Assembly (NCBI RefSeq): GCF_009833085.1
Contig: NZ_QRBZ01000002.1
Coordinates: forward strand, 1 to 64,000
Length of the DNA stretch: 64,000 bases
Origin: Nitrosomonas oligotropha
GTDB taxonomy: Bacteria; Pseudomonadota; Gammaproteobacteria; Burkholderiales; Nitrosomonadaceae
Direction: 5' to 3'
Shown: positions 1-64,000 of the stretch, piece after piece
Layout: every line of letters starts with the position of its first letter
Position numbering within the stretch: position 1 is the stretch's first letter
The notes under the pieces: model-generated
Seen by the model: only the letters and a program-made list of their open reading frames with translations
Database searches by the model: none
What the model was told of the DNA's origin: nothing
Program-made: the position numbers and the translations under genes

Positions 1-29
1 GATGATCTGACATTAGGTCGAACAAAAAA

Positions 30-50
30 CCCGCTCGGGGCGGGTTTTTT
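30..50. terminator. Bidirectional intrinsic terminator
   Basis: A GC hairpin (CCCGC at 30-34, GCGGG at 40-44) is followed by six T on the plus strand and preceded by a run of A. It can therefore end transcription from either side, including the tiny minus-strand gene that stops at position 59. Confidence 0.75.
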
Positions 51-58
51 AAGAAAAG

Positions 59-133
59 TTATTTTTTCTTATTCGGGCTTTTATTCTTATCATTTTTATC
101 TTTATCTTTTTGATCACCAGTTAATTGATTCAT
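59..133 (-). CDS. Possible 24-aa Lys/Asp/Asn-rich small protein
   Basis: This very short reading frame starts MNQLTGDQKD and ends in a run of lysines. A GGAG ribosome-binding site sits about 7 bases before the ATG, and the terminator at 30-50 lies directly downstream. Its leader resembles the leader of the proline-rich gene at 498-692, which argues that both are expressed. I know no family for it. The composition is low-complexity and highly charged, with no membrane segment. It could also be untranslated RNA with a chance frame. Confidence 0.35.
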   Translation of the reverse strand: MNQLTGDQKDKDKNDKNKSPNKKK

Positions 134-190
134 AGTCGTTCTCCGAGGTTAAAGAAACATTATGCAATCATAAGAAATAATGTGTCTGTG
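134..190 (-). promoter_or_regulatory. Leader related to the one at 693-750
   Basis: Read next to its start codon, this segment aligns with 693-750. Shared blocks are TTCTCC, TTAAAGAA, ATTATG and GTGTCTGTGT (plus-strand writing), in the same order and at similar distances. It probably contains the promoter and 5' untranslated region of the small gene at 59-133. Confidence 0.45.
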
Positions 191-230
191 TAGTGGCGCA
201 CATAGGAATCATCAGGAAATTGTTAATGAT

Positions 231-440
231 TCAATCATCTAACTTGCCGTCGTCAGTCACCACTTTGATTTCATAATCATCGCGCTTGAATTCATTCACG
301 AATCCTTCCTCGATCGCTAATCCCCAAGCTTCGTCACAGTACTTATCATTAGAAAGCCCTTCTGATTCATAAGTAGGGTATTCAAATACCACTTTGCTCG
401 TAGATTTTTCGATAATTTGTACATTCTTAATGACCATCAA
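231..440 (-). CDS. Hypothetical 69-aa acidic protein
   Basis: I do not recognise this protein. It begins MMVIKNVQIIEKSTS, is rich in Asp and Glu, has no signal peptide or membrane segment, and ends in an acidic tail (DDGKLDD). A GGTGGAG ribosome-binding site lies about 7 bases before the ATG at 440, which supports translation. It sits between two other small minus-strand genes, so the three may be separately transcribed small genes of the AT-rich flank. Function is unknown. The coding call rests on the binding site and on balanced amino-acid composition. Confidence 0.55.
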   Translation of the reverse strand: MMVIKNVQIIEKSTSKVVFEYPTYESEGLSNDKYCDEAWGLAIEEGFVNEFKRDDYEIKVVTDDGKLDD

Positions 441-497
441 AACTCCACCATAATTTTTAGGGGTTAAAAAGTCGCCGCAGATTTGTTCGGCCTTGGT

Positions 498-692
498 TTA
501 TTTTTGAGGAGAATCCTTTTCTGGGTAAGTGTCTGGAGGAATTTTCTCTGGTGTAAGTGGTTGCGGTGGAATTTGCGGTGATGGGTCATACTCAGGAGGG
601 ATTATTTCAGGTGGTCTAGGCTGGGGAGGTATTATTTCTGGAGGTATTGGAAGAGGAGGGACGGTGGATTGAGTTTTAGTAAATTCATACAT
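498..692 (-). CDS. Proline-rich 64-aa small protein
   Basis: About a third of the residues are proline, arranged in imperfect repeats of the type PPEIIPP, so the chain is expected to be extended (polyproline II) and not globular. There is no signal peptide. Glutamates alternate with hydrophobic isoleucines inside the repeats. The leader upstream (693-750) is related to that of the 24-aa gene at 59-133. No known family is recognised. It may be a linker-like or surface-binding peptide, but that is a guess. Confidence 0.5.
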   Translation of the reverse strand: MYEFTKTQSTVPPLPIPPEIIPPQPRPPEIIPPEYDPSPQIPPQPLTPEKIPPDTYPEKDSPQK

Positions 693-750
693 GATAATTC
701 TCCAATCTTAAAGAATTATTATGTATCCTCTAGGAAGACCGTGTCTGTGT
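693..750 (-). promoter_or_regulatory. Leader related to the one at 134-190
   Basis: This is the second copy of the leader described at 134-190. It includes a TTCTCC block just before the start codon (GGAGAA on the coding strand, a ribosome-binding site) and the GTGTCTGTGT block about 60 bases upstream. A weak relative of the terminator at 30-50 lies just beyond, near 803-823, where the hairpin is damaged. Confidence 0.4.
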
Positions 751-898
751 GATTGCTAACAAATCGGTTAATGCGATGCATGGGTGGGTGAGATTAAACA
801 ACAAAAAACCCCTCGGGACGGATTTGGTGGATGAATTTTTTTGCTAAAGATTATTAACTGAGTGCCGTTTAAGCATATTCCTTATCAGAAGCAAGCGG

Positions 899-935
899 CC
901 CTGTGGAGCGTTCTACGTTCTGCAGGGTTTTTTTT
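899..935 (+). terminator. Intrinsic terminator, plus strand
   Basis: The CCCTG (899-903) and CAGGG (923-927) arms close a larger imperfect stem and are followed by eight or more T. No plus-strand gene is evident upstream, so it may end an unannotated transcript. Confidence 0.5.
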
Positions 936-941
936 CATTAA

Positions 942-969
942 CAGAACGGGAGCCTAAGCTCCCGTTCTG
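942..969 (-). terminator. Terminator of the PEP-CTERM gene at 1000-1584
   Basis: This perfect hairpin has 12-base arms starting CAGAACGGGAGC and lies 30 bases after the stop of the minus-strand PEP-CTERM gene. On that strand it runs into a T-rich stretch. The arm sequence recurs in the terminators at 35070-35142. Confidence 0.75.
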
Positions 970-999
970 AATTGAATCAAAGTTTAATGAGACTGCTGA

Positions 1000-1584
1000 T
1001 TATTTTTTGCGGCGTGCCATGAAGCCAAGTAAACCTAGGCCAGCTAAAAGCATAGCGTAGGTTTCTGGTTCCGGAACTGGTGAAACGTACCAAGCAGAGT
1101 CCGGTGAAAATTTTGTTGCTTGAACATGCAATGCTAACTGACCATCAATCGGTAAAGGATCAGATCCTAAACCTCCAACATGCCAGGTTACTGACTCATT
1201 GGCTGTGAGTCTGTCTGATGCTCCACCGCTACCGAAATCGTACCTGAAATCAAAACTTCCACCAGGGCCGCCACCATTTGCAGGATCGACAACAGTCACG
1301 CCACCACCCAGATCGGTTGAGCTAGATGTTGGCTTTGTGCCATCTACCGCCAATGTACCAATAAATGAACCAGTGCCGAAGATTGCATCTAAATCCAAAG
1401 TGGTCAGTGTAAATGTCCAGTTTCCTCCGCCATCATCAGTAGCACTGAGGTCGGCAAAGTGAACACTTGCCGGTCCGCCGCCAGATAATAATTGGCCAAA
1501 CGAATAGGTATTTGCTTGAACAGCACTTCCGAAAATGAGTGCCCCCGTTGCGATCATTGATATCGCTAGTTTTTTTAGAATCAT
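1000..1584 (-). CDS. PEP-CTERM sorting domain protein
   Basis: This 194-residue exported protein has an N-terminal signal peptide (cleavage likely after AVQA, about residue 24). The central domain is Gly/Ser/Thr/Asp-rich and beta-like with no cysteine. The C-terminal sorting signal is VPEPETYAMLLAGLGLLGF plus a basic ARRKK tail. In this class the VPEP motif, transmembrane helix and Arg cluster are recognised by an exosortase and tied to exopolysaccharide or biofilm surface functions. The central domain is not recognised. The start at 1584 has an AGGAGC ribosome-binding site. A shared upstream element lies at 1698-1724 and the terminator at 942-969. No exosortase gene lies in the window. Confidence 0.88.
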   Translation of the reverse strand: MILKKLAISMIATGALIFGSAVQANTYSFGQLLSGGGPASVHFADLSATDDGGGNWTFTLTTLDLDAIFGTGSFIGTLAVDGTKPTSSSTDLGGGVTVVDPANGGGPGGSFDFRYDFGSGGASDRLTANESVTWHVGGLGSDPLPIDGQLALHVQATKFSPDSAWYVSPVPEPETYAMLLAGLGLLGFMARRKK

Positions 1585-1697
1585 TTTTTGCTCCTTTTAT
1601 TTTTACATACTAGTACTAACAGTTTTTCCTGCTCCAAAATTCCAGTAATGAAATTATGAATATAGGAAATTCTATTATATAGTTTAGAAGACCCTTA

Positions 1698-1724
1698 TAG
1701 ATATAAGGGTTATGCTTATTTTTA
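1698..1724 (-). promoter_or_regulatory. Upstream element shared by two PEP-CTERM genes
   Basis: TAGATATAAG, four variable bases, then ATGCTTATTTTTAA. The same arrangement occurs at 36138-36164 upstream of the PEP-CTERM gene at 35166-36056. The element lies 114-140 bases before the start codon and contains an ATAAG/CTTAT inverted repeat, as expected for a dimeric regulator or part of a promoter. Confidence 0.5.
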
Positions 1725-1794
1725 AGGAAGATGCTACTCATGGACATTTGAACGAGCGTGCGGTAGCGAACAGAACAAGACTTGGGATTAATAT

Positions 1795-1919
1795 ATAGTT
1801 AAACCGTCTATTGAAATCTACCTCTCTAATTAGTTTTGATAGACAAACTGGTTATACTTTGTACGGAGGAATAATCGGTTTGAATCCAGTGCGCTCGCCC
1901 GGGCGCACTGGATTTTTTT
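1795..1919 (+). ncRNA. Candidate small RNA A with its own terminator
   Basis: A stem formed by GTCTAT (1806-1811) and ATAGAC (1839-1844) encloses a loop containing CTACCTCTCT. It is followed by an AAACTGGTT stretch and a strong terminator (ATCCAGTGCG at 1884-1893, CGCACTGGAT at 1903-1912, then T7). The candidate at 2585-2711 has the same order of parts, a covarying first stem (GCCTA/TAGGC) and a nearly identical terminator. No protein frame fits. The pyrimidine-rich loop could pair with Shine-Dalgarno sequences, which is inference. Confidence 0.5.
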
Positions 1920-2163
1920 GTTACTTTCCGCACAGACATGCTGCATTGATTGTTGCACCATATAAAAAGATTCTGGGAATCTGATATGCGTTCCAGAATC
2001 TCCCAGTTATCCTTACTCCTATCTGTGGTAACTGGGTCATTACCTATTTAAATACTAGACCAAGCGCAATTTACCTTTATGTGTGCGATAACGAACAGAA
2101 ATAAAAATCCCCGAAGCGCATCATAACAACAGGTCAGATTTATTCTCACCGGTAATTTGACCT

Positions 2164-2199
2164 CCCGGCCTTCTTTCCCCCTTGGATATGAAGGCTGGG
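2164..2199 (+). ncRNA. Hairpin with C/U-rich loop (1 of 4)
   Basis: CCCGGCCTTC (2164-2173) pairs with GAAGGCTGGG (2190-2199) around a loop holding TTTCCCCCTT. It is followed by a short T run (GGGTTTTC), so it may act as a terminator as well as a regulatory hairpin. Confidence 0.5.
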
Positions 2200-2235
2200 T
2201 TTTCAAAACACTTCTCTCTTCTCCATCTTATAAGA

Positions 2236-2280
2236 CGCGTTTTGGTTCTATCCTTTCACTCAAAACGCGCCTCTTTTTTT
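2236..2280 (+). ncRNA. Hairpin with C/U-rich loop and T tract (2 of 4)
   Basis: CGCGTTTTG (2236-2244) pairs with CAAAACGCG (2261-2269) around the loop TTCTATCCTTTCACT. The stem is followed by CCTC and seven T, giving a good intrinsic terminator. It could be the 3' end of a short transcript starting upstream of hairpin 1. Confidence 0.6.
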
Positions 2281-2409
2281 CTACCTGTTGCGACCCATAC
2301 AGGGCTTGGTTTTAGTCATATTCTCGTTTCTTCTTGCGATCACAAAAACTTCATTATCAAGTTGATACACTGTTATTGGTTCGATTTTTACTTGCTGTTT
2401 AATCGATCC

Positions 2410-2446
2410 CCCGGTTATCAATCCCCTCTAAGTTTTAATAACCGGG
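2410..2446 (+). ncRNA. Hairpin with C/U-rich loop (3 of 4)
   Basis: CCCGGTTAT (2410-2418) pairs perfectly with ATAACCGGG (2438-2446). The loop contains ATCCCCTCTAAG, a good complement to Shine-Dalgarno-like purine stretches. Confidence 0.5.
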
Positions 2447-2470
2447 TTAATGACAGGGTTTACCCTTTTA

Positions 2471-2511
2471 AAGCGCGTTTCCTTTCCCATTGGGAAACGC
2501 GCTTCTTTATT
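2471..2511 (+). ncRNA. Hairpin with C/U-rich loop and T tract (4 of 4)
   Basis: AAGCGCGTTTC (2471-2481) pairs with GAAACGCGCTT (2494-2504), with CTTTCCC in the loop, followed by CTTTATTT. This is another terminator-like end. The 118-codon frame that crosses hairpins 1-4 is judged accidental. Confidence 0.55.
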
Positions 2512-2584
2512 TCTCCGCTTTCCTGCAACTATGCTTAACCCCTTACGTGCTTGCCCTTGCTGTTTAAAACGAGATACTCATGCA

Positions 2585-2711
2585 TAATAAAACTGCCTAT
2601 TAATAGACTCCCTATTGATTAGGCAAATGGTTTTACTACTTGACCATAGTACTAAGACCGCGTGAAACGAGATTATCCAGTGCGTTTTCACAGGGCGCAC
2701 TGGATTTTTTT
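2585..2711 (+). ncRNA. Candidate small RNA B, homologue of A
   Basis: The parts are laid out as in candidate A: a GCCTA (2595-2599)/TAGGC (2620-2624) stem enclosing GACTCCCTATT, an AAATGGTTT stretch, a spacer, and a terminator (ATCCAGTGCG at 2675-2684, CGCACTGGAT at 2695-2704, then T7). Terminator arms are identical to those of A while the loop differs. The first stem keeps pairing although its bases changed (GTCTA to GCCTA with TAGAC to TAGGC), which is a sign of selection on RNA structure. Confidence 0.5.
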
Positions 2712-2800
2712 ATGCGTTAACCCGGCTGCTTTTCGTCTGGTTTTTCAAACTAAAACCAATCAACCCCAGCCCGGCTGGCAGCTGGGCGTAAGTGGGTGTG
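2710..2800 (-). pseudogene. Remnant of a PEP-CTERM gene 3' end
   Basis: Read on the minus strand this segment gives TYAQLPAGLGLIGFSLKNQ and a stop some 12 codons later. That closely matches the C-terminal helix of the intact gene at 3631-4188 (TYAMLLAGLGLLGFSL). It has no start, no VPEP motif and no upstream domain, and follows directly on the stop of the gene at 2813-3250. It looks like debris from a duplicated or interrupted PEP-CTERM gene. Confidence 0.5.
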
Positions 2801-2812
2801 ATTTGCGGTGCG

Positions 2813-3250
2813 TTATTTCTTGTCGTTAGCTAATTTATCTACACTAGCTGATAATTTATCAAGGGATGATTTGATGGAGGTTATATCAGATTTAATTTCT
2901 CGGACTTCTTGCGTGAGCGAGCCAACGTCGGTTTGGATTTTTTCAGCTTTATAATCCAGGGTAATTATTTTTAATTCGGTTGAATGCAAATCTTTGGAGA
3001 CACCATAAAATGCCCCAGCAATCGCCAAAAGCAATGTAATACTAACAATAAGTATTGATCTAATATTGGTTTTAATATCACCAATATTGGATTCGATGGT
3101 TCTAGATTTTTCTTCTAGAACAGATACTCTGCTTTCCATTCCGTCACCGTCGTCATTCCCGCCATTGTTTTTAAAAGTATACACCGGTTCGGCCGATCTG
3201 ATAGGCACAACTTTTTTACTATTGGTGGTAGAGTCGTGATATGAATTCAT
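2813..3250 (-). CDS. Membrane-anchored coiled-coil protein, unknown
   Basis: The 145 residues comprise a polar, Gly/Asp/Asn-rich N-terminus (about 1-38), a short helical stretch, a single transmembrane helix near residues 66-86 (ILIVSITLLLAIAGAFYG), and a long C-terminal heptad region rich in Lys, Ser and Asp (about 90-145). The layout resembles small phage membrane proteins of the hemolysin XhlA type, but I see no diagnostic motif. It lies 12 bases after the gene at 3263-3607, in the same direction as the repressor, so it is probably expressed from the lysogenic state. Confidence 0.65.
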   Translation of the reverse strand: MNSYHDSTTNSKKVVPIRSAEPVYTFKNNGGNDDGDGMESRVSVLEEKSRTIESNIGDIKTNIRSILIVSITLLLAIAGAFYGVSKDLHSTELKIITLDYKAEKIQTDVGSLTQEVREIKSDITSIKSSLDKLSASVDKLANDKK

Positions 3251-3262
3251 TTTAATCAGCTA

Positions 3263-3607
3263 TTAGACTGGGATTCTGGCTAATAATTCTTTTAATTTTA
3301 TAAGCGATTCTTTAGTTATTGTTATCCTGGCCTTGTCCTCGATAAATTTCTCTATATCAACATGCTCAACTTTCAAATCTACTGGAGTACCATGATTTGT
3401 AAAATTTACATCGGCGGGCAGCCGTTCATATTCTGTTGTTACTGTAACCACTTCAGATGAAAACGTTAGAAAATACAATTCCGCGTCAGTCGATATAGTG
3501 ACACTCACGCTGGACGCAAAATCGCTAATGAAATTTTTTGATTGCCTGTGACTGACAGGTATTAGCTTGGATTCTTTCTTAGGTTCTTTCTCAGATTCTT
3601 CGCTCAT
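3263..3607 (-). CDS. Hypothetical 114-aa protein, weakly DUF3467-like
   Basis: A charged N-terminus (MSEESEKEPKKESK) is followed by a beta-rich body and a closing helix with KLKELLARI. The plan of a first strand near ASSVSVTIS and a final 'ITITKESLIKLKELL' helix recalls DUF3467 proteins, but the similarity is by eye only. It lacks cysteines, signal peptide and membrane segment. It is probably the first gene of a two-gene unit with 2813-3250. Whether it belongs to the prophage or to the host flank is undecided. Confidence 0.5.
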   Translation of the reverse strand: MSEESEKEPKKESKLIPVSHRQSKNFISDFASSVSVTISTDAELYFLTFSSEVVTVTTEYERLPADVNFTNHGTPVDLKVEHVDIEKFIEDKARITITKESLIKLKELLARIPV

Positions 3608-3630
3608 ATTTCTACCCTTCTAAACCGTTG

Positions 3631-4188
3631 CTATTTCCCACGTAGACTAAACCCCAACAACCCCAGCCCGGCCAGCAGCATGGCGTAGGTTGATGGCTCT
3701 GGTACCGCAACTAGGGGAACATCGCCGTGGTGGACTGGCCAAACGCTGAAACCGGTGATTCCTGGATCCGAGAAAGGGTATGTGTCGAGCATTCCGGGCG
3801 AGAATGCGGTTCTGTTGATTATGCCAATTACGTCCGAGACCCAGTACCAATTAACCCAGCCCGGCTTATCCAGTGGCGGCAGTGGGATTGATCCGGGGCC
3901 GCCCCATCCGATGATAATGGAGTGGTTGGCGGCGAAATCCATTAGCTCTCTCACTTTTGGTATTTCCCACCCGCCGGTCCCGCCGAGCGAAAATGTCGTC
4001 ATGAAGGACTCGTACTCAAAGTAATTCAATCCTAGCGTAAGATTCTGTTCCGGTGCCGCCCAGGTCAGGCCGGTGTCTGTGTCGTAGTAGGCCATCCCGC
4101 TGAGGCGCGGTTCCAGGGTTGCATTGGCGGTTGCGGCTGCTGTTAATAGGGTTGCTGTGAGTGCTGACAGGATTATTTTATTTTTCAT
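3631..4188 (-). CDS. PEP-CTERM protein with DUF1566-like domain
   Basis: The 185 residues include a signal peptide ending near TANA (about residue 23) and a C-terminal sorting signal, VPEPSTYAMLLAGLGLLGF, with a short basic tail (SLRGK). The mature part opens with YYDTDTGLTWAAPEQN and continues with a GGWEIPKVRELMDFA motif and a late WPVHH segment. This is the pattern of DUF1566/Lcl-type domains ('D..TGLTW', 'WRLPT..EL'). It is expected at the cell surface after exosortase processing. The gene sits between small unknowns and the HIRAN gene, all in the repressor direction, so it may be prophage cargo. Ribosome-binding site AGGAG lies before the ATG at 4188. Confidence 0.8.
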   Translation of the reverse strand: MKNKIILSALTATLLTAAATANATLEPRLSGMAYYDTDTGLTWAAPEQNLTLGLNYFEYESFMTTFSLGGTGGWEIPKVRELMDFAANHSIIIGWGGPGSIPLPPLDKPGWVNWYWVSDVIGIINRTAFSPGMLDTYPFSDPGITGFSVWPVHHGDVPLVAVPEPSTYAMLLAGLGLLGFSLRGK

Positions 4189-4213
4189 TGTTAATCTCCT
4201 TTTTTAGTTATTT

Positions 4214-4726
4214 TTACTCAAACGGTTTTAGATCGAGTACGGCGCCATAATGCGCTTGCTTTCCATCGACTATATGCCCACCGGTAATGAGTGCGCCGCA
4301 TGTTGTGGTTTGCCCGGTTAGTTTCTTTGCACCAAGTCTCCGACGGAATCTTCTGGCGTCTTCCCGGCTCAGGTGACCGACGTGCAGGCCGTTGATTTCG
4401 ACGCGTACTGCTTTATCGTCGTATTCGTTAAAATCGTCCGGGATCAAGTGGGCGGTTAATGGTTTTGCTGCTTCGTTTCCAACGGTACTGTCAGCGTGTT
4501 CGTTTGCTAATTTTGCCAATGCCGGTTGGTAATAGGATTCCCCAACAACTTCAAACTCAAACTCGTTCAGTGCTGGCCATGCAAATAATGTCTCTGGGTT
4601 CTCTTGTTTGCGTTGTCGTTTTTGGGGTGCCCGGGTAATCTTGCTTCGGCTGGTTGTTTTGCGGTTTGAGAGTTTTAAAAGGACATAACAGATTGCAATA
4701 GTGATCAAGATTATTGTTATGTCCAT
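4214..4726 (-). CDS. Membrane-anchored HIRAN domain protein
   Basis: This 170-residue protein has an N-terminal transmembrane helix (about residues 2-18), a basic linker (KTTSRSKITRAPQKRQRKQ), and a C-terminal HIRAN domain from about residue 55. Its signature is VVGESYYQPAL followed by EYDDKAVRVEINGLHVGHLS. HIRAN domains usually bind 3' DNA ends or stalled forks in helicases. Here the domain stands alone on a membrane tether, with the DNA-binding part probably cytoplasmic. It lies between the repressor and the PEP-CTERM gene and is likely expressed in the lysogen. A role in exclusion or DNA sensing is speculative. Confidence 0.75.
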   Translation of the reverse strand: MDITIILITIAICYVLLKLSNRKTTSRSKITRAPQKRQRKQENPETLFAWPALNEFEFEVVGESYYQPALAKLANEHADSTVGNEAAKPLTAHLIPDDFNEYDDKAVRVEINGLHVGHLSREDARRFRRRLGAKKLTGQTTTCGALITGGHIVDGKQAHYGAVLDLKPFE

Positions 4727-4789
4727 ATTAATTATCCATTCTTACACTTGCATGGTTCAGTTTCACACCGGTCTTTCATGTTAAAAACG

Positions 4790-5269
4790 TTATTCTGATT
4801 TTTCCCCGTTTGCTTCTTTGCTTTTGCCTCTTTCGGTGAGTTCGTATTCTTGTTTTGGATGGTTGATAACAAAAAGTACATCCGTGCTTTGGGGTATGTT
4901 TTTCTTTTTCACCATCAGGGCCTCCTTGATTAATCTAACAAGGTCGAATGTCAGATCCTTATCGCTGAGGCTGTCAATAATTTGTACCAGCATCCTTTTT
5001 ATTTCACTTCTTGGTTTTTCCTGCGGTGCAAGGTCTCCGTTTTCTAGTGTCTTGCGTTTTTTCCCTATCCCGGTTGCCAGCCAATGCGGATCGACATTCA
5101 AGTAAGTTGATGCCGGAATCAGGTTCTCGGCTTGCATACTCTTTGTTTTACCAGTTACCCAGTCGCTTACCGATGGCGGGGATATTCCGCAGGCCTTTGC
5201 CAGCCCGATTTGAGTCTTATCTGGCTGTTCTTCTAAGCATTCTTTAACTCTATCTGCGAGTGTACTCAT
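4790..5269 (-). CDS. CI-like phage repressor lacking the S24 peptidase domain
   Basis: This 159-aa protein has an N-terminal helix-turn-helix of the Cro/CI XRE family (about residues 5-65). TQIGLAKACGISPPSVSDWVT covers the two key helices, and HWLATGIG is the typical end of the domain. The C-terminal third is charged and ends LTERGKSKEANGEKSE, with no Ser-Lys autocleavage domain, so induction by RecA cleavage seems unlikely. It is divergent from the Cro-like gene at 5364, with three operators between them. The start at 5269 lies 3 bases left of operator 1. It should maintain lysogeny by covering the early promoter. Confidence 0.85.
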   Translation of the reverse strand: MSTLADRVKECLEEQPDKTQIGLAKACGISPPSVSDWVTGKTKSMQAENLIPASTYLNVDPHWLATGIGKKRKTLENGDLAPQEKPRSEIKRMLVQIIDSLSDKDLTFDLVRLIKEALMVKKKNIPQSTDVLFVINHPKQEYELTERGKSKEANGEKSE

Positions 5270-5271
5270 AG

Positions 5272-5335
5272 TTAGGTAATCCTAACAGCAAAATAATAAG
5301 GTATGCCTATTGACAATTAAATAAGGCATGCCTAA
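5272..5335. promoter_or_regulatory. Three repressor operators on a 25-bp pitch
   Basis: The sites are TTAGGTAATCCTAA (5272-5285), TAAGGTATGCCTAT (5297-5310) and TAAGGCATGCCTAA (5322-5335). All fit the palindrome TWAGGNATNCCTWA. Their centres lie exactly 25 bases apart. The third falls between the -35 and -10 of the early promoter and the first overlaps the leader of the repressor gene, as expected for a CI/Cro switch. Confidence 0.85.
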
Positions 5336-5338
5336 TAT
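5310..5338 (+). promoter_or_regulatory. Early rightward sigma-70 promoter (PR-like)
   Basis: A consensus TTGACA (5310-5315) and a near-consensus TAATAT (5333-5338) are separated by 17 bases. Operator 3 lies wholly within the promoter, so repressor binding would block it directly. It drives the Cro-like gene at 5364. A GGAGG sequence follows at 5340-5344. Confidence 0.85.
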
Positions 5339-5363
5339 TGGAGGTAAATAACTAAACAAAATT

Positions 5364-5651
5364 ATGAAGACTGCAATTAATGACGGCCTGATAACGGCGG
5401 AAGAAATAATCGAGTCCCTTGGCGGGACAAGTATTGTCGCTGAGATTCTAGGCATTAAACCTCCTTCGGTGAGTGAATGGAAAACCAAAAACGAGATACC
5501 AGACGATAAATTGATAAGGCTGGCTGTTTCACTTGAGATAAAAACTTCTTCAAGAATCAATCGCAGAATGCTTTTCCCGGTTGATTGGAGAGAGATATGG
5601 CCAGAACTTTCCGAGGTTGATGGTGTTTGTGCATGCTCATGCCAGTCCTAA
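5364..5651 (+). CDS. Cro/YdaS-like antirepressor
   Basis: This 95-aa DNA-binding protein is divergent from the repressor. The helix-turn-helix runs through LGGTSIVAEILGIKPPSVSE (about residues 19-38), typical of YdaS/Cro proteins in which the first helix starts with a Gly pair. It should bind the operators at 5272-5335 and favour lytic growth by shutting off the repressor gene. The ATG at 5364 has no close ribosome-binding site. A perfect GGAGG lies 19 bases upstream, farther than usual. The C-terminus carries two close cysteines (CACSC). Confidence 0.8.
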   Translation: MKTAINDGLITAEEIIESLGGTSIVAEILGIKPPSVSEWKTKNEIPDDKLIRLAVSLEIKTSSRINRRMLFPVDWREIWPELSEVDGVCACSCQS

Positions 5652-5690
5652 TTTAGTTTTTATCAGTTACCAGAGCCGCGCCCGTTCGGT

Positions 5691-5801
5691 AGCGTTTAAG
5701 CGGGATATGCCGGTGAACCGGTGCTGTAAGTGATGAGGCCATGACTGTCCGGCTGCCCGCTGATTCCTATCAGCACTACCCGTTAGCGGGTAGCCGGTTT
5801 T
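5691..5801 (+). ncRNA. Structured RNA element with terminator after cro
   Basis: A long helix is formed by AGCGGG (5699-5704) with CCCGCT (5756-5761), and inside it GCCGG (5709-5713) with CCGGC (5749-5753). An intrinsic terminator follows (CTACCC at 5776-5781, GGGTAG at 5788-5793, then CCGG and T7). No protein frame fits. It may be a small RNA, an attenuator controlling read-through into the early operon, or an antitermination site similar in idea to HK022 put RNA. The sequence alone does not decide. Confidence 0.5.
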
Positions 5802-5908
5802 TTTGGATGGGATTTGGATTTATTGGGAGAAGGCTACATCCGAATGACCGGCATAGTCTATGACCATAACAAGCGCAGTAACACCAAACAAACAATAGAG
5901 GTGGAGCG

Positions 5909-6298
5909 ATGGATAATTTGAATGAAAGAAATGGGGTGATTAGCTTTGCTCTCGAAAAACCTGAAGAGTCAAAGCTAATCGCAACATTTAACGAATTACT
6001 TGCCGATCTTGCTAATGCTTCTCCCGAAATCCAAAGCAATGCTATCCGCTTGCTTAAGGATCTCTCTAAATTGGCCACCATCGATAGCGTCACCACACCC
6101 GGGGCAGCTATTACCATCTTGTTTAAACCATCGGACTTCTTGCTTGATGTTTGTATTGCAGTTCGTACAGGTAAGTTCGATAACTTGATCGTCGGGAATG
6201 AGCATAGTTTCTCCTCTGTTGATAGTGGGTTGCGGGAACTTCCTAGTTTATCAACATTGGAGAAACTTCCAATGAATGCGGAAAAAATGGCGGAATGA
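5909..6298 (+). CDS. Hypothetical early phage protein, 129 aa
   Basis: A good AGAGGTGGAG ribosome-binding site precedes the ATG. The first half is helical and plausible as protein (ESKLIATFNELLADLANAS), while the second half is less convincing. The gene completely covers the minus-strand zinc-ribbon gene at 5996-6205, which has its own ribosome-binding site. Either both are used, or one of them is a shadow. No family is recognised, and there are no membrane segments or known motifs. Confidence 0.4.
   Translation: MDNLNERNGVISFALEKPEESKLIATFNELLADLANASPEIQSNAIRLLKDLSKLATIDSVTTPGAAITILFKPSDFLLDVCIAVRTGKFDNLIVGNEHSFSSVDSGLRELPSLSTLEKLPMNAEKMAE
5996..6205 (-). CDS. Small zinc-ribbon protein (antisense, nested)
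   Basis: This 69-aa protein has two CxxC knuckles: C13/C16 in LTCTNCNTN and C34/C37 in NSCPGCGD, 17 residues apart. A C-terminal helix follows (GGQFREILKQADSIALDFGR). The pattern matches widespread small zinc-ribbon proteins with the form 'CPNC...W......CPGCG..id..qF'. A GAGGAG ribosome-binding site lies 5 bases before the ATG. The gene is antisense to and inside the frame at 5909-6298. It probably binds nucleic acid or a protein partner; its function is unknown. Confidence 0.6.
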   Translation of the reverse strand: MLIPDDQVIELTCTNCNTNIKQEVRWFKQDGNSCPGCGDAIDGGQFREILKQADSIALDFGRSISKIGK

Positions 6299-6415
6299 TT
6301 TTTCATGTTTTTTCTTTTTGGTTATCGATTTTAGGTTGTGATGGTCCCTTCTTAATTGGGCATGGGTTGGTGGAGCTCCCCATGCGGCGGTTTCGGAGGG
6401 GCCGGCATGAGGGGA

Positions 6416-6453
6416 CCCGCTGCGTTTTCCTTCCTTTGGCGCAGCGGGATTTT
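6416..6453 (+). terminator. Hairpin before the CII-family gene
   Basis: CCCGCTGCG (6416-6424) pairs perfectly with CGCAGCGGG (6440-6448), with a C/T-rich loop (TTTTCCTTCCTTTGG), and is followed by ATTTT. A second imperfect hairpin (CCCCATGC...GCATGAGGGG) lies just upstream around 6378-6414. Nothing coding is convincing between 6299 and 6524, so this is probably a structured leader or attenuator. Confidence 0.55.
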
Positions 6454-6524
6454 CCGAAGTGTGCAGGTTAATGATGCAGCATCTGAGATTTTTATAAAAC
6501 GGCGTTTTAACGGGGGAAACCGGC

Positions 6525-7007
6525 ATGGCTCTAAAAGACATTATTTATGCGGAAGTGCACGGCTACAAGGGCGGATGCGATGCGGTGGCGCTACGGATGC
6601 GCAGCATGGGTTTCCCGAAAATGACCGGGGACACGTTGCAGAAAAAGGTCAGCACCACGTGCGACACGCATCATTTGCGCGCGGATGAGGTTGAGATTCT
6701 GCAAGAGATTCTGGATACGGACCGGTTCGCGATTGAGCTGGCCAAGCAGCGTTTCATGGTGTGTATCCCGCTGGTGCGGTTTGCCGGTGTCTCGGATCAA
6801 GAATTGCTGGACCTGGTTTTTAAATCGGAAGAACAGCGCGGCCAATGGGCAGCAGCTTGCCGGGATGCGCTGAAAGATGGGCGCATCGATCTGTTGGAAC
6901 TGGAAGTGATTAGAGCACAATATTTTGAATACCTGGCCGCCGATGCCGAACTGATCGCGCGGCTGGAATCGATGGTTAACCCTGCTGAATTAGAACGGAG
7001 GAAGTAA
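6525..7007 (+). CDS. Phage regulatory protein, CII family (CP76-like)
   Basis: The 160 residues match by eye the CP76/YmfL group of phage regulatory proteins: an N-terminal region with 'YKGGCDAVALRMRSMG', a LQKKVSTTCDTHHLRADEVE stretch typical of the family, then a helical C-terminal half. Members act early as DNA-binding regulators in P2- and HK97-like temperate phages. The ATG has a GGGGGAAAC region upstream. The stop overlaps the next ATG (TAATG at 7005-7009), implying translational coupling in the early operon. Confidence 0.75.
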   Translation: MALKDIIYAEVHGYKGGCDAVALRMRSMGFPKMTGDTLQKKVSTTCDTHHLRADEVEILQEILDTDRFAIELAKQRFMVCIPLVRFAGVSDQELLDLVFKSEEQRGQWAAACRDALKDGRIDLLELEVIRAQYFEYLAADAELIARLESMVNPAELERRK

Positions 7008-7216
7008 TGGGAATCGAGAAAAAAGAGATCGCGCATACAACGGATCAAGAACTGAAATTTATCGATAAATTGGGATTTTTTTCAGAATGCGAGTTGACCC
7101 GTAAACAGTTGTTAATTAATTACATCGCTGCGGCTGAAAAGCGCACCGATTGGGGCGGTATTGTGCGCGATATGGTTGTCGGGTACGCGCATGGATGTTT
7201 GGCTAAGTTGGTGTGA
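7007..7216 (+). CDS. Hypothetical 69-aa early phage protein
   Basis: The protein starts MGIEKKEIAHTTDQEL, is helical and has no membrane segment or metal motif. It is translationally coupled to the CII-family gene through a TAATG overlap, and an upstream GGAGG lies in the end of that gene (6999-7003), a clear ribosome-binding site. It is probably an accessory early protein. No family is recognised. Confidence 0.65.
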   Translation: MGIEKKEIAHTTDQELKFIDKLGFFSECELTRKQLLINYIAAAEKRTDWGGIVRDMVVGYAHGCLAKLV

Positions 7217-7232
7217 TCTGGGTTTTGTGATT

Positions 7233-7625
7233 ATGGAATTATTTTTTTACATAGTGGCTTTTTTATGTGGCGTATGTATTTCAAATCTCTTTTTGTCAAA
7301 GAGCAGCGATTCTGCATATCGGCGTGATATTAAAGAACTTATTGAATTTAAGGAAATAACTATTAGTTCTGGCGATGTTTTGGTTCTGAGGTTTGATCGA
7401 GAGGTTGATCGAGAAATAACTAAATGTTTGCAGGATAATTTTTCCTGCTTATTGGACACTGGAATTAAGGTTCTGATCTTGAGACATGATATGAGTATTC
7501 ACTCAGTGCTGCGGCGAGGTTCACAATTTAATGAAAGCAATATAGAGACCGGCAACAGCAATAAGGAATCCCAAGAACCATCTCCAGTCTCTGCGAAGAA
7601 AATCAATGACGATGCGAGCAAGTGA
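7233..7625 (+). CDS. Small membrane-anchored phage protein
   Basis: I use the internal ATG at 7233 because the protein then opens with a proper membrane anchor (MELFFYIVAFLCGVCIS, residues 1-17). The open frame reaches further upstream but would overlap the preceding gene. A compact domain follows (ITISSGDVLVLRFDREVDRE ... GIKVLILRHD), a form recurring in small phage proteins of unknown function, and then a polar Ser/Asn-rich tail. The last 105 bases overlap the minus-strand gene at 7521-7742, which may limit co-expression. Confidence 0.6.
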   Translation: MELFFYIVAFLCGVCISNLFLSKSSDSAYRRDIKELIEFKEITISSGDVLVLRFDREVDREITKCLQDNFSCLLDTGIKVLILRHDMSIHSVLRRGSQFNESNIETGNSNKESQEPSPVSAKKINDDASK

Positions 7626-7742
7626 GGCTGTCCAATGACGCTCATGGTGACCACCCAGGAAAACGAGATAGGAGTCTGGATCGTTTTCATGCGGAATATA
7701 TTTACCTTCGTACCATGCTTTGATTCGGTCAATAAGATTCAT
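7521..7742 (-). CDS. Small tail-anchored membrane protein, antisense
   Basis: The 73 residues begin MNLIDRIKAWYEGKYIPHEN, continue with an FLGGHHERHW motif and end in a hydrophobic C-terminal helix (WFLGFLIAVAGLYIAFIKL) that should anchor it in the inner membrane. A GGAG ribosome-binding site lies about 8 bases before the ATG at 7742. It runs against the early operon and overlaps the 3' end of the gene at 7233-7625 by 105 bases. Opposite orientation within the early region suggests lysogenic expression, perhaps in exclusion or immunity. This is inference. Confidence 0.6.
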   Translation of the reverse strand: MNLIDRIKAWYEGKYIPHENDPDSYLVFLGGHHERHWTASLARIVIDFLRRDWRWFLGFLIAVAGLYIAFIKL

Positions 7743-7787
7743 ATGGGCTCCAATGCTTTGAGCAAAGCCTACAACAATTCGATTTTG

Positions 7788-7907
7788 TTGACAAACTCAT
7801 CCGCACAGGATTATTCTGCGCATGTCACGGCAAAATCCGTGATCAGGTTTGGAAGCCTGGATGATCGCGGCGATGAGCCGCAAACTTTGTGTAATGCGGC
7901 TTTTTTA
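7788..7907 (+). ncRNA. Possible small RNA: promoter plus terminator
   Basis: A sigma-70-like promoter (TTGACA 7788-7793, 18 bases, TATTCT 7812-7817) is followed about 60 bases later by an intrinsic terminator (AGCCGCA 7876-7882, TGCGGCT 7895-7901, T6). The transcript would be about 80 nt. The rest of the interval to 8054 shows no convincing gene. Confidence 0.4.
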
Positions 7908-8054
7908 TTGTCTGGTGTTGCTCTCTATGGGCGGGCTGGACAGGGAGCCGCAAGGCTCGCCGGTGCGATCCCGGTCTTCCAACCTGTTCAGTTCCGTCCA
8001 CCACGTTTGGAAGCGTGGAAGGCGGTTCGTTCAACGAATTGGAGATCGCGCATC

Positions 8055-8735
8055 ATGAGTAAAAATCCTCTAGGCGTTCAAGCGCCCGTAGTATTCAGTT
8101 TTAATTCCCTTTCCATTCGCGCTGTCACTGATGAACATGGTAATCCGTGGTTCGTTGCCAGTGATGCTTGCAACATACTTGGCTACAGAAACAGCAGTAA
8201 GGCAATTGAAGATCATTGCCGTGAAGCTGGTGTAACGAAACGTTACATCAGGTCAGGTGGGCAGAATCGTAAAGTAACCTTCATCAACGAAGGTAATCTT
8301 TATCGCCTGATCATCAAATCCAAGAAACCGGAAGCGGAAAAATTTGAGCGGCTGGTGATGGAAGAAATCCTCCCGGCCATTCGCAAAACCGGCAGTTATT
8401 CCGGCGGCAAAAAACAAATAACGGAAAAACCGGCCAATCAGCCTAAACGCTACAACTACCCGCGGGCTCTGCTGGAACAGCCTTACTTCACGACAGAAAA
8501 GTATTCCGCTCGCTTGAGCGTCAAGATGCTGAGCAATACGAAGAAATTCATTTCGCCGTTGTTGAGCTTGCTCAATGAAATGCGGGTCGACGGTCACGAT
8601 GTTTCCGGCCCGCTGGCTGAGGCGCAAGCGTTGCGCGAGGCATTGATAACGGCGGATGAAGCGCTTTCAGAAATATGGGACACCGTACTGAGAGCGCAAA
8701 ACATTCCAACTAGCCAAGCGCTGGGGTCGAAATGA
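8055..8735 (+). CDS. BRO-N domain phage antirepressor-like protein
   Basis: I take the ATG at 8055 (MSKNPLGVQAPVVFSF), with GGAG 10 bases upstream; the longer open frame begins with implausible sequence. The BRO-N domain covers about residues 14-110, with IRAVTDEHGNPWFVASDACN, ILGYRNSSKAIEDHC and the later FERLVMEEILPAIRKTGSY, a classic ending of the domain. A C-terminal helical region follows. BRO proteins bind DNA and often act as antirepressors or early regulators. The stop overlaps the next start (ATGA at 8732-8735). Confidence 0.85.
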   Translation: MSKNPLGVQAPVVFSFNSLSIRAVTDEHGNPWFVASDACNILGYRNSSKAIEDHCREAGVTKRYIRSGGQNRKVTFINEGNLYRLIIKSKKPEAEKFERLVMEEILPAIRKTGSYSGGKKQITEKPANQPKRYNYPRALLEQPYFTTEKYSARLSVKMLSNTKKFISPLLSLLNEMRVDGHDVSGPLAEAQALREALITADEALSEIWDTVLRAQNIPTSQALGSK

Positions 8736-11164
8736 CTTCGCGCCGTCCTCCGATTGATTTCCACTCAATCGCCAGCGCCGCATTAGGCAGTGCGCGGCAC
8801 TGGCTGGCGGAGTGGTTGCCGGGTGGTGAGTGGTCGGGCGATGAGTACAAGCCGCGCAATCCTACGCGGGATGACAAGCGGCCTGGGTCGTTCGTTATCA
8901 ATGCGCGGACTGGCAAGTGGATCGACAATGCCACCAGTGATTCCGGCGGCGATCTGATCAGCCTGTATGCGTACATTAATTTTGTGGATCAGATCGCTGC
9001 GGCCAGGGCAGTGGCGGCGATGATTGGGGTTGTAATAGATGAGGGTGGCGATGCGCGGGGTACCGAGACGGCTTCGATTGATGCGAGCGCGGGAGCAAAG
9101 ACTCAAGCTAAAACGCAACAAAAAACAGGAAAAATCCCGCTTAACGAAATTCAGCGTGAGCATGCCAAAACCCCTTGGGTTCCTATCATGCCGGTACCGG
9201 ACGATGCGCCGGTTCCACCGGTTGCGCATTATGTGCGTGGGCGGCCTGATGCTGTTTATATTTATCAGTCATCCGATGCCCGCGTTAATGGTTTTGTTTA
9301 CCGGTTTGTGACGTCCGATGGCGGAAAGGAAACGCTGCCGGTTAGTTTCTGCCGCAACCGCGATGACGGCAAGCAGGAATGGCGGTGGATGGGATTCCCT
9401 GAGCCGCGTCCGCTTTATGGGTTGGATATTCTGGCTTTGTATCCCGATCTTCCGGTGTTGTTGGTTGAGGGTGAGAAGTGCGCGGATGCCGGGCATGCGG
9501 TGTTGCATGATACCTATGTAACCGTGACCTGGCCTGGTGGGACGAAAGCGGTTAAGAAAGTTGATTGGTCACCACTGGCTGGAAGGAAAATATTCGCCTG
9601 GGCTGATTGCGACGCGCAGCGCAGGAAATTGACTGGGCATGAGAAGTCGACCGGTGTTGATCCTGATTCCGTGCCGTTGCTGCCGGAATCCGATCAGCCG
9701 GGTATGCGTGCAATGCGAGAGATCCACAAGATTCTGCTGGAAATTAATCCGGATGTTGATTTTCGTTTTGTTGATATCCCAAAGCCTGGTGACAAGCCGG
9801 GTGGTTGGGATATTGCGGATGCTATTCAAGATGGGATGGATTGGGGTGATTTGGTTGCGTTCATTTCAAAAGTACGGCAACCAGCCACGAAACAACTACA
9901 AAAAGGCACCGTGAATCGTTCCGATAACGGGCTTTTGTTGAATAGAGACAGAGAGATACGCGCTTGTTTAGCTAATATTTACGACATTCTGCGCACGGAT
10001 TCGCGGTGGAGTGGCGTGCTGGCGTTTAATGAGTTCGCCTACACCATCGAGAAATTAAAGCCGCCGCCATTTGACTACGGCGCTGTTGGTGAGTGGGAGG
10101 CGAACGACGATGTGCAGGCTTCGATGTGGCTTACCCGTGAGTATGGTTTCGCTCCAACGCCTGCGCAGGTTGGGGAGGCCGTCGAAGCGCTGGCGCGGGC
10201 GAATGGTTTCCATCCGGTGCGCAATTACCTGAATTCTTTGAAGTGGGACGGTGTTCCGCGACTGGATGAGTGGCTATTCGATTACATCGGCGCGGCCAAG
10301 AGTCCCTACACGATGCGTGTTGCCCGTTGGTTTTTGATGGGGATGGTCGCGCGGGTGATGGAGCCGGGGGTTAAGTTTGATTGCTGCTTGGTGCTTGAGG
10401 GTACGCAAGGGCGGCGCAAGTCGGCGATGTTGCGCGTTTTGGCCGGGGAGTGGTTCGGCGATACCGATCTGGATTTGAACAATAAAGATTCTATGGGTTC
10501 GATTCGCGGCAAGTGGTTGTATGAGTTTGCGGAGTTGGATTCTATTGCCCGGGCTGAGGCTACGCGGCAGAAGTCGTTTTTATCCCGGCAGGTGGATGAG
10601 TACCGCCCGCCGTATGGTCGCAGGGACATTCGCAGCCCGCGCCAGCTTGTGTTTGGGGGAAGTACAAACGTCAACTGGGGTTGGAATAAGGATGAGACCG
10701 GCGGACGTCGATTCTGGCCGATTGAGTGCTCTTACGATATCGACTGCGATGGATTGGCTGCGGTGCGTGACCAATTGTTTGCTGAGGCTTATGAGTTGTA
10801 CAAGCAGGGCAAGCGGTTCTGGCCTACGTCTGAGGAACAGAAAGCAATATTCGATCCTGTGCAGATGATGCGCCACCAGGTTGACAGTTATGTTGAGCTG
10901 TTGGCTGATTTTGTGGCTCAGAGGGTTACTGAGTTTCGCATGATCGATGCTGTGGATTGTTTGAAGATCGATCCGGCGCGGTTGACGCGGGATATTCAAA
11001 CGCGCGTTGGCAAGGCGTTGATCATGCTGGGTTGTAAACGTGTTGAGAAGAGGGCGAATGCCGTCAGGTTTTGGTATCAGCCGCCGGTTACTCCGGGCGG
11101 AACTGGGGACAAGAATGATGGAACGGGTGTTGATGGAGGGTTTGCCGATGGCATTCCTTTCTAA
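8732..11164 (+). CDS. Phage replication protein: primase-like plus VirE-type helicase
   Basis: This 810-aa fusion has three parts. The N-terminal part (about 1-100) resembles the DNA-binding region of phage primases (GKWIDNATSDSGGDLISLYA). A TOPRIM-like segment with LPVLLVEGEKCADAGHAVL lies near residues 240-258. The C-terminal VirE/PF05272-type ATPase (about 490-740) has LVLEGTQGRRKSAML as P-loop, where the usual GK glycine is Arg, and FAELDSIARAEATRQKSFLS plus GGSTNVNWGWNKDETGGRRF as later motifs. It probably primes and unwinds phage DNA. The repeat-rich segment directly downstream (11169-11420) may be its origin. Confidence 0.85.
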   Translation: MTSRRPPIDFHSIASAALGSARHWLAEWLPGGEWSGDEYKPRNPTRDDKRPGSFVINARTGKWIDNATSDSGGDLISLYAYINFVDQIAAARAVAAMIGVVIDEGGDARGTETASIDASAGAKTQAKTQQKTGKIPLNEIQREHAKTPWVPIMPVPDDAPVPPVAHYVRGRPDAVYIYQSSDARVNGFVYRFVTSDGGKETLPVSFCRNRDDGKQEWRWMGFPEPRPLYGLDILALYPDLPVLLVEGEKCADAGHAVLHDTYVTVTWPGGTKAVKKVDWSPLAGRKIFAWADCDAQRRKLTGHEKSTGVDPDSVPLLPESDQPGMRAMREIHKILLEINPDVDFRFVDIPKPGDKPGGWDIADAIQDGMDWGDLVAFISKVRQPATKQLQKGTVNRSDNGLLLNRDREIRACLANIYDILRTDSRWSGVLAFNEFAYTIEKLKPPPFDYGAVGEWEANDDVQASMWLTREYGFAPTPAQVGEAVEALARANGFHPVRNYLNSLKWDGVPRLDEWLFDYIGAAKSPYTMRVARWFLMGMVARVMEPGVKFDCCLVLEGTQGRRKSAMLRVLAGEWFGDTDLDLNNKDSMGSIRGKWLYEFAELDSIARAEATRQKSFLSRQVDEYRPPYGRRDIRSPRQLVFGGSTNVNWGWNKDETGGRRFWPIECSYDIDCDGLAAVRDQLFAEAYELYKQGKRFWPTSEEQKAIFDPVQMMRHQVDSYVELLADFVAQRVTEFRMIDAVDCLKIDPARLTRDIQTRVGKALIMLGCKRVEKRANAVRFWYQPPVTPGGTGDKNDGTGVDGGFADGIPF

Positions 11165-11168
11165 AAAC

Positions 11169-11420
11169 TTCCATACCTCGCTTGAGGTATGGAACAAGTA
11201 TGGAACCTGGAAAGGCGCATGGAAGCTTGTTCTTCCATACCTTCCATACCTTCCATACCTGGCACCTCCCGCGTGTATACGTGCGGGTGCGCGTGCGTGT
11301 GCGCGCGCGTGTATGCGTATGTGTGTTTTTAGTATGGAAGGTATGGATGTATGGAAGAGGTGCATGAATAAATGATCTCCAACTTCCACACCTGTTCCAT
11401 ACCTGTCTATAGGTATGGAA
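11169..11420. other. Putative phage replication origin: iterons plus alternating Pu/Py tract
   Basis: The 9-mer TTCCATACC or its complement GGTATGGAA recurs many times. Exact copies are at 11169, 11186 (inverted), 11233, 11242, 11251, 11395 and 11412 (inverted). One-mismatch copies are at 11197, 11331, 11340, 11348 and 11384. Three are head-to-tail without gaps (11233-11259). The outermost pairs form palindromes (11169-11194 and 11395-11420). Between the two groups lies a GT/GC alternating tract (about 11271-11326) prone to Z-DNA or easy opening. The last copy abuts the next gene and supplies its GGAAG ribosome-binding site. Confidence 0.6.
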
Positions 11421-11421
11421 G

Positions 11422-11700
11422 ATGAGTGAAAAGATTGATCCGGTTCCGCAGGATGGTCCTGTTAGCAGAGACCAAGTGCGCGCTTTGTTTCCAGAGGTTA
11501 CGGCTGTGGCTGACAAGATACGGGCTGAGTTCGGTAATGGTGTGAAGCTGGTTTACGCGGAAGAGCATGGCCGGTGCATCGGCAAGCGGTCTGTTGTTGA
11601 TCCTGATGGTTTGGTTAAGTTGAGCGAGATGGTTCTGGATTCGCGCCCGTATGCGGAGATTGTGGCTGAGCGTGAGAAGGGGATGAAACGTGCGAAGTAA
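11422..11700 (+). CDS. Hypothetical 92-aa phage protein
   Basis: It starts MSEKIDPVPQDGPVSRDQVR two bases after the last GGTATGGAA repeat, whose GGAAG serves as ribosome-binding site; a protein bound to the repeat could therefore affect its translation. The protein is small, charged and helical, with no metal or membrane motif, and ends in MKRAK. It is probably an early or middle protein following the replication gene. No family is recognised. Confidence 0.6.
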   Translation: MSEKIDPVPQDGPVSRDQVRALFPEVTAVADKIRAEFGNGVKLVYAEEHGRCIGKRSVVDPDGLVKLSEMVLDSRPYAEIVAEREKGMKRAK

Positions 11701-11896
11701 TGCTTTGCCTCATTTTATGTACCGAGACCCGGCTGATGTGCTTGAGCATGCGGAGTTTAATCAGTTGGGGTGCCGGGCGTGTGTGTCGCATCGGGTGGTG
11801 TTTGATCGGGTGTTGTGCGGCGATGTGCGTAACGAGACGCAGCAGGCTGGCGTTCCGCGCATCGGTCATCGGTGTAAGTGGTTTGTCGAAAAATAG
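11690..11896 (+). CDS. Small Cys-containing phage protein
   Basis: Translation begins at GTG 11690, overlapping the previous gene by 11 bases, with AAGGGG upstream. The 68 residues include GCRACVSHRV, VLCGDVRN and HRCKWF, so four cysteines and some histidines could bind zinc. Similar short 'GCRAC...C...C' proteins occur in phage late-control regions, but the function is unknown. The reading frame is well packed against both neighbours, which supports it. Confidence 0.6.
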   Translation: MRSNALPHFMYRDPADVLEHAEFNQLGCRACVSHRVVFDRVLCGDVRNETQQAGVPRIGHRCKWFVEK

Positions 11897-11907
11897 GAGT
11901 GTGCGCG

Positions 11908-12330
11908 ATGGGTATTTATGATTTGGATGCTGGTTCGGTTGATTCGCGGTTACGCCGTTGGGGTGCTTGGAAGATGCAAAGCGGGGTTGCGTTGGGATTC
12001 CCGTCGCAGTCTGCTTTTATGCGGCTGGTTCCAGCTGGTGATAATCATGATCGGTTCGGTGAGATCGATCATGAGTGCATCGAGACTAACGATGCTGTGG
12101 AGTTGTTGCCGTTGATTCCGCAGGTTGTCATCCGGGTTGAGTATGTGCTGGCTTACAGTTCGGTGGCTGTTAAAGCGCATCAGTGCGGGGTTTGCAAGCG
12201 TTCTTACCATAACTATCTGGCCGATGCGAAGAAAATGTTTGCGAACATTTTGAATAAAAACTTGCGTGTCGTGCACGATTATAGTATAAATCCGCTAAAT
12301 TGTTCGTCAGTGCGCCCGCAAACGGTGTAG
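11908..12330 (+). CDS. Putative late transcription regulator (antiterminator-like)
   Basis: I choose the ATG at 11908, with AGGAG 9 bases upstream. The protein (140 aa) starts MGIYDLDAGSVDSRLRRWGA and has a WKMQSGVALGFPSQSAFMRL segment typical of proteins in this position of lambdoid and HK97-like phages. A later helical motif (AVKAHQCGVCKRSYHNYLAD) is reminiscent of a region-4 helix-turn-helix. It is the last gene before the packaging module and is followed by a terminator, the place where Q-type antiterminators usually sit. The functional call is inferred from layout and style. Confidence 0.5.
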   Translation: MGIYDLDAGSVDSRLRRWGAWKMQSGVALGFPSQSAFMRLVPAGDNHDRFGEIDHECIETNDAVELLPLIPQVVIRVEYVLAYSSVAVKAHQCGVCKRSYHNYLADAKKMFANILNKNLRVVHDYSINPLNCSSVRPQTV

Positions 12331-12351
12331 TACGATTTTAAGACACAACCA

Positions 12352-12376
12352 AGCCAGCCTAGAGCTGGCTTTTTTT
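12352..12376 (+). terminator. Intrinsic terminator before the packaging module
   Basis: AGCCAGC (12352-12358) pairs with GCTGGCT (12364-12370) and is followed by T6. It touches the ATG of the HNH gene at 12377, so late expression probably requires antitermination or a new promoter. Confidence 0.8.
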
Positions 12377-12706
12377 ATGCCTAAACCCCGCAGATATGAT
12401 GATAGACAATCATCTGCGGCGCGCGGTTATGGATACAAGTGGCAGAAAGCCAGAAAAGAATTTTTAAAGGATAATCCGCTTTGCATTGATCATAAAGAGC
12501 GCGGCTATATTGTTGATGCGACTGTTGTCGATCACATCAAGCCGCATCGCGGTGATCAAGAATTGTTTTGGGATCGATCGAACTGGCAAGCGCTTTGCGA
12601 AGTTTGCCATGACAGCCACAAACAACGGCTGGAAAAATCAGGAATAGATGCCGGTTGCTCGGTTGATGGAATCCCGATTGATTCAAACCATCACTGGAAC
12701 AACTGA
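12377..12706 (+). CDS. HNH endonuclease of the packaging module
   Basis: This 109-aa HNH nuclease has LCIDHKERGYIVDATVVDHI carrying the first metal and catalytic His, then LCEVCHDSHKQRLEK with the closing Cys and His. Proteins of this size directly before terminase genes (as HK97 gp74) are needed for specific cos cleavage and packaging. The start codon follows the T run of a terminator with no clear ribosome-binding site, so the true start or its mode of translation is uncertain. It lies directly before terS. Confidence 0.85.
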   Translation: MPKPRRYDDRQSSAARGYGYKWQKARKEFLKDNPLCIDHKERGYIVDATVVDHIKPHRGDQELFWDRSNWQALCEVCHDSHKQRLEKSGIDAGCSVDGIPIDSNHHWNN

Positions 12707-12818
12707 CCGGGGGCGGTGAAAATCTTCCCAGCCCTAAAAACTATAGACCGCTCCTTGCCTTCGTTTGCAGAAACCGCAAAATTTATAGGGGGGGTATTAA
12801 TCATAGCCTCTCACTGAA

Positions 12819-13286
12819 ATGACAAAAGCCACAGTTACAAAAATAAATGAAGGAAGGCGCGGTAAGCGTGGGCTCAATAAGCAAGAGCCAGATCCGGAAT
12901 ATTTATCGGATCTGACGCCGCCATCATTTCTATCTGAAGCGGGAAAAGAAGTGTGGAATGAAATTGCACCTGAGCTTCGCAAAGCAAAGCTGCTCGCAAA
13001 GATAGACATACCAATGCTATCGATGGGATGCGAGGCGCTTGCCAGATACAGAAAGCTGACAAAAGAATCCATTGAAGATCAATGCGGCATAGGATCTGAA
13101 GAAGACAAAAAAGACGCATGGATAAAAACCACAATCCAATCCATGAGCTTTAAACAAGCAATGCAGGTCATGCAACAATTTGGCATGTCGCCAATGGCGC
13201 GGACAAAAATAGCAATACAGCCGCAAGGCGACTTATTCGGTAATGAACCGCCAGGTAAAGGCTACTTCACGCGACCCAGTAACTAG
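12819..13286 (+). CDS. terS: Terminase small subunit, P27 family
   Basis: This 155-aa protein begins with the typical basic, low-complexity N-terminus (TKINEGRRGKRGLNKQEPDP). The P27 signature follows: PPSFLSEAGKEVWNEIAPEL and then LLAKIDIPMLSMGCEALARY. It should recognise the cos or pac site and load the large subunit. The C-terminus overlaps the large-subunit gene by 44 bases in another frame. A 112-base gap before it contains a G7 tract (about 12788-12794) that might belong to a packaging site. Confidence 0.85.
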   Translation: MTKATVTKINEGRRGKRGLNKQEPDPEYLSDLTPPSFLSEAGKEVWNEIAPELRKAKLLAKIDIPMLSMGCEALARYRKLTKESIEDQCGIGSEEDKKDAWIKTTIQSMSFKQAMQVMQQFGMSPMARTKIAIQPQGDLFGNEPPGKGYFTRPSN

Positions 13287-14967
13287 ATACGCACGCAACG
13301 TTCTCTCAGGAAAAATCATCGCAGGCCCGCACGTCAGGGCCGCATGCCAAAGACACATCGATGACCTAAAAGGAGCCCCGCTAAGGGGCTTTTTTTTCGA
13401 CCTGGAAAAAGTTGAGCGCGTTATCGGATTCTACCGGGACGTACTCAAGCTCAATGGCGGAGAATATGAAAACAAACCGTTCGAGCTCCTCGAATGGGAA
13501 AAATTCGTAGTAGGAAGCATCTTCGGCTGGGTAGATGAAAACGGCATGCGGCGGTTCCGCATCCTCTACACAGAAACAGCGAAGGGTAGCGGAAAATCAC
13601 CGCTGCAAGCCGGGATAGGACTTTACTGTCTGGTTGCCGATGGTGAAAGCCGCGCGGAAATATACGCCGCCGCAACGAAAAAAGATCAGGCAATGATCCT
13701 GTTCCGCGATGCGGTAGCGATGGTCAATCAATCGCCAGACCTATCCGCGGTCATTAAAAAAAGCGGCGTCGGTGAACAAACCTGGAACCTATCGTACACC
13801 CTTGGTGACGGCAGTTTCTTCCGTCCGATATCATCGGACGATGGCCAATCAGGACCGCGCCCGCACGCCGGACTGATCGACGAAGTGCACGAACACAAAA
13901 CAGCGCTAGTCATCGACATGATGAAAGCCGGGTTCAAGTTCCGCAAGCAGCCGATCCTGTCGATGATTACCAACAGCGGCAGCGACAAGAAAACACCCTG
14001 CGGCGTGTTGCACGATTACGGCGTGAAAGTAGCATCGCAACAAATCGTTGACGACGAATTCTTCGCGTACATCTGCGCGCTGGATGAAACAGACGATCCG
14101 TTCAACGACGAAAAATGCTGGCCCAAGGCAAACCCAAGCCTGATACACGGACTGCCCGGCAAAAAATACCTGCGCAGCCAGGTCAAAGACGCCAAAGGCA
14201 TGCCCAGCAAAGAGGCCATCGTGCGGCGGCTGAATTTCTGCCAATGGACAGAAGCCTCAAATCCCTGGATATCCAGAGACGTCTGGCAAACTGCGCGCAG
14301 AGTTTACGACTGGCGCGACCTGCAAGGCCGCCGCGCATACGGCGGACTTGACCTATCGTCTACACAGGATTTAACAGGCCTGGTGTTATGGATAGAACCG
14401 GAACAGCAGGGCGATCCATGGCACCTCGTGCCGTTCGCATGGCTTCCAGAAAAAGGACTGTGGAGCAGGGAAGACAAAGACCGCGCGCCGTACACAACCT
14501 GGAAAATGGCCGGTTTCCTGGAAACCACTCCGGGGAATGCAATCAGCAAGCTGCATGTTTTAAAACGCCTGCACGAATTGCAAGACTTTTTCGACATTCA
14601 ATGCATAGCTTTTGACCGATGGCGGATAGAAGACCTCATTCAGATGGCAGCCGATTACGACATACCGCTGCCAGAAATGGTGCCGTTCGGCCAAGGTTAC
14701 AAAGACATGAGCCCGGCCTGCGAGGCATTTGAAACTGTGTTGCTGAACGGAGAAGCAGTCCACAACGGACATCCAATCCTGACCATGTGCGCAGCGAATG
14801 CAGTCATCGAACAAGACCCGGCGGGCAACGTGAAACTATCGAAAGTGAAAGCCACAGGCCGCATCGATCTGATGGTTGCGGCGGTTATGGGTGCGGGCGT
14901 TGCGTTGCAACACAAAGAAAAACCGGAAGAGACAATCTACAACCAGCGCGGAATTTTATTCGTATGA
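13243..14967 (+). CDS. terL: Terminase large subunit
   Basis: The 574-aa motor and nuclease packages the genome. The N-terminal ATPase shows a Walker A region TETAKGSGKSPL (about residue 110) and Walker B HAGLIDEVHEH (about 208). The C-terminal RNase-H-like nuclease has YGGLDLSSTQDLTGLVLW (near 365) and an IAFDRWRIEDLIQMA segment (near 455). Length and motifs fit the Terminase_1/HK97 group. The start at 13243 lies inside terS. An alternative later start cannot be excluded, but the early sequence (DPVTRYARNVLSGKIIAGPH) is family-like. Confidence 0.92.
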   Translation: MNRQVKATSRDPVTRYARNVLSGKIIAGPHVRAACQRHIDDLKGAPLRGFFFDLEKVERVIGFYRDVLKLNGGEYENKPFELLEWEKFVVGSIFGWVDENGMRRFRILYTETAKGSGKSPLQAGIGLYCLVADGESRAEIYAAATKKDQAMILFRDAVAMVNQSPDLSAVIKKSGVGEQTWNLSYTLGDGSFFRPISSDDGQSGPRPHAGLIDEVHEHKTALVIDMMKAGFKFRKQPILSMITNSGSDKKTPCGVLHDYGVKVASQQIVDDEFFAYICALDETDDPFNDEKCWPKANPSLIHGLPGKKYLRSQVKDAKGMPSKEAIVRRLNFCQWTEASNPWISRDVWQTARRVYDWRDLQGRRAYGGLDLSSTQDLTGLVLWIEPEQQGDPWHLVPFAWLPEKGLWSREDKDRAPYTTWKMAGFLETTPGNAISKLHVLKRLHELQDFFDIQCIAFDRWRIEDLIQMAADYDIPLPEMVPFGQGYKDMSPACEAFETVLLNGEAVHNGHPILTMCAANAVIEQDPAGNVKLSKVKATGRIDLMVAAVMGAGVALQHKEKPEETIYNQRGILFV

Positions 14968-15194
14968 CCCCGAACGAAAATATAATTTATATCGTGTACC
15001 TGTTGATTTCGCTATTGATTGCGAACATTGCAACGTACATAAAAAATCCATCGTTCACGATCTCTCTGGATTCGCGCGATTGCATGTTTTTCCTAGGGAT
15101 CATATTGGTCGGCGCCGGTGCGTGGATGATCTATCAACCGGCTGGATTGATCTCATCCGGGTTGCTGCTTTTCTGGACAGCCAGGCCGCGCTAA
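14964..15194 (+). CDS. Small multi-helix membrane protein between terL and portal
   Basis: The 76 residues start MTPNENIIYIVYLLISLL, with two or three predicted membrane helices (about 7-25, 38-56 and 58-72). It is coupled to terL by ATGA and to the portal gene by TAATG. Small hydrophobic proteins at this place occur in several HK97-like phages and have no assigned role; a holin or assembly-membrane role is possible. The tight coupling on both sides supports it as a real gene. Confidence 0.6.
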   Translation: MTPNENIIYIVYLLISLLIANIATYIKNPSFTISLDSRDCMFFLGIILVGAGAWMIYQPAGLISSGLLLFWTARPR

Positions 15195-16462
15195 TGGGAT
15201 TCATCTCAAACCTTGAAGCAGAAACGCGCTCAGCAATAGGGCCAAGCGCGCATCCGCGCGATCCTGTTCTGGCGGAATGGTTCGGCGCAGGTGGCTACGC
15301 AAACTCGGGCGTATCGGTCACGCCAGATTCAGCGATGCGTGTCACAGCCGTTTTCCGCGCGGTGGCGTTGCTATCAGGAACGTATGCCAGCCTGCCGGTC
15401 ACGGTGGATAAATTCATGCTGGATGGCGGCCTGGAAACAGACAAAAATCATCCGCTGTACGACATCATCGTTTACCAGCCTAACAAATGGCAGACATCGT
15501 TCCAATGGCGCGAAATGATGGCGGCGCATTTTGCCCTGCGCGGCTGCTGCTACTCTGAAATAATCAGCTCAGGAAAGCGCGGTATCGATCAACTGATTCC
15601 GCTTCATCCGGATAGAGTGCGCCCATTCCATGCCCCGGATGGCAAGATTGCATTTGGTTATACGCCGCCGAACGGACCGCAGCGTGTCATTCTGCAAGAC
15701 GATATGCACTGGATGCATTTCATGGCATCCGATGGAATAAAACCGATTTCCCCGATTAGCTATTGCCGGGAAGCAGTCGGCCTATCTTTGGCAACGGAAG
15801 AACATGCGGCGCGGCTGTTCAGCAACGGCGCAAAGCCCGGTGGCATTCTGAAAATGCCGGGGCATTTCAAAGACGATATTGCGCTGCAAAGATTTAAAAA
15901 GGAATGGCAGGCGGCTCATGGCGGTGTCAGTAACACCGGAAAAACGGCAGTACTTGAGGACGGCTTGGAGTGGCAACAAATCGGCATGACATCAGAAGAC
16001 GCGCAGTTCCTTGAAACGCGCAACCTGCAAGTTGCGGAAATTGCCCGAATATTCGGAGTCCCGCCGCATAAACTGTTCGACCTGCAACGATCCACGAACA
16101 ACAACATCGAGCATCAAGGAATCGAATTTGTAACCGACACCATCCGCCCTGGCTGCGTGCGATGGGAACAAGACATGCAGCGTGACCTATTCAATGGCAA
16201 ACGCACGCACTGCGTGCAATTTGACCTTGACGGACTCATGCGCGGAGACTCCGCAGCGCGTGCGGCGTTTAACTCATCGGCGCTGCAAAACGGCTGGAAA
16301 TCGCGCAATGAAGTGCGCCGGGACGAAGGATACAACCGCAGCAATACCGAAGGCATGGACGATTACACAGTGCAGTCGAATATGATATCCATCGTCAATA
16401 TGGGCAAAGTAATGCCTAAGCAACCGAAAGAGCCATCGTTACCAGGGAACAGCAATGAATAA
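15194..16462 (+). CDS. Portal protein, HK97 family
   Basis: I choose the ATG at 15194 (MGFISNLEAETRSAIG), coupled by TAATG to the small membrane gene; the open frame upstream is not portal-like. The 422 residues show VTPDSAMRVTAVFRAVALLS, PLYDIIVYQPNKWQTSFQWR and later VAEIARIFGVPPHKLFDLQR, all characteristic of HK97-type portals. Twelve copies form the ring at the unique capsid vertex through which DNA passes. It overlaps the protease gene by 8 bases. Confidence 0.92.
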   Translation: MGFISNLEAETRSAIGPSAHPRDPVLAEWFGAGGYANSGVSVTPDSAMRVTAVFRAVALLSGTYASLPVTVDKFMLDGGLETDKNHPLYDIIVYQPNKWQTSFQWREMMAAHFALRGCCYSEIISSGKRGIDQLIPLHPDRVRPFHAPDGKIAFGYTPPNGPQRVILQDDMHWMHFMASDGIKPISPISYCREAVGLSLATEEHAARLFSNGAKPGGILKMPGHFKDDIALQRFKKEWQAAHGGVSNTGKTAVLEDGLEWQQIGMTSEDAQFLETRNLQVAEIARIFGVPPHKLFDLQRSTNNNIEHQGIEFVTDTIRPGCVRWEQDMQRDLFNGKRTHCVQFDLDGLMRGDSAARAAFNSSALQNGWKSRNEVRRDEGYNRSNTEGMDDYTVQSNMISIVNMGKVMPKQPKEPSLPGNSNE

Positions 16463-17027
16463 TGATATCGAGCGTAGAAATTATCAGCTGAACGAACTTC
16501 GGCTTGATGGTCAAGAAGGCGCGCAGCCCAAGATCATCGGCCATGCCGCCGTGTTCGATCAGCTATCCGAAAATCTCGGGGGTTTCCGTGAGCGCATCGC
16601 GCGCGGTGCGTTCGCAAAAACATTGCTGACCGCCGATGTTCGTGCGCTTTTTAATCACAATATTAATTTCGTGCTGGGTCGCAGCAAATCCGGAACGCTG
16701 CGCATGACAGAAGACTCAACCGGACTGGCAATCGAAATAGACCCGCCGGATACAACATTCTCTCGCGATCTCCAAATCTCGATGAAACGCGCTGACATCG
16801 ATCAAATGTCATTCGGGTTCCGCACAATCAAAGACTCATGGGATGAGGTTGGCGGTGAGTGGATTCGGACACTGTTGGAAGTGGAACTGCTCGATGTGTC
16901 CCCGGTAACATTTCCGGCCTATCCGCAAACAGACGTTGCCGTCAGATCGATGCAGCAATTGATCACGGCGAAACACAAAGACGATTACCGCATCGGCCTG
17001 ATGAAAAGGCGAATGCAAGTTATCTAA
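16455..17027 (+). CDS. HK97-type prohead protease (family U35)
   Basis: This 190-aa serine protease matures the capsid. GHAAVFDQLSENLGGFRERI is the conserved start of the fold. ALFNHNINFVLGR supplies the catalytic His, DIDQMSFGF the catalytic Ser, and LLDVSPVTFPAYPQTDVAVR the conserved end. It lies between portal and capsid as in HK97. A terminator follows (17053-17073), which may set the much higher level of capsid mRNA relative to protease. Confidence 0.92.
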   Translation: MNNDIERRNYQLNELRLDGQEGAQPKIIGHAAVFDQLSENLGGFRERIARGAFAKTLLTADVRALFNHNINFVLGRSKSGTLRMTEDSTGLAIEIDPPDTTFSRDLQISMKRADIDQMSFGFRTIKDSWDEVGGEWIRTLLEVELLDVSPVTFPAYPQTDVAVRSMQQLITAKHKDDYRIGLMKRRMQVI

Positions 17028-17052
17028 AGAACACGGTATTAAAAAATCACAA

Positions 17053-17073
17053 CCCGCCTCGAGCGGGTTTTTT
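17053..17073 (+). terminator. Terminator between protease and capsid genes
   Basis: CCCGC (17053-17057) pairs with GCGGG (17063-17067), flanked by A and T runs (TTTTTTATTTT). It suggests separate transcription or attenuation ahead of the major capsid gene. Confidence 0.7.
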
Positions 17074-17147
17074 ATTTTCAGGCAATCCGCGAGAACAGGG
17101 CAGCGGATGCCACTGCATTAACTGCCCTGGAATTTTTGGAGACAATA

Positions 17148-18374
17148 ATGTCACAGAAAATCAGAGAACTGATCGAAGAAAGAAACCGTGTCACAAACGC
17201 AGCTCGCGAGATTTTGGATAAGGCAGAAAGCGAAAAGCGTGAACTGACCGTCGAAGAATCCGGCAAATGGGATGAACTGATCGGCAGATCGAGCAAAGTG
17301 AAAGAAGCAATCGACAGAGAAGCGCGGCAACAAGAAGCCGAACGCGCTCTTGCAACCGCAGAATTACGCGAAACCGCAAGCGGAAAAGAAACGGCCTCAG
17401 CATCCAATGATCCGCGCGCAACCGAAGAGTATCGAAGCGCATTTATGAGTTTCCTAACATTTGGCCGAGATGGGCTGAGCGGCGATGAGAAACGCGCATT
17501 GCAGGCAGATCAGCAAACCACTGGCGGTTTTCTGGCAATGCCAATGCAAATGGCGAATGCACTTATCAAAGCGATAGACAATGTCGTGATGATCCGCAAT
17601 AAAGCCACCAAGATCCCTGTTCCACAAGCTCACAGTCTTGGTGTTCCATCATTGGATTCAGATCCTGATGACGCTGATTGGACGGCAGAATTGGGAACCG
17701 GCAATGAAGATAACGGCATGGGTTTTGGGCGCCGGGAATTGCGTCCGCGTCCTCTGGCAAAGCGAATCAAAGTCAGTAATAAATTACTAGCGCTTGTTCC
17801 AGGGTCGGAGTCTCTAGTAATCGACCGGCTGGCCTACAAGTTCGGAATCGCAGAAGAAAAAGGATTTTTGCTTGGCAATGGCGTCAATCAGCCGCTTGGT
17901 TTGTTTGTTGCCAGCGCATCGGGTATTTCAACCGGACGTGACGTTTCTACCGGGAACGATCCAACGAGTCCAACTTTCGACGGTCTGCAGAACGCAAAGT
18001 ACTCTGTAAAACAACAATACATGCGCACCGGTGAATGGCTATTCCACCGCGATGCAGTTAAGAAGCTTGCTCTACTGAGAGATGGCGAAGGTCAGTATCT
18101 ATGGCAGCCATCAAAGAGAGAAGGAGAGCCAGATATTCTGTTAGGCCGCCCAGTAAACATGAGTGAATACGTTCCGAACACTTTCACGTCTGGTTTATAT
18201 GTTGGTCTGTTTGGGGATTTGAGTTACTACTGGATTGCAGACGCGATGAATATCGAAGTGCAGCGGCTTGTTGAGTTGTACGCGGCAACGAACCAGATCG
18301 GCTTGATTGGCCGCGCTGAAGTGGATGGTATGCCAGTACTGGAAGAAGCCTTTGCCCGCATAAAACTCGGTTAA
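17148..18374 (+). CDS. Major capsid protein, HK97 fold
   Basis: The start is ATG 17148, with TGGAGA 8 bases upstream. Of 408 residues, the first 110 or so form a charged coiled-coil delta/scaffold domain (REARQQEAERALATAELRET) that the protease is expected to remove. The HK97 core follows, with QTTGGFLAMPMQMANALIKA, RNKATKIPVPQAHSLGVPSL and GEWLFHRDAVKKLALLRDGE as recognisable stretches. DILLGRPVNMSEYVPN near residue 325 is a typical late motif. It forms the icosahedral shell. Confidence 0.92.
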   Translation: MSQKIRELIEERNRVTNAAREILDKAESEKRELTVEESGKWDELIGRSSKVKEAIDREARQQEAERALATAELRETASGKETASASNDPRATEEYRSAFMSFLTFGRDGLSGDEKRALQADQQTTGGFLAMPMQMANALIKAIDNVVMIRNKATKIPVPQAHSLGVPSLDSDPDDADWTAELGTGNEDNGMGFGRRELRPRPLAKRIKVSNKLLALVPGSESLVIDRLAYKFGIAEEKGFLLGNGVNQPLGLFVASASGISTGRDVSTGNDPTSPTFDGLQNAKYSVKQQYMRTGEWLFHRDAVKKLALLRDGEGQYLWQPSKREGEPDILLGRPVNMSEYVPNTFTSGLYVGLFGDLSYYWIADAMNIEVQRLVELYAATNQIGLIGRAEVDGMPVLEEAFARIKLG

Positions 18375-18430
18375 TCCACAAACGCTGAAACACAGCGATC
18401 CGAAAACTACGAATAATCTGTGAGGAAACC

Positions 18431-18874
18431 ATGCAAAATTTATTAAAAGAATGCAAAGTATCGCGCGTCGCAAACTCAGCAGCAGCCGCGCAGACGGAAG
18501 TTTTAAGCTCGGTGCTGGATATGTCCGGATATGACGGCGTGATATTTATCGCCCTGTTAGGAGATGTTACTGTCAACAGCGTGTTGACACTGACGGCAAA
18601 GGGCAACACAGCCAACAGCACATCATCCCCGACGCCGGTCACGCAAAAAGCAACCGACGCCTACACCGCAGCCGCATCCGACGCGGATAACAAACTGCTG
18701 ATTGTGGACGTTCCAAAACCGCAACTACGCTATATTTTTGCATCCCTAACACGTACCGCCGCGAACGCGGTTGTTGACGGCATTATCGCGATCCAATATC
18801 AAACGCGCAGCAAGCCGGTATCGTTGGATGCAACCGTACTGGCAGCCGCTCTTGGTCTCGGTGCTGCATCCTGA
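18431..18874 (+). CDS. Putative head or decoration protein
   Basis: This 147-aa protein follows the capsid gene at a distance of 56 bases, with TGAGGAAACC as ribosome-binding site. It is Ala/Thr/Val-rich and beta-like (VLDMSGYDGVIFIALLGDVT) with no catalytic or membrane motif. The N-terminal MQNLLKECKVSRVANSAA is frequent in small structural proteins at this position. It may be a capsid-binding minor protein. The function is inferred from position only. Confidence 0.55.
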   Translation: MQNLLKECKVSRVANSAAAAQTEVLSSVLDMSGYDGVIFIALLGDVTVNSVLTLTAKGNTANSTSSPTPVTQKATDAYTAAASDADNKLLIVDVPKPQLRYIFASLTRTAANAVVDGIIAIQYQTRSKPVSLDATVLAAALGLGAAS

Positions 18875-18936
18875 TAATCGATACGGGTGAGCAATCACCC
18901 GCTGAATATCCAACAACTGATTAATCGGGAGCGAAA

Positions 18937-19419
18937 ATGGCAGATTCACAGTACACAACAGATGTCTACAACAAACAGGGCGGACGTGAACTGGTTGTTA
19001 AATCAACCGGCATGATCCGCAACCAAGGCTACGACATCAAGAAGCAATCCGCACCAACGGCAAAAACAACAGCGGTTACGCTTACCATTGCCGAACTATT
19101 GACCACCATCATCACCGGCACGCACGCCGCCGGTGCAACGCAGGCCTACACGCTGCCGGATGGTTCGCTGATTGACGCCGCTTTCCTGGCGGCCGGTTTA
19201 TCGTTGGAGGCGGATGATAGTTTTGACTGGTCGCTGATTAACTTGTCCGCTGCGGCATTGGATACCATTACCGTCACGGCCGGTACCGGTCACACCATAG
19301 TCGGCAATCCAATCGTGCAATCCGCGCATTCTTCCACCGGTGGCGTTTACGGTAACTCATCGCGCTGGCGTACCCGTAAAACGGCGGCGGATACTTACGT
19401 TAGCTACCGGATTGCCTAG
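18937..19419 (+). CDS. Putative phage structural protein
   Basis: The 160-aa, Thr/Ala-rich, mainly beta protein has a middle region YTLPDGSLIDAAFLAAGLSL and a closing GGVYGNSSRWRTRKTAADTY. It sits between the capsid module and the connectors and overlaps nothing. A CGGGAGCG ribosome-binding site is clear. It could be a decoration or head-fibre subunit. No defining family motif is seen. Confidence 0.55.
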   Translation: MADSQYTTDVYNKQGGRELVVKSTGMIRNQGYDIKKQSAPTAKTTAVTLTIAELLTTIITGTHAAGATQAYTLPDGSLIDAAFLAAGLSLEADDSFDWSLINLSAAALDTITVTAGTGHTIVGNPIVQSAHSSTGGVYGNSSRWRTRKTAADTYVSYRIA

Positions 19420-19421
19420 CC

Positions 19422-19646
19422 ATGAAAATCAAAATGATTACCACCATGGCAGGGCCAGCGCGATCTGTGCAGTCTGGTCAAGTAATCGATCTGCCTGGAT
19501 CCGAAGCGGTTGACTTGATCAGCGGCGGTTACGCCGTACCGTTTAAATCTGAAACGATTGAAACGGCAACGGTGCAGCCACCAGAAACATCCGCAGTCAT
19601 CACGCCGCAGCCGGAAAAGAAATCCGCAAAACCTAAAAAGCCTTAA
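19422..19646 (+). CDS. Small head-region protein, 74 aa
   Basis: It starts MKIKMITTMAGPARSVQSGQ, a beta-type N-terminal half with an ISGGYAVPF motif resembling HI1506-like phage proteins, then a Thr/Pro-rich linker ending in a Lys/Pro tail (KKSAKPKKP). It lies two bases after the previous stop and four bases before the connector gene, clearly within one late operon. Function unknown. Confidence 0.55.
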   Translation: MKIKMITTMAGPARSVQSGQVIDLPGSEAVDLISGGYAVPFKSETIETATVQPPETSAVITPQPEKKSAKPKKP

Positions 19647-19649
19647 CCA

Positions 19650-20573
19650 ATGCCATCGCTCGTAGTCTACACACCGCCAGCCACAGAGCCGGTAACCGTT
19701 GCGGAAGTCATGCAACGCTGCCGGATCGACACGGTAAACCAGGAACCGGCGCCGGGCGCGCCATCGGTTGCGCTCGGTTCCGGTTCCGGTAATGTCGACA
19801 ACGGCGCGCACCGGTACCGCGTGACGTTTGTCACAGCGGACGGTGAAACGCAGGGCGGTGACATCTCCGCAGCGGTGACCGTATCGGACAAATCGGTCAA
19901 CGGGAAAATTGAACTGAGCGGAATACCATTGGGCGGCTCACTCGTAACAGCCCGGAAAATCTACCGTACTACCGCGAACGGATCAGCCTATTTATTGCTG
20001 GCAACGATTGCAAACAACACGGCAACCACGTACACCGACAACATCGCGGATATAAACCTGGGCGCATCCGTTCCCAGCACGAACGCAACCGGTGATCCGG
20101 AATTGCGCCTGCTGATTTCAGCAGTCCGGCAAAAAGCGGAATCAATCCTCAAGCGCTACCTGATCACGCAAACGGTTGACATGTACCTGGATTGTTTTGA
20201 AAGCTGGGAAATCCGCATGCCGCCGTTGCAGTCGGTCACATCGATTGTGTACACCGATGGCAACGGCATCGAACAAACGTTGTCTGCATCGGATTATCAA
20301 GTCGATTCAGTTGGAGCCCCGGCACGGATCACCCCGGCTTACAACAAGACATGGCCAGAAACGCGCGAACAAATGAATGCCGTCCGCATCCGCTTTGTTG
20401 CAGGGTACGGAACCGCTGCCGATGTTCCGGAATGCGTCAGGGACTGGATGCTGAAGCGCATCAAGCATGCGTACGACAATCGTGACCCTGTCAACGTTGG
20501 CAACATCGTGACCGAGTTTCCGCATTCTTATGTAGACGGAATGCTCGAACCGGAACGCGTTTACGGAGTATGA
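19650..20573 (+). CDS. Head-tail connector (HK97 gp6-like) with inserted beta domain
   Basis: The connector core is split. EPVTVAEVMQRCRID near the start and DPELRLLISAVRQKAESILK after residue 150 are the two halves of helix 1 and 2 of gp6-like proteins, and TVDMYLDCFESWEIRMPPLQ plus RFVAGYGTAADVPECVRDWM complete the family. Between them, about residues 33-150 form a Gly/Ser/Thr-rich segment like a fibronectin-type or Ig-like domain (HRYRVTFVTADGETQGGDIS). At 307 aa it is well above the roughly 100-200 aa of typical members. It should form the ring under the portal. Confidence 0.8.
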   Translation: MPSLVVYTPPATEPVTVAEVMQRCRIDTVNQEPAPGAPSVALGSGSGNVDNGAHRYRVTFVTADGETQGGDISAAVTVSDKSVNGKIELSGIPLGGSLVTARKIYRTTANGSAYLLLATIANNTATTYTDNIADINLGASVPSTNATGDPELRLLISAVRQKAESILKRYLITQTVDMYLDCFESWEIRMPPLQSVTSIVYTDGNGIEQTLSASDYQVDSVGAPARITPAYNKTWPETREQMNAVRIRFVAGYGTAADVPECVRDWMLKRIKHAYDNRDPVNVGNIVTEFPHSYVDGMLEPERVYGV

Positions 20574-20574
20574 G

Positions 20575-21177
20575 ATGACAACCAAATGGACAATCCCAGC
20601 CGATCTATGGTTCGGTGAAACCGTTGCCATCCTTGGCGCCGGGCCTGACATGACGGAAGAGCTCGCAGCCAAAGCCAAAGGGTTCAAGACTATCGCCTGC
20701 AACCGCGCAATTAAATTCGCGCCATGGGCTGATATGTTCGTTGCGCTCGATCCGCATCATCCGTTTTGGGAAGAAGCGGACAATCTTGGATTTAAAGGCA
20801 TGCGCATCATCGGTGTCGAGCATGACGGATTTGATGCGCTGTACCCCGGCATGCTGTACGAAACCGTGCGCATGTCGCAATTCGAGACGATCCACATCCG
20901 GAACAACGCGCTGGCAGCCATCCGCATTGCATACATGGCCGGAGCAAAGAAAATCATCCTGCTCGGGTTCGATCCGGAAAGATACGAAGAAATCCACGCG
21001 CAAACCGGATTCCGCGGACTGAAAGAAGGACTGGAACAAATCACTGCAGAACTGCGCGCGAATGGCGTGGAAGTTGAGCGCATCGATAGCGAGATCAAGA
21101 AACCAGGATCAAAACCGCCGCGCCGATCTGAGATTGATCCGAAAACATTTCCGCAGACTGAGAAAGCACCCGAATGA
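20575..21177 (+). CDS. Rossmann-like protein resembling MptE/DUF115, in the connector module
   Basis: This 200-aa enzyme-like protein has an N-terminal nucleotide-binding motif (GETVAILGAGPDMTEELAAK), then KTIACNRAIKFAPWADMFVA, a 'D-D' region with LDPHHPFW, and AGAKKIILLGFDPERYEEIH. These recall the MptE-like (DUF115) fold of hydroxymethylpterin pyrophosphokinases and Maf glycosyltransferases. Such an enzyme is not a structural part of heads or tails, so it is probably cargo in the late operon. Its start overlaps the TGA of the connector region closely and its stop overlaps the next ATG. The substrate is unknown. Confidence 0.6.
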   Translation: MTTKWTIPADLWFGETVAILGAGPDMTEELAAKAKGFKTIACNRAIKFAPWADMFVALDPHHPFWEEADNLGFKGMRIIGVEHDGFDALYPGMLYETVRMSQFETIHIRNNALAAIRIAYMAGAKKIILLGFDPERYEEIHAQTGFRGLKEGLEQITAELRANGVEVERIDSEIKKPGSKPPRRSEIDPKTFPQTEKAPE

Positions 21178-21500
21178 TCGTCAAACTAGACCGTCGCTGC
21201 CGCATTGAAAAGCCGGTGAATTCCATCGACCCGGTATACGGATCGGCGGAAAAGACCTGGCAGCTTCTCGCGGTGGTTTGGTGCAATGTTCAAGACGTGT
21301 TGCCCAGCCGTTCCGAGGCGGTAAAGAATGGCCTTGCTGTTGGAACAAAACAAAGCCGGATCAGATTTCGCTACCGTGACGATATCGATTCATCCATGCG
21401 CATCATGCTGAATAACGTGGCGCATCAAATCGTCGGCGGCCCGGCTGAACTAGGACAGCATGAATACATGGAATGTGTCATTGAGGTTTATACGTCATGA
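21174..21500 (+). CDS. Head-tail adaptor / head closure protein
   Basis: The 108 residues begin MIVKLDRRCRIEKPVNSIDP, the usual start of head-tail joining proteins, followed by WCNVQDVLPSRSEAVKNGLA and the RIRFRYRDDIDSSMRIML stretch of the family (SPP1 gp16/Phage_H_T_join type). It seals the filled head before tail attachment. It overlaps both neighbours by 4 bases (ATGA), so it is translationally coupled within the connector operon. Confidence 0.8.
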   Translation: MIVKLDRRCRIEKPVNSIDPVYGSAEKTWQLLAVVWCNVQDVLPSRSEAVKNGLAVGTKQSRIRFRYRDDIDSSMRIMLNNVAHQIVGGPAELGQHEYMECVIEVYTS

Positions 21501-22069
21501 CTGAAATTTATGTAAAAGGGTTGGATGAGCTGCAAAAATTTATGGATCAACTGCCTGCGAAGATGGAAGCGAACATCATGCGCGGCGCTCTACGTGCTGG
21601 CATGAGTGTTGTTAAAGATAAAGCCAAAATGAGCATTGAAAATCAGTCTGGCGAGTTGGCATCAGGATTGAGAGTTTATACAAGAATTCGAGAAGGCATT
21701 ATTAGGGCTTCACTTGTTACGGGTGGTTATCATGGTTATGTTGCGATGTGGGTTGAGTTCGGTACTCGCCCGCATTTGATAAAGGTTCAAGAAGAAGAGA
21801 AGAAAATAAATTATAGATTATCTGCAAAGCGTGGAGAGTTAGTCCGCGAATCCATGACGACTGTCAATCGCAGGGTTCTGATGATAGGAGGCAATTTTGT
21901 AGGACCTGTAATAAAGCACCCTGGCGCCAAACCGAAACCTTTTTTAAGGCCAGCGTTGGATACTGAAGGAACCAGAGCGATTGTGGCCGCCGGTAACTAT
22001 ATAAAAATGCGCCTTGAGAAAAAGCATGGCCTGGACACTTCAGGTATTGTTATCGAGGCTGAAGAATGA
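21497..22069 (+). CDS. HK97 gp10-family tail-head joining protein
   Basis: The 190 residues start MTEIYVKGLDELQKFMDQLP, followed by RGALRAGMSVVKDKAKMSI, the gp10 signature, and end KPFLRPALDTEGTRAIVAAG, also conserved. The middle part (about residues 65-135) is longer and more AT-rich at DNA level than the neighbouring genes, suggesting an acquired extension (KVQEEEKKINYRLSAKRGEL). It forms part of the neck or tail completion complex. It overlaps the next gene by 4 bases. Confidence 0.85.
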   Translation: MTEIYVKGLDELQKFMDQLPAKMEANIMRGALRAGMSVVKDKAKMSIENQSGELASGLRVYTRIREGIIRASLVTGGYHGYVAMWVEFGTRPHLIKVQEEEKKINYRLSAKRGELVRESMTTVNRRVLMIGGNFVGPVIKHPGAKPKPFLRPALDTEGTRAIVAAGNYIKMRLEKKHGLDTSGIVIEAEE

Positions 22070-22467
22070 GCGGTGTAGCCATCATCCGCAGCATACTGGT
22101 CAATGACGCCACGCTCACGACAGCAATACCGGCTGATCGCATTATGGCTGGCGTTGTGCCGATCGGCGCAGAACTTCCAGCGATATCGATCACGCAAGTG
22201 AGCGGAGTCAACTCGTTCAGGCCGGTTGGCGCGCCGGGATCATTAACCCGCGAGCGCGTGCAGGTGACCATTGAAGCGAATAAATACCCGCAGGTTAAAT
22301 CGGTCATGAAATTGGTTAAGGGTGCATTCAGCACTTATGCGCGCGGTACATATGCCGGTTTCAAATGTGATTCAGTGATTCCTGATAATGAAGGTCCGGA
22401 TTTGCGGGATCCGGAAACGGAGATTTGCTCGCAATCGCATGATTTCATCGTGAACTGGATTTCGTAA
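22066..22467 (+). CDS. Tail completion / terminator protein (DUF3168)
   Basis: The 133 residues fit the DUF3168/gp17 group: MSGVAIIRSILVNDATLTTA, the LPAISITQVSG motif and VQVTIEANKYPQVKSVMKLV. These proteins cap the growing tail tube and connect it to the head. The gene is the last of the connector operon and is followed by a terminator at 22492-22526. Confidence 0.8.
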   Translation: MSGVAIIRSILVNDATLTTAIPADRIMAGVVPIGAELPAISITQVSGVNSFRPVGAPGSLTRERVQVTIEANKYPQVKSVMKLVKGAFSTYARGTYAGFKCDSVIPDNEGPDLRDPETEICSQSHDFIVNWIS

Positions 22468-22491
22468 CAGATTAGATTTTTAGTTGTAGGC

Positions 22492-22526
22492 CCCGGCCAT
22501 TGTCGCAAGACATCGCCGGGTTTTTT
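22492..22526 (+). terminator. Terminator between connector and tail modules
   Basis: CCCGGC (22492-22497) and GCCGGG (22515-22520) close a longer stem around GTCGCAAGAC and are followed by T6. It separates head-connector from tail-tube transcription. Confidence 0.75.
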
Positions 22527-22565
22527 ATTTTTTGACGCCGCGAGGCGATTGAGGGGTACAAACAA

Positions 22566-23030
22566 ATGCCAGGACGTACATCAGTAATATCGATCAGCGG
22601 CGCAACGCTATCACTCAGCGCAGGATTGCCTGCCACATACGACGCCGCGGGATATGGCGCCACAACCATCACGTGGACAGCGGTGGGCGAAATAGAAACC
22701 TATGGCAATCACGGCGTAAAAGCGAATATCGGTACGCACACGCCAGTCGACACGGCTGTTGTGGCAAAGGTTAAGGGCTCTAAAGATTACGGCAGCATGC
22801 AGCTTGTAATTGGTTCTATTCCTAGCAACACGGGGCAGGCGCTGTTGAATACTGCGTCCGAATCGAATAATCACTACAGCATAAAAATGGCCTATCCGGA
22901 TGGTGAGATCCACTACATGGATGCCCTGGTTTCGTCATTTGAATATCAAGACGGGTCGGTGAACGACTTGAGCAAAGTAGCAGTGAGTCTCGAAATCTGC
23001 AAGAAACCGGTGATCGTTCCAGCATCTTAA
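22566..23030 (+). CDS. Major tail tube protein
   Basis: This 154-aa protein has the usual tail-tube pattern: SVISISGATLSLSAGLPATY, WTAVGEIETYGNHGVKAN and the late beta hairpin YPDGEIHYMDALVSSFEYQD followed by VAVSLEICKKPV. It polymerises into the inner tube through which DNA leaves. The position between tail terminator and tail chaperones fits. A 111-base gap with hairpins follows before the chaperone gene. Confidence 0.85.
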   Translation: MPGRTSVISISGATLSLSAGLPATYDAAGYGATTITWTAVGEIETYGNHGVKANIGTHTPVDTAVVAKVKGSKDYGSMQLVIGSIPSNTGQALLNTASESNNHYSIKMAYPDGEIHYMDALVSSFEYQDGSVNDLSKVAVSLEICKKPVIVPAS

Positions 23031-23141
23031 TAGTTTGGCGTGCTAACCCACGCAACCCGGCACCGGCCGGCCTGTGTCTTCCTATCCGTGGGAAGCGCAG
23101 GCTGGCACGGGCATCTTTAAATCTCACGGAGAGGAAATAAC

Positions 23142-23552
23142 ATGGATATCAGAAAATTTGCCGTTTCGCCAACCTCAGAACTGCACCTGCGCGATGCGAA
23201 CGATGAACTTATGTACGCGGATGAAGAAAAAACCAAGCCGATCACCGTGAATCTGTACGGCCCCGGCTCAAAAGAATACGCCCGGGCTCAGGCAGCGCAG
23301 AGCAACCGCATGGTTGACAAGCTGAAACGCAAAGGCAAAACCGAACAATCAGCCGAACAGCGCGCCGCTGAGTCGGCCCAGTTCCTCAGTGACTGCACCG
23401 AAAGCTGGGACAACTTGGAATACGGTGAACTGACCGGTAGAGAACTGTCAATTGCCGTGTATTCCGATATCACCATCGGTTTCATCGCCGATCAGGTGGT
23501 AAAGCACATCAGCGACTGGGTTAATTTTACCAAGCCCTCTACGACGAACTAG
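23142..23552 (+). CDS. Tail assembly chaperone (gpG-like)
   Basis: This 136-aa chaperone has the start FAVSPTSELHLRDANDELMY, a charged middle (DKLKRKGKTEQSAEQRAAES) and a C-terminal ISDWVNF. It binds the tape measure during tail assembly. The AGAGGAAATAAC ribosome-binding site is strong. The next open frame is in the -1 frame and fits a gpT-like part, so ribosomes probably slip near TTTT at 23525-23528 to make a longer G-T product. The -1 frame has a stop at 23522-23524, so the slip must occur between 23525 and the TAG at 23550. Confidence 0.8.
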   Translation: MDIRKFAVSPTSELHLRDANDELMYADEEKTKPITVNLYGPGSKEYARAQAAQSNRMVDKLKRKGKTEQSAEQRAAESAQFLSDCTESWDNLEYGELTGRELSIAVYSDITIGFIADQVVKHISDWVNFTKPSTTN

Positions 23553-23962
23553 AACTATTCGTCAAACATTTGGCATGGCTCAACGCCGTGCCGGATGAAG
23601 AGGGCGGAAAGAACAAACTATCGCGGCGCGAAGAGTTTGAGAAAAACAAACTGGATGTCGAAATGCCGGAATGCGATGCGCAGTACGTCATCAATCACCT
23701 GTTCGATATCGGCATCACGCTAGGTGATCAAGCAACAACACACGGCGAAATCGACAGCTACCAGCGCAACACCGGGATCGAGCTAAACACCTGGGAAATA
23801 CTCACCATCAAGCGTTTGTCCGAAACCTATTTGAGCGAATCGTACAAAGCGCGCGAACCTAATGCTGCAACACCGTGGATTGAAGCACCGTACTACATGA
23901 CCGGCGCATATAGAAACGCAATGCGCTCCAAAGCATCGATCAGGAAACTGGCGGAAATATAA
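23528..23962 (+). CDS. Tail chaperone extension (gpT-like), -1 frameshift product
   Basis: After the slip the frame continues YQALYDELELFVKHLAWLNA and runs 144 codons, giving a fusion of about 273 aa with the gpG part. The region contains EMPECDAQYVINHLFDIGIT and WIEAPYYMTGAYRN. An ATG at 23570 could start it independently, but it has no convincing ribosome-binding site and would drop the coherent helix before it. In lambda-like phages the G-T fusion is made in a fixed small ratio. It lies directly before the tape measure gene. Confidence 0.7.
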   Translation, partial: YQALYDELELFVKHLAWLNAVPDEEGGKNKLSRREEFEKNKLDVEMPECDAQYVINHLFDIGITLGDQATTHGEIDSYQRNTGIELNTWEILTIKRLSETYLSESYKAREPNAATPWIEAPYYMTGAYRNAMRSKASIRKLAEI

Positions 23963-23963
23963 A

Positions 23964-26900
23964 ATGATCGCAGGGCAACTTGAAATCCAACTGATGGCCA
24001 ACATGGCGCGCCTAGTATCCGATATGGATCGGGCCAAGCGCACCGTGGGCAATGCTGTGGACACGATGAATAAAGTCCTGGGTACCATCGGCGTTGGCTT
24101 GAGTCTTGCCGGTATCGCGTCGCTGGTGAAAGGTGTGGCGGATGTAGGAGACAAGCTCAACGACCTGCGCAAGATCACCGGCATGACTGTCAACGAGCTT
24201 GGCGGATTGGACAAAATGGCCAAGCTGAACGGTAGCGATCTGGATACCGTGGCTAAAGCGGTCGGTATCATGTCGAAAAACATGTCCGCTGGGGAGCGTG
24301 TTTTCAGCCTGATGGGTATCACCATTAAGGACACGAACGGTAAGCTGCGCGACTCGAATCAAGTTTTTCTGGAAGTGGCGGACAAGTTCTCACGCTATCA
24401 GGATGGTGCGGCAAAATCGGCATTGGCCAATGAATTGTTCGGTAAAGGCGGGCGCGATCTGATCCCGTTACTGGATGAAGGACGGGCAAAGCTTGAAGAA
24501 GCAGCGGAAGCGCATCGTAAGTATTCCGGTTTCACGGATGAATCTGCCCAGGAATCGGATAGATTCAACGATACCATCGAGATGCTTAAAGGGAGGGTAT
24601 CTTCCCTCGGGAATAACTTTGTCGTCGGTTTGCTTCCGGCTCTCAGCGATGTCGGATCAGCTTTTTTGCAAACGACAAGCTATGCCAATGCCTTCAACAA
24701 AGCGGGGGAGTATGCCGGTATCGCGTTCAAGATGCTGACTATCGGCGCAGTCACGTCGTACAATGTATTGCTATCTTTCGGTACTGCGATCGATGGAATA
24801 ATCAAGCAAGTCGTCGCGCTGACAAATCTCGATCTCAGGAAAGCGATTGAAATCGGCAACGATTATTTTGCAAAGATCGACAATAATGCAAAAGCTACAG
24901 CTGAATTCGTTCGAACGATAAAGTACGGCGATCAAGCCCTGCAAGATGCTGCGGAAAGTCAGAGAGAACTGAACAATCAGCAATTGCTCGCTCCGCCCAC
25001 ACTCGAGAAAATTGCCGCCGCGCAAAAAGAAACCGTCACTGAAGCGCAGCGCTTTATCGATGCGCTGCAGAAAGAAGCGCGCGAAACCGGCATCACCGGC
25101 ACGGCATTGACGCGCCTACGAGCTGAGTATTTAGGCGTATCCGATGCGGCCGAAGCCTACATCCAGGAGATCGAACGTAAGAACCGGGCGGCCCGGATCG
25201 AGGAAATGAACACGCAACAGATCGTAAAAAATCTCGAGCGTTACAAAAAACTCACCGAAGAAACACAAACCGCGCAAGAGAAATATCAGGATCAGGTCAA
25301 GTACATCAACGAAGCGCGCAACGCTACCGATGGCACCGCCATCAGTCAGGAGACTTACAACCGCGCGCTGCAAAAAGCACAGGAAGAATTTAAAAAAGCG
25401 GGCGAAACAGGCAAGACCGCGATGAATGACCTGGATCAGTACACCATCCAGGCCGCACGGAATATCCAGAATGCATTCGCAAACTTCCTGTTTGACCCGT
25501 TCCAGGATGGTGTAAAAGGCATGCTGGGAAATTTTCTGAATGCCATCCGCCGCATGGTTGCCGAAGTTGCAGCCTCAAGGATCGCAAATGCAATCGGGCT
25601 GAATGGCTTGCTGGGCATCGGTGGAACAGCAGCGGCAGGAGCTGCGGGAACCGGTTCCGGTGGCGGCCTGAATCTGCTCAATATCGCCAGCCTTGGGTCA
25701 AGCGTCATGTCTGGAATCCGTGGCGGTTTTGGCATCCCTGGTTTCATAGGTAACATGGGCATGTCATTGCCTGGTTCTGTCGGTTCATTCTTTGGCGGGA
25801 TGGCTGGAAAAACTGCAACGCAAGCAGCTGCCGAAGCCGGTGCGATGGCGTTGTGGGGAAGCTCAGGCGCCACTGCTGGAATTGCATCTGGTATGGGGGC
25901 GGGTCTTGCGGCTGCCGCTGGCCCGTTAATGGTGGCTTTTGCGGCAACACAAGCATTTAAGATGCTGGCCGGTGATAAGCGGATGGGCGGTGGATTCGGA
26001 AAGTTCATGAATACAATCGGCGACATTCCTATTTTAGGTGATTTCATTCCGGTTGTGCCATTGCTTAACAGTCTCTTCGGGCGCGGCCCACTGAAACAGC
26101 AAGGAACTCTGCTTCAAGGGCAGATCGGCGCGGAAGGTTTTGAATCCGGAATGCTGCAAACTAGATTTAAAGCTAAGGGTGGTTTGTTTAGATCCGACAA
26201 AATAGACTTTGCGCGCGTTGATGCAATGACCGGTGAAACCTGGACAGATAACCGCAAGCTGCAAGGTTTTGCGGATGATCTGGCCAAAGCAGCGCAGGAA
26301 GTATTCGGCCTGATCAACGACACCACTAGTAAAACCAGCGCCAGCCTGCGGGAGATCGGTAAAGACCTGGGACTAAGTACTGAAGGCATAGATAAATTTG
26401 GCTACTCAATCAATATCCTGTCCGATAAAGGCAAGATGCTGACAGAGGAGCAGATCGGTAAGGAGATCGAAAACATCACCGATGGCCTCGCACGCAGTCT
26501 GTTGCCGCAAGTGGATGAACTAGCCAAACGCGGTGAAACCGCCCTGCAAACAGTCAGCCGCCTGGGCACAGAGTTCACTAGCCTGGTCGATGCTGCATCA
26601 TTAATTCTCGGCAAATCCTCTGCGGATGCGCGGGCGATGATCAGCGGCACCAGTTTCGCAGGCCGCACGGCATTTGTCGATGCTGCTGGTGGTACGGATG
26701 CGCTCGGGCAGAAAGCCGCGTTCTTTTCGCAGAATTTTTTCACGTCGACCGAACTGCTGACACAATCGCAAGCGCGTCTTGATGAACAGCTGCAATCACT
26801 TGGGCTTTCATCCGATCTCACAAAGGATCAGTTCAGGGGCCTGGTGCAATCGTTCGGTCAGGTTGGCGGGATTTCCGAAGACCTGCTGCAATCGCTTCTG

Positions 26901-28190
26901 AATCTCGCGCCTGCGTTTGTTTCGGTGCGCGCGGCGGAAGAGCAATTGGCAGAACAGCAGCGCCAGCAAGCCGCGCAGGTGCAACAGCAGCGCCTCGGAC
27001 TGGAAACGCAACTGCTGCAGTTGCAGGGCAACACCGTCGAACTGCGCCGCCGCGAATTGGAAGCGCTTGATCCTGCGAACCGCGCACTGCAAGAAAACAT
27101 ATTTGCGCTGATCGATCAGCAGGCCGCCGCGCAATCGTCTGCCGAAGCAATTAAAAATAGCCTCTCCGATGCATTCACGGTGCTGCAAAGATCGGTGGCG
27201 CAGGAAAAAACCCGCATCACCGATGCATACAACAAAGCCATCGCGGAATCGCAGAAACATATCGATGATGTAACCGGATCGATATCCAAACTCAAAAGCC
27301 TGTCCGATGCGCTGAAATCAACAACCGATGCGCTGCGGCCTATCGGATTAATGCAGGCGCGCGCGCAAATACAGGATGCGATTGCCAACGCTAAAAACGG
27401 AATCTTCCCGGATGCCGCCGGTATCGGCCAAGCGCTGTCAGCATTGAGCAATCAAAATACGGATAGATTCGCGTCGAGATTCGATTTTCTATCGAGCCGC
27501 GCGCAATCGGCTGGGCTTGTGGATCAGCTGGGTGCGTTGACCGCAAATAAAATGACCGACGAACAGCGCATGCTAGAAACGCTGCAATCCAGCAAAGACG
27601 CTCTCACCGATGGATTTAACGTGCAGATAGCCCAGCTTGACGGCCTGATCACCAGCGCGCAGCAGCAAATCGACATCATGAACGGTACTTACTTTGCGAT
27701 CAAATCGGTGGGTGATGCGATTGGGGATTTGAACAGAGCGCTGTTACAGGCAGGTGCTGGCACCATCGGCGATGGCCATGTATCCGGCAACCCGGCCATC
27801 AGCAACCAGGCGATTGCCGATTATTTCAAATCAGCCAGAACGCCGGATGAGATTTTCCGCGATGTATCAAAGTACGGTGTCAGCTCGTCGCAGATCATGG
27901 GTGCAACCGGATACACGCAAGAGCAAGTGGACAAATTCTTCGCAGACAATCCACGCATTCCGCGCTTTGCCACCGGATCGTCATACGTTCCGCGCACCGG
28001 CCCGGCCATCGTGCACCAGGGTGAGCGGATCATAAACCCGCAGCAGAACGGTGACATTGTCGATTCGCTGAAAACGGTTGCGCGCAAAACAGAAGAGAAT
28101 ACCAATGCAATCAACAATCTATACCGGCTAGTGCGGAATACAGTGCAGGAAACAACTACTGGTTTCGCGTTAACGACAACCCCAGCATGA
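23964..28190 (+). CDS. Tail tape measure protein
   Basis: At 1408 aa this is the longest gene of the phage, as expected for the ruler of a long non-contractile tail. The N-terminus (IQLMANMARLVSDMDRAKRT) and the region NELFGKGGRDLIPLLDEGRA are typical of the family. A Gly/Ala-rich hydrophobic zone at about residues 545-680 could insert in the membrane during DNA entry. Long coiled coils follow, notably a Gln/Arg-rich stretch at about 985-1040. PRTGPAIVHQGERIINPQQN near the C-terminus is a frequent ending. It overlaps the next gene by 4 bases. Confidence 0.9.
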   Translation: MIAGQLEIQLMANMARLVSDMDRAKRTVGNAVDTMNKVLGTIGVGLSLAGIASLVKGVADVGDKLNDLRKITGMTVNELGGLDKMAKLNGSDLDTVAKAVGIMSKNMSAGERVFSLMGITIKDTNGKLRDSNQVFLEVADKFSRYQDGAAKSALANELFGKGGRDLIPLLDEGRAKLEEAAEAHRKYSGFTDESAQESDRFNDTIEMLKGRVSSLGNNFVVGLLPALSDVGSAFLQTTSYANAFNKAGEYAGIAFKMLTIGAVTSYNVLLSFGTAIDGIIKQVVALTNLDLRKAIEIGNDYFAKIDNNAKATAEFVRTIKYGDQALQDAAESQRELNNQQLLAPPTLEKIAAAQKETVTEAQRFIDALQKEARETGITGTALTRLRAEYLGVSDAAEAYIQEIERKNRAARIEEMNTQQIVKNLERYKKLTEETQTAQEKYQDQVKYINEARNATDGTAISQETYNRALQKAQEEFKKAGETGKTAMNDLDQYTIQAARNIQNAFANFLFDPFQDGVKGMLGNFLNAIRRMVAEVAASRIANAIGLNGLLGIGGTAAAGAAGTGSGGGLNLLNIASLGSSVMSGIRGGFGIPGFIGNMGMSLPGSVGSFFGGMAGKTATQAAAEAGAMALWGSSGATAGIASGMGAGLAAAAGPLMVAFAATQAFKMLAGDKRMGGGFGKFMNTIGDIPILGDFIPVVPLLNSLFGRGPLKQQGTLLQGQIGAEGFESGMLQTRFKAKGGLFRSDKIDFARVDAMTGETWTDNRKLQGFADDLAKAAQEVFGLINDTTSKTSASLREIGKDLGLSTEGIDKFGYSINILSDKGKMLTEEQIGKEIENITDGLARSLLPQVDELAKRGETALQTVSRLGTEFTSLVDAASLILGKSSADARAMISGTSFAGRTAFVDAAGGTDALGQKAAFFSQNFFTSTELLTQSQARLDEQLQSLGLSSDLTKDQFRGLVQSFGQVGGISEDLLQSLLNLAPAFVSVRAAEEQLAEQQRQQAAQVQQQRLGLETQLLQLQGNTVELRRRELEALDPANRALQENIFALIDQQAAAQSSAEAIKNSLSDAFTVLQRSVAQEKTRITDAYNKAIAESQKHIDDVTGSISKLKSLSDALKSTTDALRPIGLMQARAQIQDAIANAKNGIFPDAAGIGQALSALSNQNTDRFASRFDFLSSRAQSAGLVDQLGALTANKMTDEQRMLETLQSSKDALTDGFNVQIAQLDGLITSAQQQIDIMNGTYFAIKSVGDAIGDLNRALLQAGAGTIGDGHVSGNPAISNQAIADYFKSARTPDEIFRDVSKYGVSSSQIMGATGYTQEQVDKFFADNPRIPRFATGSSYVPRTGPAIVHQGERIINPQQNGDIVDSLKTVARKTEENTNAINNLYRLVRNTVQETTTGFALTTTPA

Positions 28191-29122
28191 TAACCGGCCG
28201 CCCGATCAAAATCAGCGACGCGCAGATCGTATCATCCAGCGTGTCGTATCCGTCTACCGGTGAAACGGCCTGGGTAACGGCAACCGCTTACGCCGTGGGC
28301 GAAACCGTTTCTTACCTGATCGATGCCACTTATCACAAATTCCAGTGCATTCAGGCGCACACCAGTGGCCCTACTAATCTGCCGGAAGCGTTTCCGGATG
28401 ACGAAACCAATGGTTATTGGATCGACCTGGGCGCGGTGAATAAATACGCGCCATTCCAGATCGACCGAAACACGCAGAATAACGCGCCATCGCCGTACGT
28501 TGTGGAGATCAATCCAGGTGAGCGTTTCACCGCAGTGGCATTGGGCAACGTGATCGCGGATGAAGTTACCATCGAAGTGTTAAATGAATCGGATGAGGTT
28601 GTAACAACCGACACCAAAACATTGCTGGTGCGCGATATCTACAGTTGGTACGACTGGCTCTACCAGCGCCATCGGCAGATCACGAAAACCATATTTTCCG
28701 GATTGCCTGCGGTCAGTTCGTACCGCTTCCGGTTGACGTTTACCAGGGCTGCTGGGTATGTGCGGGTAGGGCAAATCATCCCGGCGGTGGCATTCGATAT
28801 CGGGCAAGCGCAGTACGCTGCCACAGTGAAACGTGAGAATTTCTCCACATTCGTTCGTGATTTCGACGGTGAAGCAAAAATCAAACGCCGCCGCAACATA
28901 CCGAACATATCACTGCAATTGATGCAAGATAAAAGCAGATTGGACGGTATTAAAAACATTATTGACGATCTCAACAGCGAAGTGACTTTTTGGTCTGGCA
29001 TCGTCAGAACAACCGACGGATATTTTGAAAGCCTCTTTGCAATCGGCCTGTACAAAGATTATTCCTACTCGCTGGCGTATCCCCTTAATGTACTCGCAAA
29101 CATTGAAATACAGGAACTATAA
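28187..29122 (+). CDS. Distal tail protein with carbohydrate-binding-like module
   Basis: The 311-aa tail-tip protein follows the tape measure by ATGA overlap. Near residues 27-80 a segment AWVTATAYAVGETVSY followed by FQCIQAHTSGPTNLPEAF resembles a chitin-binding type 5/12 carbohydrate module. The C-terminal part (NIEIQEL ending, IDDLNSEVTFWSGIVRTTDG) resembles tail-hub proteins. It may be the hub that replaces the usual lambda M/L/K/I/J set, which is absent. Assignment is by position and module only. Confidence 0.6.
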   Translation: MITGRPIKISDAQIVSSSVSYPSTGETAWVTATAYAVGETVSYLIDATYHKFQCIQAHTSGPTNLPEAFPDDETNGYWIDLGAVNKYAPFQIDRNTQNNAPSPYVVEINPGERFTAVALGNVIADEVTIEVLNESDEVVTTDTKTLLVRDIYSWYDWLYQRHRQITKTIFSGLPAVSSYRFRLTFTRAAGYVRVGQIIPAVAFDIGQAQYAATVKRENFSTFVRDFDGEAKIKRRRNIPNISLQLMQDKSRLDGIKNIIDDLNSEVTFWSGIVRTTDGYFESLFAIGLYKDYSYSLAYPLNVLANIEIQEL

Positions 29123-30838
29123 ATGGCAATAGACTTAATAACGGCAAACCCGGATGAGAACAACCCGGACACGATTGCGGTTGAAATAGACCTGTTCGTG
29201 CAGCAGTTGAAGGGATCGATCCCGCAATATAACGCGCAGTTTGCCGCCGTCAATGCCGCTGTCGCCGCCGCCGAATCAGCAGTTTCCGCACTGGCAAACA
29301 CCGTATGGGTATCCGGTACAAGCTACACCGCCGGTGTGGTGCGCTACAGCCCAATTGATTTTTTAAACTACCGCCGCAAAACAAACGGGGCGGGGACAAC
29401 AGACCCCAGCCAAGACCCCACAAACTGGGAATTGCAAACCAGCACCAGCCTGGGCGGATCGGAAACAACGACAAGTGCGATAGACATCACGCTGACATTT
29501 ACCAGCGCGCGATTGCAGATCATCAACATGACCGCTGCGGGGAAAAAGGTCACGAATCCGCCAGCGTCAACACTCAAAAAAGGCACGCCGGTTTTTGTGT
29601 ACAAAAATGACGGTGCGTATCGGTTCTCGGTGCATAAAAACGGCGGCGGTTTTATTTGCTACGTTAATCCCGGACAGGTCGTTGCCGTGCATTGTTCGGA
29701 TACCAGCTCATCTGCCGGTGTCTGGCAAGTCAGCGGGGAGGATATCGAGCAAGTTTATAGCGGCAACAATGCCGAAGTGCTCAATGCCGTTGATTCGCGT
29801 TATCTGGCCGTGGCAATGCTGTCTGCCACGCAGGCGATCTGCGCGTTTGCCGATAACGTCACCGGCTACCCGAATGCGGTTGTGCTCAATTACGGATCAG
29901 CATCCGGAACCCCGGCGCAGATCACCAACGAGGCGGCCGTTGATATCAGCATCGCGGCGCAAACAAATAATCAGGCCACCGTGGTTTATAAAATGTCAAC
30001 TGGCGTGACCAAAGCCGTGGTGCTGGATATCTCATCCTCAACGTTCACGCCCGGCACTGTACGGCAGATCGACGGCGGGACAACCGGGCGCGGCACGTCT
30101 GTCGATGCGCTGTCATCAACGCAGCTGCTGGCGGTGTATTACGGCGCATCCGGCGGCGTGCCGAAAATGCGCGTGCTGGATATTGCCTCGAGCGTAATCA
30201 CGGAATCGGCAGAGGTTACAGCGGACGGAACTAATGGATCAGGCCTGTATCTGCGCATCAGGAAAGTATCAAGCAGCAAAGCGCTGCTGATATTCCTTGA
30301 TAACACCAATAAGAAAATGCAATGCAGATTGATATCGATCACGGGATCCATCCCAGCACAAACAGGCAGCCTGCTGGATTTAACCAGTGTTCTGCCTGGC
30401 TCGCTCGCAAATAAACAATTCGGCATGGCCGTATTGTCAACGACGCGCGCGGTGGCTGTAACTGCGGTAGATCGCACGTATTGCGATTTTGTCGTGTCGC
30501 TGCTGGATATTTCAGGATCAAGCCCGGTACTGCTGCGCAGCCGTGTATTTAACGTTGGTGTTACTGCAACCGTGCACGCTACGGCTACAAAACTCGATGC
30601 AAATAGCTTGTACGTGACATGGACCGGCGGCTACAGCAACGGTGTGGATGGCGTACGCATCGCAATCACGGCTGACGATAATATTTTGCTCGGGGAAATC
30701 TCTGAAAACGTAGAGCCGGGCGTGACGGCAGCAGGGTTTTACGTAGCCTGTGCGGGACTCGACAGCGGACATGTGATGCAGGTTGTGCGCAACGCTAACA
30801 CTTACCTAAGCGCCAGAACGCTCGAACTGGCATCGTAA
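29123..30838 (+). CDS. Putative tail fibre / receptor-binding protein
   Basis: This 571-aa protein has an N-terminal helical part (QYNAQFAAVNAAVAAAESAV) that could trimerise. A second CBM5/12-like module lies at about residues 60-105 (VWVSGTSYTAGVVRYSPIDF). A long repetitive beta region (about 215-565), with units such as SRYLAVAMLSATQAICAFAD recurring about every 50 residues, resembles a beta-propeller. It starts directly at the stop of the previous gene. It is likely to contact the host surface. Confidence 0.6.
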   Translation: MAIDLITANPDENNPDTIAVEIDLFVQQLKGSIPQYNAQFAAVNAAVAAAESAVSALANTVWVSGTSYTAGVVRYSPIDFLNYRRKTNGAGTTDPSQDPTNWELQTSTSLGGSETTTSAIDITLTFTSARLQIINMTAAGKKVTNPPASTLKKGTPVFVYKNDGAYRFSVHKNGGGFICYVNPGQVVAVHCSDTSSSAGVWQVSGEDIEQVYSGNNAEVLNAVDSRYLAVAMLSATQAICAFADNVTGYPNAVVLNYGSASGTPAQITNEAAVDISIAAQTNNQATVVYKMSTGVTKAVVLDISSSTFTPGTVRQIDGGTTGRGTSVDALSSTQLLAVYYGASGGVPKMRVLDIASSVITESAEVTADGTNGSGLYLRIRKVSSSKALLIFLDNTNKKMQCRLISITGSIPAQTGSLLDLTSVLPGSLANKQFGMAVLSTTRAVAVTAVDRTYCDFVVSLLDISGSSPVLLRSRVFNVGVTATVHATATKLDANSLYVTWTGGYSNGVDGVRIAITADDNILLGEISENVEPGVTAAGFYVACAGLDSGHVMQVVRNANTYLSARTLELAS

Positions 30839-30839
30839 G

Positions 30840-31400
30840 ATGAAGATCATCAAACGCAGAGCTGATAACGTGGTTTTGTTTGCCGGGAATGATTTGGTTC
30901 TCGACGAACAAGGATTGCGCGGCGCTGGGTGGACTTTCCGCAGCAACATAGACCCTAACGAGCTGGTGCTGGAAGAAGCCGCCGAAATTCCGGAAGGTTT
31001 TACCGGTGGCGGCTGGGCCTACGCGGATGGCGTTTGGACGATCAACGCCCTGGGCGAACAAGCGCTGCTATCGGGGAAACGCGCGGAAAAAATAGCCGAA
31101 CTGGAAGCCGCGCGCCTGGCGATGGAATACTCAAACCTTGAGCACGCTGGGCAAACATGGGCTACGGACAAAGACTCTCGGGCATTACTCGCGGAAGTCC
31201 TAGCACCGGGCAGCGTGCGCCCTGGCGCGTACTGGCGCGACATATCCGGCGCTGAGCACGTAATGACATACGCGGAAATGCAGGCGCTTGGCCGCGCGAT
31301 ATCGGATCGCGGCTACGATGCGGATGAAACGCTGAAAGCAAAAATAACAGCCGTCAACGCAGCAACGACAGCGGCAGAAATCGAAGCAATCACTTGGTAA
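30840..31400 (+). CDS. Tail fibre assembly-like protein (DUF4376-like)
   Basis: The 186 residues begin MKIIKRRADNVVLFAGNDLV and pass through WAYADGVWTINALGEQALLS. They end with a helical region (YAEMQALGRAISDRGYDADE) that matches DUF4376 domains in phage tail proteins. It lies after the fibre gene and may act as fibre chaperone or minor tail-tip subunit. The start is 1 base after the previous stop, so the genes are in one operon. Confidence 0.65.
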   Translation: MKIIKRRADNVVLFAGNDLVLDEQGLRGAGWTFRSNIDPNELVLEEAAEIPEGFTGGGWAYADGVWTINALGEQALLSGKRAEKIAELEAARLAMEYSNLEHAGQTWATDKDSRALLAEVLAPGSVRPGAYWRDISGAEHVMTYAEMQALGRAISDRGYDADETLKAKITAVNAATTAAEIEAITW

Positions 31401-31417
31401 CCCCAACGGAGGAACGC

Positions 31418-31711
31418 ATGAAACCTGACGAATTAAAACAGCTACTCGAAGCACAGCTCGAAAAAATACAGACCGCGATGAGTACATCAAGCGTGGTTGA
31501 TGTGAAAAAGAATCTCGAGATTGCAATCGCGAAAGCAAAGACAGAGATTAACGAGCATATCAGCACGTTCGAAGCCGCCAATGCGAAAGCGGACGGCATC
31601 ATCGATCCGCTGCTGGAAAAAGCGCAGAAAAGCCGGTTCACGCCGCTGCTTGTTGCATTCCTGATCCTATCCGCAATGGCTGCCGGTGTTGCTATCGGCA
31701 TCCATTTGTAG
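31418..31711 (+). CDS. Small coiled-coil protein with C-terminal membrane helix
   Basis: The ATG at 31418 has GGAGGAACGC directly upstream. The 97 residues form a long helix (LKQLLEAQLEKIQTAMSTSS and following heptads) and end in a transmembrane segment (FTPLLVAFLILSAMAAGVAI). It lies directly before the holin-like gene, so it may take part in lysis, for example as antiholin or pinholin partner. That role is inferred from position only. Confidence 0.6.
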   Translation: MKPDELKQLLEAQLEKIQTAMSTSSVVDVKKNLEIAIAKAKTEINEHISTFEAANAKADGIIDPLLEKAQKSRFTPLLVAFLILSAMAAGVAIGIHL

Positions 31712-31712
31712 C

Positions 31713-32048
31713 ATGGAAATGAACAACATGCCGATCAAAGACCCGACCACGTGGTCGCTCGCAACGTGGGCGCTTGTCATTATTGTCGGGATGATGGGTG
31801 GAATGGTGCGCTGGCTGCGCAGTGTTAAATACGGCCACCCGAGGGCATTCAACTGGTTCGAGGGCGCAATCGAACTGCTCACCAGTGCGTTTATCAGCGT
31901 ACTGACGGTGCTGGGAGTGACCTCGCTGGGTTTTGACCTGGGCATTGCTGCCGCACTGGGTGGCGTTGCTTCGCATTACGGAATCAGGTCGATTTACCTG
32001 GCGCAGGATGTTATCAAAAAGAAAGTCAGCAGCATAAAAAAACAGTGA
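31713..32048 (+). CDS. Holin-like membrane protein (LydA-like)
   Basis: I start at ATG 31713 (MEMNNMPIKDPTTWS); ATG at 31728 is an alternative. Hydrophobic segments at about residues 16-33 (ATWALVIIVGMMGGMVRW), 52-70 and 73-90 fit a three-helix holin, and the late KKKVSSIKKQ is the usual basic cytoplasmic tail. The pattern 'W...R.....P.....F' resembles the P1 LydA group. It would form membrane holes at the end of infection. No endolysin is seen nearby. Confidence 0.7.
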   Translation: MEMNNMPIKDPTTWSLATWALVIIVGMMGGMVRWLRSVKYGHPRAFNWFEGAIELLTSAFISVLTVLGVTSLGFDLGIAAALGGVASHYGIRSIYLAQDVIKKKVSSIKKQ

Positions 32049-32105
32049 AGAAACACAGCAAATCATAACGGCCATTGCCGCTAGTTAGTTTTTCGTAATA
32101 ACCCA

Positions 32106-32130
32106 AAGCCGCCACGTGCGGCTTTTTTAT
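32106..32130 (+). terminator. Terminator after the holin gene
   Basis: AAGCCGC (32106-32112) and GCGGCTT (32118-32124) form a compact hairpin with loop CACGT, followed by TTTTTATTTTT. Confidence 0.8.
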
Positions 32131-32145
32131 TTTTCGAGGTGAGAG

Positions 32146-32454
32146 ATGGGCGCGAAGACGAAAGGAGAATCCGGCTATCCGCCGGTGACAGCCAGCATCA
32201 CGGCAACAAGCATCGGGCCGGTCACAAGGAGCGGAAAGTATCAAGTCAGCTGCACCGGCAGCGCAATCTACATAAGGCAAAGTACCAGCCAAGCGGACGC
32301 CGAAACAGTAACACCGCCTAGCGGCAGCGTGCGAGGTAGTGAGCTCTTTGGCGGAAATGCTAAAGACTGGTACTTGGATTCTGGAGATTACCTGGGCGTG
32401 ATCACCGCCGCCGGTACATCGGTTGTTAATCTGCACTTTGAGCGGGAGTTCTAA
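32146..32454 (+). CDS. Hypothetical late phage protein, 102 aa
   Basis: It starts MGAKTKGESGYPPVTASITA after a GAGGTGAG ribosome-binding site and is a Ser/Thr/Gly-rich beta protein (SGKYQVSCTGSAIYIRQSTS). Its stop overlaps the next ATG (TAATG at 32452-32456). It is probably a minor virion or tail-associated protein. No known family. Confidence 0.55.
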   Translation: MGAKTKGESGYPPVTASITATSIGPVTRSGKYQVSCTGSAIYIRQSTSQADAETVTPPSGSVRGSELFGGNAKDWYLDSGDYLGVITAAGTSVVNLHFEREF

Positions 32455-33353
32455 TGTCAGGTCAAATCGATGTTTCACGCCTTGGCGCAATCCGCGCCGC
32501 CCTGAACTCAGCTGGCAATATAGCAGGGTTTATTGATAGGGACGGCAATGTCATGAAACAAGCAAGCATCCTGTGGAGCGAGTTTCTGGCACTTACCCCG
32601 GCCATGGTTGCGAATGAGGCTGTGGCTTACGTGCGCGACAAGCAATGCTTATTCGTTTGGAACGCCCTGGCGTCTCGGTGGTTCATAATTGGCGGCCGCC
32701 TGGTTTTTGACGATTTTACACAACCGCCAGCCCCGTCCGCAAAATGGGAGGGGCTTAGATGTCGTGTTAAATCTGGCATCGGCATCGGAGGGGCAGAAAT
32801 TGAAGTGCGCCTGGTTGGATCGGCCTACTTGTGGCGATACACATCAGGAAGGGCACTGCTTGATTCTATCAATGCAGACATATTATTCACTCCTAGCGAT
32901 GGCAACTACACAACAGAGAGCCTGGTTAGGTCGTTTGCTATACCGATCAACAACTTGAAATCGATTATGCAGATCGGTGATTTTTTTGAAATCAGGTCGG
33001 TTGTTGGTCGAGCCGCTACCGCAACAACATTCACGCGATCTTTTAGGTTAGGGACTGCTGGCACGATAGGAGACCAGCTTATTGAAACAGTTAATACATC
33101 GCCGGGGCAACCAACATCCGGCGAATTCAATATTCTGCGCAGAAAAGCCAGCAATAAAGTAATAGTTGCTGGCGCGATATCTGGTAACAAATGGGCTGGC
33201 ACTTCTGGATCAGCTCCCAATCCAGAGGTAACTGTTACCGATTTGGATTCGGCAACAAGTTACCTGCATTTAACGCTAGATCAAAGCGCAAACACAAATG
33301 AGAGCGTTGCTTTAAAAGATTTCCATCTTCATTTAGTTCACGCGGGCGGCTAG
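32454..33353 (+). CDS. Putative late virion protein, 299 aa
   Basis: The N-terminal part carries AYVRDKQCLFVWNALASRWF, a motif found in several tail-fibre-like proteins. From about residue 85 a beta-rich domain follows (LVFDDFTQPPAPSAKWEGLR). It is coupled to the previous gene and followed 8 bases later by the lectin-like gene at 33362. No catalytic residues can be assigned. It may be part of the host-recognition apparatus placed after the lysis genes, as seen in other late operons. Confidence 0.5.
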   Translation: MSGQIDVSRLGAIRAALNSAGNIAGFIDRDGNVMKQASILWSEFLALTPAMVANEAVAYVRDKQCLFVWNALASRWFIIGGRLVFDDFTQPPAPSAKWEGLRCRVKSGIGIGGAEIEVRLVGSAYLWRYTSGRALLDSINADILFTPSDGNYTTESLVRSFAIPINNLKSIMQIGDFFEIRSVVGRAATATTFTRSFRLGTAGTIGDQLIETVNTSPGQPTSGEFNILRRKASNKVIVAGAISGNKWAGTSGSAPNPEVTVTDLDSATSYLHLTLDQSANTNESVALKDFHLHLVHAGG

Positions 33354-33361
33354 GAGAGATC

Positions 33362-34477
33362 ATGTCTACAGATTACAGTTTTTTATTTCCGAAAAAGTTT
33401 TCTCCTAATGCCAATTTGTTGTTCGCAACCAGGGATACAGGGATAACGCTTGGTACGCCTGACCGTTTTTCTGCGGTGGATTGCTGGGTACCATTCACCG
33501 GGACTGATACTCTGACTGGGTTTAGCGTCTCAGATTTGGCGGCGTTGCCTCTAGCTGTTCGTCCGGTGGGCGGAGTATCCAGCAATCCAGGCGGATACGC
33601 AGTCTATGCAATTTGTCACGTCTTCGACCCTTCGGGCAATTTCCCGACTTACGATCAGGCAGGCTTTAACAATAACTTTGATGCTTCGATCGCTCCGCAG
33701 ACTATTGAGGGTTTATCTCTAAACGCACTGAGCACGCGGATAAAAAACACAGGGAATGCCGGATCTTCTGGCGGATTTCAGGCGCAAATATGGCGGCATC
33801 TGTATAGAGATTTGACGCTGGCCACGGGAGATTTGCCAGAGTTATGTTATGAGTTCGTACTCACGTTACCCGACTTGAGCACTCTCACAGACTCGTCAAA
33901 TCGCACAATGACTCTATTCGACATAAAATCAAGGGGCAGCAGCGTCGGTCAAGGCGATCAACGAGATACATTCGGTATATTTAGATCAACCGGCGCATAT
34001 GATGAGTACGGGGCGGCGTCTGGAACAATCGGCTGGTATTGCCAGGGTGATTCGAGAGGTAATACTGAGGTATCCCCGGCAGAGGACTACTTCCGATACA
34101 AAAATTATTCAGTCAGTGTGCCGGTAAACGAACCTTTTAAACTACGAATATATCGCAAAAGGGCTGCGACATTTGCCGATGTTTCTACAGGTCGATTCCG
34201 TGTTGAGATAACAAAAGCTGATGGCTCACATGCGGTTCTTTTCGATTGTACTGAAGGATATGCGGCTGCGTGGAACGCTGCGCACCCAACAATCACGGCA
34301 GGTGTCGTCCAGCCGGCAAGAAACATATCGAAAGGCAAATTCGGCAGATGGGTGCAGGCCATATTCCTGCCTGGTGTTTATTTCGGCGGCAAGGCCAACC
34401 AGGATGTAACGACCAAGACCGCTGCATTTAATTTGTGGGACGGCTATCCGGACGTACTTCCGGATCCAGCTATTTAA
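33362..34477 (+). CDS. Putative tail-associated lectin / polysaccharide lyase-like protein
   Basis: The 371 residues are beta-rich, with stretches such as ELCYEFVLTLPDLSTLTDSS, DYFRYKNYSVSVPVNEPFKL and VYFGGKANQDVTTKTAAFNL. These recall the concanavalin-like jelly roll of heparin-lyase-type proteins (final 'GGKA' strand). It could bind or cut host exopolysaccharide. I see no clear catalytic set, so enzymatic activity is not claimed. A GAGAGATC ribosome-binding site is present. Confidence 0.45.
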   Translation: MSTDYSFLFPKKFSPNANLLFATRDTGITLGTPDRFSAVDCWVPFTGTDTLTGFSVSDLAALPLAVRPVGGVSSNPGGYAVYAICHVFDPSGNFPTYDQAGFNNNFDASIAPQTIEGLSLNALSTRIKNTGNAGSSGGFQAQIWRHLYRDLTLATGDLPELCYEFVLTLPDLSTLTDSSNRTMTLFDIKSRGSSVGQGDQRDTFGIFRSTGAYDEYGAASGTIGWYCQGDSRGNTEVSPAEDYFRYKNYSVSVPVNEPFKLRIYRKRAATFADVSTGRFRVEITKADGSHAVLFDCTEGYAAAWNAAHPTITAGVVQPARNISKGKFGRWVQAIFLPGVYFGGKANQDVTTKTAAFNLWDGYPDVLPDPAI

Positions 34478-34490
34478 CTGAGGAGACAAT

Positions 34491-35051
34491 ATGACCGGAT
34501 ACGCAACACTCATCCGCTATGCCCTTTTGGCAGCCCTAATCATCGTTTGCGCGGGTTTTGTCTGGTGGATGGCATCAACCATCCATGACAACATTTTCGA
34601 CGACGGCCGCGCAGCTGAGCGTGCGGAATGGCAGGAAAAAGAAATAAAACGCACTGAAGACCTTGCCAAAGCCATTGCCGATGCGACCCAGGCTTTGGCC
34701 AAAGAACGTGAAACACAAGTCAACGGATTAACAGGAGCATTAAGTGATGAAATTAAAGCGCGCGAAAAACTTAATAACGATATGGCTACTATCAACCGCA
34801 CTAATCGCGGGCTGTGGATCGACGCCAAAAACTGCCGAAACCGAACCGCAGAAACCGCCGGAAAAACTGAAAGTGCCAGCGTCGGTGCTAGCGGAACCGA
34901 TAGAATCAGACTTCCCGGGGAGATTGAACAGAATCTTCGAGACTACTCAGTAGATGCGCAGAAGGTTGTAATACAGTACAACACATGCCGGGAAATTCTG
35001 GCTCCGTTGGTTGAGATTGTGACAGATCAGGTAGTTGTTCCAGGATCATAG
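34491..35051 (+). CDS. Rz-like inner-membrane spanin
   Basis: The 186-aa protein has an N-terminal membrane anchor (about residues 8-28, ALLAALIIVCAGFVWWMAST) and a long periplasmic coiled coil rich in Lys, Glu and Ala (about 40-95), as in lambda Rz. A lipoprotein gene nested in another frame (34744-34953) is the expected Rz1 partner. Together they fuse inner and outer membrane in the last step of lysis. Ribosome-binding site GAGGAG lies before the ATG. It is the last phage gene before the terminators at 35070. Confidence 0.85.
   Translation: MTGYATLIRYALLAALIIVCAGFVWWMASTIHDNIFDDGRAAERAEWQEKEIKRTEDLAKAIADATQALAKERETQVNGLTGALSDEIKAREKLNNDMATINRTNRGLWIDAKNCRNRTAETAGKTESASVGASGTDRIRLPGEIEQNLRDYSVDAQKVVIQYNTCREILAPLVEIVTDQVVVPGS
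34744..34953 (+). CDS. Rz1-like outer-membrane spanin lipoprotein, nested in Rz
   Basis: This 69-aa frame lies entirely inside the Rz gene in the +1 frame. It has a signal peptide with lipobox LIAGC (Cys at about residue 24) and a Pro/Glu/Lys-rich mature part (EPQKPPEKLKVPASV), the classical Rz1 design. AGGAG lies about 7 bases before GTG 34744 (ATG 34747 follows directly). Overlapping Rz/Rz1 pairs are known in lambda and many siphoviruses. Confidence 0.85.
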   Translation: MMKLKRAKNLITIWLLSTALIAGCGSTPKTAETEPQKPPEKLKVPASVLAEPIESDFPGRLNRIFETTQ

Positions 35052-35069
35052 TGGATTTTATCGGAACTT

Positions 35070-35142
35070 AAAAAACAGAACGGGAGCCAAAGCCATAATT
35101 TCTCTCGTTCTGATCAAAAAAACGAGGGCCAGAGCCCCCGTT
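35070..35142 (-). terminator. Two tandem terminators for the minus strand
   Basis: On the minus strand the first hairpin (arms at 35121-35130 and 35133-35142, GGGCC/GCCCC type) ends in a T run from 35120-35115. The second (CAGAACG...CGTTCTG arms, 35076-35112) ends in T6 at 35075-35070. Both share the CAGAACGGG arm with the terminator at 942-969. They face the end of the PEP-CTERM gene at 35166 and the phage late operon. Confidence 0.65.
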
Positions 35143-35165
35143 CTTGAAAAAATATAAGCGTGAAA

Positions 35166-36056
35166 TTACACAGAACTCTCTTTTCTGCGGCGTGCTGAAA
35201 ACCCTAGTAATCCCAAGCCTACCAGTAGCATGGCATAAGTTTCAGGTTCAGGGACGGCCATGATGTATTCATAACCTATTGTCGCGGATTGGCCGGCCGC
35301 AATAGTGTGGAGATCGTAGCCTATATTAATCGAGCTATCCGCAAATCCATAAGCACCGACTGCTTGCGCCGCAGCCAGCATTACACCTGGGAGAACAGGA
35401 GCACAGCAGCTCGCCGGATCAACGTAAGGCCGCATATCGAAAGCTCCGGCACTAGTGGTATTGGCCAGCGTGACCATAAAGCCATCCGCCGTTGCTGCCG
35501 AAACGGAAGAATCGGTAGTGCCTGTCGCGTTGATGTAATTGAATGTGCCATTGCCAAGGCCGACTGCTCTGCCTTGATCCGGGTCAAAACCAACGCCCCA
35601 GTGCACATCTTTGGCATCGACGCCGGTATTGTTCGTCAATTGTACTTTAACGGCAACATGGCCGGGTGCTGGGATACTGACCGTTTCTACGAAACCCCAG
35701 CCACCACCTCCGCCGCCGAGGTTCGTGGTAACCGATACCTGACCGCCGCCAAAAGGTCCAAAAGTTATTGAAGTCAGCGGATTGCTCAGCGCTACTTCAT
35801 CGGCTGTCGCCACAACTCCACCGTTGGCTTCAAGTGTGTAGTTGGATGCCTGAATATCCCAATTGACATATTCCCTCCCCATAAAGCTTAAACCGATACC
35901 GCCAGGCTGGAAATAACCAGCATCTGCGATCGTGGCAGAGGTACCAGCACCATCGGTAATGAAAACCGGTGCAGCCTGCACCGAGGTAATAGCAGCTCCA
36001 CATAAGGTAATAGCAAAGACTTGTGCAATACAGTTCTTTTTCAATTCGAATTTCAT
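35166..36056 (-). CDS. PEP-CTERM sorting domain protein
   Basis: This 296-aa exported protein has a signal peptide ending near SVQAAP (about residue 28) and a C-terminal sorting signal VPEPETYAMLLVGLGLLGF with a basic tail (SARRRKESSV). The central domain is Gly/Ala/Thr-rich and beta-like, with NLGGGGGGWGFVETVSIPAP and HWGVGFDPDQG as notable stretches. No enzyme motif is seen; surface or matrix attachment is likely. AATGGAGCAG gives the ribosome-binding site before ATG 36056. The upstream element at 36138-36164 is shared with the gene at 1000-1584. Confidence 0.88.
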   Translation of the reverse strand: MKFELKKNCIAQVFAITLCGAAITSVQAAPVFITDGAGTSATIADAGYFQPGGIGLSFMGREYVNWDIQASNYTLEANGGVVATADEVALSNPLTSITFGPFGGGQVSVTTNLGGGGGGWGFVETVSIPAPGHVAVKVQLTNNTGVDAKDVHWGVGFDPDQGRAVGLGNGTFNYINATGTTDSSVSAATADGFMVTLANTTSAGAFDMRPYVDPASCCAPVLPGVMLAAAQAVGAYGFADSSINIGYDLHTIAAGQSATIGYEYIMAVPEPETYAMLLVGLGLLGFSARRRKESSV

Positions 36057-36137
36057 ATTCGCTGCTCCATTAAGGTTTTTGAAACAAAATAATTCATTAC
36101 CAAACTACGGATTCATTCTGGCGGTTAAACTCTTTAA

Positions 36138-36164
36138 TAGATATAAGCGAAATGCTTATTTTTA
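36138..36164 (-). promoter_or_regulatory. Second copy of the PEP-CTERM upstream element
   Basis: TAGATATAAG, CGAA, ATGCTTATTTTTAA: identical to 1698-1724 except for the four central bases. On the coding strand it reads ATAAGC-ATTTC-GCTTAT, a perfect 6-base inverted repeat, 82-108 bases before the start codon. The interval from here to the tRNA genes has no other visible gene. Confidence 0.5.
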
Positions 36165-36351
36165 AAAATAAATTTTCCTGTACTGATGTAGGATTAGTGG
36201 GATTCGAAAGCTTAAATTTAAATCCCAATAGTAGTAGGTTGGGTAGAGGGAATAAGTCTTTGTAGGGGGTGCGTATTAAATTGCCATCTTACAAAAATCG
36301 GCATTTATCTTACAAAGTTTGCTTTATGCTTTGACTAAGTTATTGATTGCT

Positions 36352-36428
36352 TGGGGTGGCTGATGGGACTCGAACCCACGACAACCGGAATCACAATCCG
36401 GGACTCTACCAACTGAGCTACAGCCACC
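36352..36428 (-). tRNA. tRNA-His (GTG)
   Basis: The cloverleaf fits, with anticodon loop TTGTGAT, an extra 5' G at 36428 as typical of tRNA-His, TTCGAGT in the T loop, and encoded CCA at the 3' end (36354-36352). Confidence 0.95.
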
Positions 36429-36510
36429 ATATGAAGAAAAGTGATACGGTCTTGCACACAAAAACCGAGTTGAACAATTCAGTCCATCCATGAGGAAGAT
36501 ATAATATTTG

Positions 36511-36587
36511 TGGCGTGCCCGACAGGAATCGAACCTGTAACCCCCAGCTTAGAAGGCTGGTGCTCTATCCGATTGAGCTACGGGCAC
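36511..36587 (-). tRNA. tRNA-Arg (TCT)
   Basis: The acceptor stem GTGCCCG/CGGGCAC, anticodon loop CTTCTAA (anticodon TCT), T loop GTTCGATTC and encoded CCA are all visible. Confidence 0.95.
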
Positions 36588-36621
36588 TAAATCGGGCTGC
36601 TCTAAATATTAGGGCTGAAAT

Positions 36622-36698
36622 TGGTCGGGGTGGAGAGATTTGAACTCCCGACATCCTGGTCCCAAACCAGGCGCGCTACCAGGCTACGCTACACCCCG
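36622..36698 (-). tRNA. tRNA-Pro (TGG)
   Basis: Acceptor stem CGGGGTG/CACCCCG, anticodon loop TTTGGGA (anticodon TGG), T loop GTTCAAATC and encoded CCA are visible. It is the third gene of the tRNA cluster on this strand. Confidence 0.95.
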
Positions 36699-36972
36699 GA
36701 AAAGGCGACACTATACCTTCTTAGCTGTGAAACGTCAATTTCTTCGTGCTTCAAGTTGAGAATTTTGCTAATTTTGTTCAGGCACGATTAAAAACCAGAA
36801 ATGTTTACAATTTGCATGCGTAATGTCACAAATTGAATTTATATTGATGTGCTATCGTAGAATTCAATCGATGACAAACACCAACTATGGATAAATAACT
36901 TGTTATCGAACATGTTTTCTGATAATACTATGCGATTTTTGTACGCTACCGGAATTAAGAGGAGCCTGAAAG

Positions 36973-37398
36973 ATGCCAAAAGAGCTGCAAAGTAAACAAG
37001 TGACTCCCTATGAACCCAAAGCAGGTGAAGAATATATGGGGCCTGATCAGCTGACGCATTTTCGTAAGATACTGGAAGATATGAAAGTGGAGTTAGGCCA
37101 GGATATTGATCGCGCCGTTCATACCATGCAGGATGAAGCGACGGTTTTTGCCGACCCTAATGACCGCGCCAGTCAGGAGTCTGATATGACGCTCGAATTA
37201 CGTAACCGTGACCGGGAGCGCAAGCTGATCAAGAAGATTGATGAGATTATCGGCAAGATTGATTCCGGTGATTATGGCTACTGCGAGAGTTGCGGTGTGG
37301 AAATTGGATTGAAACGATTAGAGGCGCGGCCAACGGCGACACTCTGCATCGATTGCAAGACATTGGATGAAATGCGCGAGAGGCAAATAGCTAAATAG
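36973..37398 (+). CDS. dksA: RNA polymerase-binding transcription factor DksA
   Basis: This 141-aa secondary-channel factor works with ppGpp to adjust transcription during starvation. A coiled coil has the acidic tip DPNDRASQESD (about residues 60-70). The C-terminal zinc finger is YCESCGVEIGLKRLEA followed by CIDC. AGAGGAGCC gives a good ribosome-binding site. The gene is convergent with pnp, and a shared bidirectional terminator lies between them. About 270 bases separate it from the tRNA cluster and likely hold its promoter. Confidence 0.95.
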   Translation: MPKELQSKQVTPYEPKAGEEYMGPDQLTHFRKILEDMKVELGQDIDRAVHTMQDEATVFADPNDRASQESDMTLELRNRDRERKLIKKIDEIIGKIDSGDYGYCESCGVEIGLKRLEARPTATLCIDCKTLDEMRERQIAK

Positions 37399-37442
37399 TT
37401 TTGAACGGAGTGATCTGAACGGCTTTGTGGCTGGTAAAAATG

Positions 37443-37474
37443 AAAAGCCCTGCTTATGAGGCAGGGCTTTTGTT
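37443..37474. terminator. Bidirectional terminator between dksA and pnp
   Basis: AAAAGCCCTGC (37443-37453) pairs with GCAGGGCTTTT (37461-37471), flanked by A and T runs, so it serves both convergent genes. Confidence 0.85.
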
Positions 37475-37501
37475 TAAATTAACGCGTAAGCCTGAGACGA
37501 T

Positions 37502-39622
37502 TTAAGACTCTTCCGTAGTAGGGGCCGCATTATCTTCATCGGCAGATACTGCTTTCATGCTGAGGCGCAATCTGCCCTTGTCATCCGCTTCAAGCACCTT
37601 GACACGAACCTGCTGGCCCTCATTCAGGTGATCGGAAACGTTGTTGACGCGCTCATTGGCGATTTGCGAAATATGCAACAAGCCGTCTTTTCCGGGAAGA
37701 ACGCTAACAATAGCACCAAAATCGAGTAATTTTAGGACTACACCGTCATAAATTTTACCCACCTCGACTTCCGCAGTGATGTCTTCAATGCGTTTCTTGG
37801 CCAGTTCGCCGCCTTCCGCATTAACACAAGCGATCGTGACTTGACCGTCATCAGTGATATCAATGGTGGTGCCGGTTTCTTCTGTGAGCGTGCGTATTAC
37901 AGCGCCGCCTTTACCGATAACATCGCGAATTTTTTCCGGATTGATTTTTAGTTTGATGATGCGCGGTGCATGCACTGAAATATCTTCCCGGGTCGATGGC
38001 AGCGCTTGTTTCATGATCTGCAGAATGTGTATCCGCCCTTCATGAGCCTGTATCAATGCCGCATGCATGATTTCTTTGGTGATACCTTGAATTTTGATAT
38101 CCATTTGCAGGGCAGTAATGCCTTGCTCGGTACCCGCTACCTTGAAATCCATATCGCCGAGGTGATCTTCATCGCCAAGAATATCCGTCAGTACAGCAAA
38201 ACGGTTGCCATCCTTAATCAAACCCATGGCGATCCCCGCGACATGCGCTTTCAATGGAACACCTGCGTCCATCAATGCGAGGCAGCCGCCGCAGACCGAT
38301 GCCATTGAACTTGAGCCATTGGATTCGGTAATTTCGGATACCACGCGCAGTGAATAACCGAATTCTTCGGGAGTCGGTAGTACGGCGGCAATAGCGCGTT
38401 TGGCAAGCCGTCCGTGACCGATTTCACGGCGTTTTGGAGTGCCGACACGGCCGATTTCTCCGGTTGCATAGGGCGGCATATTGTAATGCAGCATGAACCG
38501 GTCGTTATAATCGCCTTGCAGCGAATCTATTTTTTGTTCATCGCGCGCGGTGCCTAAAGTTGCAACCGCCAGTGCCTGTGTTTCTCCACGGGTAAATAAC
38601 GCTGAGCCATGCGCGCGCGGCAGCACACCGTTACGAATTGTAATGGGCCGGACAGTCCGCGTGCCGCGGCCATCGATCCGAGGTTCACCATCCAGGATTT
38701 GGTTGCGCACAATTTTCGATTCTAGTGCAAAAAAAGCTTCCTTGAATGACTGAAGATCGGGACCACCCTCGGTATCAACACCGATTTCGGCGGAGATGCG
38801 TTGACTGATGACTTCAATCGCTTCGCTGCGTGCTTGTTTTTGTTTAATTTTGTATGCTTGCCGCAAATCAGCTTCCGCCAAGCCGTTAATCTTTTCTTCA
38901 AAAGTGACATCTTTTGCCGGTGGTGTCCAATCCCAAGCGGTAACACCCGCTTCATCGGCAAACTCGTTTATCGCATTAATAACGACCTGCATTTGCTCAT
39001 GACCAAACGTCACGGCTCCTAGCATCACTTCTTCCGAGAGTTCCAGCGCTTCCGATTCAACCATCAAAACAGCGTTCTGTGTACCTGCAACAACCAGATT
39101 CAATTGCGTGTCTTTCAGTTCGGAAGTGGTTGGATTTAAAACGTATTCATTGTTGATATAACCGACCCGGGCTGCGCCAAGCGGGCCATCGAATGGAATG
39201 CCGGAAAGAATTAATGCAGCGGAGGTGCCAATAATCGAAGGTATATCCGGGTCCACTTCATTGTCGGCCGACATTACCGTGGCTACTATTTGCACTTCGT
39301 TATAGAATCCTTCGGGGAAGAGCGGTCGAATAGGGCGATCGATCAATCGGGAGGTTAATGTTTCCTTTTCTGATGGACGACCCTCTCGTTTAAAGAAACT
39401 GCCGGGTATTCTGCCTGCTGCGTAAGATCTTTCCTGATAATCCACTGTCAGTGGAAAGAAATCCTGTCCTGGTTTTATATTTTTTGCGCCAACTACAGTG
39501 ACAAGTACTACTGTATCGTCCATTGTAACCATTACGGCGCCATGTGACTGTCTTGCTATTTCACCTGTTTCCAGTGTGAGTTGATGGCGTCCATAGGTGA
39601 TACTCTTCTTAATAGGTTTCAA
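37502..39622 (-). CDS. pnp: Polyribonucleotide nucleotidyltransferase (PNPase)
   Basis: This 706-aa 3'-5' phosphorolytic exoribonuclease is a core enzyme of RNA decay. Two RNase PH domains are visible: the first with [20 protein letters not shown], the second with [20 protein letters not shown] and ALIKDGNR. The C-terminal KH domain has [20 protein letters not shown], and the S1 domain has [20 protein letters not shown]. Length is normal. It lies 126 bases downstream of rpsO in the same direction, the usual rpsO-pnp operon in which PNPase represses its own mRNA. Confidence 0.97.
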
Positions 39623-39748
39623 TTAACAATCCCTTTTTCCTATTTGATGAATCTTTCCGAATTTTGATTTGCCTGCAGACAAGAACATTGATTGCATGAC
39701 AGAAAAATGGCCTGCTCGATTGGCCCTAGCCAAGCCTGAGAAGACCAT

Positions 39749-40018
39749 TTATTTACGTAAACCAAGGCGTTCAATCAGTGTTTGGTAACTATCAGCATTG
39801 CGGTTTTTTAGATAATCAAGCAGTTTGCGGCGGCGCCCAACCATGCGTAACAGACCGCGGCGGGAATGATGATCCTTGACATGCGTTTTGAAATGACCGA
39901 TTAAGTCATTGATTCTAGTTGTTAAGAGCGCAACTTGGACTTCAGGAGAGCCAGTATCCCCTTCGGCTCTTTGATAGTCGCGCACTACCTGTGCTTTTTG
40001 GTCGATCGTGACTGACAT
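39749..40018 (-). CDS. rpsO: 30S ribosomal protein S15
   Basis: This 89-aa S15 protein shows the typical blocks [40 protein letters not shown] and [20 protein letters not shown]. It binds 16S rRNA early in assembly of the 30S platform. CCGGAGAAT gives the ribosome-binding site. It is the first gene of the rpsO-pnp unit. Confidence 0.97.
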
Positions 40019-40379
40019 AAAATTCTCCGGTTATTAAACTACCCTTGGGTATAAAGAGCCGGAATTTTACTCTTTAATATCGTTCTTGTCCAAACCAGAA
40101 CAAGCTATGAAACTAAATCGAACCGGTAACAGAGGCCTTAAAGCGCATTGCCGCTTAAAAGCTGAATTTTGGGGAAGTGTGATTCCGGACAAACCGGAAC
40201 GGACACTGGCAGAAATTGGCGAAAGAAGAAACTGTGTGATCTAGGGAAAACAAAAGAATTGATATCGTGAATTGGGATTCTTTTATCAATTCTGTTTGCT
40301 ATCCCTAGGGGCTGATTAAGATCGTTTGCGTAGCACAGTGCGTATTTAGCAATGCTAAAAAGATTTTAATTGTGGAATC
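40019..40379. other. Intergenic region upstream of rpsO
   Basis: These 361 bases hold the rpsO leader and promoter region. A 45-codon plus-strand frame (40107-40244, starting MKLNRTGNRGLKAH) has no ribosome-binding site and no recognisable domain; I do not call it as a gene. Nothing else is evident. Confidence 0.4.
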
Positions 40380-41843
40380 TTAAACTTGCGAATTTCCACC
40401 TTCATTTCCCGAGGGATTGGTGAACTGATCGTTCAATGCCTGAATATAATCGTTGGCTTCGTTAATGATTTCATCAATGGTCTGTTCTGCAACATCATTC
40501 CAGCCAGCCGGTCCGCTGAGCAGCATTGGACGGTACGTGGCGGTACTCTTATTAAATGCCTGCACATACTGTTTGTAGGCCTCATGATCGTTGCCGATTT
40601 CATTCGCCAGATTTTTCAGTAGCTTATTGGCAACAGCGCGGCGGATGGAAAAATGGATAAAAATAATGCTCAATGCCAGAAAAGAAGCGATGGCGACTGC
40701 CGTAGTATCTCCCTGCATGAGCTCTTCCGGGAATGTTTTGACAATGCCCCAGGACTCGTTCATCGTCAAGGCTACTCCTGCCAACACAGCCAACGTGCCA
40801 AAAGCTAAGCCATCGAATAATATGACTTTGCTTTTCCATTTTTTTAACATGTCAGATAGTTTGTTAACAATCTGATTTTTAATTCCTTTGGCTGTTTGTT
40901 CCAGTTTCCCGACAATGCGATACGAACGTTCGACTTCGATCTGATGCATTCTTGCATTGATGTCGGCCATATCTTCTTCGCGTTTTTTCTCGAACCGTTC
41001 TTTGATGTGCGGGTTGGCGATCGGAACGGCAGCGGCGGGGTTATAGATGCGATAGAACCGTCCGGTGACTAAGCCTACTTCAGCGAGCGAGCGTTGCCAG
41101 GCCGAAACAACTTCTTCCGGATTGTCTTCCTGCGCGGTGACATCGATCTGATTCAGAATGTACAGGAATTTGTTGGCATCGGCGCGGTTAACGCTGGCCG
41201 ATACCAAATAGGCCAGTGTATCCTGCATGGCTTTCGGTTCGGGGTGGCGCGCGTCAAAAAATACCAGCACAAGATCGGATAAATTAATGATGTGCTGCGT
41301 TAAGCGCAATGTCGATGCACGCTGATTGTCGGCATCGAAGCCGGGAGAATCGATCAGGATTTTTCCGCGTATGTTTTCGGACGGGCAGGTTTTCAATTGC
41401 AAATAAGCATCGATACGTTCTTGCCCGGCTTCGGAAATCTCTTCAATGCTACGGCTGATTTGAAAGAACGGGAAACGCGGATCGGCATCGAGTGCAATGC
41501 CCGGCAGCGTCTTCGTTTCATTATGATGGCTGTAGCAAATGACCGTGAATTTATCATCGACGGCTTGATTACCGGTGCGTTGCAGCTTCATATCCAGATA
41601 GGAATTAATATAGGTCGATTTTCCGGCGGAGAAGGTGCCCAATACGGCGATCATGGGCCACCAGGTCACACAGGTCGCATAGGATTCATCTTTGTTGAGT
41701 AACCCCATGCTGTGGCCGACATAATCCATTTTTCTGAAGCTTTTTACGGCATTGGCCAGTGTCGGGTTATCCGGATGCTCATCAGCTAAGTGTTTTTGTA
41801 AACTCTTAAGATACTTATTAATTTGTGTTGAGCTATGTGACAT
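40380..41843 (-). CDS. Dynamin-like large GTPase with two membrane helices
   Basis: The 487 residues contain all GTPase motifs: P-loop GTFSAGKST (about residue 70), DSPGFD (about 165) as G3, and NQID (about 238) as G4. Two hydrophobic helices at about 345-362 and 388-406 lie in the stalk region, so the protein probably sits in the inner membrane. Such bacterial dynamin-like proteins shape, fuse or repair membranes; E. coli CrfC/YjdA is the nearest type I can name. The gene stands alone, with over 400 bases upstream. Function here is not known. Confidence 0.8.
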   Translation of the reverse strand: MSHSSTQINKYLKSLQKHLADEHPDNPTLANAVKSFRKMDYVGHSMGLLNKDESYATCVTWWPMIAVLGTFSAGKSTYINSYLDMKLQRTGNQAVDDKFTVICYSHHNETKTLPGIALDADPRFPFFQISRSIEEISEAGQERIDAYLQLKTCPSENIRGKILIDSPGFDADNQRASTLRLTQHIINLSDLVLVFFDARHPEPKAMQDTLAYLVSASVNRADANKFLYILNQIDVTAQEDNPEEVVSAWQRSLAEVGLVTGRFYRIYNPAAAVPIANPHIKERFEKKREEDMADINARMHQIEVERSYRIVGKLEQTAKGIKNQIVNKLSDMLKKWKSKVILFDGLAFGTLAVLAGVALTMNESWGIVKTFPEELMQGDTTAVAIASFLALSIIFIHFSIRRAVANKLLKNLANEIGNDHEAYKQYVQAFNKSTATYRPMLLSGPAGWNDVAEQTIDEIINEANDYIQALNDQFTNPSGNEGGNSQV

Positions 41844-42269
41844 AACGATCCCTTTTCATTCCTATGAGAGTACACCCTGAATTGCGTGAAGGTGATTTTT
41901 TAGTTTAAAAATTCATTTTTCTGCATGAGATGGTGCTGTTTTCAGTCAGTTACTCTGGTTCTTTGGAATGCGTGCCAGCCAGAATTTTTTTGCTACTTCT
42001 ACTGTAAATGAAAACAGATTTTACGGATAACGCATGTTCAATGCCAGTCGATCTATGTCAGAAATTGTTGCCGCGTGTCCGGCGATTCTACCAAGAACGC
42101 CGCAGGCTTGCCAGTATATGATATTTCTAATATTTGCATCGGTTTCGGGCAAAATAATATTATCATAGCCAGTTTTATGCACGGCCGGTTTCCGGTAGTT
42201 TGTGCCTCTTGATTGGAAGAAAATAAGGCATGGATCGTACACACTTTTAGCGGGAGAAAATTTTAAAGC
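41844..42269. other. Intergenic region between divergent genes
   Basis: These 426 bases separate the dynamin-like gene from the DUF502 gene. Two overlapping minus-strand frames (42021-42244) have no good ribosome-binding site and no domain; I treat them as chance. The region must contain both promoters, with AGCGGGAG near 42250 as ribosome-binding site for the DUF502 gene. Confidence 0.4.
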
Positions 42270-42980
42270 ATGTCAACAGAAAGTAATCCAGAACAACCTG
42301 CAGCACGTTCCGCTCATCTAGCGCGCTATATACTCATTGGCTTTCTTACCGTGGCGCCGCTGTGGGTGACGTGGCTGGTATTTGATTTTTTATTGAATTT
42401 ATTGGCACAGATAGGAGCTCCTCTGCTAAAAGGGATGGCGCGCGCTGTCCGGCCATTTTCCGATACCACCGCCAGCTGGCTGCTCGATTCTAATTTTCAG
42501 CATGCGGTGGCCGCTCTGCTTACGATCGTGAGTCTTTATGGCATCGGCCTGCTGGCATCTTTTGTGATTGGCAAGAAAGTCATCGGCATTTATGAAAATA
42601 TTCTGGCAAGACTGCCTTTGGTGCAAACAATTTATGGCGCTACCAAGCGTTTTTTGCACACGGTCAGCCAGCCGCCGGTTACCGGGCAACGTGTTGTGCT
42701 GATCAGTTTTCCATCGTCAGAAATGAAAGCAGTTGGATTTATCACGAAAGTCATAACGGATAAAAACAGCGGAAAAAAGCTTGCTGCGGTTTATGTGCCG
42801 ACCGCACCCAATCCGACTTCCGGTTATATCGAAATTGTCCCGATGGACGATGTCATTCTGACGGACTGGACGACTGAAGAAGCGATGACGTTTGTGGTGA
42901 CAGGCGGAACCAATGCACCCGATAGTTTGAATTTTTCCAATCAACCTAAGCCGCAAGCACCGGCCGCTGAGAAGCAATAA
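42270..42980 (+). CDS. DUF502 family membrane protein
   Basis: This 236-aa protein has two transmembrane helices (about residues 18-43 and 72-95). A conserved cytosolic part follows with YGATKRFLHTVSQ, VVLISFPSSEMKAVGFIT and VYVPTAPNPTSGYIEIVPMD, the hallmarks of DUF502. The biochemical role of this family is not established; members often lie beside aspartyl-tRNA synthetase in proteobacteria, which is not the case here. It is convergent with ygfZ. Confidence 0.85.
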   Translation: MSTESNPEQPAARSAHLARYILIGFLTVAPLWVTWLVFDFLLNLLAQIGAPLLKGMARAVRPFSDTTASWLLDSNFQHAVAALLTIVSLYGIGLLASFVIGKKVIGIYENILARLPLVQTIYGATKRFLHTVSQPPVTGQRVVLISFPSSEMKAVGFITKVITDKNSGKKLAAVYVPTAPNPTSGYIEIVPMDDVILTDWTTEEAMTFVVTGGTNAPDSLNFSNQPKPQAPAAEKQ

Positions 42981-43015
42981 CGTGACGTAACAAGCGGTGC
43001 CGAAGCGTTACGTTT

Positions 43016-44056
43016 TTACGCCGGCAATGAATAGGGCAGCGGTTTAATTTCCAGCGTTGGCCCTTGCAGCGATTGCCAATGTATCTCGCCGGTGTCGACA
43101 CTGCTTTGTTGAATGACGGCTAAAACATTAAAACCGCCTTGCGGTGACGGTGCTGCATTGACAATGTTGCCGCTGGATTGATCTTCCATATCGCTGCTGT
43201 ATAACGCATCACCTGCTTGAATTGTTTGTGTCGAGCCGATATGCGCTAAAAACATGCGCCGCTTAAGTTTCCCGAGATATTGCGTGCGCGCCACAATTTC
43301 TTGCCCCGGATAGCAGCCTTTTTTGAAGCTGACACCGCCAATCGCGTCCAAATTGACCATCTGCGGCAGAAACATTTCCTGGGTTTCAGGCAATATGACC
43401 GGAATTCCCGATTCGATATCTAACCAATTCCAGCAATCCGCGCCAACCGGTTTGGCCTGTTGATCAAGCCGCTGCCAGAGTACAGGCGCATTTTCAACCG
43501 GGGTGATCAATTCGATACGTTGCGGAGCAAGACAAAGAGTGCTCAATGCACCATCTTGCGTGACTTGTAACGGATGATCACAATGGCATGTTAAACCGGT
43601 CACATCTTTAACCAGCAAGGCGGCATCCGGGCCTGCGACACCGATTCGGATCAAGTCATTGCTGGCATCGGTCAACCGTACTTTGGCGCGCAGCACGTAC
43701 ATGGTTAACCGCTTTTGTATGGCAGCGGATAAACCGGCAGGCAATTGCATGAAAAGATCGTCCTGGTACTGCCAGAGCAGAAAAGTTGCCAGAATCCGCC
43801 CTTTAGGGGTGCAGTAGCTGCCATATTGCGCCTGGTTTGGATTGATTTCCTGGATATCGCAACTGAGCTGGCTTTGCAAAAAGGTTTTTGCATCTTCGCC
43901 GGAAAAACGAATTACGCTGAGATGGGATAGATCAGCCATGACGGTGGTTGTTGGCGTCTCTTGAAGCTCGGTCGCGATATTGCCAAAATGTGCCACACGA
44001 TCATTTTCAATGACGGCGTGACGATCACGTAAAAAAGTTTGCCATGCTGGGTTCAT
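43016..44056 (-). CDS. ygfZ: Folate-binding protein YgfZ
   Basis: This 346-aa GcvT-like protein helps Fe-S cluster enzymes such as MiaB using tetrahydrofolate. The signature K-G-C-Y-x-G-Q-E is present in VSFKKGCYPGQEIVARTQYL (about residue 240), with the redox Cys. The N-terminal part has LSVIRFSGEDAKTFLQSQLS. Length is normal. It diverges from the ygfX-like gene at 44180; in enterobacteria ygfZ and the sdhE-ygfX pair are likewise neighbours and divergent. No sdhE is seen here. Confidence 0.93.
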   Translation of the reverse strand: MNPAWQTFLRDRHAVIENDRVAHFGNIATELQETPTTTVMADLSHLSVIRFSGEDAKTFLQSQLSCDIQEINPNQAQYGSYCTPKGRILATFLLWQYQDDLFMQLPAGLSAAIQKRLTMYVLRAKVRLTDASNDLIRIGVAGPDAALLVKDVTGLTCHCDHPLQVTQDGALSTLCLAPQRIELITPVENAPVLWQRLDQQAKPVGADCWNWLDIESGIPVILPETQEMFLPQMVNLDAIGGVSFKKGCYPGQEIVARTQYLGKLKRRMFLAHIGSTQTIQAGDALYSSDMEDQSSGNIVNAAPSPQGGFNVLAVIQQSSVDTGEIHWQSLQGPTLEIKPLPYSLPA

Positions 44057-44179
44057 ACAAAAGCTTCGGATGAATAAACGGGCAATGATTATACGATACT
44101 CAATCCAGGTAAAAGCAAGCGTGCGCCGCGGGCGATTTTATTTTCTGTGAGTGTCAAGGTTGGAATAGCGATTTTAAAT

Positions 44180-44626
44180 ATGCCTGATTTATTCATTCAT
44201 CTTCAACCATCCCATCGCCTCGTAACGATACTGAGTCTGGCGCACTTGATTACTGCCGGCTTTTTATGGCCGCTGGAATTACCTATGGAAGTAAAGATAG
44301 CTATCGTAGTCTTGCTGATCATCAGTCTGCATTATTATCTGCGTAAAGATGCATTGCTCAGTGCAAATGATGCGGTAATCGCTTTACAGCTGAAGGAGGA
44401 TATGTGCTGTATTGTAACAATGCGATCCGGACAATCGATTGCTTGCCGCATATTGGGCAGCACTTTTGTCGTTCCCTATCTGACAGTGATGAATCTGCAA
44501 CCGGAGGGGAAATTTTTTATGCGCAGCGTCGTGATACTACCCGATAGCATCAAAGAAGAGGAATTCAGGCGATTGCGGGTCTGGTTGCGGTGGAAATGGA
44601 AGCAGGATCAAGAAGCCGGTCAATAA
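44180..44626 (+). CDS. YgfX-like membrane protein
   Basis: I prefer ATG 44180 (MPDLFIHLQPSHRLVTIL) since family members start with such a 'L.PS..L' segment; a GTG at 44147 would add eleven residues. Two membrane helices (about 14-31 and 37-53) are followed by a cytosolic beta domain (VTMRSGQSIACRILGSTFV). YgfX (CptA) proteins affect cell shape and accompany SdhE; the divergent ygfZ gene supports the call. The C-terminal RVWLRWKWKQDQEAG is basic. Confidence 0.7.
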   Translation: MPDLFIHLQPSHRLVTILSLAHLITAGFLWPLELPMEVKIAIVVLLIISLHYYLRKDALLSANDAVIALQLKEDMCCIVTMRSGQSIACRILGSTFVVPYLTVMNLQPEGKFFMRSVVILPDSIKEEEFRRLRVWLRWKWKQDQEAGQ

Positions 44627-44863
44627 TCTTGCCAATCGATTAGCGATAGCGAGTGGATTTCATACCCTACGGTCGACGGGATATATGCATGGTGCTTGTT
44701 TGTGCTGGGAGTGAGTGTCTTGATCAATGTAAGTGTGCTGTTTATCTTGAAGTATTTTCTGACATAAGCGATAAAAACAATTTGCACGCAATAGAAATTT
44801 TTTCTGCTATCCTAATTATGCAAAGAGGGAGTTCTTTGCTTGTAAACTAAAAAGGGAGAAAAT

Positions 44864-45142
44864 ATGTTTAAAAAAACTGTTCATGCATTGGTATTAGTTA
44901 TTGCAATGGTGTTTGCTACCAGCCAAGCTTTTGCCGCTTGTAGCCTGGATACCGAGAAAGATGGAAAAACAGCTTGTGGAGCAAACCAAGTGTGTTATCT
45001 GGTGGATGGCACCTGTATTGATAAAAAGAGCTTGCCAGCGGGTAAGTCCTGTAAGAAATCAGGTGTTTGCCAAAATTCTTGTGTGAAAGATGATGGTACA
45101 GAGACCAAGAGTGATGGTTCCGAAACAGGAAAATGCAGTTAG
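44864..45142 (+). CDS. Secreted cysteine-rich small protein
   Basis: The 92 residues start with a clear signal peptide (about 1-24, cleavage after SQAFAA or nearby). The mature part has eight cysteines in about 68 residues, in a pattern with KTACGANQVCYLVDGTC and SCKKSGVCQNSCVKDDG. Lys, Asp and Gly are frequent, and disulfide knots are likely. AAAGGGAGAAAAT is a strong ribosome-binding site. It is monocistronic and followed by an inverted repeat. No known family is recognised. It could be a periplasmic or extracellular binding or protective peptide. Confidence 0.75.
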   Translation: MFKKTVHALVLVIAMVFATSQAFAACSLDTEKDGKTACGANQVCYLVDGTCIDKKSLPAGKSCKKSGVCQNSCVKDDGTETKSDGSETGKCS

Positions 45143-45173
45143 TCTTTTAAAATAGGGATTGTCTAGTTACTGA

Positions 45174-45198
45174 CCTAAGCCGGTATAACCGGCTTAGG
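45174..45198. terminator. Inverted repeat between convergent genes
   Basis: CCTAAGCCGGT (45174-45184) pairs with ACCGGCTTAGG (45188-45198). No T run follows on either strand, so it would be a weak or factor-assisted terminator for the Cys-rich gene and nadB. Confidence 0.5.
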
Positions 45199-45228
45199 GG
45201 CTGAAAAGCAAGTCCATTTTTGTTGCAC

Positions 45229-46824
45229 TTAAATTTCCCTTTGCAGTATCGTATCTTGCGCTACCGGTAAGGTATCCGGGTAATCCTTGCTATAGTGCAA
45301 TCCCCGGCTTTCATGGCGCAGCATGGCGCATCGCACAATGAGATCGGCGCTATCGACGAGGTTGCGCAGCTCTAACAAATCACTGGTAACACGGAAGTTT
45401 GTATAGTATTCATTGATTTCTTCGCGTAATAGCGCAATACGATGCTGCGCGCGTTGCAATCGTTTGGTTGTGCGCACAATGCCGACATAGTTCCACATGA
45501 AGCGGCGCAGTTCATCCCAGTTGTGTGCGATGACAATTTCTTCATCTGCATCCGTAACCCGGCTTTCATCCCAGTCAGGCAGTTGAGGGAGTCCATTCAT
45601 CGGCTGATTGGCGATATCGATTCCCGCAGCTTGCGCCAATACCAGGCACTCCAACAAAGAGTTGCTGGCTAGACGATTGGCGCCGTGCAATCCGGTATGC
45701 GCTGTTTCTCCGATGGCGTATAGGTTGTCCAGGTCGGTTTTGCCATGCTTGTCAGTCACCACGCCGCCGCAAGTGTAGTGCGCCGCCGGAACGACCGGAA
45801 TCGGTTCCCGGGTAATATCGATTCCCAATTCCAGGCAGCGGGCGTAAATGGTCGGGAAATGTTCTTTGAGAAAATCGGCGGGTTTGTGGGATATATCCAG
45901 ATAGACGCAATCCAGTCCTCTTTTTTTCATTTCAAAGTCAATGGCGCGAGCCACGATATCGCGCGGCGCGAGTTCGGCGCGTTCATCATGCCGTGGCATG
46001 AAACGATCGCCATTCGGCAATTTCAATAAACCGCCTTCACCGCGCACGGCTTCACTGATCAAGAATGATTTTGCATGCGGATGATAGAGGCAAGTCGGAT
46101 GAAACTGAATGAATTCCATATTGGCAATCCGGCAGCCCGCCCGCCAGCCCATTGCAATCCCGTCACCCGTGGCGGTGTCGGGATTGGTCGTATAAAGATA
46201 AACCTTGCTGGCTCCGCCTGTGGCTAATACGGTGTTTTGCGCTGTAAAAGTAAGCACCTTATCCTGTTTCTTGTCCAGCACATAAGCACCAAAACATCGT
46301 TTATGCTGCGCGCGGGGGTAGTCGGACAATTTGTCGCTGGTGATCAGATCGATGGCGATATGATGCTCCAGTACCAAAATATTCGGATGTGTTTGTATTT
46401 TCTGGATTAAGGCTTGCTGCACAGCTTTTCCTGTCGCATCGCCGCTATGAATAATGCGCCGTATGCTGTGACCGCCTTCTTTTGTCAGGTGATATCCGGT
46501 TTCACTGGTTTTGTCGCTGGTGAAAATAACACCTTGATCTATCAGCCAGTGAATTGCATCTGCTGCATTTTCGGTGATGAATTGGGTGATTTCCTTATCA
46601 CATAAGCCGGCTCCGGCGATCAATGTGTCTTGTACATGTTGTGATGGAGAATCGTTATCGGATAATGCCGCCGCAATTCCACCTTGCGCCCATGAGCTGG
46701 CGCCCGAATCAGCACTTTGTTTAGTGACGATACAGATTTTTTTATGCCGCGCCAAATGCAATGCCAGCGTAAACCCAGCTAATCCACTGCCGATGATCAG
46801 CGTATCGAAATTGTTGTTAGGCAT
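45229..46824 (-). CDS. nadB: L-aspartate oxidase
   Basis: I take ATG 46824 ([19 protein letters not shown]) because the longer frame starts at TTG without support. The flavoenzyme oxidises L-aspartate to iminoaspartate, the first step of NAD synthesis. The FAD-binding GSGLAG motif lies at the N-terminus, [13 protein letters not shown] and [20 protein letters not shown] in the middle, and [20 protein letters not shown] with [20 protein letters not shown] later, all typical. It ends with the helical C-terminal domain. No nadA or nadC is adjacent. Confidence 0.93.
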
Positions 46825-47048
46825 CAAACTTGGCCATCTATTTTTGTAATTGACGGGCTGAATGATAACAGACTCGGAGCGCTTCAATCGGTATACATGG
46901 ACTTGCTTTTACTGATACCAAAAAACTGAATTGTGAACTAATCGATAGGATTAATTGTCTCTGAAACAATGATGATGCAATTACGTAGTTCCCGAGATTC
47001 ATTTGGATATGTATACTTGTTCTGTTGTGTCATTATGCTACATTTAAT

Positions 47049-47075
47049 GGAACAAGAATAAACTATAAATTCATT
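47049..47075 (+). promoter_or_regulatory. Possible sigma-E promoter of the rpoE operon
   Basis: GGAACAA (47049-47055) and TCATT (47071-47075) are separated by 15 bases, which resembles sigma-E promoters (GGAACTT, 15-16 bases, TCTGA). Autoregulation would be typical for rpoE. The match is partial. Confidence 0.35.
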
Positions 47076-47099
47076 TAAAATGCTCAGGGATCAGGTTGT

Positions 47100-47699
47100 A
47101 TGGGTGATCGGGAAATCGATCAACAGTTAGTAGAACGAGTTCAAGGCGGAGATAAGCATGCATTTGATCTACTAGTCATTAAATATCAACGTAAGCTGGC
47201 TCGTTTACTGTCACAGTTTATTCGTGACTCAGCTGAAGTTGAGGATGTTACGCAAGAAGCTTTTATCAAAGCGTACAGGGCATTACCTTCATTTCGTGGA
47301 GATAGTGCTTTTTATACGTGGCTGTACCGGATTGGTATCAATACAGCAAAGAATTTTCTGGTATCTCAGGGGCGTAAGCTGCCGACATTGCAAGGATTTG
47401 ACAATGAAGATGCCGAAGATTTCGAAGATAGCGGCTTGTTGAAGGAAATGAATACGCCTGAAAGTGAACTGATGAGTCAAGAAATTGCTCAAACGGTTAA
47501 TCAGACGTTGGATTCGTTACCTGAAGAGTTGCGTACGGCGATTGTTTTAAGAGAAATTGATGGATTAAGTTATGAAGAAATTGCCAATATTATGAGTTGT
47601 CCCATTGGGACTGTACGTTCGCGCATATTTCGCGCACGTGAAGCGATATCTGAACAGTTGCGTCCTTTGCTAGGGACAAGTAAAGACAAGAGGTGGTAA
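47100..47699 (+). CDS. rpoE: RNA polymerase sigma factor RpoE (AlgU/sigma-E)
   Basis: This 199-aa ECF sigma factor of envelope stress has a region 2 with DVTQEAFIKAYRALPSFRGD and FYTWLYRIGINTAKN, and a region 4 with SYEEIANIMSCPIGTVRSRI. Both are close to E. coli RpoE and Pseudomonas AlgU. It is followed by the anti-sigma gene and rseB, then by the mucD protease, so all parts of the response are in one locus. The interval before it is about 275 bases from nadB and holds the promoter. Confidence 0.95.
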   Translation: MGDREIDQQLVERVQGGDKHAFDLLVIKYQRKLARLLSQFIRDSAEVEDVTQEAFIKAYRALPSFRGDSAFYTWLYRIGINTAKNFLVSQGRKLPTLQGFDNEDAEDFEDSGLLKEMNTPESELMSQEIAQTVNQTLDSLPEELRTAIVLREIDGLSYEEIANIMSCPIGTVRSRIFRAREAISEQLRPLLGTSKDKRW

Positions 47700-47700
47700 T

Positions 47701-48258
47701 GTGAAAAGTAAAGTATCTGCATTGATGGATGGTGAGCTTGATCAGCAAGATGTTTCAAATATTATTGAAGCGATAAAAAAAGATGATGGTCTGCGGGATG
47801 AATGGAAAGCGTATCACGTGATTGGTGATGCGCTGCGGCAATCATCTCGACTATCGATGAATATATCTGCCAGTGTCAGCCAAAAGTTAAAAGCCGAACC
47901 AACCATACTCTCTCCCCATAATAGTTCTCGTAACGTAGAAAAGAAACAAACACATAAAGTCCTGGCCTTTTCAATGGCCGCCTCGGTGATAGCGATGGTT
48001 TCGGGGTGGGTTATAATGAATAATCTCTATAAGCCGCAACAAGTTATGGTGGCTGAACAATCAAAACGCGACAATAACTTAACTGCCACACCCGTCACAG
48101 TTTCTTCTCCTCCCTTAATTCATAATTACTCACATCCCCCGGTTGAAATGAATGATTATCTCTTCGTGCACCGGGAATTCTCTCCAGGTATCACGATGAA
48201 TGGGCAAGTTACCAATGTCAATAACGTGACTGAATACCACGAAAGATATGGTAGATGA
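47701..48258 (+). CDS. rseA: Anti-sigma factor RseA (MucA-like)
   Basis: Translation begins at GTG 47701, two bases after the rpoE stop, with GAGGTGG upstream. The cytoplasmic part starts KSKVSALMDGELDQQDVSN and has DEWKAYHVIGDALRQSS, the sigma-binding features. A membrane helix lies at about residues 84-101 (VLAFSMAASVIAMVSGWV). The periplasmic C-terminus should be cut by DegS-like proteases. It holds RpoE inactive in the absence of envelope stress. It overlaps rseB by 4 bases. Confidence 0.9.
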   Translation: MKSKVSALMDGELDQQDVSNIIEAIKKDDGLRDEWKAYHVIGDALRQSSRLSMNISASVSQKLKAEPTILSPHNSSRNVEKKQTHKVLAFSMAASVIAMVSGWVIMNNLYKPQQVMVAEQSKRDNNLTATPVTVSSPPLIHNYSHPPVEMNDYLFVHREFSPGITMNGQVTNVNNVTEYHERYGR

Positions 48259-49250
48259 TTAGCCGCAGAATATTTGCGCTGTTTTCGCTATTTTTACTGT
48301 TAGTAGTAAGCCTTCAAACAGCGGTTGCACAAGAGTTATCTCGTTCAACGCAGAGTGCGCTGAGTTGGTTAAAAAAAATGGCCGACGCGCCGCGTCGCCA
48401 TAATTATTCCGGAACGTTCGTTTATTATGCCGATGGTCATATAGAAACTTCGCGCATTGTGCATAAAGCCGGTCCAACCGGTGAACATGAAAAAATTGAA
48501 GTACTAGACGGACTGCCGCGCATTGTTTTTCGTAGTAACGATGAAATGCAGTGTTATCTTCCTGAAAGTAAAAAAATATATACTGAGAAACGTTGGTTCC
48601 GTAAATTCTTTCCTGATATTCTTCCTTTACCATTAGACAATGTTGACGAGAATTACTCCGTCAAGGAAATCGGCCGCGAGAGGATTGCGGATCATGAGTG
48701 TCAGGTCTTGTCTCTGATTCCGAGAGATACATTACGATATGGTCATAAATTTTGGATTGACACCGCAACCGGAGTGCCGGTGAAAGTGGCTGTGATTAAT
48801 GGCAATCAAATCATTGAGCAATTTGCTTTTGCACAACTGGAAATCGATGGAGATATTCCTCCCAGTCAATTGAAACCGAACCAATCTTTGATCTCGGGCG
48901 AATGGGAAACGACAAAATTACTGACTTCAATTTTGAGTGAAGGTGAATTACCGTGGCAGGTCAGAAATCTTCCAGCGGGTTTTAGGAAGCTGGTTGAAAT
49001 GAAACGCAATTTAACCGAAAAACCTGCTCTGATCGATCATATTGCCGTATCTGACGGACTTGCGACAGTTTCAGTGTTTGTCGAACCGATTAGTAAGGAT
49101 GCGCCGTCACCGGTTTCCGGTTTTTTTACCAGCCGTGGTGCGATAAATATCTATGTGCGTACACTCAATGATAATAAAATAACGACAGTCGGTGAAGTTC
49201 CATTGGAAACCATTAAACTAATAGGCGATTCTGTTGTTAAAAAAGATTAA
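48255..49250 (+). CDS. rseB: RseB/MucB periplasmic sigma-E regulator
   Basis: The 331-aa protein has a signal peptide (to about residue 25, VAQE). A lipoprotein-localisation-like N-terminal domain follows with HNYSGTFVYYADGHIETSRI and EHEKIEVLDGLPRIVFRSND. The C-terminal domain has LPWQVRNLPAGFRKLVEMKR, which is characteristic. RseB binds RseA and protects it from cleavage until it senses stray lipopolysaccharide or lipoproteins. It is coupled to rseA by ATGA. Confidence 0.92.
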   Translation: MISRRIFALFSLFLLLVVSLQTAVAQELSRSTQSALSWLKKMADAPRRHNYSGTFVYYADGHIETSRIVHKAGPTGEHEKIEVLDGLPRIVFRSNDEMQCYLPESKKIYTEKRWFRKFFPDILPLPLDNVDENYSVKEIGRERIADHECQVLSLIPRDTLRYGHKFWIDTATGVPVKVAVINGNQIIEQFAFAQLEIDGDIPPSQLKPNQSLISGEWETTKLLTSILSEGELPWQVRNLPAGFRKLVEMKRNLTEKPALIDHIAVSDGLATVSVFVEPISKDAPSPVSGFFTSRGAINIYVRTLNDNKITTVGEVPLETIKLIGDSVVKKD

Positions 49251-49406
49251 TTTCCGCAAGTTAAAGCATACTGAACCTGCAAAATTCTTCCGCTTCCCAT
49301 CGATATTCACAAGAAAAAATTGAACATATTTCCCGGTTCGACGGTTAAAAAAAGTGATGTACACCCACGTTGACTGCTTGCCAAATGTAAAGTAAGGATA
49401 AAAATC

Positions 49407-50822
49407 ATGCTTCGATTGATAGTAATGTTATTGTTTTTGTATACCTCAACAGCATTCGCACAGACCAATCAATTACCCGACTTTACCGGGCTGGTTGAGA
49501 AACATGGCGCCGCGGTGGTCAATATCAGCGCGGTGCAGAACGCAAGTGCGGTGAACAATCAGGGTTTCCCTGAAATACAGGGTCTTCCGGAAAATTCGCC
49601 GTTTTACGATTTCTTCAAGCGGCATATGCAACCTTTTCCCGCGCCGAGAAAATCAGAACCTAAGTCTTTAGGCTCCGGTTTTATCATCAGTGCGGACGGT
49701 TATATTTTGACAAATGCGCACGTCGTTGAAACGGCTGATGAGATTACGGTAAAGCTGAATGACAAGCGGGAGTTTACCGCGGAGATCATCGGCACTGACC
49801 GGAAAACCGATATTGCTTTAATTAAAATCAGCGCCACGGATTTACCAAAAGTGACGCAAGGGAATCCGGAAAATCTGAAAGTAGGGGAATGGGTCGTTGC
49901 AATCGGCTCGCCATTCGGTTTTGAGCACAGTGTGACGGCCGGTATCGTCAGTGCAAAAGGACGTTCCCTGGCGCAGGAAAATTATGTTCCGTTCATACAA
50001 ACCGATGTGGCGATCAATCCGGGAAATTCCGGCGGCCCGTTGTTCAATATGCGCGGTGAAGTGGTTGGAATCAACTCCCAGATATACAGCCGGACCGGTG
50101 GATTCATGGGATTGTCATTTGCCATACCGATTAATGTGGCGACCGAGATTGCGGATCAATTAAAGGCCAATGGTAAAGTGAGCCGGGGAAGAATCGGTGT
50201 GATGATTCAGGAAGTTACCAAAGAACTTGCGGAGTCATTCGGTTTATCCGACAGTAACGGCGCGCTGGTCGTGTCAGTGGAAAAAGGCGGTCCTGCCGAT
50301 CAAGCAGGGATCAAGGCGCGCGATATTATTCTGAAGTTCGATGAAAAAGAAGTGGGAACTTCCGCAGATCTGCCGCGCATAGTTGGCAATACCAAACCGA
50401 AATCCAAAGTATCGATAGAAGTTTGGCGAGAAGGTGCTTTGAAAACAATCAAAGTCGAAGTTGGAGAAACGCCTTCCGATGATGCGGCGGAAAATCGCAA
50501 GCAGAAACAAGGTAAAAAAACGAATACGTCGAATCGCCTGGGACTGGCATTGAGCGAAATTAACGACGAACAAAAGAAACAGCTGGAGATTACCAATGGG
50601 TTGCTGGTTGAAGATATGCAACCCGGCATTGCCAGCCGCTCGGGAATTCGCATTGGCGATATTATTCTCGGCTTAAACAGTAAGGATGTGAAAACTGTTG
50701 AGCAATTTAATGAGCTGTTGAATCAGGTCAAAAGCGGAAAGAATATTGCATTGCTTGTTAAGCGAAGCGATATCACCACTTTTATCACGATGAAGCTGAC
50801 CGACGATGACAAAAAAGACTGA
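49407..50822 (+). CDS. mucD: Periplasmic serine protease DegP/MucD
   Basis: This 471-aa HtrA protease has a signal peptide (to about residue 18) and a trypsin-like domain. The catalytic triad is in ILTNAHVVETADE (His about 104), RKTDIALIKI (Asp about 134) and NPGNSGGPLFN (Ser about 209). Two PDZ domains follow (about 255-345 and 370-460). It removes misfolded envelope proteins. Its place behind rpoE-rseAB is the usual MucD position. About 155 bases separate it from rseB, so it may have its own promoter. Confidence 0.94.
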   Translation: MLRLIVMLLFLYTSTAFAQTNQLPDFTGLVEKHGAAVVNISAVQNASAVNNQGFPEIQGLPENSPFYDFFKRHMQPFPAPRKSEPKSLGSGFIISADGYILTNAHVVETADEITVKLNDKREFTAEIIGTDRKTDIALIKISATDLPKVTQGNPENLKVGEWVVAIGSPFGFEHSVTAGIVSAKGRSLAQENYVPFIQTDVAINPGNSGGPLFNMRGEVVGINSQIYSRTGGFMGLSFAIPINVATEIADQLKANGKVSRGRIGVMIQEVTKELAESFGLSDSNGALVVSVEKGGPADQAGIKARDIILKFDEKEVGTSADLPRIVGNTKPKSKVSIEVWREGALKTIKVEVGETPSDDAAENRKQKQGKKTNTSNRLGLALSEINDEQKKQLEITNGLLVEDMQPGIASRSGIRIGDIILGLNSKDVKTVEQFNELLNQVKSGKNIALLVKRSDITTFITMKLTDDDKKD

Positions 50823-51096
50823 GTCCGGCCCGGCGGTTATGGATCAAGTACCCGAATTGATCGTTTATGGCCGTGAAGAATGCCATCTGTGTCAGGACAT
50901 GATGCTTGCGCTGCGAAACTTGCAGGCGCAAGTATCTTTTGCTTTTCAGGTGATTGATATTGATTCCGATCCTGAGCTGGTTGCCCGCTACGGGGACAAA
51001 ATTCCTGTGCTGATGTCCCCGCATAACGGCCAGGAAATCTGTCACTATTTTCTGGATTTAGCAGCTTTAGATGATTATCTTGCTGAATTTCGTTAG
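50806..51096 (+). CDS. Glutaredoxin-like protein (DUF836)
   Basis: The frame starts at ATG 50806, overlapping mucD by 17 bases; ATG 50839 (MDQVPELIVYG) is an equally good start. The small thioredoxin-fold domain has the CxxC site in GREECHLCQDM and the family's DIDSDPELVARYGDKIPVLM with the cis-proline. DUF836 proteins occur in this position between mucD and lepA in many betaproteobacteria. The substrate is unknown. Confidence 0.85.
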   Translation: MTKKTESGPAVMDQVPELIVYGREECHLCQDMMLALRNLQAQVSFAFQVIDIDSDPELVARYGDKIPVLMSPHNGQEICHYFLDLAALDDYLAEFR

Positions 51097-51193
51097 AATG
51101 CTGCCTCTTTTAACTGCCAATACAATATTTTAATTTCCAGTCCAGCGGCGTTAATCTTATAGTACTGGAAATATTTATATATCTCATATCTTG

Positions 51194-52987
51194 ATGCAGC
51201 ATATTCGTAATTTCTCCATCATTGCCCATATTGATCACGGCAAATCGACACTGGCGGACCGTATTATTCACTTATGCGGCGGCTTGTCTGATCGTGAAAT
51301 GGAAGAACAGGTCCTGGATTCCATGGATTTGGAACGCGAAAGAGGCATTACCATTAAAGCCCAGACGGCGGCATTGCGCTATAAGGCCAGAAATGGTGAA
51401 ACTTACTTACTGAATTTGATCGATACGCCCGGGCACGTGGATTTCTCCTACGAAGTTTCGCGCTCATTAGCGGCCTGCGAGGGCGCGCTTCTGGTGGTTG
51501 ATGCCTCGCAGGGTGTTGAAGCGCAAACGGTTGCCAATTGCTATACCGCAATTGAACAGGGGGTCGAAGTCATTCCGGTGCTGAACAAAATTGATTTGCC
51601 AGCTGCGGACCCGGAACGGGTTATCGATAATATCGAAGAGGTTATCGGAATCGATGCGCACGATGCCGTCAGAATCAGCGCGAAAACCGGCCAAGGTGTC
51701 GCGGATGTTTTAGAAGCATTGATTGCAAAAATTCCCGCGCCGGAAGGCGACCCTAAAGCACCGCTGAAAGCATTGATTATCGATTCCTGGTTCGATAATT
51801 ATGTCGGTGTCGTGATATTGGTCAGGGTCATGGACGGCACGCTAAAACCCGGCGATAAGATTTTGTTGATGGCGAGTAAGGCGGTTCAGTTATGCGAACA
51901 GGTCGGGGTGTTCGTGCCAAAATCCTTAAATCGCGATTCGCTTAGCGCCGGTGAAGTGGGTTTTATCATTTCCGGCATTAAAGAGCTGGATACGGCTAAA
52001 GTGGGAGATACGGTAACATTGGCCGCGAATCCGGCGGAAAAGCCGCTGCAAGGCTTTAAAGAAATAAAACCGCAAGTATTCGCCGGATTATATCCGGTGG
52101 AATCCAATCAGTACGATGCTTTGCGCTCAGCGTTGGAAAAGTTGAAGCTGAACGACTCGTCGTTGCACTTTGAGCCGGAAGTATCGCAAGCATTGGGTTT
52201 TGGCTTCCGTTGCGGTTTCCTGGGACTGCTGCATATGGACATTGTGCAGGAGCGGCTGGAAAGAGAATACGATATGGATCTGATTACGACTGCACCGACA
52301 GTGGTATATCAAGTGCTGATGCGCGATGGCACCATGATCGAAATTGAGAATCCGTCGAAAATCCCCGATCTCTCTAAAATCGAAGAGATACGCGAGCCGA
52401 TTATCACATCCACCATCATCGTGCCGGAAGAATACGTGGGCGCGGTGATTACCTTGTGCGTAAGCAAACGCGGCAACCAGACGAATATGCAGTATATGGG
52501 TAAGCAAGTGATGCTGACCTATGAGATGCCATTGAATGAAGTCGTGATGGATTTCTTTGACCGGTTGAAATCGACCAGCCGCGGTTATGCTTCATTGGAC
52601 TATGAATTCAAGGAATTTCGCGCTTCCGATTTGGTGAAACTGGATGTGTTGATTAATGGCGATAAAGTCGATGCGTTGTCGCTAATTATCCATCGCAGCA
52701 ACAGTCACTACCGCGGTCGTGAACTGGTGCAAAAAATGCGTGAATTGATTCCGCGCCAGATGTTCGATATTGCGGTGCAGGCGGCTATCGGTGCGCATAT
52801 CATCTCGCGCGAGACAGTCAAAGCGTTACGCAAGAATGTGTTGGCAAAATGTTACGGTGGCGATATATCCCGTAAACGAAAGTTGCTGGAGAAGCAAAAA
52901 GCAGGTAAAAAGAGAATGAAACGGGTGGGTAATGTGGAAATTCCGCAAGAAGCATTTCTGGCAATTTTGCAGGTTGATAATAAATAA
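51194..52987 (+). CDS. lepA: Elongation factor 4 (LepA)
   Basis: The ATG is at 51194; a TTG codon precedes it. This 597-aa translational GTPase can back-translocate ribosomes and affects initiation. The P-loop is [19 protein letters not shown] is the switch I region, DTPGHVDF is G3 and NKIDLP is G4. The special C-terminal domain is present ([19 protein letters not shown]). Length and motifs are normal. It is followed by lepB as in most gammaproteobacteria and betaproteobacteria. Confidence 0.97.
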
Positions 52988-53078
52988 TGAAGCGTAAAAA
53001 TACAGTTTTGTTGTCCGGTTTTGAATTAAAGCCGGATTGCTTTAATGCGATATTTCATGTGTCATCGAAGGAATCACA

Positions 53079-53885
53079 ATGAATTTTCCTTTGATTTTGT
53101 TCGTACTGCTGGTGATTACCGGTTGTATATATTTGCTGGATTTTCTGTTCTGGAAAAATAAACGCGCCGAAGGAGAAAGCGAACCTTGGTGGATCGAATA
53201 TCCCAAGAGTTTTTTTCCGATTATTCTGATCGTTTTCAGCCTCCGCTCCTTTGTGATCGAACCGTTCAAAATTCCTTCCGGGTCGATGATACCGACGTTA
53301 CTGGTCGGTGATTTCATTTTGGTCAACAAATATACCTATGGAATCCGCTTGCCGGTTATCAACAAAAAAGTTATCGATATGAATGAACCGAAGCGTGGCG
53401 ATGTGCTGGTATTCCGCTATCCCGAGGACCCTTCGATTGACTATATCAAGCGCGTGGTCGGACTGCCCGGCGACGTGATCACTTATCATAATAAGCAGCT
53501 AATTATCAATGGTGAAGTGATCAAAATGGACTATGACGGCGATTACAAATATGTCGAGTCCGGGCACGGCTATATTTATTCCGACCGTTATTCGGAATAC
53601 CTCAACAAGGAAGAAAGTCATTCGATTCTGATTAATCAGGACGTTAAAGGACTGCAATACTCGAATGTCAGGGACTTTCCGTTTCGCGATAACTGCAAGT
53701 ACCATCGCACGGGATTTACCTGCGAAGTGCCGCCGGGAAATTATTTCGCCCTCGGGGATAATCGCGACAGTAGTAGCGATAGCCGTTACTGGGGGTTTGT
53801 TCCGGAGCAAAATATTGTCGGCAGAGCCTTCATGATTTGGTGGAACTTTGGAAGCTTTGATCGTATCGGGCTATCCATTAAATAA
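53079..53885 (+). CDS. lepB: Signal peptidase I
   Basis: This 268-aa inner-membrane protease removes signal peptides. Two N-terminal membrane helices (about 4-22 and 46-62) precede the catalytic domain. Ser lies in IPSGSMIPTL (about residue 68) and Lys in YIKRVVGLPGD (about 124). The conserved end has YFALGDNRDSSSDSRYWGFV. It follows lepA by about 90 bases. It is expected to act on all Sec-exported proteins here, including the PEP-CTERM proteins. Confidence 0.96.
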   Translation: MNFPLILFVLLVITGCIYLLDFLFWKNKRAEGESEPWWIEYPKSFFPIILIVFSLRSFVIEPFKIPSGSMIPTLLVGDFILVNKYTYGIRLPVINKKVIDMNEPKRGDVLVFRYPEDPSIDYIKRVVGLPGDVITYHNKQLIINGEVIKMDYDGDYKYVESGHGYIYSDRYSEYLNKEESHSILINQDVKGLQYSNVRDFPFRDNCKYHRTGFTCEVPPGNYFALGDNRDSSSDSRYWGFVPEQNIVGRAFMIWWNFGSFDRIGLSIK

Positions 53886-53916
53886 TGGATAAGCTTTTCT
53901 AAATGTGGAAGAAAGC

Positions 53917-54288
53917 ATGAGATATCAGACGCTGCGGCAAAAACAAAGGGGTATCAGTTTGTCCGGTTTGCTCGTCTGGGCTGTGATTATAATTCTGGTT
54001 TCAATTTCCGGTTTGAAAGTTGCACCTGCTTATATTGAATTCTCATCGATCAAAAGAAATCTGGCCTCCATTGTGAAAGGCATCGATACGCAGACCACTA
54101 GCCCAAGTCAAATAAAAATACTGTTTGATAAACGCGCTCAAATCGATAGTATTAAATCTATCAACGGGCAGGATATTAAAATCAATAAGGAAAATGGCCG
54201 CATTGTTCTCAGCGCGAACTACGTAGTCCAAATACCCTTGGTTTCCAATATTTCCCTGCAAATTGACTTTCAAGCATCCAGCGAGTGA
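53917..54288 (+). CDS. DUF4845 membrane protein
   Basis: I start at ATG 53917 with GGAAG 7 bases upstream; the frame could begin at a GTG 12 bases earlier. The 123-aa protein has one membrane helix (about residues 16-33, LSGLLVWAVIIILVSISG), followed by a small beta domain (SANYVVQIPLVSNISLQID). The family lies between lepB and rnc in many betaproteobacteria and has no known function. It overlaps or touches the start of rnc. Confidence 0.85.
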   Translation: MRYQTLRQKQRGISLSGLLVWAVIIILVSISGLKVAPAYIEFSSIKRNLASIVKGIDTQTTSPSQIKILFDKRAQIDSIKSINGQDIKINKENGRIVLSANYVVQIPLVSNISLQIDFQASSE

Positions 54289-54308
54289 TAGCGGAAATAT
54301 CGTGTCCA

Positions 54309-55016
54309 ATGTCGCTACCTAGTAATAATCCATTGTTGTTCGATCAATTTTGTAAACGCCTGGGGTATACATTTACACAGCCTCAGTTGTTACAGGAAGC
54401 ATTGACGCATCGGAGCCATAGCGCAGCGCATAATGAACGGCTTGAGTTTCTTGGCGATGCGGTACTGAATTGCGCGATTGCCGGATTAATTTATACGCAC
54501 TTCCCGGATCTTCCCGAAGGCCATTTATCGCGCTTACGCGCCAATTTTGTCAATCAGAAAGCGCTGTCCGGCATGGCGCTGAGCTTGCAGATCGATCAAT
54601 TGATACGATTGGGCGAAGGTGAGCTCAGGAGCGGCGGCTGCCATCGGCCATCGATTCTGGCTGATGCCCTGGAAGCGGTATTGGGCGCCATCTATGTGGA
54701 CAGTAATTACGCACAGGCGGAAGCTGTCATTAAATCGCTCTATTTGCCCTTGATGCAGGATATCGATTTTAAAACGCAAGGCAAGGATCCGAAAACTCTA
54801 TTGCAGGAATTTTTACAAGGCCAGAAACTGGCGCTGCCGGAGTATGTGGTGGTGACCACCAGCGGTAAAGCGCATAAGCAGAAGTTCCAAGTGGAATGCG
54901 TGATACCGGCATTCGATATCCGCACTTCGGGCGAAGGCACCAGCCGTCGTGGCGCGGAGCAGGCCGCGGCAAAGCTGGCTTACGACGAAATTTGCTTGCA
55001 TCACGCCTATCCTTAA
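54309..55016 (+). CDS. rnc: Ribonuclease III
   Basis: I take ATG 54309 (MSLPSNNPLLFDQFCKRLG); a GTG at 54285 overlapping the previous stop is possible. The double-strand RNA nuclease processes rRNA precursors. The catalytic signature is ERLEFLGDAVLN (about residues 38-49), and the DALEAVLGAIYVD motif supplies further metal ligands. The double-strand RNA-binding domain with DPKTLLQEFLQGQKLALPEY ends the protein. It lies in the lepB-DUF4845-rnc-era order. Confidence 0.95.
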   Translation: MSLPSNNPLLFDQFCKRLGYTFTQPQLLQEALTHRSHSAAHNERLEFLGDAVLNCAIAGLIYTHFPDLPEGHLSRLRANFVNQKALSGMALSLQIDQLIRLGEGELRSGGCHRPSILADALEAVLGAIYVDSNYAQAEAVIKSLYLPLMQDIDFKTQGKDPKTLLQEFLQGQKLALPEYVVVTTSGKAHKQKFQVECVIPAFDIRTSGEGTSRRGAEQAAAKLAYDEICLHHAYP

Positions 55017-55066
55017 TGTGACAGCTACTCCAGATAATACGCTATGACAACCCAAGATTTTTCAGT

Positions 55067-55960
55067 ATGACTGTTGCAACCCCTTTCTGTACCGGCTACA
55101 TCGCCATTATTGGCCGTCCCAATGTGGGTAAATCAACATTACTCAATAAGCTGTTGCAACAAAAAATCAGCATTACTTCCCGCAAAGCCCAAACGACTCG
55201 TTTCCGCATCAACGGTATTTTGACGGACCAGCAAACGCAGTATGTTTTCGTCGATACGCCCGGTTTTCAGACGCAATTTGTCAACCGTTTAAACACGGCC
55301 ATGAACCGGGTGGTTACGCAAAGTGTGCAAGATGTCGACGTTATTTTGTTTGTCATCGAAGCGCTACGGTTTGATCAGCGCGATCTTGCGGCGCTTAAAA
55401 TTCTGCCAGAGAAAATTCCGGTTATTTTGGTGATCAATAAAATTGATAAGCTGGCTGACAAGAACCGGCTGCTTCCGTTCTTAAAGGAAGTGGGTAATAC
55501 CTTCAAATTCGCCGACGTGATACCGGTCAGCGCCATGCATAAAATCCAATTGCCGGAGCTTCTCACCACCATCCGTCAGTATTTACCGGAAAACCCGCCT
55601 TTATACGGTGAAGATGAAGTGACGGATCGCAGTGAGCGTTTCATTGCGGGAGAGTTTATCCGGGAGAAACTATTCCGTTTGGTCGGCGACGAAATCCCTT
55701 ATTCGACCAGTGTCGTGGTCGATCAATTCAAGCAGGAAGATGGGGTGCAGAAGATTTACGCCACGATTCTGGTTGAGAAACCGAACCAGAAAGCGATTAT
55801 CATTGGCAAGAAAGGTGAAAAACTGAAGCAAATCGCCACTCAGGCGCGTAAAGACATGGAATTGCTGCTGGGTGAAAAGGTCTATTTGGAAGTATGGGTG
55901 AAAGTGAAAAGCGGTTGGGCTGATAATGAAAGTGTGTTAAGAAATCTTGGTTACGAATAA
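55067..55960 (+). CDS. era: GTPase Era
   Basis: This 297-aa GTPase is needed for maturation of the 30S subunit. The P-loop is [18 protein letters not shown] lies in switch I, DTPGF is G3 and NKIDK is G4. The C-terminal KH domain has [20 protein letters not shown] and the family end [11 protein letters not shown]. It lies behind rnc. The recO gene, often next in this order, is not present; pdxJ follows after 44 bases. Confidence 0.97.
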
Positions 55961-56004
55961 TGTGTTAGAAGTTTTTTCTAACGGGCTTTTCTTGGGAAAT
56001 TGCA

Positions 56005-56733
56005 ATGATGATTGAGCTAGGCGTCAATATTGATCATGTGGCGACATTACGGCAGGCGCGCGGCACAAATTATCCGGATCCGATCGAAGCGGCGTTGATC
56101 GCGGAATCGGCCGGAGCGGATGCGATTACGCTGCATTTACGCGAAGATCGCCGTCACATACAGGATCGCGATGTTGAAATCTTGCGTGACCGGCTGACAA
56201 CCCGGATGAATCTGGAAAGTGCGGTGACCGATGAGATGATCGGTATCGCATTGCGCATTAAGCCGCACGATATTTGCCTGGTGCCGGAGCGGCGCGAAGA
56301 GCTGACGACCGAAGGCGGGCTCGATGTGGTCAAGCATTTTGAACAAGTCCAGCGGGTGTGCGGGCAATTGGCGGAAGCGGGGATACGCGTTTCGTTGTTC
56401 ATCAATGCCGATCCGTTGCAAATCGATGCGGCTGCGCGTGCGGGCGCGCCGGTGATCGAAATTCATACCGGCGGTTTCGCCGATGCGCATACAGCGGAAA
56501 CGGAAGCGGAACAATTTGCCGCCATCCAAAAAGCGGTTGCGCTGGGTATCGATCTGGGTCTGAAAGTCAATGCCGGACACGGTTTGCATTATGGCAACGT
56601 GCAAACTATAGCGGCTATTTCCGATATTTCCGAGTTGAATATCGGTCACGCGATTGTCGCGCGGGCGATTTTTACCGGTTTTAAGCAGGCCGTGCAGGAA
56701 ATGAAGCAGCTGATGCTTGAGGCGCGTGGATGA
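56005..56733 (+). CDS. pdxJ: Pyridoxine 5'-phosphate synthase
   Basis: This 242-aa TIM-barrel enzyme makes vitamin B6 phosphate from deoxyxylulose phosphate and an aminoacetone phosphate. [20 protein letters not shown] is the conserved start. [32 protein letters not shown] and [12 protein letters not shown] are conserved active-site segments. It overlaps acpS by 4 bases, the usual pdxJ-acpS pair. Confidence 0.97.
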
Positions 56734-57107
56734 TCTACGGTATTGGCACCGATATTGTCGAATCGGCGCGCATTGCGCAATCGCTGGACCGTCATGGCGA
56801 GCGCTTTGCGCGGCGCATCCTAACCGACAGCGAATGGCAGGAATATCATTCGAGCAGCAAGCCGGTTTTGTATCTGGCCGGCCGTTTTGCCGCCAAGGAA
56901 GCATTGTCTAAAGCGATGGGCACTGGATTGCGCCATCCGGTGAATTTCACCTATATCACGATTACCCATGACGATCTGGGTAAGCCTTTTTTTCAGTTTC
57001 ATCCCGAGCTTGATCAGTTCATCAACGCTAAAGGCATTACCCAGCACCATCTTTCCATCAGCGATGAGATCAATATGGTGTGCGCCTTTGTCGTGCTGGA
57101 AAGATAA
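56730..57107 (+). CDS. acpS: Holo-ACP synthase
   Basis: This 125-aa 4'-phosphopantetheinyl transferase activates acyl carrier protein for fatty acid synthesis. The [12 protein letters not shown] start carries the metal-binding Asp, and [17 protein letters not shown] is the second signature with Glu and Lys. It is coupled to pdxJ by an ATGA overlap. The end lies 2 bases before the start of nagZ. Confidence 0.95.
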
Positions 57108-57109
57108 TC

Positions 57110-58159
57110 GTGCCGCTGGGTCCCGTAATGCTCGATATCGCCGGTACGCAGCTGACCGAGGACGATAAGCGCAGGCTGCTGCACCCGCTCACCGGCGGTG
57201 TGATTCTTTTTACCCGCAATTATGACAACCACCGTCAATTGACTGAATTGACGCAACAAATTCATGCTCTGCGCAGCCCGCACTTGTTGATTGCCGTTGA
57301 TCATGAAGGCGGCCGGGTGCAACGTTTCCGGGAAGATTTTACGCGCATACCCGCGATGCGCGAATTAGGAAAAATTTGGGATAAGCAGCCCGCGCGCGCG
57401 CGTCATCTCGCTAAACAGACCGGCTATGTGCTGGCGGCGGAGTTAAATGCCTGCGATGTCGATTTCAGCTTTACGCCGGTGCTGGATATCGATCATGGAC
57501 AAAGCGGTGTGATCGGTGATCGCGCTTTTCATCAGGATCCGCATGCCGTTTCCGATCTGGCGCATCAATTGATGCTGGGTCTGAAAAAAGGCGGCATGCT
57601 GGCGGTCGGCAAGCATTTTCCGGGTCACGGTTATATCAAGGCCGATTCCCATCTGCAAAAATCCATCGATCAGCGTCGCTTCGTCGATATCGAAATGAAC
57701 GATCTGATTCCTTTCCGGCAGATGATTGATTTTGGATTGGCCGGAATAATGCCGGCGCATGTCATTTACCCGGCTGTGGATGCGAGACCGGCCGGGTTTT
57801 CCACGATTTGGCTACAGAAAATTTTGCGCGAGCAACTGCAATTTGAAGGTTGTATTTTCAGTGACGACTTGACGATGCGCGGCGCCGGAGAATTTCTCGA
57901 GTCGATGCTATCACGCGCGCAAGCGGCGCTGGCCGCAGGCTGCGACATGATACTGGTTTGCAATAATTCCGCCGGTGCGGATGAGATTTTAAATGGCTTG
58001 CAGTGGGAGATGACAGCCACCAGTCTCTCCCGCTTGGCGCGGATGCATGCCAGAAATCATTCCGGTTCACTGACAAAACTGCGCGAGAATGGCGATTACG
58101 TGCAGGCAGTACGTGAAATCAGCGGTATCGGCTGCGAAAGCGGAGAGCTGCCGCTGTAG
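57110..58159 (+). CDS. nagZ: Beta-N-acetylhexosaminidase (NagZ)
   Basis: I choose GTG 57110 ([12 protein letters not shown]), which places the conserved GPVMLDIAG start at the N-terminus; the open frame reaches further upstream into acpS. The 349-aa glycoside hydrolase family 3 enzyme frees GlcNAc from muropeptides in cell-wall recycling. The family signature is [14 protein letters not shown], with the catalytic His and Asp, and [11 protein letters not shown] carries the nucleophile. It ends the rnc-era-pdxJ-acpS-nagZ cluster. Confidence 0.95.
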
Positions 58160-58253
58160 TGCTCGAGTCTGCCAGTCTAAACAAATCATCAACAGCCATT
58201 TTGTTTTACTTTAAAATTACTCCCTCATTACGATCTTCCCATAAGGTTTAATC

Positions 58254-59714
58254 ATGTCAGAAACATTTGATGTAGCAGTAATCGGTGCCGGTCCCGGCGG
58301 TTATGTGGCGGCAATCCGCTGCGCGCAACTGGGTTTGAATACCGTGTGTATCGACGAATGGAAAAATCCCAAAGGCAAAGCCAGTCTTGGCGGCACCTGT
58401 TTAAACGTCGGTTGTATTCCATCCAAAGCGTTATTGGAATCCTCGGAAAATTATTTCCAGATTCAACACAAGGTGTCTGCGCACGGTATCACGGCGGAGA
58501 ATGTATCCGTCGATGTTCCGGTGATGATTGCACGTAAGGATAAGATTGTGACTATGTTTACCACCGGCATTGCGTCGTTGTTCAAGAAGAACAAAGTGAA
58601 ATCGATGCATGGCCGCGGAACCTTGCTGAAACGGGAAGCATCCGCCAATACCTGGCAGATCAAAGTGGACGATAACGGTACTGCCGAGACCATTCAGGCC
58701 AAACATGTCATCGTCGCGACCGGCTCGGTTCCGCGCCCGTTGCCTTTTGCCGAAGTGGATAATGTCAGGATCCTGGATAATGCCGGTGCCTTGGCGCTGA
58801 CGGAAGTGCCCAAACGATTGGGTGTCATCGGTGCGGGGGTGATCGGTCTTGAAATGGGCAGCGTATGGCGCAGACTGGGTGCGGAGGTCACGATACTCGA
58901 AGCCATGCCGGGTTTCCTGATGGCAGCGGATGAGCAAATCGCCAAGGAAGCTAAAAGTGTTTTTGCCAAAGAAACGGGGCTGCAAATCAATACCGGCGTC
59001 AATATCAAATCGGTCAAAGTAACCGGAGATACGGTTACGGTCGGTTATAGCGATTCAAATAATCAGGAGCGGGTTCTGGAAGCCGACAAGTTGATCGTGG
59101 CCATCGGCCGGATTCCGAACACTGCGGGACTGGGTGTTCAGGAAAACGGTTTACAGGTGGACGAGCGCGGATTTGTTGTGGTCGATCAATACTGCCGTAC
59201 CAATCTGGCTAATGTGTATGCCGTGGGTGACGTAGTGCGCGGCCCGATGCTGGCGCATAAAGCTTCGGAAGAAGGAGTGGCCGTTGCCGAAATGATCCAG
59301 CATGTGGAAAAAGGACAAACCGACGAACTTGAGGCTGTGGATTTCAATACGGTGCCATGGGTCATTTATACAGCGCCGGAAATTGCCTGGGTGGGGAAAA
59401 ACGAACAGGAGTTAAGAGCGGCCGGTATCGCTTATAAAGCAGGCCAGTTCCCCTTTATTGCCAACGGTCGCGCCAGAGCCATGGGTGAAACCAGCGGTTT
59501 TATCAAAGTGTTAGCGGACGAGAAAACCGATCGCGTACTGGGTGTTCACATGATCGGCCCGCATGTGTCGGAGCTCATTTCGGAAGCGGTAATGGCGATG
59601 AAATTTTCCGCCAGCAGTGAGGATATCGCCTGCATAGTGCATGCGCACCCGTCGTTATCGGAGGTGTTTCACGAAGCTGCACTTGGCGTGGATAAGCGTG
59701 CGTTGCATATTTAG
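58254..59714 (+). CDS. lpdA: Dihydrolipoamide dehydrogenase
   Basis: This 486-aa flavoprotein reoxidises the lipoyl groups of 2-oxo-acid dehydrogenases or of the glycine cleavage system. The FAD motif is GAGPGGY; the redox disulfide is in [16 protein letters not shown] (Cys about 45-50); [10 protein letters not shown] binds NAD; and [13 protein letters not shown] at the end holds the catalytic His-Glu pair. No E1 or E2 subunit is beside it in the window, so its partner complex cannot be read from the context. Confidence 0.95.
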
Positions 59715-59786
59715 AATTACGGCTTGTAATTCTCGTATCACGGCACTCTTATCCAGGATTGTTGCGATTAGTTGCGGAATCAAATA

Positions 59787-60218
59787 TTAGAAGCAGTGGG
59801 TCTTGTCCGGGTCAACCGTGCAAGACCAGCGTAAATGATGCATCCCAGCTATTTTATTCACGAGGTAGTCGGCACGGAGTTGTTTGTTTTGTTCCACGGA
59901 TAGTGCAGCGGTTTCGGGCACAAAGCGTTCTTCGCTCCAGAATCTGATTCTACAGAATTGATCGGAAGGGCTGCAAAGCCGGTTGATGACCGCGCTGTAG
60001 ATGGTCTTGTCGGTGTAGACCGCGTGATCGATGAGTACCAGATTAACGAATTTTCCAGAGGTGCCCAGTTCGACTTTCCGGACCAGACGCCATCCATTCC
60101 CGCTATCCAATTCCGATGCTGATTCGTCGTGGCTGTGGTCTTCGCCTTCATGAGCGAAAACGCTGAAAGGTAAAGCAAGTATCAAAAACAAAAAAACGCT
60201 AGGTAACAGTTTATGCAT
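59787..60218 (-). CDS. Exported hypothetical protein with His/Asp/Glu-rich start
   Basis: The 143 residues have a signal peptide (to about residue 22, VFAHEG). The mature protein opens with HEGEDHSHDESASEL, a metal-binding-like stretch. The rest has three cysteines (LCSPSDQFC and WSCTVD) plus one at the C-terminal end (CF), so two disulfides are possible. AAGGAGAATTT gives a good ribosome-binding site. No family is recognised. It is convergent with lpdA. Confidence 0.7.
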   Translation of the reverse strand: MHKLLPSVFLFLILALPFSVFAHEGEDHSHDESASELDSGNGWRLVRKVELGTSGKFVNLVLIDHAVYTDKTIYSAVINRLCSPSDQFCRIRFWSEERFVPETAALSVEQNKQLRADYLVNKIAGMHHLRWSCTVDPDKTHCF

Positions 60219-60692
60219 AAATTCTCCTTGGCGAATGCCAGTTCCATTATTTATTAATAAAATCTTAATCTCGTTTTAACGCATTGCTTCCAGATCAGTT
60301 TTTCTTCTCCGGAGCGTTCTTGCAGCGGGGCAGTATACTTGAAAATCAAGTTTTGAACATTATTGATGTTTGGTTTTACTGATAAACAAGCCATGTGATT
60401 AAACCAAGGGTGGAATGCACGGGAATGTTACTTGCAATAATGCGGGTGTGGCGTGCGGTGCTGGATTATTTAACCAACAACCAAAATGCCTGTTACAGAT
60501 TGTTTTTAAATGAAAAAGAGAATTTGTGTCGTAGACGGGATATCCTAGATACCGGAAGAATTGAACTGATCGCTCGAATCCTTTGTACGGCAAACCGCTT
60601 AGGCTTAGAGTAAAGCAGAGCGCATTCTCCGGGATGGTTAGAACAATTACATTTGTAGCGTTTAACGGTTTCAGTTAAAATCCGCTTTTCCC
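60219..60692. other. Intergenic region before tRNA-Val
   Basis: These 474 bases are AT-rich. A 72-codon plus-strand frame (60395-60613) lacks a ribosome-binding site and any domain, and I do not call it. The promoters of the exported protein gene and of the tRNA gene must lie here. Confidence 0.4.
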
Positions 60693-60769
60693 AGGCGCGT
60701 AGCTCAGCTGGTTAGAGCACCACCTTGACATGGTGGGGGTCGTTGGTTCGAGTCCAATCGCGCCTACCA
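60693..60769 (+). tRNA. tRNA-Val (GAC)
   Basis: Acceptor AGGCGCG pairs with CGCGCCT. The anticodon loop is TTGACAT with anticodon GAC, the T loop is TTCGAGT, and CCA is encoded. The sequence is close to the E. coli tRNA-Val2 body. Confidence 0.95.
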
Positions 60770-61065
60770 GAAAAATCTGGTAATTTCCTTCCATTATCTC
60801 TCCATTTGTGTCTGGACATGAATTGCCAACTTAACCAGCACAATAAACACCTCGCAAAACCAGGTTCTATCCGGTGTATTATGAACTCTCACAAGTTGAT
60901 CGCATGAATCGAATGCAGGAATGAAACTAACTTGTAACCTGAGACTCAATGGCTAATAATTAATGCCTGCTGACAGCAGAGGCAAATTTTATGGAATGTG
61001 AATGTGTATAAAAGTGCAGTTTATAAACTAAAAACAGGTAATGCCAAGGTTGCAGGGAGAAGATA

Positions 61066-61566
61066 ATGCGGTTTCAGAGCAATAGTAAAAAAAGAATTGC
61101 GGTACATTTTATCGGGATGCTGAGCTTATTGTCATTTGCCGCCGGTATTGCTGTGGCGGAACAAATCGGCAGTGTTTCAACCAAGTTCAAATTATTGGGC
61201 GCGAATGACAAAATCGTCATTGAAGCATTTGACGATCCCGAGATTCCCGGCGCGACCTGTTATTTAAGCCGGGCAAAAACCGGTGGGGTCGGTGGTGCGG
61301 TTGGTGTTGCCGAGGATACTTCCGATGCTTCGATCGCCTGCCGTCAGATCGGGCCGATTACGTTACCGGAAAAAATAAAGAATGGGCATGAAGATGGCAA
61401 AGAAGTTTTCAAAAAAGACACATCGTTGCTGTTCAAAACGTTACAAGTAGTACGGTTTTACGATGCAAAGCGGAATGTGCTGGTTTACTTGACTTACAGC
61501 GATAGAATTATTGAAGGATCGCCTAAAAACAGCATTTCGATCATTCCCATTACACCATGGCATTAA
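61066..61566 (+). CDS. creA: CreA family protein
   Basis: This 166-aa exported protein has a signal peptide (to about residue 31, GIAVAEQ). The typical CreA sequence follows: [40 protein letters not shown] and [20 protein letters not shown]. Two cysteines in the mature part may form a disulfide. The CreA family is widespread and its function is not established. A GGGAGAAGATA ribosome-binding site precedes the start. Confidence 0.93.
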
Positions 61567-61694
61567 TGGGAAGCGCGTGCGTAAACACGGAATTGTAAAA
61601 TTAATTATTCTGATTGATGGTATTTAAGAATTCCTAATATTATAATTGCGGGCTATTTCTTACCCATTGCTTTTATTGGCTAACACTATTTCTC

Positions 61695-62948
61695 ATGCAG
61701 TTATTCGCCTTCGGTATTAATCACAATACTGCGCCGTTAGATGTGCGTGAGCAGGTCACTTTTCCTGAAAATACGATGGAATTGGCGCTGAGGGATCTGG
61801 TCGGACGCAATCCGATTAAAGAAGCCGCTATTGTTTCCACTTGTAATCGCACGGAAGTCTATTGCTGCACCGATAAACCGGAAGATGCCATGGCGTGGCT
61901 GGCGGATTTTCATCATTTGCCAACGCGTGAACTGGATCCCTATTTATACAAATTTCCTCGCGAACACGCCGTAAAACACGCCTTCCGGGTTGCCAGCGGT
62001 TTGGATTCGATGGTGTTGGGAGAACCGCAAATACTCGGACAACTGAAAAGCGCGGTGAAATCGGCGGAACATGCCGGAACACTGGGCTTAATGCTACATA
62101 AACTGTTTCAACGCACCTTCTATGTCGCCAAGGAAGTGCGCACCTCGACTGAAATCGGCACCAGCTCGGTATCGATGGCTGCCGCCGCAGCGCGACTGGC
62201 CGAACGGATTTTCGGCGATATTAGCGAGCAGCGTGTATTGTTTATCGGGGCCGGCGAAATGATCGAACTGTGCGCCAATCACTTCGCCGCGCGCAATCCC
62301 AAGAAAATAACCGTAGCGAACCGTACTACCGAGCGCGCCGAAGCGCTGGCCGAGCGTTTCAATGCACAAGCGATTACGCTCAGCGAATTACCGGAACAAT
62401 TGGCGTTGCACGACATTGTCGTGACATGTACCGCAAGTCCGTTGCCGATACTGGGTAAAGGCATGGTCGAACGTGCCATCAAAATCCGTAAGCATCGCCC
62501 CATATTCATCGTCGATCTGGCTGTGCCGCGTGATGTGGAATCGGAAGTAGCAGAATTGGATGATGTATTTCTCTACTATGTCGATGATCTGGCGGAGATT
62601 GTCAAAGAAGGGTTGGATTCGCGCCAGAATGCGGTGGCGCAGGCCGAAACGATCATTGATTCCAATGTGGTCGATTTCATGCGCTGGCTGGCGACGCGGG
62701 AAATGGTGCCAACCATTCGCGCCTTGCGTGACCAGGGCGAACGTTACCGCCGCCATGAATTGGCCCGGGCACAAAAACTGCTGGAAAAAGGCGAAGATCC
62801 GAAAAAAGTCATCGAAGCGCTCAGTAATAGCCTAACCAATAAATTTCTGCATGTACCGTCCAGCGCCTTGAATCAAGCGGCTGCGGATGAACGCGAGGAA
62901 TTAGTCGAGCTGATCAACCGGTTATACCAGCTGCATCGTCCGCAATGA
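61695..62948 (+). CDS. hemA: Glutamyl-tRNA reductase
   Basis: This 417-aa enzyme makes glutamate-1-semialdehyde, the first committed step of C5 heme synthesis. The catalytic Cys lies in [10 protein letters not shown] (about residue 50). [20 protein letters not shown] is the conserved substrate region, [14 protein letters not shown] binds NADPH, and [13 protein letters not shown] follows. The C-terminal dimerisation helix ends with RLYQLHRPQ. It overlaps prfA by 4 bases, the usual hemA-prfA order. Confidence 0.96.
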
Positions 62949-64000
62949 ACAAAAACATCACGGACAGGCTCACTCGTCTGAGTGTGCGGTTGGAAGAATT
63001 AAATCATTTGCTCAGCAGCGAATCCGCCACCGCCGACCTGGACAGTTACCGCAAGCTCACGCGTGAACATTCAGACATCGTCCCCATCGTAGAACTCTAC
63101 CGCGCCTACCAGCAAAGCGAGCGCGACATCCAAACCGCGCGGGAAATGCACGCCGATCTCGACATGCGCGCTTTTGCCGAAGCCGAGATACAAACCGGCA
63201 AAGAGAAACTGATCAAGCTGGAATCGGAAATACAAAAACAGCTGCTGCCGAAAGATCCCAACGATGAACGCAATATTTTCCTGGAAATCCGCGCCGGAAC
63301 TGGCGGTGACGAATCCGCTTTGTTTGCCGGAAACTTGTTCCGGATGTATTCGCGTTATGCGGAAAGACGCGGCTGGCAAGTTGAGATCATTTCGCAAAGC
63401 TTGTCGGATATCGGCGGTTATAAGGAAATCATCGCCAAAATCATCGGCCAAGGCGCTTACTCTCGCCTTAAATTTGAATCGGGCGGGCATCGCGTGCAAC
63501 GGGTTCCTGTGACGGAAACGCAAGGGCGCGTGCATACTTCGACCTGTACCGTGGCGGTTATGCCCGAAGCGGATGAAGTCAGCGAAGTGGTGCTGAATCC
63601 CTCCGAGTTGCGCATCGATACATTCCGCGCTTCCGGCGCGGGTGGCCAGCATATCAATAAAACCGACTCGGCCGTGCGCGTTACGCACTTGCCAACCGGC
63701 ATTGTGGTGGAATGCCAGGATGGGCGTTCGCAACACAAAAACAAAGCGCAAGCGCTGAGTGTATTGGCAGCGCGCATCCATGCCAAGCAGATGCGCGAAC
63801 AGCATGCGGAACAAGCCGCCACACGGAAATCACTGGTAGGCAGCGGCGAGCGCTCGGAACGGATCCGCACCTACAATTTTCCTCAGGGACGCATAACCGA
63901 CCATCGCATCAATCTGACGCTCTATAAAATGGATCAGACCATGGATGGCGATATCGATGAGCTGTGTTCGGCGTTAATGGCCGAACATCAGGCAGAACTC
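62945..64000 (+). CDS. prfA: Peptide chain release factor 1 (partial, cut by window end)
   Basis: The frame starts at ATG 62945, overlapping the hemA stop (ATGA), and runs off the window after 352 codons; the normal protein has about 360. It recognises UAA and UAG. The PxT stop-codon motif is [10 protein letters not shown] and the GGQ loop is [15 protein letters not shown]. The N-terminal helical domain and the conserved AHAKQ-like end are present. In the neighbouring species-level order prmC often follows, outside this window. Confidence 0.95.

What the first reader, a model, noticed from the sequence alone, without database searches (positions are those of the whole stretch)
11169..11420. 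Repeat-dense segment after the replication gene looks like a phage origin
Seven exact and about five near copies of TTCCATACC/GGTATGGAA lie in 252 bases. They form a gapless triple repeat, oppositely oriented groups and two outer palindromes. A roughly 55-base alternating purine-pyrimidine tract sits in the middle. The segment directly follows a primase/VirE-like gene. The design of iterons plus an easily opened tract suggests an origin bound by a phage initiator, possibly with translational control of the gene at 11422, whose ribosome-binding site is part of the last repeat.
Basis: partly seen in the sequence, partly recalled or inferred. Interest (0 to 1): 0.78.

Follow-up and report, generated by a model that had tools for sequence, protein, structure and literature searches.

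The report
Phage replication origin beside its helicase
A 250-base repeat cluster right after a phage helicase gene looks like the phage's own replication origin: twelve short binding sites around an unusual alternating DNA tract, whose sequence changes in step with one amino acid of the helicase that seems to read it.

Summary
7 exact and 5 one-mismatch TTCCATACC copies fill 11169-11420, six on each side of a 57-bp alternating purine-pyrimidine tract, between a VapE helicase gene and the next start codon. The design recurs: of 65 two-orientation clusters found by an 18-mer scan, 62 lie in loci that encode VapE. Spacing is rigid (35-36 bp), six sites per half is the commonest count, and the core keeps alternation while its sequence drifts. 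Related VapE phages carry other iterons in the same layout. Among 83 VapE rows, residue 780 in the C-terminal wing separates iteron classes TTCCATACC (Phe, His, Ser) and TTCCYAACC (Tyr, Arg) completely, over at least 7 independent switches. A 4.3-kb plasmid whose only plausible annotated Rep is a VapE homologue has a similar array behind it. Best reading: an initiator-helicase origin of the SaPI Rep/ori kind, in a new variant with a GC-rich, Z-DNA-prone core. Not shown: binding, replication, Z-DNA, or a double hexamer. Only 23 of 64 protein-selected relatives pass the strict layout test, mostly the closer ones. 'Easily opened' fits only the short A/T-rich edges of the tract.

The parts
8732..11164 (+). 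VapE initiator (810 aa): probable primase-like N-terminal half, SF3-like (VapE) helicase, C-terminal winged-helix-like domain
   Evidence: Pfam PF05272 E=1e-71; PHROG primase/helicase families; PDB 7pds E=1e-41 by sequence and Foldseek E=3e-26. Primase part: Foldseek matches to DnaG and T7 gp4 (aligned range not shown); no Pfam primase domain, only DUF6371 below its cut-off
10934..11086 (+). C-terminal winged-helix-like region, residues 735-785, proposed iteron reader
   Evidence: AF2 model: helices 737-743 and 753-765, strands 769-772 and 780-783; alignments
11069..11071 (+). Codon of Phe780, the residue that tracks iteron class
   Evidence: 83 rows: TTCCATACC F46/H3/S1; TTCCYAACC Y21/R12; independent-pairs test
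11169..11420 (.). Whole origin element, 12 iterons (6 + 6) around an alternating core
11169..11205 (.). Outer-left iteron group (> < <), including palindrome 11169-11194
11233..11259 (+). Inner-left gapless triple iteron (9-bp period); starts 36 bp after the start of the last outer-left copy (11197)
   Evidence: the 35/36-bp spacing is conserved
11260..11330 (.). Core between the inner triples, 71 bp
11270..11326 (.). Alternating purine-pyrimidine tract, two breaks (at 11286/11287), Z-DNA-prone
   Evidence: conserved alternation across loci
11326..11330 (.). T-rich patch at the right edge of the core
   Evidence: recurrent A/T-rich edge
11331..11356 (-). Inner-right inverted triple iteron (three one-mismatch copies)
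11384..11420 (.). Outer-right iteron group (> > <), including palindrome 11395-11420; starts 36 bp after 11348
11422..11700 (+). Downstream small ORF of unknown family; AGG of the last repeat may serve as its ribosome-binding site
   Evidence: no Pfam, PHROG or NCBIfam family

Best explanation
The segment is the replication origin of the prophage. Shown by sequence: 12 copies of a 9-bp iteron in two mirror-image half-origins (outer group, 36 bp, inner triple) flank an alternating purine-pyrimidine core, directly behind the VapE gene, and this design is conserved. Inferred: the VapE protein, a self-loading helicase probably fused to a primase, reads the iterons with its C-terminal winged helix, one site per subunit of a hexamer in each half. 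Two facing hexamers then form over the core, which under negative supercoiling or initiator-induced strain can flip to left-handed DNA and open at its A/T-rich edges. The helicase domains unwind the DNA and the N-terminal part primes both forks. Binding to the last repeat, which abuts the start codon of the next gene, may also couple replication to downstream expression.
For: (1) Association: of 131 loci with the tandem 18-mer (60 viral contigs, 71 genome contigs), 65 have a two-orientation cluster and 62 of these have a VapE homologue; 2 of the other 3 lie within 300 bp of a locus end. Of the 66 without such a cluster, 4 have VapE. (2) Architecture: outer-to-inner spacing 35/36 bp in 72 of 72 left and 64 of 66 right cases that had an outer group, and inner groups of 3+3 in 60 of 76. 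Six sites: left 59 of 80, right 53 of 80, both 43 of 80 at <=2 mismatches; 51, 42 and 31 of 80 at <=1. (3) Core: alternation 0.74 against 0.50 in shuffles, 50 of 52 cores p<0.01. Against random windows of the same loci, 43 of 45 class A cores and 24 of 31 class B cores (27 of the 31 from scans made later) exceed the 99th percentile. (4) Other iterons, same layout: a tandem-plus-inverted-tandem test is met after VapE in 74 of 121 non-redundant loci, many of them picked by the 18-mer; in 23 of 64 picked by protein alone; in 0 of 605 shuffles and 0 of 324 coding windows. (5) Recognition: residue 780 separates the two iteron classes completely (next best of the 35 columns compared 0.63). In 7 supported independent pairs Tyr goes with class B in 6-7 and never the other way (sign p 0.016-0.031); with Tyr and Arg pooled, a grouping made after seeing the data, 7 of 7. 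Tyr with TTCCTAACC was noted from 3 loci; the scan made after that gave 26 of 26 VapE-bearing loci with Tyr, near-duplicates included and 3 of them on the starting contigs. (6) Replicon: pGO128, 4340 bp, 5 annotated genes, VapE family as the only plausible Rep, with a two-orientation iteron array right behind it. (7) The helicase half resembles SaPI PriRep1 solved with dsDNA.
Against: No binding, replication or copy-number data. Some class A elements have only 3-4 sites (L012, L017, L108, L128; L027, L031, L073, L092). 41 of 64 protein-selected loci fail the strict layout test: 0 of 5 at >=45% identity, 26 of 40 at 38-45%, 15 of 19 at 30-38%; a relaxed test is noisy. Elizabethkingia phage TCUEAP1 shows no array behind VapE and Burkholderia phage Mica none obvious. 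Skew gives no clear origin signal. In plasmids and several phages of other groups the core is AT-rich by eye, so the alternating core is not essential to the wider system. The gene table of pGO128 comes from PLSDB, which is known to be incomplete, so a missed Rep gene is possible. The AF2 model is confident within domains but not for their arrangement (pTM 0.46).
Confidence: 0.84

Rival explanations
1. The cluster is mainly an operator: VapE, or another regulator, binds it to control its own operon and the downstream gene.
For: A start codon lies within 15 bp of the last repeat in 43 of 60 elements; initiators often autoregulate (general knowledge).
Against: No sigma-70-type promoter match in 11000-11600 (other promoter types are not covered); 12 sites and a conserved core are more than an operator seems to need; in pGO128 the array follows the only plausible annotated Rep gene. 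It may coexist with origin function.
Confidence: 0.08
2. It is the packaging (cos/pac) site, since HNH, terminase small and large subunits follow.
For: Terminase small subunit at 12819-13286 and large subunit at 13243-14967.
Against: The element tracks VapE and one residue of it. In Variovorax phage VarioGold the annotated right cohesive end lies about 1.6 kb away, beyond HNH, though its element is a weak variant. pGO128 has no annotated phage structural or packaging gene.
Confidence: 0.03
3. It acts as RNA: a terminator or structured leader made by the inverted repeats.
For: 4 terminator-like matches in 11000-11600 against 0.6 expected.
Against: No Rfam match near a gathering score (13 weak matches); terminator matches are expected from palindromic iterons plus T runs; iteron letters follow a protein residue, and iteron order varies between loci while number and spacing stay.
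Confidence: 0.03
4. It is a partition site or an integration/recombination site.
For: Symmetric iteron arrays are also seen at centromere-like sites (recalled).
Against: No partition or recombinase gene was recognised among the 10 proteins scanned around it; association is with VapE across diverse loci.
Confidence: 0.02

Closest known systems
SaPI Rep/ori (staphylococcal pathogenicity islands) and SCCmec Cch2
   Same: Self-loading initiator helicase whose C-terminal domain recognises short iterons lying directly downstream of its own gene; [quoted passage not shown] Cch2 forms hexamers and dodecamers (passages of PMC7581432 seen). Structural similarity to SaPI5 PriRep1, 7pds.
   Different: Here a GC-rich alternating core replaces the AT-rich region recalled for SaPI origins; usually six sites per half at a fixed 35/36-bp register; N-terminal half with DnaG/T7-primase-like fold matches, whereas SaPIbov1 and SaPI5 primases are AEP type (PMC7581432); betaproteobacterial prophages.
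Phage P4 alpha protein / ori
   Same: Bacterial-type primase, helicase and C-terminal winged helix in one protein that binds repeats at the origin, unwinds and primes (PMC4234260 passage).
   Different: P4 needs a second distant crr region (recalled); none was looked for here. Different iteron, and no alternating core is known to me.
pRN1 ORF904 origin (crenarchaeal plasmid)
   Same: Origin downstream of a primase-helicase gene with a C-terminal winged helix (abstract and passages of PMC4234260).
   Different: That origin is a stem-loop without iterons.
SV40 T antigen and poxvirus helicases (SF3 double hexamers)
   Same: Related helicase fold; a head-to-head double hexamer of a poxvirus homologue is among the Foldseek matches; SV40 paper seen as listing and abstract start only.
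   Different: T antigen recognises its origin with an N-terminal domain (PMC7581432 passage).

Membership tests
SaPI/SCC-type Rep with downstream iteron origin | Initiator is an SF3/VapE or D5-like self-loading helicase | tested here: met
   PF05272; 7pds by sequence and fold; self-loading itself not tested
SaPI/SCC-type Rep with downstream iteron origin | Iteron array directly downstream of the helicase gene | tested here: met
SaPI/SCC-type Rep with downstream iteron origin | C-terminal domain of the helicase recognises the iterons | tested here: inconclusive
   Covariation of residue 780 with iteron class supports it; no binding assay
SaPI/SCC-type Rep with downstream iteron origin | Two iteron sets flank an AT-rich region (recalled) | tested here: not met
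   Two sets yes, but class A cores average 63% GC and alternate, with only short A/T-rich edges
SaPI/SCC-type Rep with downstream iteron origin | Element and protein support replication in vivo | not testable with these tools
   pGO128 is indirect evidence for the wider family
P4-type alpha/ori-crr | TOPRIM-type primase + SF3 helicase + C-terminal winged helix in one protein | tested here: inconclusive
   Helicase met, winged helix modelled; primase only by fold and PHROG matches, no Pfam Toprim hit
P4-type alpha/ori-crr | Second cis region (crr) with the same repeats | not tested
   No further iteron cluster in the window or in the list of the own genome, but crr as such was not searched
Classic iteron plasmid origin (RepA/RepE type) | RepA/Rep_3-type winged-helix initiator without helicase | tested here: not met
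   Pfam gives VapE only

The most novel reading that the evidence does not exclude
A large, so far unnamed class of phage origins in which two six-site half-origins each place one hexamer of a VapE initiator, and evolution preserves a physical property of the DNA between them, purine-pyrimidine alternation that favours left-handed Z-DNA, rather than its sequence. Z-DNA, or the B-Z junctions at its A/T-rich edges, would be the opening trigger, and iteron specificity would hang largely on one wing residue.
Probability: 0.4. Interest if true: 0.88.

Novelty: new variant of a known kind. Interest (0 to 1): 0.75.

Why it matters
VapE genes are often discussed as virulence-associated (for example passages of PMC10101091 and PMC8424206), yet here they look like replication initiators with a readable origin behind them. 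The report on Marinobacter phage PS3 calls its helicase missing and its replication unclear (PMC8424206 passages), although PS3 carries a VapE gene and an array behind it. The rule (VapE stop, iterons, core, inverted iterons) would let origins be called in many phages and some plasmids. Six sites per half gives a testable stoichiometry for helicase loading. The alternating core makes a role for left-handed DNA in replication initiation directly testable.

Tried and rejected
GC/AT skew as an origin signal: in the window the shift comes near 12.4 kb, about 1 kb to the right; over 39 loci GC skew is 0.096 on the VapE side and 0.031 at 1-4 kb on the other (higher on the VapE side in 30 of 39), small and open to gene-content effects.

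A relaxed iteron count was too noisy at low thresholds; at >=9 copies 38 of 64 loci pass (counted from the list), with 192 shuffles reaching at most 8 and 124 coding windows at most 10.

A single-protein locus search returned one locus, the same contig as L043. AlphaFold of the winged helix alone was poor (pLDDT 53) and is not used. blastn of the element against phages found nothing. Rfam gave 13 weak matches, none near its gathering score. A low-threshold Pfam scan for a primase domain in the N-terminal half found only DUF6371 below its cut-off.

Literature: the ten searches showed no paper describing this element; only open PMC text is held and only the top of long listings was seen. The 9-mer itself occurs in 862 papers; the 20 listed are unrelated by title. 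For the pGO128 search only 5 papers were listed and none of the 5 holds the name. Passages, not whole papers, were seen of PMC7581432, PMC4234260, PMC2605562, PMC10061031, PMC8424206, PMC10101091 and PMC3024258.

Chance/simple-repeat explanation rejected: several TTCCATACC tandem arrays without VapE (L072, L117, L118, L119) run in one direction only or nearly so.

Full report
Observation. The 252-bp segment 11169-11420 holds 7 perfect and 5 one-mismatch copies of TTCCATACC. In order and orientation they read > < < (36 bp) > > > core < < < (36 bp) > > <, that is six sites on each side of a 71-bp core. The core contains alternating runs of 16 and 40 bp separated by two breaks, the two longest alternations in the 64-kb window. 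The element begins 4 bp after the stop of the 810-aa VapE gene and ends 1 bp before the next ATG. The 9-mer occurs 34 times in the 3.12-Mb genome; the 27 others are scattered.

The gene. 8732-11164 carries a VapE domain (PF05272). By sequence and Foldseek its helicase half resembles 7pds, SaPI5 PriRep1 with dsDNA. Foldseek also matches DnaG and T7 gp4 primase structures, presumably with the N-terminal half; the output gives no aligned range, and Pfam finds no primase domain there, only DUF6371 below its cut-off. The model (pLDDT 82, pTM 0.46) ends in a winged-helix-like unit with helix 753-765 and strands 769-772 and 780-783. The surroundings are prophage: CII-like and antirepressor genes before, HNH, small and large terminase and portal after.

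The element recurs. The exact 18-mer TTCCATACCTTCCATACC was scanned in viral contigs (60 stretches) and genome contigs (71). Of these 131 loci, 65 have at least two copies in each orientation within 300 bp and 62 of them encode a VapE relative. Of the 66 others, 62 have neither and 4 have VapE with three sites. The 3 clusters without VapE are L019 and L109, both within 300 bp of a locus end, and L093 (4 sites). The 17 genome loci with both bear names that I know as Betaproteobacteria (Nitrosomonas, Methylophilaceae, Methylovorus, Methylobacillus, Dechloromonas, Accumulibacter, Rhodoferax, Lautropia and others) except L124, named only Proteobacteria. In the window's own family 8 of 125 genomes have the 18-mer, its own included, all in its genus.

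Architecture is rigid. From 196 VapE loci, 83 distinct rows with at least three class A (TTCCATACC) or class B (TTCC[TC]AACC) iterons and enough protein were kept. Of these 83, 76 gave a measurable core (7 dropped for too few sites or no core of 45-115 bp). Outer-to-inner spacing was 35 or 36 bp in 72 of 72 left and 64 of 66 right cases with an outer group; inner groups were 3+3 in 60 of 76. In the 80 of 83 rows where halves could be counted, six was the commonest number per half (left 59, right 53, both 43 of 80 at <=2 mismatches; left 51, right 42, both 31 at <=1), although the order of orientations differs (>><>>>, <<<>>>, ><<>>>). Number kept while order varies suggests a stoichiometric constraint; six fits a hexamer. 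That last step is inference.

The core. In 52 class A cores, the window's included, the fraction of purine-pyrimidine steps is 0.74 against 0.50 after shuffling; 50 of 52 reach p<0.01. In class B, 27 of whose 31 measured cores come from later scans, the mean is 0.706, against 0.519 in 1492 random windows of the class A and B loci; 24 of 31 exceed the 99th percentile, as do 43 of 45 class A cores. The tracts mix CG, CA, TG and TA steps and are not simple repeats. Inside the tract A+T is low; within about five bases of the inner iterons it is high, up to 96% on the right. Alternating purine-pyrimidine sequences, CG above all, are the ones most prone to Z-DNA under superhelical stress (passages of PMC3024258); formation here is untested. 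'Easily opened' therefore fits only the edges.

Other iterons, same design. An alignment-based scan for VapE (best 80 of 590 confirmed relatives, themselves a capped list) was taken without regard to repeats. After deduplication, which dropped those matching loci already fetched by the 18-mer, 23 of 64 meet a strict tandem/inverted-tandem test: 5 of 5 at >=45% identity, 14 of 40 at 38-45%, 4 of 19 at 30-38%. With the 18-mer-selected loci and the phage records included the figure is 74 of 121, but those loci were partly chosen for the repeats; controls were 0 of 605 shuffles and 0 of 324 coding windows. Iterons differ by lineage: TTCCTAACC, TGTCCCAC, CGTCCAAC, TTCCCAACC, GTGGTCAT and more. By eye the gaps behind VapE in Pasteurella, Bacteroides and Acutalibacter phages and in two acetic-acid-bacterial plasmids hold two-orientation repeats around A/T-rich cores, and Staphylococcus 2638A has four copies against one. 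Marinobacter PS3 and Pseudomonas Haddon have a short alternating stretch plus an A/T-rich part. Elizabethkingia TCUEAP1 shows none and Mica none obvious; VarioGold, Aval, Comamonas and Javan405 are sparse.

Recognition code. Aligned C-termini showed that the three loci then read as TTCCTAACC (L148, L151, L155) had Tyr where TTCCATACC loci had Phe, His or Ser; I noted this as a prediction. The scan for TTCCTAACC tandems gave 31 stretches, 26 with VapE, and all 26 have the Tyr; the 26 include near-duplicates and the 3 starting contigs. With a TTCCCAACC scan added, 83 distinct rows give class A: F46, H3, S1; class B: Y21, R12. None of the 196 VapE loci had both classes within 400 bp of the stop. 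Of the 35 columns compared, no other separates the classes beyond 0.63. The R rows carry an insertion in the wing, so their alignment there is less sure; one of them, L273, is a very long branch. On a quick tree of residues 400-725, which leaves the winged helix out, the class changes 11 times, 7 of them forced by supported branches. In 7 supported independent pairs Tyr goes with class B in 6-7 and never against (sign p 0.016-0.031); pooling Tyr and Arg after seeing the data gives 7 of 7. This is strong evidence that this protein reads the iterons.

Replicon evidence. pGO128 of Gluconobacter oxydans is a 4340-bp circular plasmid with five annotated genes (PLSDB table, possibly incomplete); its VapE-family protein is the only plausible replication protein among them, and a two-orientation array with an A/T-rich core lies right behind it. 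Komagataeibacter pKNA06 is similar, though it is larger (25.8 kb) and only part of it was viewed. A 36.9-kb Comamonas 'plasmid' is a phage-like replicon with VapE, terminase and a CII gene.

Known kin. [quoted passage not shown] SCCmec Cch2 behaves likewise in binding (PMC7581432 passages). P4 alpha combines primase, helicase and winged helix (PMC4234260 passage). So the kind is known. New here, as far as my ten searches show, are its spread in these phages, the conserved alternating core, the six-per-half register and the residue-iteron covariation.

Limits. All of this is comparative sequence evidence. Selection by exact 18-mers favours well-kept elements; loci with 3-4 sites exist (L012, L017, L108, L128, L027, L031, L073, L092). 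Skew is uninformative. Binding, replication, Z-DNA and hexamer counts remain to be tested.

Noticed in passing
window 11411-11424 and 43 of 60 elements: The last inverted repeat, often AGGTATGGAA, is followed within 15 bp by a start codon (several times ATGAGC); its AGG could serve as ribosome-binding site, hinting at coupling of initiator binding to downstream expression (no chance control).
   Followed up: partly
L292 5800-6090 (Comamonas odontotermitis plasmid): Iterons TGTTCACC/GGTGAACA behind a VapE gene look like the type I iteron that I recall for phage P4; a possible link between P4-type and VapE-type origins.
   Followed up: no
L181, L183, L185 (viral contigs): VapE loci with 18, 17 and 15 exact copies of TGTCCCA, in seemingly duplicated outer blocks with 57-bp steps, before the core.
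   Followed up: no
L018, L056 against L031, L092, L108 against L013, L033, L048, L068: Different or missing N-terminal modules are fused to the same VapE core and winged helix with the same iterons: L018 has a DnaG zinc ribbon, L092 a PriCT_2 domain. The primase part looks swapped independently of the origin reader.
   Followed up: partly
window 12000-13000: AT skew changes from about -0.2 to +0.3 and GC skew from about +0.3 to 0 near 12.4 kb although the main genes on both sides are on the + strand.
   Followed up: partly
window 1000-1584, 3631-4188, 35166-36056 (all - strand): Three PEP-CTERM proteins lie on both sides of the prophage genes.
   Followed up: no
L260, L266, L267, L280: Pairs of TTCCCAACC tandems exactly 288 bp apart, one orientation, without VapE: probably repeats of another nature.
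   Followed up: no
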